From Candidatus Poribacteria bacterium (GTDB lineage Bacteria; Poribacteria; DTPJ01; WJIO01), in assembly GCA_014730235.1 (NCBI GenBank), contig WJIO01000260.1, positions 1 to 20,468 on the forward strand: DNA of 20,468 nt, in the 5' to 3' direction. Shown piece by piece: positions 1 through 20,468 of this stretch (position 1 is its first letter; the number at the start of each line of letters is the position of its first letter). Both the position numbers and the translations under genes were made by a program. The notes under the pieces were generated by a model. That model made no database searches and was not told where the DNA came from. It saw nothing but the letters and a program-made list of their open reading frames with translations.

Positions 1-1274
1 ACATTACTCCCGGCAACGATATTTGCCCCATACTGGGTAAACAGCATAAGCAGAACAGTGCTGAGAGATTCGTTATCCGCATTAATTGTTACAAGCTGTT
101 CCAAAACAGGATTCTGGAAGACTACAATTAAACCCTCTTCGGAGCTTTCCACATCATATATAACAGGTTGCGTCAGGCTTATATAAATATTTAAATCGCT
201 TCCGATAGAATCAAAGGCAATACTGCGAATTATACCTTTATCAATAGATATGGAATCGGGTAAGGAAGTCTGAGCATTCAGAATTTCTATGCTTAAAACG
301 CCGCTTTGTGAGAGTCTGATCTGTTTTATGCTTAGCTGTCTGTCAGATATAATTTCCAGCCTGGTAACTTTTGAACGAAAATCAGGACTTATAGTCTCTA
401 TTATTGCAGGTCGGGTTAAAATATCATCACTTGTAAATTCTGTAGTTTCGGGATTCTGGACGGTATATTCTGGTTCATCTGTAATAAGGTCTTCCGGCTT
501 TTCTATGTTTTCATTATCCTGAATTGGTTCTTCAGGAATACTGTCTTCAACAGTTAATTCGGATTTTTCCTCAGGTATTTCTGATTGAATTTCATCAGGT
601 GAATCCATTATCATAGGTCCACCAAGAAATGATATGTCAGATATGCTTGAATCTATAAGCCTGAATCTTACCAGTAATGAATTCCCGCTGGATTGGAGAT
701 CAGGTTCTACCCAATCTTTCATATAAAAAACAACTCTAACAACAGGGGGCGTTGAACTGAATTGAGCTATTACAATCCTGCTTACAGGAGAATAGTCCGA
801 TTCAAATAATTCATCTTTGTCTTTTATGATACTGATATTACCAGAATCTGGAGGTATATAATCAATATCTGATGAATTTATATTTATCTGTGATTTAATA
901 ATGTCAACATAAAATCTTAACGGCTTTTCTCCTTCGGCATTAACAAAACCCCAGTTGTATTCAATATGTTTCTGTCCCTGAATTTGTGCAACCAGCATTG
1001 AAGAGGGTTCATACAAAGCGTCTAAACCGGAAACCAGATTTTGAGCTTCTGATTTAGCAGAATTATCCTTATGAATTTGCAGTTTTAAAGATTCAATGGA
1101 GTTAATTTCAGTATCCGCGCATGTAAAGGAAGCAAACAGCAACAAGCAGACGAAGATACACATAATACAAAATCCAGTCTGAATCACATACTGCGTTAAG
1201 GACCTTGTTATCCAAAGGCTTTGCACCATTTTCAACTTGGATTCAGTTTTTTTTCTAGAACTCCGGCTTCCCAT
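1..1274 (-). CDS. pilQ: Type IV pilus secretin PilQ, N-terminal part (truncated by window edge)
   Basis: The open frame runs off the window start, giving 424 N-terminal residues. I start it at the ATG at 1274-1272, which has GGGAGG about 12 nt upstream; the alternative ATG at 1229 has no ribosome site. A long basic N-region leads into a hydrophobic stretch (about residues 30-50) ending in FTCA before DTE, a plausible type I signal peptide, not a lipobox. Two beta-rich segments (about 85-205 and 295-395) look like AMIN domains, which bind peptidoglycan in PilQ proteins. A Glu/Asp/Pro-rich linker (about 225-290) separates them. The last 25 residues (ending with the motif QYGANIV) look like the start of the STN/secretin N0 domain. 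The secretin barrel itself lies outside the window. As last gene after pilMNOP the assignment is strong. Known role of the family: outer-membrane pore for the pilus fibre. Confidence 0.88.
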   Translation of the reverse strand, partial: MGSRSSRKKTESKLKMVQSLWITRSLTQYVIQTGFCIMCIFVCLLLFASFTCADTEINSIESLKLQIHKDNSAKSEAQNLVSGLDALYEPSSMLVAQIQGQKHIEYNWGFVNAEGEKPLRFYVDIIKSQININSSDIDYIPPDSGNISIIKDKDELFESDYSPVSRIVIAQFSSTPPVVRVVFYMKDWVEPDLQSSGNSLLVRFRLIDSSISDISFLGGPMIMDSPDEIQSEIPEEKSELTVEDSIPEEPIQDNENIEKPEDLITDEPEYTVQNPETTEFTSDDILTRPAIIETISPDFRSKVTRLEIISDRQLSIKQIRLSQSGVLSIEILNAQTSLPDSISIDKGIIRSIAFDSIGSDLNIYISLTQPVIYDVESSEEGLIVVFQNPVLEQLVTINADNESLSTVLLMLFTQYGANIVAGSN

Positions 1275-1344
1275 GGCAAATCATGTCCTCCCAGTCTTTG
1301 CTATCAGTTTTCGTCTATTCACTTTCACTGATCGCTTTCCTAAA

Positions 1345-1381
1345 AGTCATACACATAAATCATTTATACATAGGTATGACT
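1345..1381 (-). other. Hairpin between pilP and pilQ
   Basis: A perfect 8-bp inverted repeat, AGTCATAC (1345-1352) and GTATGACT (1374-1381), encloses a 21-nt loop that is itself partly palindromic (ATAAAT C ATTTAT). It starts 4 nt after the pilP stop codon in the transcribed direction, and the far side is followed on the minus strand by TTTTAGG, a weak U-tract. It could be a processing site or a leaky attenuator setting the ratio of pilQ to pilMNOP transcript. Only the repeat is seen; the role is inferred. Confidence 0.45.
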
Positions 1382-1385
1382 GTTA

Positions 1386-1865
1386 TTAACTATTTTTACT
1401 AAGATTATTAGTCACTCTGAGCGTATAGCTATTTTCTCCATCACTGATTTCTATTTTATCCGGCTCAATTGAGCGAATCATAAACTCCAGATCGCTTTCT
1501 TTATCGTATATAGTATCTCCTTCAGCCAATATCTTTCCATTAAGGACAACCATAGAATTACTACCACTGTATATGATAGAGGTTAAAGTAAATGATTCAG
1601 TAGGATCAACCTTTGTTTTTACTTCTTCCACTAGCTGTTGTCTGGCAAATGGATCCCGCTTGTAGAAATATGGCAGGGGTTCCTTATAGTCAATAAGTAG
1701 TTCCTGAGCCATACTGACAAACTTTTCTGCTTCATCACCTTTTATTCTGGGTGGCCCTTCATATTTGGCCGGAGGAAGATCATGAACCTTCAACACCTGC
1801 ATCCAGAAATAAGAAGTAGATACTAAAAATACTGCTAACACAATTGGTATAAGATTCTTTTTCAA
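1386..1865 (-). CDS. pilP: Type IV pilus assembly protein PilP (membrane-anchored)
   Basis: This 159-residue protein has one N-terminal membrane segment (about residues 4-22) and a periplasmic part. A linker with a KRDPF motif (69-73) precedes a small beta domain (about 90-152, SIIYSGSNSMVVLNGKIL followed by EGD), the pattern of the PilP/GspC homology region. PilP normally links the PilN/PilO inner-membrane complex to the secretin. Most characterised PilP proteins are lipoproteins; no cysteine is present in this N-terminus, so it appears anchored by its transmembrane helix, more like GspC. The start is a TTG at 1865 overlapping the pilO stop (TTGA), preceded by GGGGGTGGAAG; the next in-frame ATG would remove most of the membrane helix, so TTG is preferred. 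Confidence 0.85.
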   Translation of the reverse strand: MKKNLIPIVLAVFLVSTSYFWMQVLKVHDLPPAKYEGPPRIKGDEAEKFVSMAQELLIDYKEPLPYFYKRDPFARQQLVEEVKTKVDPTESFTLTSIIYSGSNSMVVLNGKILAEGDTIYDKESDLEFMIRSIEPDKIEISDGENSYTLRVTNNLSKNS

Positions 1866-2455
1866 GCTTCTTCCACCCCCAGCCTTGAATAGAATATATT
1901 AAATTCAATTTCAGCATCCAAAGGGTAAATCCCACGACCATAACTCATAGTCATTTTGCTAATGGTAATAAGTCTATCTGAGTCTTCCAGGCTTTGAATG
2001 AATTTTGCAACACCTGTGTAATTACCTCCAAGAACAATTCGATAAGGTACTTTTACATATTTGGGTTGTTTTACAGTTTCACCAGGTTTAGTTTGATTTG
2101 GTCTACTTCTGGAGCCGAAGATTCTATTTAATTGGATGATTTCCAGATTTGCATTTCTGGCATGGTTTTGTATTTCATCCAGCAACATTGCAACTTCTTC
2201 TCTGGATGGAATAAGCATCCAGAGATTTTCAAGCTCATTTTCATAAACACTTAACTTCTCTCTGGTAATGGATTCGGGCCAATCTCTTGCATCCTGTTCC
2301 AACCTTATAAGTTCCGCCTCCTGTTTGCTCAATTCAACCTGGTAAGCCTTGAGTTCTTTGACATTGGGATACCAGAACAGGAAGAAATATGCCACCATCA
2401 AGAGCAACAGTCCTCCTGCCAGAATTATCAGCTTTTTGGTCATATCTGTATTCAT
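1862..2455 (-). CDS. pilO: Type IV pilus assembly protein PilO
   Basis: PilO is a bitopic inner-membrane protein that pairs with PilN through coiled coils and ferredoxin-like domains to form the alignment platform. This 197-residue protein shows the family layout: a short cytoplasmic tail, a membrane helix (about residues 8-28), a charged coiled-coil stretch (about 30-75), and a C-terminal alpha/beta domain containing VPYRIVLGGNYTGVAKFI and SLEDSDRLITI, typical of PilO. The start ATG at 2455 has GGGAG upstream at good spacing. Its stop overlaps the pilP start by 4 nt, suggesting translational coupling. Position between pilN and pilP makes the assignment firm. Confidence 0.92.
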   Translation of the reverse strand: MNTDMTKKLIILAGGLLLLMVAYFFLFWYPNVKELKAYQVELSKQEAELIRLEQDARDWPESITREKLSVYENELENLWMLIPSREEVAMLLDEIQNHARNANLEIIQLNRIFGSRSRPNQTKPGETVKQPKYVKVPYRIVLGGNYTGVAKFIQSLEDSDRLITISKMTMSYGRGIYPLDAEIEFNIFYSRLGVEEA

Positions 2456-2489
2456 AGATCTTCGGCTCCCGTATATTTACCGGTTTATT

Positions 2490-3122
2490 TTAAGACTCAC
2501 CGGCATTATTCACAATTTCAAACGTAAGACTAAAGGACTTAAAGGGATCAACCTCAGCTCCTCGAGAATTATTACCTGTTGAATCAAATACAATATTGTC
2601 AAAAGTCTGTGAATCTTCCAGAAAAGCAACAAATTGACTAACTTTTTCAACAGATATTGCACTTCCCAGGATCTGCACCTGAACTTTATTAATTATCGTG
2701 GGTTTGGCATTTGGATCATTTTGATTTTTAGCTACTTGTGTAATTTCCTCTTTTTTTCTCTCAATAATTAATTCATTCAGCCATATCTCATTGTCGGGTA
2801 AATACTGGCATAACTCAGCCAGCTTATCGCTCCATGTGGATTTTTCCTGGAGTAATTCCTTTACCAAAGATAAACGAGTATTCAGGAGCTTAACTTTTTT
2901 ACTCAATTCCCTTATATCTTCCACCTGTTGTCTGTAGAGCTTAATCTCTTCACGACGATATGCTACTCTTGAACTATAATCCTGAATAGATGATAACAGC
3001 ATTATGGATGGCATAATAATTGAGACACCCAAGAGCAATACAAGCACCAGGATTATCATATTGCCCAAGCTGACAAGTTTCTTCGGCCTATCCTCAGGTA
3101 GAAGTAAATTGATTTTTATCAT
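2490..3122 (-). CDS. pilN: Type IV pilus assembly protein PilN
   Basis: The protein (210 residues) opens with KINLLLPEDRPKK, a version of the conserved cytoplasmic INLLP motif of PilN that binds the groove of PilM; here there is one extra leucine before the proline. A membrane helix spans about residues 18-46, followed by a coiled coil (about 48-100) and a C-terminal periplasmic domain (SWSDKLAELCQYLPDNEIWLNEL split over two helices and strands, then VQVQILGSAISVEKVSQFV), as in PilN/GspL C-terminal folds. AAGGAT precedes the ATG. It lies between pilM and pilO with short gaps, in the canonical pilMNOP order. Role from the family: couples cytoplasmic PilM to the periplasmic PilO/PilP complex. 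Confidence 0.92.
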   Translation of the reverse strand: MIKINLLLPEDRPKKLVSLGNMIILVLVLLLGVSIIMPSIMLLSSIQDYSSRVAYRREEIKLYRQQVEDIRELSKKVKLLNTRLSLVKELLQEKSTWSDKLAELCQYLPDNEIWLNELIIERKKEEITQVAKNQNDPNAKPTIINKVQVQILGSAISVEKVSQFVAFLEDSQTFDNIVFDSTGNNSRGAEVDPFKSFSLTFEIVNNAGES

Positions 3123-3163
3123 GTTTGCATATCCTTAATAAAATATATACCCACGACTTTTAT

Positions 3164-4249
3164 CTAAGTTCTGAAAGACCTTAAAGCAAGTCCCATGGCA
3201 GTAACAAAAACGGGTTCTTTTCCCTCAATCTCAGATAAATCAGCATCATCAGCAATACTCATTCGATCCAGGAAAGTCACATGTTCCACAGGTATAGCCA
3301 GACGATGTGACAGGAAATTATCCAGATTGTTAAGAAGGCTTGTTCCCCCAATAAAAAGCACTTTGGTTAGTTTTGCATTGGCCACATCACCTTCGTAGTA
3401 GCGGAAACACTCCAGTATCAAGGGATACAAACCCTGACGCTCTTCAATAACTGATTCGATAGGAGATACAGCTCTCCATATATCACCCATGCTGTCGGAA
3501 ATTTTCTCAAACAGGTCTTCAGTAAATTTAAAGCTTTCCGCTTCTTCTCTTTTGATTCTTAGTCTTCGTTCAATCTGGGATGTAATATGATTACCGGCAA
3601 CAGGTATTTCCCTATAAAAAGCCAGTTGACGACGGTTGATAACACAGATGGATGTCTTACTTGCGCCTATATCCAGTAAAACTATATCCTCTTCAGCTGG
3701 AAACATACCCATATAATCCAGAAAGCCAAGACTTGCCGTTATATCAATTTCAATGACAGTGGGTATAAGACCTAAAGACTTTAGTAATTGCGCCCTTTCC
3801 TTTAATATGTTCTTCCGGACAGCAATAAAAAACACCCACAGTCCTGAGACATTTTCCTGTGTAGCTTCACCAATAATATGACAATCAATGTGGGCTTCTT
3901 CAGCCGGGAAAGGAATATAATCCCGGGTTATTGCTTCCCACTGTACTCTTTCCTTTAATTCTTCATTTTTAACATCTGCCGTTAGATTTTCAATGAATAT
4001 TCTCCTTGCTGTTGCAGAACCTTCATAAGACACCTGAATTGTTGTGGCCGTCCTTTTGGCCCGAAAATCTTTCCGCTCCAGCAGATCACTCAAAGCTTTA
4101 TTTACGGATTCTGGAGAGCTATCAGCCAGTGTTTCACTTAAAGCTGCACTGCGTATTATGGGACCTTTAACTCCGTTTTCTACCTCTACAACTTTTATTG
4201 AGTGAAAACCAATATCAATTCCTAATGATAAACGTCTGCTACCAAACAT
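3164..4249 (-). CDS. pilM: Type IV pilus assembly protein PilM (actin-like)
   Basis: PilM is a cytoplasmic actin/FtsA-like ATP-binding protein that anchors PilN at the pilus base. At 361 residues this is the normal length. The phosphate-1 motif LGIDIGFHSIK is at residues 9-19, the phosphate-2 motif LDIGASKTS at 192-200, the adenosine-type motif FIGGTSLL at 299-306, and the C-terminal VTAMGLALR at 349-357, all as expected for the family. The start ATG at 4249 has GGAG upstream, which can be partly folded in a small hairpin. It is the first of the pilMNOPQ block and follows the TPR gene by 39 nt, so it probably shares the transcript with the upstream ABC genes. Confidence 0.94.
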   Translation of the reverse strand: MFGSRRLSLGIDIGFHSIKVVEVENGVKGPIIRSAALSETLADSSPESVNKALSDLLERKDFRAKRTATTIQVSYEGSATARRIFIENLTADVKNEELKERVQWEAITRDYIPFPAEEAHIDCHIIGEATQENVSGLWVFFIAVRKNILKERAQLLKSLGLIPTVIEIDITASLGFLDYMGMFPAEEDIVLLDIGASKTSICVINRRQLAFYREIPVAGNHITSQIERRLRIKREEAESFKFTEDLFEKISDSMGDIWRAVSPIESVIEERQGLYPLILECFRYYEGDVANAKLTKVLFIGGTSLLNNLDNFLSHRLAIPVEHVTFLDRMSIADDADLSEIEGKEPVFVTAMGLALRSFRT

Positions 4250-4257
4250 TATATCTA

Positions 4258-4271
4258 TGACTCCGTAGTCA
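4258..4271 (-). promoter_or_regulatory. Small hairpin over the pilM ribosome-binding site
   Basis: TGACT and AGTCA form a 5-bp stem with a 4-nt loop. On the transcribed strand the loop and 3' stem contain the GGAG ribosome site for pilM. The stem is short, so an effect on pilM translation is only a possibility. Confidence 0.25.
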
Positions 4272-4288
4272 AGAATCCATTTAAATAG

Positions 4289-5158
4289 TCAGGGCCAATT
4301 GGGTGTATTTTCAGAAAACCAATCAACCGTTCCGTCTTCTGGATTCAAAGTGAAGTATCCACCGGGGTATTCCGGAATTCTGTTAATTAAACCTTTATTC
4401 ACAAGCGCTTCAAAATTTTCAGGATATTCATTGTAAATTTGCTTGTATCTTTCAACTAATTTCTGTATTTCCTTTGCCTGTTCCTTAGCTTTTAGAAGAA
4501 TTAACCTGTCCATTATAGTTTGCTTAACCTGTTCATCGTTATACTGTGTATAGATTTCTTCAAGAAACTCTATGGCTACGTCTTCTTTATCCGCTTTTGC
4601 ATACATCCGGGCAACTAATTTCGGAAGGTACTCAGGATGCCCGGGTAATTTTACAGCCTGTTCAAAATAATATGCAGCAGTCAAGTGGTCATTCAGTATA
4701 TAATAATAGTTAAATCCCAGCAGAAAATAGAGTCGCCAATCCTTATCCGGGTTGTGCTTTATACCTTTTTTCAATAATGCTATACTTTCTTCTATCCTGT
4801 TCCCTTCCAGGGCCAAAAGATTACCACCGAACCTGTAGGCCAGAATGTTATGTGGATCCATAGTTGTTACAGCATCTAATATTCTGTATAACCAGGGATA
4901 TTCCCTATCTGTAGTAAAATGTTCACCAAAATACAACACGGCTCTTGTCCATAGTAAATCACTTAATACAGCATGGAAACCAATGGATGCAGCTTTCATA
5001 AATCTACCTGTAGGTATATATATTATTTTCTCTTCCAGACGCTTTCTTGGGAGTCTAATCTGGTCAATCTTTAACTGGCTATATATAACCCCGGTAATAC
5101 TCAATATGCAAATCATTGATATTATTATCCAAAACTTTTTCTGAGAATACATACTCAT
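4289..5158 (-). CDS. Membrane-anchored TPR protein with GspG-like C-terminus, pilus-cluster accessory
   Basis: Product of 289 residues. One N-terminal membrane helix (about residues 8-27) is followed by a basic stretch, then helical repeats of TPR type over about 75-215 (for example the segments ending DPHNILAYRFGGNLLALEG and DWRLYFLLGFNYY, then AAYYFEQAVKLPGHPEY). The last 48 residues contain YNEYPENFEALVNKGLI then RIPEYPGGYFTLNPEDG, resembling the tail of GspG/major pseudopilins (YP..L..LV..G.I..iP.DP.GG.Y). The start is set at the ATG at 5158, 4 nt after the permease stop and about 13 nt after AAAGGA; a longer frame from a TTG at 5185 lacks a ribosome site. Context between a putative ABC exporter and pilM suggests a scaffold role in pilus assembly, possibly like PilG of Myxococcus. 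That equivalence is an inference from position. Confidence 0.75.
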   Translation of the reverse strand: MSMYSQKKFWIIISMICILSITGVIYSQLKIDQIRLPRKRLEEKIIYIPTGRFMKAASIGFHAVLSDLLWTRAVLYFGEHFTTDREYPWLYRILDAVTTMDPHNILAYRFGGNLLALEGNRIEESIALLKKGIKHNPDKDWRLYFLLGFNYYYILNDHLTAAYYFEQAVKLPGHPEYLPKLVARMYAKADKEDVAIEFLEEIYTQYNDEQVKQTIMDRLILLKAKEQAKEIQKLVERYKQIYNEYPENFEALVNKGLINRIPEYPGGYFTLNPEDGTVDWFSENTPNWP

Positions 5159-5162
5159 ATAC

Positions 5163-5960
5163 TCAGACAAATTCCTTTTTATCAAAAGAAAGTATAGTTA
5201 CTATAAGAATTACAGACATATACAAAACACCATATACAACAGAATAGAAGATAAACGAATTACTAACGTATATATCTCTTACCATCTCAGCTCTAATATT
5301 GAAGTTATTCAGGTTGGGCAAGAGATAATAAAAAACCGAACATAAATAATAAATAAAAGCACTGCCAGATGCATCTCCTATAGCCTTTAACTCTATTGAA
5401 ATATGACCTATAGCATATACTCCCAAAGTAAAGAAAACACTCAAAGTAGGAGTAGATATGATGCTGAATAAAATAGCCACAGATGTAATAAGCATTAATT
5501 CAAGAATAACCAAGCCAATGGCCTTAAGAAGAGGAAAATAACCCACACCAGAAAATCCATGAATATATCGGGCAATGAGAACTTTATGTATCATTAATAC
5601 AGCAAAAAGAACAACAGTCATAACAATAAGATTAATAAAGATCGTCATTAACAAACCAAAATATTTACCCAATACAAACTCAAAACGTCTAATAGGTTTT
5701 GATATTATGGTATATATAGTCTTTCGGTTAATTTCCTTATGCACCAGATTTGTTCCGACAAAAGTTGCAATCAATACCCCAAAAAGAGACATGGCAGCCA
5801 AACCGATATCTTTGATAATTCTCTGATCTTCACCTATAGTTAATCTGCCAATAACAACTGACAGGACTATTACAATTACAGTAAAGGCCAGAAGGCTGTA
5901 AAGAACCTTATCCCTTATTGCTTCTTTGAATGTATTCACAGCTATTGTTTTGATAATCAT
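5163..5960 (-). CDS. ABC-2 type transporter permease (PilI-like by context)
   Basis: A 265-residue polytopic protein with about six membrane helices (around residues 19-39, 55-74, 104-130, 148-172, 173-195 and 236-258). The IKTIAVNTFKEAIRDKVLYS start and the cytoplasmic-loop segment NLVHKEINRKTIYTIISKPI are hallmarks of ABC-2 permeases, where the latter couples to the ATPase. It follows the ATPase gene by 11 nt and is 4 nt from the TPR gene, so the three are surely co-translated. The substrate cannot be read from sequence. ABC-2 permeases next to pil genes (pilH/pilI in Myxococcus xanthus) are needed for pilus formation, and the context fits that type; a general drug or lipid exporter is the alternative. 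Confidence 0.85.
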   Translation of the reverse strand: MIIKTIAVNTFKEAIRDKVLYSLLAFTVIVIVLSVVIGRLTIGEDQRIIKDIGLAAMSLFGVLIATFVGTNLVHKEINRKTIYTIISKPIRRFEFVLGKYFGLLMTIFINLIVMTVVLFAVLMIHKVLIARYIHGFSGVGYFPLLKAIGLVILELMLITSVAILFSIISTPTLSVFFTLGVYAIGHISIELKAIGDASGSAFIYYLCSVFYYLLPNLNNFNIRAEMVRDIYVSNSFIFYSVVYGVLYMSVILIVTILSFDKKEFV

Positions 5961-5971
5961 ATTTAATATCT

Positions 5972-6943
5972 TTACATCTGTTGATGTACCTGGCTATTTA
6001 ATTTCATAAATAAATCTTCCAGGGATTGACTTCTTGACATCATTGAAACCAGCTTTCCGCTGTAGCTTCTTATGGTATCAAGAACTTTTGATATAGTTTC
6101 CTCACCTTCGGGAAACCCCAGACCGTGAACAGCCACAATAGTTTTATCACCATTAGTCATCAACTCGCCGCCCAGAGATTGAATGACGTTTTTACCTTCG
6201 TCGCTCAATCCTGCGACTGTAATTTCAACCGATTCAAGTTCCAGGCTTAAAGTTTGATTCATATCCTCAACATGCTGGATTTTACCCTTCATAAGAATAC
6301 CGATTTTATCACATAAAGCCTCAACATCTGAAAGAATATGAGAGCTGAATATTATTGTCCTGCCCTGTTTTTTCAGATCGAGAATTATATCCCTTATTTC
6401 TTTTCTTCCTATGGGATCCAGACCCGAAAGAGGTTCGTCAAGAATTACAAGCTCCGGATCATTTATCAAGGCCTGGGCTATACCGATCCTTTGCAGCATA
6501 CCTCTTGAATATTTTCTTAGATGCTTGGAAGCTGAATCCTCTAAACCTACGGCTTCCAGAATATTCTGTACCCTTTGTTTTCTGGTTTTCTTGTCTAATT
6601 GAAAAAGTTCAGCGTAAAAATCCAGAAATTCCTCACCGGTAAGATGATCATAAAAATAAGGTTGTTCAGGTAAAAAACCGACTCTTTGTTTAAATGTATA
6701 ATTTGATATTTTTTCACCCATAACCCATGCTTTACCAGAGGTAGGATACAACAATCCCATAAGCAACTTAAATGTAGTAGTTTTACCAGCTCCGTTAGGT
6801 CCAAGATAACCAAAAACTTCACCCTTATTTATTTCTATATTCAGTTTGTCCAAGGCTTTCACTTTATGCTTTCGCTTAAATATAGAATCTTCTTTGAATA
6901 TCTTGGTTAAATCTTCTGTTTTTACTGCCGGTATTCCACTCAT
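5972..6943 (-). CDS. ABC transporter ATP-binding protein (PilH-like by context)
   Basis: The 323-residue protein carries every ABC ATPase motif: Walker A GPNGAGKTT (48-56), Q-loop Q94 in LPEQPYFY, signature YSRGMLQRI (145-153, the YSRGM form usual for ABC-2 exporters instead of LSGGQ), Walker B LVILDEP (165-171), D-loop SGLD and H-loop H202. Residues after about 230 form a C-terminal extension with a DrrA/NatA-like regulatory fold. It energises the permease encoded 11 nt downstream. The ATG at 6943 has only a weak AAGG ribosome site. As first gene of the cluster it should carry the operon promoter, but I could not identify a convincing one in 6944-7058. Gene-neighbour similarity to M. xanthus pilH is contextual. 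Confidence 0.92.
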   Translation of the reverse strand: MSGIPAVKTEDLTKIFKEDSIFKRKHKVKALDKLNIEINKGEVFGYLGPNGAGKTTTFKLLMGLLYPTSGKAWVMGEKISNYTFKQRVGFLPEQPYFYDHLTGEEFLDFYAELFQLDKKTRKQRVQNILEAVGLEDSASKHLRKYSRGMLQRIGIAQALINDPELVILDEPLSGLDPIGRKEIRDIILDLKKQGRTIIFSSHILSDVEALCDKIGILMKGKIQHVEDMNQTLSLELESVEITVAGLSDEGKNVIQSLGGELMTNGDKTIVAVHGLGFPEGEETISKVLDTIRSYSGKLVSMMSRSQSLEDLFMKLNSQVHQQM

Positions 6944-7127
6944 GGTAAAACCTTATGCGTTTTCACACAATTGTTTATTAGCGTATAAACGTAATTTATT
7001 TTTCAGTAGCACTAGTCGTATACGTGTGAAATAATCGGTCGAAACATTTCAATATTACGTAATCGTTAAAAAATTATAGATATATACAGAAAAATAGCTT
7101 CATAGTAATGGTAAATTATAAGACTTA

Positions 7128-7201
7128 TCATTCCTGCGAAAGCAGGAATCCAGAAAAAAACACTATCCTGGGAGACTGGATTCCTGCTTTCGCAGGAATG
7201 A
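7128..7201. repeat. Nested palindrome: 26-bp perfect inverted repeat, each arm itself a hairpin
   Basis: Arms 7128-7153 and 7176-7201 are exact reverse complements over 26 bp, separated by 22 nt. Each arm has its own 8-bp stem-loop, ATTCCTGC GAAA GCAGGAAT on the left and its complement on the right. This ATTCCTGC-N4-GCAGGAAT core resembles short palindromic intergenic repeats such as neisserial dRS3 (ATTCCC-N8-GGGAAT). Such repeats are usually present in many genomic copies and can be recombination or insertion targets. The GC content of the arms stands out from the AT-rich surroundings. Confidence 0.7.
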
Positions 7202-7232
7202 CAGAAATTTATGCTTGTTTTTTTTATAAAAA

Positions 7233-7289
7233 GTAATTGTTAAAAAATGGATATAATTTAGTTTTCATTTTTCATTTTTTAACGATTAC
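7233..7289. repeat. Internal copy of the 16-mer paired with the right terminal repeat
   Basis: GTAATTGTTAAAAAAT (7233-7248) differs from the left terminal repeat by one base and is an inverted match to the right terminal repeat (7274-7289), with a 25-nt spacer. In RNA the mismatch becomes a U-G wobble, so the segment could fold into a 16-bp hairpin. Confidence 0.55.
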
Positions 7290-7340
7290 ATTACATACAT
7301 ATGATCACGATAAAGTTATTTAAATTTGTGTAAACTATTC

Positions 7341-7369
7341 TTGCATTTTCATACATGACATGTTAAACT
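7341..7369 (+). promoter_or_regulatory. Candidate sigma70-like promoter for the DUF3352 operon
   Basis: TTGCAT (7341-7346) and TAAACT (7364-7369) are separated by 17 bp. The spacer ends in the palindrome ACATG A CATGT (7353-7363), abutting the -10 box, a possible operator. The start point would lie near 7376, leaving a leader of about 190 nt. The -10 match is moderate. Confidence 0.4.
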
Positions 7370-7493
7370 TGATTAAGAAAAACAACTCTCAAGAACCAGA
7401 AGAAGCTTTAGTCTCCCAAAAATTGTAAAATATTTCATATAAACTTTATAAGTATTAAGAGCGTCTATAAATTTATACAACCTCTCCTTTGTC

Positions 7494-7524
7494 TAATGAA
7501 ACAGGCTAGCAGTCTGTTTCATTA
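7494..7524 (+). promoter_or_regulatory. Leader hairpin upstream of the DUF3352 gene
   Basis: TAATGAAACAG (7494-7504) and CTGTTTCATTA (7514-7524) are perfect 11-bp arms. Pairing can continue inward through a G-U, a C-G and a U-A pair to an AGC triloop, giving a 14-bp stem. It lies 41 nt before the start codon and is not followed by a U-tract, so it is more likely an mRNA-stability or translation-control element than a terminator. Confidence 0.45.
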
Positions 7525-7565
7525 AGCTTATCTTCGGTCAGCCAAATATGAATGGAGGAACAAAT

Positions 7566-9368
7566 ATGAAGTTCCGCTTTCGATTTTTTATATCTGCTAT
7601 TATTATAACCAGCATTTCATTGTCCACCGCTATTGCTGGTGAACCTGATTCAATCGAGCAACTTATACCACCTGATAGCCTTGCTTATATTTCTATATCA
7701 AATCTTGGTGATATATACACTGAAGTTGCTGAATCCCCGCAATTTGAAGAATTTATGAATATTGAAGGTATGGCTCAAGAAATGGAAGAACCAAGTCAGG
7801 GAATAACCATGCTCTCTATGATGCTGGGTATGTCTCTTGAAGATATAATGAAAGTTCTTGGTAAACATATAGGCATAAGCGTTATAGGGATATCGGATAA
7901 CATGCCCGTTGCCGGTCTGGTCATAGATACAAGGGCGGATAAGGAAAGCGCAGAATATGCCGTTAATCAGATTATCGGTATGGCCATGTCATCAGGTGAA
8001 GCCAAACATGAAGACAAAGAATACCGGGATATGCCATATAAAATGCTCCAGATGGAGAATTTACAAGTAAATTATGCCTTTACAGATAATTTCATAATCG
8101 CAGGTACGGGCGGCGGTTTTAAGAAAATTATGGATATGTATAAAGATGGTGGCATAAGCATAAAAGATAATGAAAATTACCAGTTCATGGGTAAAAAGGT
8201 ATCCCTGTCCAGCAATCTCTCTGTATTTGCAAACCTGGAAGCCGCTGCGCCTATGCTGCAAATGATGGCTGGTATGAGTTTAAGCGGCGAGGACGAAGAA
8301 AGCCAGATTAAAAATATGATGGCTCAGCAGTTAATCAGTTCATCAAAGGCCCTGGGTATAAGTCTGGGACTATCGGATCAAAATATTGAATTTTATTTGC
8401 ATGTAGATGTTGAAGAACCAAACCCTATAACAGATATGATTTTTGCTCCACATACATCCATTCGAGGAACAGAATTGCTGCCAGTTCCCCAGGGAGTTTT
8501 AGCCTCAGTTCACCTTGGTAATCCAGCTAGAATGCTGGATGGTATGATAGAAATGATGAGATTCCTGGAAGCTGATCAAGAAGATATAGAGGAAATAGAA
8601 AAAATTATTGCAGAAATTGAACTGGAAATAGGCATGGATTTGAAAGAAGACTTTCTATCGGCTTTGACTGGTGAATTTACCATGCTGGCTGTTGCACCGG
8701 AAGATTTGATGTTTGATCCTGATAATAAATTCAAAACTATAATGCAAATGAATAAATCCCGTCATTTAACTATAATAGGAATCGAAGACAGGGAAAAGAT
8801 TAGCAAAGCCGTTGAAAAGCTAATGGAACTTACGGAGACAGAATCAATACCCATTGAGGAAGAAAATTATAAAGGCATAACCATCCACACAAAGGTATTC
8901 CCATTAAAAAATCAGCTTCCAGGCCTTGCCATGATGCCCTCATATTGCTTCAAAGACGACGTATTTATTTCCAGCTATGATGCAGAATACGTAAGGATGG
9001 CAATAGATATGATGGAGCATGCAAAAACATCCGATTTACCTGATGAATTAGAAGAATCCCGGATGCTTTGCTATATTGATATAGGCGGCATGGCGGAAAT
9101 TATATCCGAAAGTGGAATGATCGAGATGATTGAAGAAATCCCTCAAGAGTTTGTTGATGATATAATGGATAAGGTTATTGATTTCGGGTCTGTTGCCATG
9201 AGTTTCTCCCTGAGTCCTGAAGGGATAGGTATGGATTTATTGTCCACTTCCGACAACACCTGGGTAGCAAAGATTATGGATTCTGCTCTGGTTATGGTAT
9301 ACGTCAAGGCTTATACTGAAAAACAAGAGGAGATGTCTGAAGAAAAGCCCGAAGAGTGGGAAGAATAA
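7566..9368 (+). CDS. Exported DUF3352-family protein, methionine-rich
   Basis: The protein has 600 residues starting at the ATG at 7566, which has GGAGGA 6 nt upstream; an in-frame ATG at 7548 lies before that ribosome site and is rejected. Residues 1-25 form a signal peptide (basic KFRFRF, hydrophobic core, STAIAG before EPD). The mature start LIPPDSLAYISISNLGD is the usual opening of DUF3352 proteins, in which proteins are scored for how well they keep a beta/alpha repeat that recurs along the chain. The function of the family is unknown. It is acidic and contains about 50 methionines by eye (around 8%), with clusters such as MLSMMLGMS and MLQMMAGMS. It leads a tight operon with a GNAT enzyme (2 nt downstream) and a CBM9-like protein. 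Family call is fairly safe; no function is proposed. Confidence 0.82.
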   Translation: MKFRFRFFISAIIITSISLSTAIAGEPDSIEQLIPPDSLAYISISNLGDIYTEVAESPQFEEFMNIEGMAQEMEEPSQGITMLSMMLGMSLEDIMKVLGKHIGISVIGISDNMPVAGLVIDTRADKESAEYAVNQIIGMAMSSGEAKHEDKEYRDMPYKMLQMENLQVNYAFTDNFIIAGTGGGFKKIMDMYKDGGISIKDNENYQFMGKKVSLSSNLSVFANLEAAAPMLQMMAGMSLSGEDEESQIKNMMAQQLISSSKALGISLGLSDQNIEFYLHVDVEEPNPITDMIFAPHTSIRGTELLPVPQGVLASVHLGNPARMLDGMIEMMRFLEADQEDIEEIEKIIAEIELEIGMDLKEDFLSALTGEFTMLAVAPEDLMFDPDNKFKTIMQMNKSRHLTIIGIEDREKISKAVEKLMELTETESIPIEEENYKGITIHTKVFPLKNQLPGLAMMPSYCFKDDVFISSYDAEYVRMAIDMMEHAKTSDLPDELEESRMLCYIDIGGMAEIISESGMIEMIEEIPQEFVDDIMDKVIDFGSVAMSFSLSPEGIGMDLLSTSDNTWVAKIMDSALVMVYVKAYTEKQEEMSEEKPEEWEE

Positions 9369-9370
9369 AA

Positions 9371-9838
9371 ATGATAATCTTCAAAAAAGCAAAACCGCAG
9401 GATGCAAAAGGCCTTGCTTTTGCATCCTGGAAAGCCTTTGACAACGATATTAATTATGGTGCGAAAGGCAAAGGTGGTCCACCCGGTTATAAATCGGAAA
9501 AATGGCAAAGTAGAATGATGAGGCTCGGTAAATATTACAAGATAATGTATGAATTCCGCATTATCGGTGGATTTATCGTCTTCGAAAAGAAAAATAGTCA
9601 TTTTGAATTGGGCAGAATTTTTATTCACCCTGATTACCAGAACCAGGGAATCGGTGCCCGGGCTATTGAATTTATGGAAAAAGAATTTCCTCAGGCAAGG
9701 CGTTGGACTCTTGGCACTCCACGATGGAACAAGCACGCCCAGCATTTTTATGAAAAGATGGGATTTGTTAAGATAGGTAATGAGGGGCAGGATGGTATTT
9801 TATATGGCAAAATCATTTTTGATAATAAGGAGATGTAA
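9371..9838 (+). CDS. GNAT-family N-acetyltransferase
   Basis: At 155 residues this is a standard single-domain GNAT enzyme, transferring an acetyl group from acetyl-CoA to an amine. The acetyl-CoA motif is QNQGIGARA (about residues 90-98, preceded by the beta-4 strand GRIFIHPDY), and the C-terminal NKHAQHFYEKMGFVKIG is the conserved motif B region. The substrate is not predictable. The start is the ATG at 9371, two nt after the DUF3352 stop with GGGAAG upstream; a GTG at 9356 inside the previous gene would add five residues and is less likely. It is translationally coupled to its neighbours and presumably works in the cytoplasm. Confidence 0.9.
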   Translation: MIIFKKAKPQDAKGLAFASWKAFDNDINYGAKGKGGPPGYKSEKWQSRMMRLGKYYKIMYEFRIIGGFIVFEKKNSHFELGRIFIHPDYQNQGIGARAIEFMEKEFPQARRWTLGTPRWNKHAQHFYEKMGFVKIGNEGQDGILYGKIIFDNKEM

Positions 9839-9841
9839 AAC

Positions 9842-10504
9842 ATGTCAAAGGTAATACCCCATTTATACTTGTTTGATGTTAAATTTAAATCTCCAAAAAG
9901 GAAAAAACCAGTAAAAATTGACGGCAAGTTAGACGAATGGAGCGAAAAGTATATTGTTCCGGATATTATGAACCTTAACGGCAGCTATAAAAAAACTTTT
10001 GCTGATGTATATTTTTCATGGGATGATGATAATCTTTATATAGCTTATGAAGCAAAAAAATGGGATGATGTAGAAACAGACACGAAACGTTTTTGGCGTA
10101 AAGATTGTATGGAGTTATGGATTGATCTGCGAAATGACAAGAGCCAGCGGAGATATACAGAACACTGCCATCATTTTTTTCTGCTGCCTCTGGGGAAAAA
10201 GGGAAGCCCGGAGCTAGCCACAGCAGGGGAAGCCAGACAACCGGGCAGTTCCATTGAGGATACTATTTATGACTATGAGGATGTTGAAGTGGCTTCAAGA
10301 ATTCTGAGAAACGGATATAGACTTGAATCACGAATCCCTAAAAGCGTTATCCCTACCTATGATCCATTAAATTTTCCCCAGCTTGGGTTTAATTATCATA
10401 TAAATAACACAGATAGACGTTCCCAATGGTGGAGCTGCGGACCTGATTTCCCACGTCATGAAGATCCCAGCACCTGGGGAACAGTTGAGCTTTGCGAATA
10501 TTAA
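9842..10504 (+). CDS. CBM9/DOMON-like domain protein, cytoplasmic
   Basis: The product (220 residues) has the CBM9-like pattern: KIDGKLDEWSEKY (about 25-37), ADVYFSWDDDNLYIAYEAK (about 54-72), CMELWIDLRNDKS (about 89-101) and a final GTVELCEY strand. Such domains bind carbohydrate or heme-type ligands and normally occur in secreted proteins or appended to xylanases. Here the domain is alone and there is no signal peptide, so the protein should be cytoplasmic. AAGGAGATG precedes the ATG at good spacing, 3 nt after the GNAT stop. Its stop codon overlaps that of the convergent nitroreductase gene. Ligand unknown; it may be an enzyme-independent sugar-binding or structural protein. Confidence 0.75.
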   Translation: MSKVIPHLYLFDVKFKSPKRKKPVKIDGKLDEWSEKYIVPDIMNLNGSYKKTFADVYFSWDDDNLYIAYEAKKWDDVETDTKRFWRKDCMELWIDLRNDKSQRRYTEHCHHFFLLPLGKKGSPELATAGEARQPGSSIEDTIYDYEDVEVASRILRNGYRLESRIPKSVIPTYDPLNFPQLGFNYHINNTDRRSQWWSCGPDFPRHEDPSTWGTVELCEY

Positions 10505-11010
10505 ACATCATATTCTATTGGTGTACCAAATTGTTCCCTCATGAATAACTCACCGGGTGATTTTCGGGGCCTGGCTTTTGGCTCATCAGCCGACACACCT
10601 ACAGGGGTAAGACAGATTATACCATAATCATCGGGTATATCCAATACTTCCCGTATTTTATCGGCGTCATAGGCCCCAACCCAGCACGTTCCATAACCAA
10701 GACTTGTAGCTGCCAGTATAGCCTGATCCAATACAATAGCACCATTTACCTGACCTTCTCCCGGTTCTGTTACAAGACACAGTATAACGGCTGCATCGGC
10801 CATCCACATCTGATGACTACAGGCTTCCGCAGTCTTTCGGCGTAAATCCGGGTCAGAGATTACAATCATTCGCCACTTCTGACGATTGCCTCCTGTAGGC
10901 GCGCGCCGGGCTGTCTCCAATATCAATCTCAGATGCTCCGGCGGCAAGGGATCACTCTTATACTTTCTGACACTTCTTCTATTCCACATGGTTTCCAGTG
11001 TTTCGTTCAT
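10501..11010 (-). CDS. Nitroreductase-family FMN oxidoreductase
   Basis: A 169-residue protein of the small nitroreductase family. The FMN phosphate motif RRSVRKY is at residues 11-17, the flavin-contacting PTGGNRQKWR at 38-47, and the LDQAILAATSLGYGTCWVGAYD helix is the usual central signature. These enzymes act as homodimers and reduce quinones, nitro groups, enones or flavins with NAD(P)H. The physiological substrate is not deducible. It is the last gene of the sugar operon (22 nt after the DUF6807 gene), so it may be involved in redox conversion of a sugar-derived or aglycone compound, or be a passenger. The ribosome site is GGGG upstream of the ATG at 11010. The gene ends convergently, sharing four bases with the opposing gene. 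Confidence 0.9.
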   Translation of the reverse strand: MNETLETMWNRRSVRKYKSDPLPPEHLRLILETARRAPTGGNRQKWRMIVISDPDLRRKTAEACSHQMWMADAAVILCLVTEPGEGQVNGAIVLDQAILAATSLGYGTCWVGAYDADKIREVLDIPDDYGIICLTPVGVSADEPKARPRKSPGELFMREQFGTPIEYDV

Positions 11011-11032
11011 TTTAACTACCCCTTTTCTTTAA

Positions 11033-12163
11033 TTATCTAATTATCTCCGTTTCGATTTGTGATACGTAATTTTGATACCAATTTTCAATATTTGCATCTC
11101 CTGTTAATCCGTCATGTAAATACACACGATATTTAAGCCGGAAGCGACCCTGGGTAAGCTCATCAGGTGGATGATGCAAAAGCGTCATCTGAGATGGTAC
11201 TGCTATCTCACCCCAGAACCCGGGATGCTCAGGATTATCAGGATGATCGAAGATACTGATACCGTTAATTCCATGCCCTACTTTACCCGAAAAATCACAC
11301 CACCGGGCTTTTTGGTGATGTATTTCACTTCGTCCTATCTGACTTTCTGAATTTTCCACATGACCCTCTTTTGGGATATTCATAGAGGGATTAATCCGGG
11401 CGACCAGCATAAACTGACGTTCGCCAATATCTTCAGGATATGTAGTTTCAAAGCTCAAATCCATAAACCTCTTGTTGTTATTTGCAAACCATATCCGCGC
11501 AGTTCTGGTTTCATTAAGAATAATGTCACCATTTCCCTTTACATATATGGTTTCCTCAACAAAACCTGCATATACAGGGCCTTCTGAAAAGCTTACAAAA
11601 CGCTGATGTAGCATTTTACCGCATGGCCCATAGGGTGGTTCATCCCAATCTGACCATATATTAGCCGAACCGCCTTCACCATGTCCACCATAAGACATAT
11701 ACAAACCTGTATGATGAGGATGATCCGCGCCACCAGCCCCACGAACCACATTCCCCGACGGGCCGTTTACAGGCCAGAAATAGGGTTTCCATACACCAAG
11801 ATAGTTATACCGCGCAAAAAGCTCATCATCCACGTTTATCATAAGATGGGCTGGTTTTTGCTGGATATTGAATTTTTTAACTGAATCAGCTTTGGATTCC
11901 ATTAAGGCTATGCTGAATAAAGCTGAATTACCTGACTTTATATCTCCAGACAACCAGTATAACTTCCTATTGCTTGAGTCAAATTGGCAGGATATATCCT
12001 CAACAGGATTGCCGTTTTCATCAGCTTTGGAAACCTGCATGATGGAATCTCCTTCATGCCAATTTTCAAACCATGATTTAGGTTTTGCATCTATATAAAC
12101 TAGTTCGTTTGCACGATTGACAGAACCGGCTTTAATCTTTACCAGAATATTTTTGTTACTCAT
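11033..12163 (-). CDS. DUF6807 (PmoA-like) family protein
   Basis: At 376 residues it has the family signature KPYFWPV (126-132), a GPSGN turn, and DHPHHTG (147-153), followed by a Trp/Asp-rich segment (NIWSDWDEPP). Later blocks include RNETRTAR-type strands and HPDNPEHPGFWGEIAV. Proteins of this kind are often annotated methane oxygenase PmoA, which is misleading because they have no relation to particulate methane monooxygenase. They occur in carbohydrate-use loci and have a beta-sandwich fold. The His cluster suggests a metal or catalytic site, an inference. No signal peptide is present. GGAGAAATT precedes the ATG. It sits 53 nt after the rhamnosidase gene in the same operon. Confidence 0.82.
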   Translation of the reverse strand: MSNKNILVKIKAGSVNRANELVYIDAKPKSWFENWHEGDSIMQVSKADENGNPVEDISCQFDSSNRKLYWLSGDIKSGNSALFSIALMESKADSVKKFNIQQKPAHLMINVDDELFARYNYLGVWKPYFWPVNGPSGNVVRGAGGADHPHHTGLYMSYGGHGEGGSANIWSDWDEPPYGPCGKMLHQRFVSFSEGPVYAGFVEETIYVKGNGDIILNETRTARIWFANNNKRFMDLSFETTYPEDIGERQFMLVARINPSMNIPKEGHVENSESQIGRSEIHHQKARWCDFSGKVGHGINGISIFDHPDNPEHPGFWGEIAVPSQMTLLHHPPDELTQGRFRLKYRVYLHDGLTGDANIENWYQNYVSQIETEIIR

Positions 12164-12216
12164 AATTTCTCCATTGCTTGTGTAAGAATAATTTTAAAGC
12201 GAATTAAACTCTGGAA

Positions 12217-14586
12217 TCAACTATCCATAATTTCAATGCTATCAGGAACAGAAAAATCCATCTTCCCTGATTCATAATTAACTTCAATTAATCCCTTTGG
12301 CGTGGGAAACACAGCATGATAATCAAAATCGGTCTTTTCAGGATTAAGTTTTATTTTGCCGCATCCCGGTTCCAGAATTTCCAATCCCATGAGATTCTTA
12401 ATTAAAAATTCCGCCGGAATTGCTGACCATGCGTGGGAGTGAGTGCGGAGAAATCCATTGAAATCACCAGAACGCCAGCTTCCGTTTTCATACCATTCCT
12501 CAAGAACAGAGGTTACTCCCTTGGCCACCATGCGTTTGCCCCAGCGTTCATGTATCAGCCGCAAAGCCAGATCAAAGCGTCCCATGTGATCCAAAGCCCT
12601 GAGAACAATAGTCATAAAAAAAGGCTGGGCTTCAGTAAAATTTTCTATGGATCTTTCTTCATAAAAAGCAGAGATTATTTTTTCTGCTGTTTCGGTATTG
12701 CATAAATCCCAGTTTATAGCAGCAAAATTACCATGTTCGCTTATCTTTTGCGATAAAACCCCGTCAATGCAAGCATCAGCAAAGCATCCGCGCTCTGGGT
12801 CAAAAAGCCGTTCCTGGAAATTGGCTTTCATTAAGGACATGGTTTCTTGAGCCATTTTTTGGGTATATATATCACCTTTAAATTGAGCCATTTTCAGTAT
12901 GGCTTCCAACGCGCCATAAAAAATGGCATTATAAGCCGTACATTCCCCGGCCCGATCTACGTCTGACCAGTCAATAAAAACCCAGTATGGCATATCCTCA
13001 ATTAAACCCCGCTTGTTTACATAGTTTATATGGGCATAGATGACTCGAAGGGCTTGAGGATAAAGCTGGTTTATCCATTTTTCATGACCAGTATATATGT
13101 AATGATACCATAATCCCATAACCCACCATAGGGAGTAATCGGGTATGGCTCCTTGCCATGAATGATTGACCTTGTTGCTAACATTGGAGATCATACCTGT
13201 AGGGTGCTGATTACTGCCTGATTGCCGCAGGAATTTTCCTGTAAGCTTTTCATCACCAAAACAGGCGTATATAGCCGGTAAAGTTACAAGTGCCACATCA
13301 CCAAGCCATTGGGCCTGCTCCCGCCAGGGGGTATCCATGAGGAATTCGTTGGAACACAGGCGTATGGTTTCACGTGAAATTTCGAATATCTGATTCAATT
13401 CCTTATCGCTGGACTCAAATTTTCCCTTTTCCTCGTAGGGGTATGTAGATATTACACCTCGGATGGAGTGAATTTTAACTTGCTGAAGACATTTTCTGAA
13501 TCGTAATTTCATGTAGCGGAAGGACTTCCATGTAAAAGACTCAAATCTCTGCATACCTTCTTTCATGATGTATCTATCGGCAAATTCGCACTCCATAGCG
13601 ATGTTGAAATTGCCATCTATAAGGCGTTCTGCGTAGCCAATATCAACAGTTCCACCGGCCGAACCTTCGATATTTAACTCGGCTCTGGCAGTAATAACCT
13701 TCCCAAAATCCAGAATAATCGCCGGTGCATACATGCCATCGAAATCCAGGTTAAGATGATTTGTGCTGCTCTGAATGATGGTGATTCCCGAATAAGAGCA
13801 TAGGTTTTCTACGTCTGTTACAGTGCTGTATTTAACCGGCTGACCTACCATGGACAATCCCGGAGCAAGATCATTGGAGCGGGAACGATTCACCAGATCA
13901 AGACTTTCCTCAACTTTTTCGATCCGGACAGGAAACACAGGCTTTTCCATCATAAAGGGAATATCTCGACGAACCAGAAAACTCCAGGGCTGCACAGCCG
14001 GTGGCCTGTCGGAATGTCGTCCCCTGAGAGTTATGGCCCAGGTCCATTCAGAATCGTTAAATCCTGCTTTCATCCAGCCTTTAGGAATTCTTCGGACATC
14101 GAAAAACTCCTGATAAGGTGTAGCCTGATTCATACCTACATAGTGGGTGTTTTCCTGCCATGCGTTGGATCGGATAACCCGCCATCCGGTATCAGTGGAG
14201 GCTATAACTTCTCCATCTTTACCCGTCAGTTCCATCAGCAGGCCGCCCCGGGTGTCTTCGATATTTCCCACGTAATTTACAATGACGGCTATACAGTTTT
14301 CTCCCGGTATAAATTTGTCTTCAAGATTGTATACGTCGTAATACTGAAGAAATGGTTGAGACTGAGGCGCGCCCCGGCCTGTGAAGTTGCCGTTGATAAA
14401 TAACTGATAACGGGTGTCTGCGGCTATGTAAAGTTTATACTGCTCTTTTGGTTTATCTATATTGAAGCATTTGCGGAAGAAAAAGTAGGCGTTTTTTACC
14501 TGACCAGTTCCCGGTTGCCATATCCATTTTGCCTTCCATTTTCGCGACTTTGGAAAGTCAGTCTTACAGCTTATTTTATCGGTCAT
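12217..14586 (-). CDS. GH78-type alpha-L-rhamnosidase, cytoplasmic
   Basis: Alpha-L-rhamnosidases hydrolyse terminal rhamnose from glycosides with inversion. The 789-residue protein has the family architecture: an N-terminal beta-sandwich (WKAKWIW near 17-23, LYIAADTRYQLFINGNFTGRG-type block near 52-72), a concanavalin-like region (DFGKVITARAELNI near 293-306), an (alpha/alpha)6 barrel and a C-terminal beta domain. Barrel landmarks are DTPWREQAQWLGD (418-430, E423 as the likely general acid), FIDWSDVDRAGE (537-548), TSVLEEWYENGSWRSG (692-707, E696/E697 as likely base) and SHAWSAIPAEFL (717-728). The WREQ form differs from the commoner RDERLGWTGD. No signal peptide is seen, so a cytoplasmic role after uptake is inferred. 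CAGGAGC lies upstream of the ATG, 12 nt after the aminotransferase gene. Confidence 0.9.
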   Translation of the reverse strand: MTDKISCKTDFPKSRKWKAKWIWQPGTGQVKNAYFFFRKCFNIDKPKEQYKLYIAADTRYQLFINGNFTGRGAPQSQPFLQYYDVYNLEDKFIPGENCIAVIVNYVGNIEDTRGGLLMELTGKDGEVIASTDTGWRVIRSNAWQENTHYVGMNQATPYQEFFDVRRIPKGWMKAGFNDSEWTWAITLRGRHSDRPPAVQPWSFLVRRDIPFMMEKPVFPVRIEKVEESLDLVNRSRSNDLAPGLSMVGQPVKYSTVTDVENLCSYSGITIIQSSTNHLNLDFDGMYAPAIILDFGKVITARAELNIEGSAGGTVDIGYAERLIDGNFNIAMECEFADRYIMKEGMQRFESFTWKSFRYMKLRFRKCLQQVKIHSIRGVISTYPYEEKGKFESSDKELNQIFEISRETIRLCSNEFLMDTPWREQAQWLGDVALVTLPAIYACFGDEKLTGKFLRQSGSNQHPTGMISNVSNKVNHSWQGAIPDYSLWWVMGLWYHYIYTGHEKWINQLYPQALRVIYAHINYVNKRGLIEDMPYWVFIDWSDVDRAGECTAYNAIFYGALEAILKMAQFKGDIYTQKMAQETMSLMKANFQERLFDPERGCFADACIDGVLSQKISEHGNFAAINWDLCNTETAEKIISAFYEERSIENFTEAQPFFMTIVLRALDHMGRFDLALRLIHERWGKRMVAKGVTSVLEEWYENGSWRSGDFNGFLRTHSHAWSAIPAEFLIKNLMGLEILEPGCGKIKLNPEKTDFDYHAVFPTPKGLIEVNYESGKMDFSVPDSIEIMDS

Positions 14587-14598
14587 TTTTAGCTCCTG

Positions 14599-15843
14599 TT
14601 ATCTCAATTCATCAGTATTTGCCCGGACTTTCTTTACAGCATCAATTATCAAGTCCATATCGCTTATGTCACCCAGAAAATACCTGTGAGATATGCATAT
14701 TGCCTCCGTCTTGAATATGCGTTCGGCTTCGGGACAATGGGTTTTTGTGTAATCAATATAATGATCCGGACATTTTACAGGCCATGTTTTGCCATCTGTC
14801 ATGGATTGGAAAAGGGGATTCTGGTATATAGGTCTACCATGAGCGCCTACACTTGCAGGAACACCCTCTGCACCGATAGCAGCTAAAAATTTATCCCTGG
14901 GAATACCATCAAATTTTTCCTGAATATACTTGAAATTCCAGTAATATATGCTCCATCGGGTAACCCTGGGATCTCTTTCAAAAGGTTCAATACCATCAAT
15001 ATCTTTCAGACCTTCAGCAAGGTAGGTAAAATTTCGCTCGCGAATTTCCACCTGTTCATCCAGCTTTGATAACTGGGTCAGAAGAACTGCCGCTGTCCAT
15101 TCAGGCATACGGAAGTTGGAAGTAGAAGGCAGTCGGATACTTTTATCGGGTCTTTCCACCCAACGACCTAAATCCATATAAGCATAGAGTTTTTCTCTTA
15201 ACTCAGGATGATTGGTTAATATAATACCACCTTCACCACCGGCTAGGGATTTACCAGCCATAAGGCTGAAAGCTCCCAGATGTCCGATAGCGCCAACCCG
15301 GGTTCCCCGCCATTCTGAGGCATGAGCATGGGCGCAGTCCTCGATAATGGGCAGATCGTGTTTCCTGGACACTTCCACAATAGCATCCATATTGGCTGGA
15401 TAACCACCGTTATGAACAATGACAGCGGCTTTGGTTCTTTCGGTAATAACCGCTTCCATTGATTCCGCGCTGGGGCCGTAGGTATTTGGATCAACGTCAA
15501 CAAATACGGGTATTGCATTGATGAATAAAACACATGTGGCCGAAGCGAAAAAGCTTAGAGATGGAACAAGAACTTCATCGCAAGGTTCCACACCAGCGGC
15601 TTTCAATGCACATATCAGGGCCTGGGTTCCTGAGTTTGTAGTCACTCCATATTTTGCATCCTGGTATTTGGCAAAGGCATCTTCAAATTCCCATACCTTC
15701 GATCCCTCACCACCACCCCACCAACGGGCACTTTTTATAACTTCTATAAGAGCTTTTTCTTCGTTTTCATCCCTTATGGGCCATTCCCTTCCCATGTTAC
15801 GATTTACAGCTTTATCACCACCATTAATTGCAAGTTTTGCCAT
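14599..15843 (-). CDS. DegT/DnrJ/EryC1/StrS-family PLP aminotransferase
   Basis: This 414-residue PLP enzyme has all the fold-type-I landmarks: NSGTQA (70-75) binding the cofactor phosphate, IIEDCAHAHA (166-175) with the pyridine-nitrogen Asp169, and FSLMAGKSLAGGEGG (192-206) with the Schiff-base Lys198. The N-terminal LAINGGDKAV and REWPI/WWGGG blocks match the sugar aminotransferase (StrS/scyllo-inosose and AHBA synthase-like) group. These enzymes transaminate keto-sugars or cyclitols; the exact substrate is unknown. It is the first gene of the operon with the rhamnosidase, suggesting an inosose or keto-sugar pathway, an inference. The start at 15843 has AAGGAG 9 nt upstream, behind a good promoter. 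Confidence 0.92.
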   Translation of the reverse strand: MAKLAINGGDKAVNRNMGREWPIRDENEEKALIEVIKSARWWGGGEGSKVWEFEDAFAKYQDAKYGVTTNSGTQALICALKAAGVEPCDEVLVPSLSFFASATCVLFINAIPVFVDVDPNTYGPSAESMEAVITERTKAAVIVHNGGYPANMDAIVEVSRKHDLPIIEDCAHAHASEWRGTRVGAIGHLGAFSLMAGKSLAGGEGGIILTNHPELREKLYAYMDLGRWVERPDKSIRLPSTSNFRMPEWTAAVLLTQLSKLDEQVEIRERNFTYLAEGLKDIDGIEPFERDPRVTRWSIYYWNFKYIQEKFDGIPRDKFLAAIGAEGVPASVGAHGRPIYQNPLFQSMTDGKTWPVKCPDHYIDYTKTHCPEAERIFKTEAICISHRYFLGDISDMDLIIDAVKKVRANTDELR

Positions 15844-15888
15844 AATTTCACACTCCTTAATTACAATTTAAAATATTTTGCTGAACAC

Positions 15889-15917
15889 ATGTTATCGCAC
15901 TGATGTTTGCGTGTCAA
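15889..15917 (-). promoter_or_regulatory. Sigma70-like promoter of the aminotransferase-rhamnosidase operon
   Basis: On the minus strand, TTGACA (15917-15912) is a perfect -35 box and TAACAT (15894-15889) a fair -10 box, with 17 bp between. Transcription should begin near 15882, about 40 nt before the start codon. It drives the four minus-strand genes down to the nitroreductase. Confidence 0.6.
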
Positions 15918-15944
15918 TACCTTTCTGTTGTTAATATTTAACGC

Positions 15945-15974
15945 TTGCATTATTTTGGTCAGGTCTTGTATAAT
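15945..15974 (+). promoter_or_regulatory. Sigma70-like promoter of the resB operon
   Basis: TTGCAT (15945-15950) and a perfect TATAAT (15969-15974) are 18 bp apart. The start point would be near 15981, leaving a leader of about 90 nt that contains the hairpin at 16008-16044. Confidence 0.6.
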
Positions 15975-16007
15975 GGTCATTGATAATGTATTACGTTATT
16001 ATCTAAT

Positions 16008-16044
16008 GATGTGCTGTAAAGACTCTGGGGTTTTACAGCACATC
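16008..16044 (+). promoter_or_regulatory. Strong leader hairpin upstream of resB
   Basis: GATGTGCTGTAAA (16008-16020) and TTTACAGCACATC (16032-16044) form a perfect 13-bp stem with the 11-nt loop GACTCTGGGGT. It lies between the promoter and the CGGAG ribosome site of resB, 29 nt before the start codon. No U-tract follows in either direction, so it is not a canonical terminator. It may stabilise the mRNA or be a protein-binding or regulatory structure; no known riboswitch class was recognised. Confidence 0.55.
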
Positions 16045-16073
16045 TATTAAAACCAACCCGGAGTAAATATATT

Positions 16074-17432
16074 ATGGGCAAAGCAGGAAGTAAAACAATA
16101 AGTATTCTCGGCTCTATCAGATTTGCTGTACTTATTCTGATTTTAATAGTTCTGGCATCTATAATAGGAACTATAATTCCGCAGAACTGGATATATGAAC
16201 AATACTCAGCTAAATACGGTGATTTTTTTGCAAAAGTTATATTAAATCTCCAGATTTCGGATGTATATCATTCCTACTGGTATGCGATTTTGCTGGGATT
16301 ATTCTGTATAAACCTTTGTTTTTGCTCAATCCAGAGCTTTGGCCCTCTGGTAAAATCCCTAAAAAATTCCCTTCTAAATGCCCATAAGGCTAATATAAGC
16401 GAATTACAAAACCATGATAAATTCCCGATAAAAAAAGAAGTAGAAGAACCTCATATCAAAGTTATGGAATTGCTGGCCCGCAGCTTATACAGATTTAAAT
16501 TTTCCGATGAAGAATCTAAAACATATTACTTTGAACGCGGTAAAACCGGAAGACTAGGCCCGTTTATTACTCATGCAAGTATAATAGTAATTTTGATCGG
16601 CGGTATAATAGTAGGGTTATTTGGATTTAAACAACATGTCCGAATACCTGTAGGTGAAACAATTGATGCGCCTCATTCTGATTTTCAGGTCAGGGCCGAT
16701 GATTTTAAAGCTGAATTTTATGAAGATTCGACAATTCCCAAAGAATATACCAGCGTTTTAAGTATAATTGAAGACGGACAAGTAAAACTTACCAAAAGTA
16801 TAGAAGTCAACCATCCTATGAGTTACAAAGGTGTAAGGTTTTACCAATCAGCTTACGGCCTTGCGGATATGGCTGAAGTTGAATTATATCGCGGTATAGA
16901 GGACGAAGACAGGCAGTTTCTGGGTAAATTCCGAATTGACGTGGGTGAAGAAATGGAAATCCCCAACTCAGAATCACGACTTAAACTTTTGGCTTTGATA
17001 CCCGATTTCGTTATGGATGAATCCGGTCGCGTGGGAAGCCGCTCCCGAACTCCCCGTAATCCGGCCATACTGGCGGAAATCCATGAAGGTGACAAACTCA
17101 AACAGAGAATATGGAGTTTCAAGAATTTTCCCAATTTCCACGCAACTGAAAATTCAGAATACCGGCTTAACTTTTTATCTGTGGGATATTATACCGAACT
17201 TCAGGTAAGTAAAGACAGAGGGCTTTTTATTGTATGGATTGGATGTATACTCATGGTAGTCGGTATGTTTCTTTCGTTTTATGTCCCTTATAAAAGGTTA
17301 TGGATTAAATTTTCTAAAGAAAATGGAGATATATTTTTAGAAGTTGGCGGCAGGTCTTATAAAAATAGGTCTGACTTTGGAAATGAATTTCAGAAATTAA
17401 GGGATTTTTTCGGGAATAATAAACAACAATGA
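16074..17432 (+). CDS. resB: ResB-like cytochrome c biogenesis protein
   Basis: ResB (Ccs1) works with ResC/CcsA in system II cytochrome c maturation, handling heme and apocytochrome at the outer face of the inner membrane. The 452-residue protein has the expected four membrane helices (about 14-34, 66-84, 163-184 and 384-406), with a large periplasmic domain between helices 3 and 4. Family motifs include FAVLILILIVLASIIGTIIPQ, ITHASIIVILIGG (with H167) and VNHPMSYKGVRFYQSAYG (245-262). The C-terminus GRSYKNRSDFGNEFQ is also typical. The ATG at 16074 has CGGAG 10 nt upstream. Unusually, no ccsA/resC or resA-type gene follows; the next genes are a DUF1648 protein and a metallo-hydrolase. The partner must lie elsewhere. 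Confidence 0.88.
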   Translation: MGKAGSKTISILGSIRFAVLILILIVLASIIGTIIPQNWIYEQYSAKYGDFFAKVILNLQISDVYHSYWYAILLGLFCINLCFCSIQSFGPLVKSLKNSLLNAHKANISELQNHDKFPIKKEVEEPHIKVMELLARSLYRFKFSDEESKTYYFERGKTGRLGPFITHASIIVILIGGIIVGLFGFKQHVRIPVGETIDAPHSDFQVRADDFKAEFYEDSTIPKEYTSVLSIIEDGQVKLTKSIEVNHPMSYKGVRFYQSAYGLADMAEVELYRGIEDEDRQFLGKFRIDVGEEMEIPNSESRLKLLALIPDFVMDESGRVGSRSRTPRNPAILAEIHEGDKLKQRIWSFKNFPNFHATENSEYRLNFLSVGYYTELQVSKDRGLFIVWIGCILMVVGMFLSFYVPYKRLWIKFSKENGDIFLEVGGRSYKNRSDFGNEFQKLRDFFGNNKQQ

Positions 17433-17974
17433 ACAGAGATTTACATAATTCTATTACCCTTGTTTTGAAATTCCTGTGGATATTTACCCTTATAATCATA
17501 GTCTGGCAAGCTTTATGGTCTTACTATATACTCCCTGAAAGGATGGTAAGTCACTTTGACGAATCAGGCAACCCAGATGGATGGTCATCAAAAAGCAGCT
17601 TCATGCTTCTATGGTATATCACAATACTGATACTTCAGCTTGTATGGTTGATACCACTGCTTCTTATGCGTCTTTCTCTTAAAAAACTTCCGGTGTGGAT
17701 GATCAACGTACCCAATAAGGACTACTGGTTTTCAAATGAAGAAAGAAAAGAAGAATGTGCAAGACGGATGAATACAATGGTTTTAGGCATTGCATTCTTA
17801 ATGAATTTTACAATGATTCTGCTTTACCAGAGCATTGTTAGAGGAAATCTGGAACCCGATAAAAAAATCAACATCTGGGTCGTTTTTATATCATTGGGAT
17901 TTATGTTTTTATTCACCTTTGCGTATTTATTCACAGCTTTCAGAAAACCTAAGACGGATAAAACAGATAAATAA
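17429..17974 (+). CDS. DUF1648 membrane protein
   Basis: A 181-residue protein with four predicted membrane helices (about 10-32, 58-80, 117-136 and 148-170). The first is followed by LPERMVSHFDESGNPDGWSSKSSF (split here as LPERMVSHFDESG and NPDGWSSKSSF, residues 35-58), the DUF1648 signature, and later NVPNKDYWFSNEERKEE (93-109), also typical. The same domain is found in some SdpI-type immunity proteins and membrane regulators, but the function of stand-alone versions is unknown. Its ATG overlaps the resB stop (ATGA), so the two are translationally coupled. There is no evidence of a toxin gene beside it. Confidence 0.8.
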   Translation: MNRDLHNSITLVLKFLWIFTLIIIVWQALWSYYILPERMVSHFDESGNPDGWSSKSSFMLLWYITILILQLVWLIPLLLMRLSLKKLPVWMINVPNKDYWFSNEERKEECARRMNTMVLGIAFLMNFTMILLYQSIVRGNLEPDKKINIWVVFISLGFMFLFTFAYLFTAFRKPKTDKTDK

Positions 17975-17998
17975 TATTTAAATTACAGGAGGAATCAA

Positions 17999-18799
17999 AT
18001 GCACCCATTCAATGAATTAAAAGTGCCTGAAGGATCAGTGGGTATACACTGGTTTGAACAAAACAGCTATGCTTTAAAAGATTCAGCAGAAACTATTGTA
18101 TTAATTGATCCGTATTTCCCCCATAATAGACCCGGTGATGTATTTGTGCATCCAGAACCGCCCCTTGTGGAATCAGAACTGCAAGTTGATTATGTTTTGC
18201 TTACCCATGCTCATATGGATCACACCAATTCGGAAACCATAAAGAGAATAAACGCAAGCTGGCCCGACGCCGTATATCTGGGGCCTAAAGAAAGCATAAA
18301 GCAAATTCTTGAGGAAACTTCAGTTGAGGATGATAAAACGATAATTCTGGAAGCAGGTAAATCAGGGGAAATGGGCAGTATGAAAGCCCATGCGGTTTAT
18401 TCTAAACCACCTGCTGGCGATCCTGATGCAGGTATCAAGCCACCTGATGTAACCCATCTGGGTTATGTTATAGAAGCTGGTGATGTAAAAATTTACGTCT
18501 CCGGAGATGAAATAAACACCTTTGCAAATATCAACGATCTGGTAAAACCTGTTGCAGATTTACGTCCTGATATAGGTTTAATAACCATGCACCCTACAGA
18601 AGGTGAATTTCCATTTGTGGAAGGAAGCATACTTATGGCCCAGCGTATAGGTCTTAAAGCTATAGTTCCTTCTCATTACTCATGTTTTGTGAAGCGTGAT
18701 TATGATCCGGCTGAATGGGCTGCACAGTTTCCATCCGACGGGCCTGAACCGATTATTATCCCTCATAACTCAAATATTATTTACCAATTGGATCGTTGA
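17999..18799 (+). CDS. UlaG-like metallo-beta-lactamase-fold hydrolase
   Basis: The 266-residue protein shows the metal-binding motif THAHMDH (69-75, ligands H70, H72, D74 and H75), IDPYF after strand 3 (36-40), H131, SGDEIN with D170, and PSHYSCF with H226. These are the five MBL-fold motifs. The arrangement is that of UlaG-type (L-ascorbate-6-phosphate lactonase-like) hydrolases, which usually bind manganese or zinc and cleave lactones or phosphodiesters; the true substrate here is unknown. ACAGGAGGAATC precedes the ATG at ideal spacing. It follows the DUF1648 gene by 24 nt and is probably the last gene of the resB operon. No signal peptide, so it is cytoplasmic. Confidence 0.88.
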   Translation: MHPFNELKVPEGSVGIHWFEQNSYALKDSAETIVLIDPYFPHNRPGDVFVHPEPPLVESELQVDYVLLTHAHMDHTNSETIKRINASWPDAVYLGPKESIKQILEETSVEDDKTIILEAGKSGEMGSMKAHAVYSKPPAGDPDAGIKPPDVTHLGYVIEAGDVKIYVSGDEINTFANINDLVKPVADLRPDIGLITMHPTEGEFPFVEGSILMAQRIGLKAIVPSHYSCFVKRDYDPAEWAAQFPSDGPEPIIIPHNSNIIYQLDR

Positions 18800-18816
18800 T
18801 ATCCAGGAGAAATTAT

Positions 18817-19566
18817 CTATTTTGTTTCAGGGGTTAATTTTCCGGCAATTTTCGAAGTTTGGTCTTTTCTAACATATACAGTCTTTCGATAATCCCTGTA
18901 GCCATCTCTTGATAAGGTTAGCACATAATCACCTGTTGGAACGGCAGGTATAGTCAAAGGTGTTTCACCTTGCAGCACACCATCCAGATAAACTTTAGCA
19001 TCAGGAGTTGACGTTACTTGTATTGCGCCAACTCCCGGTTCGATTAAATCTTGGACAGACCAATCATCCTCCTTTGATTCCTGTGTCTCTGCTGGAGACA
19101 GCCTTGCTACAGGAAGGGGATCCCGGGGGTTTTCTGGTATGTTGGCTGTAAACATGGCCTTTTTATAGCCTTCTTTTTTAAATTCAAATGAGTGCATACC
19201 AGGTTCTACATCTACAGCAATATTGGTTTTACCAATAGATTTTCCATCCAGAACAAGTTCAGCTTCAGTGGGTTCACTCCTAACAAGGAACCTTAATCTA
19301 ACCGATATAAATGTGGGTGAAGTTCCACTCACTTTAACATTGGATTCCCAGGGTTCAAAACCATCACTTTTAACAACAACATGATAATCCCTGGCCCTGA
19401 TTCTTTTCTTTAAGGGTGTCTCTCCTGAAAATTCACCATTAATAAATACCTGGGCGTTGGGCGGCCTGGACGATTGGATCGTTATTACGCCTGTATAAAT
19501 GAAATAATAGAATAATATTCCCCCAATACTAAGAATCAATAATATTATAACCAAGGCTTTAGCCAA
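18817..19566 (-). CDS. Membrane-anchored PEGA-domain protein
   Basis: Residues 4-24 form one N-terminal membrane helix; the rest is outside. Three PEGA-type beta repeats follow: about 28-92 (NAQVFINGEFSGETPLKKRI), 93-155 (EAELVLDGKSIGKTNIAVDV) and 180-245 (DAKVYLDGVLQGETPLTIPA), the second being the most divergent. A charged linker (about 156-178) separates repeats two and three. PEGA domains are surface or periplasmic beta-modules often near S-layer or cell-envelope proteins; the function here is unknown. The start is a TTG at 19566 with AGGAG 8 nt upstream and an in-frame TAA just before it, so no earlier start is possible. Its end faces the MBL gene with 17 nt between. Confidence 0.85.
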   Translation of the reverse strand: MAKALVIILLILSIGGILFYYFIYTGVITIQSSRPPNAQVFINGEFSGETPLKKRIRARDYHVVVKSDGFEPWESNVKVSGTSPTFISVRLRFLVRSEPTEAELVLDGKSIGKTNIAVDVEPGMHSFEFKKEGYKKAMFTANIPENPRDPLPVARLSPAETQESKEDDWSVQDLIEPGVGAIQVTSTPDAKVYLDGVLQGETPLTIPAVPTGDYVLTLSRDGYRDYRKTVYVRKDQTSKIAGKLTPETK

Positions 19567-19603
19567 TTTTTATTCTCCTGAATATATTAAAGTTCTAAAC
19601 TCT

Positions 19604-19621
19604 TTATTCTGCTCAGAATAA
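19604..19621. promoter_or_regulatory. Palindrome upstream of the PEGA gene
   Basis: TTATTCTG CT CAGAATAA is a perfect 8-bp inverted repeat with a 2-nt centre, 38 nt before the PEGA start codon. It could be an operator or a short hairpin in the leader. The region 19622-19714 holds nothing else recognised. Confidence 0.3.
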
Positions 19622-19714
19622 TAAATGCAAAAATGTCATTATAGTCGTGGTAAAGAATCTCATCAATATATAATATCTTAAACAAATGTCTGTTCCCCGT
19701 CAAGGATTTTTATA

Positions 19715-19743
19715 TTGACTACTTAAGTATATCACCTTATACT
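19715..19743 (+). promoter_or_regulatory. Near-consensus sigma70-like promoter for the DnaD-like gene
   Basis: TTGACT (19715-19720) and TATACT (19738-19743) are 17 bp apart, each one base from consensus. The transcript would start near 19750 and have a leader of about 55 nt. Confidence 0.6.
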
Positions 19744-19805
19744 CTATTTTGCGATCTCTCACCCTTACCTGTTAAACATTACATAGGATTGAACTGGATT
19801 TATTT

Positions 19806-20468
19806 ATGGAAGAATATTCTGTTGTTGATAGGAGAAAACACTCGTTTGTTGTTCTGGACAAATCTATACCTCTGGCTTATGCACCATATATAGGGGCAAA
19901 TGCGACTTGTCTTTATCTTCTTTATGCTTCATTAGCTGATCAAGGAAATGTCTCAGTTGATCAGGATGATGTAAAAGAATTTCTTAGTTTTGATGCCGAA
20001 ACTCTGGAAAGCTGCAACCAGACTCTGGAAGAATATGGTCTATTAAAGATGGAAAATCGGGAGCATAATGGTAAAATCCATAGTTATTGCTATGTTCTCC
20101 AACCCCCTCCGCTACCACAAACTCTATATACAGAACTGCGCAAAAAACCTTTAGCCAAGTATGCAGAAAATGTCCTGGATTTTGTTCCAGCAGAAAAACC
20201 CACCAAGAAAAGAAGAACAAGACGTTCATTAATCACGCCAACCAAGCTGATCAATAAATTATACAAAAGTATAGGTGTTGGCAAGGTTGACGTTTTTGAA
20301 CGGGAATCAGGAAAAAAGCATGTCAATGACTTGTTAGAAGCCGGATACTCACTGGAAGATATAGATTTTGCTATCGAATGGGGACTTGAAAGTGCTATAG
20401 ATGAAATAGAAGATTTCTCATCCATAAAAAATATAATAGAAAGAGCTATTGCAGCCAGAGAAGAGCAT
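19806..20468 (+). CDS. DnaD/DnaB-like winged-helix protein, N-terminal part (truncated by window edge)
   Basis: The open frame runs off the right edge with 221 residues. Residues about 14-85 (SFVVLDKSIPLAYAPYIGAN, LYLLYASLAD, VDQDDVKEFLSF, CNQTLEEYGLLKMEN) have the helix pattern of the winged-helix N-terminal domain of DnaD/DnaB-type replication-initiation and phage-replication proteins. A basic patch KKRRTRRS follows near 139-146. Residues 165-220 form a helical domain (LLEAGYSLEDIDFAIEWGLE), also seen in such proteins. The start ATG at 19806 has only a weak GGAT site; upstream in-frame codons reach a TAA at 19773, leaving no better start. Whether it is a host replication factor, a regulator or a plasmid or phage remnant is unresolved. 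Confidence 0.6.
   Translation, partial: MEEYSVVDRRKHSFVVLDKSIPLAYAPYIGANATCLYLLYASLADQGNVSVDQDDVKEFLSFDAETLESCNQTLEEYGLLKMENREHNGKIHSYCYVLQPPPLPQTLYTELRKKPLAKYAENVLDFVPAEKPTKKRRTRRSLITPTKLINKLYKSIGVGKVDVFERESGKKHVNDLLEAGYSLEDIDFAIEWGLESAIDEIEDFSSIKNIIERAIAAREEH

Follow-up and report, generated by a model that had tools for sequence, protein, structure and literature searches.

A composite non-autonomous DNA transposon of a high-copy MITE family in a Candidatus Poribacteria bacterium, most likely moved in trans by a DDE transposase

Non-autonomous DNA transposons of the MITE kind are already known from bacteria, and several described systems offer a frame for the family reported here, which is a further member of that kind. 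MITEPye1 of Paracoccus yeei is a 159-bp, ORF-free, intergenic element with 18-bp terminal inverted repeats (TIRs) and long stem-loops, which shows little sequence variation, makes 4-bp duplications, occurs in 1-3 copies per chromosome and has had its mobilisation attributed to IS1182-family transposases in trans (PMC11578231). In the available part of a review (PMC10969869), the Chunjie MITE of Geobacter uraniireducens appears as a one-genome family of 178-235 bp. The dRS3 repeats of Neisseria, as given in the available part of their description, have the layout ATTCCC(N8)GGGAAT (PMC3898611).

We analysed a 231-bp element lying in a stretch of 20,468 nucleotides, referred to throughout as the window, from a Candidatus Poribacteria bacterium. 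Like MITEPye1, the family to which this element belongs is short, ORF-free, intergenic, TIR-bounded and able to fold into stem-loops; it differs in its duplications of 5-6 bp rather than 4 bp, its more than 100 copies, its many sizes and its chimeras, the likeness being one of description (PMC11578231). With Chunjie it shares conserved ends, duplications, variable length and many partial intergenic copies, again by description, but it carries a shared hairpin module, and none is mentioned for Chunjie in the available part of the review (PMC10969869). For QMITE1 and QMITE2 of Coxiella burnetii, the same review describes copies that grade from full length to truncated, some of them REP-like, and the window family resembles them in description (PMC10969869). 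The window hairpin follows the dRS3 layout with T for C, and both systems form mosaic repeat arrays in intergenic DNA; the hairpin of the window is, however, cargo of a TIR-bounded MITE, which dRS3 is not said to be in what is available of its source (PMC3898611).

Our reading, to which we give a probability of about 0.93, is that the element is a composite MITE with TIR ends GTAATCGTTAAAAAATG and a 5/6-bp target duplication, most likely moved in trans by a DDE transposase encoded elsewhere in the same genome. The ends, the duplications, the copy number, the empty sites and the identity of the parts are documented at the level of sequence. The original prediction of a MITE moved by a transposase from elsewhere is strongly supported by the copies, the duplications, the empty sites and the shared ends of an IS; what has to be amended is its simplicity, the element being a composite of two family members and not a single MITE.

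The perfect 16-bp ends with ATTAC on both sides, on which that prediction was built, are borne out. The left TIR, GTAATCGTTAAAAAAT, occupies positions 7059-7074 on the plus strand, and the right TIR, at 7274-7289 on the minus strand, is its exact reverse complement, with the pentamer ATTAC at 7054-7058 and again at 7290-7294. The interior proved non-coding, as had been stated: the longest open frame has only 57 codons and there is no transposase gene. At 27%, the G+C content of the element is below the 39% of the window. A third terminal 16-mer, also claimed, does lie inside the element, at 7233-7248 on the plus strand, but it is not identical to the outer end, having one mismatch (GTAATTG in place of GTAATCG). 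A perfect 26-bp pair of palindrome arms at 7128-7153 and 7176-7201, absent from the original prediction, completes the interior. With a length below 500 bp, no transposase gene, TIRs and 5/6-bp duplications, the element has the features of a MITE, and its family adds many copies, differing flanks, empty sites and an autonomous relative that shares these ends.

To search the genome for copies with shared ends and varying flanks had been proposed as a check, and this search was positive: in the window's own genome, a 5.53-Mb draft of 451 contigs (G000), the 16-mer TIR matched 329 times when as many as 2 mismatches were allowed, and its reversed pattern, used as a control, 10 times. With no more than 1 mismatch allowed, the 17-mer gave 235 matches, against 0 for the reversed pattern, and no more than 5 in each of 83 other genomes of the phylum. 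The 21-mer of the TIR had four single matches in genome contigs, from unrelated taxa and taken as chance, and no match in viral contigs. Among the genomes tested, the family is confined to this species. If most TIR matches pair, it would number about 120-165 elements. Sequences for closer inspection were fetched as a sample of 80 contigs within C1-C81 (0.75 Mb, chosen independently of content) plus 20 selected others. The elements have common ends and unrelated flanks, and paired ends fall into size classes of 57, 67, 86-91, 123-125 and 171-174 bp, beyond which lengths extend to 266 bp, apart from a single element of 1311 bp. Just inside the repeat the two ends differ, one being an A end (GGATATAATTTAGTT) and the other a B end (GAAAAATGTGTTTAG), and copies can therefore be oriented. 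Another family member, at L170 13498-13621, has ATTAC on both flanks, as has the window copy.

The target duplications define the boundaries of the element. The right end itself finishes in ATTAC, and for the window copy alone the duplication could therefore be partly chance. Across the family, 43 of 57 distinct end-to-end elements carry a duplication of 5 or 6 bp (27 exact at 5 bp and 16 exact at 6 bp), a set that comes from several overlapping searches, is not a random sample and counts the window twice, as the 231-bp and the 57-bp pairing. When the flanks of these elements were re-paired at random, the mean was 1.3 duplications and the maximum 6, and flank matches at lengths other than 5 or 6 bp were few. 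This family evidence settles the element boundaries despite the worry over a single copy. Correia elements duplicate TA and have a TIR of their own, and identity of the window family with them was rejected on its duplications of 5-6 bp.

Empty sites were recovered for other members of the family, and two family copies lie inside other repeats. A 173-bp element in L005, flanked by duplicated ATAAT, has an uninterrupted counterpart in L041 with 98% identity and a single ATAAT, and a 171-bp element in L017, with TTGATT duplicated, sits in a repeat that is uninterrupted in L177, L154 and L152 (85-88% identity). Three further candidate empty sites, for L004, L008 and L012, proved to be self-matches of A+T-rich ends and were discarded. 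For the window insertion itself, an allele with a single ATTAC, which had been named as a further check, did not turn up: no empty site or orthologous locus was found in its own genome or in 28 relatives, where the flanks outside the element matched nothing.

The presence of three end repeats is explained by the anatomy of the element. Its last 57 bases (7233-7289, minus strand) are 100% identical to G000:C190:3295-3351, a mini-MITE in which a B end is joined to an A end with the interior lost. At C190 this unit stands alone between its own ATAAA repeats, and it therefore looks mobile by itself. The third copy at 7233-7248 is the left end of the mini-MITE, and the right TIR is common to the mini-MITE and the 231-bp composite. 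The remainder, 7059-7232 on the plus strand, appears to be the remnant of a longer parent MITE: compared with a 143-bp element at G000:C331:3427-3569 (L024 1501-1643, duplication TAAAT), it is 90% identical over the left 79 bp, and the parent's right spacer (7202-7232, plus strand), ending TTTTTTTATAAAAA, is 92% identical. In L024 and L048 this spacer leads, through (T)CTTC, to the right end that belongs to the parent; in the window it leads into the 57-bp unit. The internal third end repeat would accordingly be that of a second, 57-base mini-element which landed inside a longer MITE.

The simplest order of events can be proposed from these junctions. A parent MITE, longer than the present remnant, would have come first; a 57-bp mini-MITE would then have inserted near its right end; and the two right ends would have been fused, either because the stretch between these direct repeats was deleted or because the outer pair of ends was used in transposition, leaving one 231-bp unit between ATTAC duplications. 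The second of these routes amounts to a one-step origin, in which the transposase paired the parent's left end with the far end of the nested mini-MITE and moved both, ATTAC being duplicated at that moment. Such outer-end pairing predicts one duplication around the 231 bp and none around the 57 bp, as is seen, and a 230-bp chimera bounded by family ends (L026 1413-1642) has its own TATTC duplication, as though chimeras move as units. Nevertheless, in-situ deletion between the direct 16-bp right ends predicts an identical sequence and the data do not separate the two. We place the one-step origin a little short of even odds.

The transposase with the same ends, whose existence the original prediction had made a point to be checked, was sought and found in a single autonomous element of 1311 bp (G000:C228:12327-13637; L061 1028-2338), both of whose 16-bp ends are perfect and identical to the MITE ends. 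Because the ends are shared, we take this IS as the probable driver in trans, and its DDE transposase is the most likely agent. Its 402-aa ORF matches DDE_Tnp_1 above cut-off and DUF772 at 22.5 against a cut-off of 23.1. The NCBIfam IS1182 model gives it 46.4 bits, far below the cut-off of 270, and an Alicyclobacillus transposase 28% identical to it, with 110 bits, is likewise under the cut-off. The likely catalytic residues align between the two proteins as D (WDSVP/IDSRP), D (LLVDQ/LVADM) and E (RRLIEPEF/RRQIELSF), and the C228 protein would be an intact-looking DDE enzyme that is only distantly related to IS1182. It is the only protein of its kind in its own genome and across 84 genomes of the phylum; no relatives were found in those genomes, in GTDB genome contigs, in viral contigs or in phages, a plasmid search returned one distant homologue, and no matching solved structure was found.

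A different transposase, lost for instance from the draft or from the cell, might instead have mobilised the MITEs, and we consider this unlikely. The C228 protein is the sole transposase of its kind in the genome, no obvious target duplication surrounds its single copy, and the IS matches the MITEs in the ends only, the interiors sharing nothing beyond about 22 bp at one end; in a 451-contig draft, moreover, other autonomous copies may be missing. Against this, both 16-bp ends are the same as those of the MITEs, and at one end the identity with the MITE B end extends over 22 bp. We infer from these ends that the C228 transposase acts on the family, which may be currently active.

A further alternative is that the locus is not mobile DNA at all, and represents a conserved structured RNA or a REP-type intergenic repeat whose ends lie within a long stem. 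The strand folds far better than its shuffles (DNA fold z -9.7) and there are REP-like hairpins in the middle. Yet Rfam returned no family at gathering score, only sub-threshold matches. A functional RNA also does not agree with the target duplications and empty sites, with a 57-bp member that has no hairpin, or with size classes that span 57 bp to 1.3 kb. Because duplications and empty sites were found, this reading is refuted as a sole account, and we hold it to be highly improbable. A chance origin of the end matches from simple A+T-rich sequence, as the short, A+T-rich ATTAC/GTAAT might suggest, has a negligible probability: the genome-wide copy number already refutes it, and 200 first-order Markov versions of the window contained 0 perfect 16-bp inverted pairs at a distance of 60-500 bp, against 9 in the real window, a count that includes overlapping 16-mers, such as the internal hairpin would supply.

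The transposon reading leaves the interior of the composite to be placed. The 74-bp palindrome at 7128-7201 consists of two inverted dRS3-like hairpins with a 22-nt spacer between them, each hairpin being ATTCCTGC-N4-GCAGGAAT. This corresponds to ATTCCT(N8)AGGAAT, the dRS3 layout with one symmetrical substitution, and is not the exact 20-bp dRS3 sequence ATTCCC(N8)GGGAAT. The pattern has 356 exact matches per strand in the window's own genome, where one palindromic site can match both strands; it recurs in other families of the phylum (172 matches in G003, 41 in G001 and 12 in G035) and is missing from most of the phylum. In G003 and G035 the exact dRS3 layout ATTCCCGC-N4-GCGGGAAT predominates, and exact ATTCCC(N8)GGGAAT forms occur in G001 as well. 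A RAYT/REPIN origin of the hairpin is not supported: the genome has one Y1 transposase, without the hairpin in its 3.4-kb locus.

The same module is present in other MITEs of the genome, including those of a second, larger family whose ends read GGYTCTTCCGGGTTYAGTGTGG, with 681 end matches genome-wide, and many of whose copies have 8-bp duplications. Its members measure 120-164 bp, as in L103 1694-1813 and L161 6211-6373. GG ends and 8-bp duplications are ISL3 traits, and on this ground the second family is probably akin to ISL3. Fragments of ISL3 transposases were found in L199, L200 and L201, two of them at contig edges and one with a similar end nearby, and these may represent its drivers. 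Of 121 hairpins in the 0.75-Mb sample, 105 lay near ends of the first or second MITE family, against 20 of 339 random points. Members of both families carry the dRS3-like hairpin, either singly or as an inverted pair; where hairpins are paired, the spacer that separates them can have either orientation (L002 1471-1643, L023 1440-1612).

Chimeras connect the two families directly. The 230-bp chimera of L026 has first-family ends and a second-family segment, L047 1501-1701 likewise has first-family ends around a second-family segment, and in L077 405-670 a second-family copy lies inside a first-family end, between TCATTTTT repeats. We tentatively suggest, at less than even odds, that both unrelated families took up the same dRS3-like palindrome, and that MITEs may swap halves through it as a hub of recombination or selection, with the resulting chimeras transposed as units. 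Module uptake by two families, and exchange through the palindrome, would be a lead to follow.

The placement of the family is strictly intergenic in our sample, with 0 of 33 elements on the fetched contigs inside ORFs of at least 100 or at least 120 aa by simple longest-ORF gene calls; random points fell inside ORFs of at least 120 aa in 79% of cases. This is the distribution to be expected if insertions that disrupt genes are selected against. As for a bias to upstream or divergent regions, the elements divide among divergent, tandem and convergent gaps nearly in proportion to intergenic lengths, so no regulatory preference is inferred. In the window, 115 bp separate the element from the start, at 6943, of a minus-strand ABC-transporter gene; the element is upstream of this gene, and the pil genes are farther downstream. 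On its other side, 258 bp lie between the element and the start, at 7548, of a plus-strand gene, the gene names being a reading of the translations. A terminator-like stem of 14 pairs is seen at 7494-7524, upstream of this plus-strand gene. The promoter scan found no sigma-70-like site within the element, and the region holds fewer such sites than its shuffles. The proposal that the element might have brought in promoters of the pil cluster, or set them apart, finds no support here, and no host function is indicated.

This analysis contributes a bacterial MITE family that is well documented and high in copy number, together with its probable driver IS, and one copy whose parts can be followed one after another. 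Of greater interest than this element by itself is its setting in the genome. By estimate from end counts, the two MITE families together have perhaps 450-500 elements; they differ in ends and in duplication length, share one palindromic module and have formed chimeras. They lend themselves naturally to testing how small non-autonomous elements acquire interior parts and exchange them.
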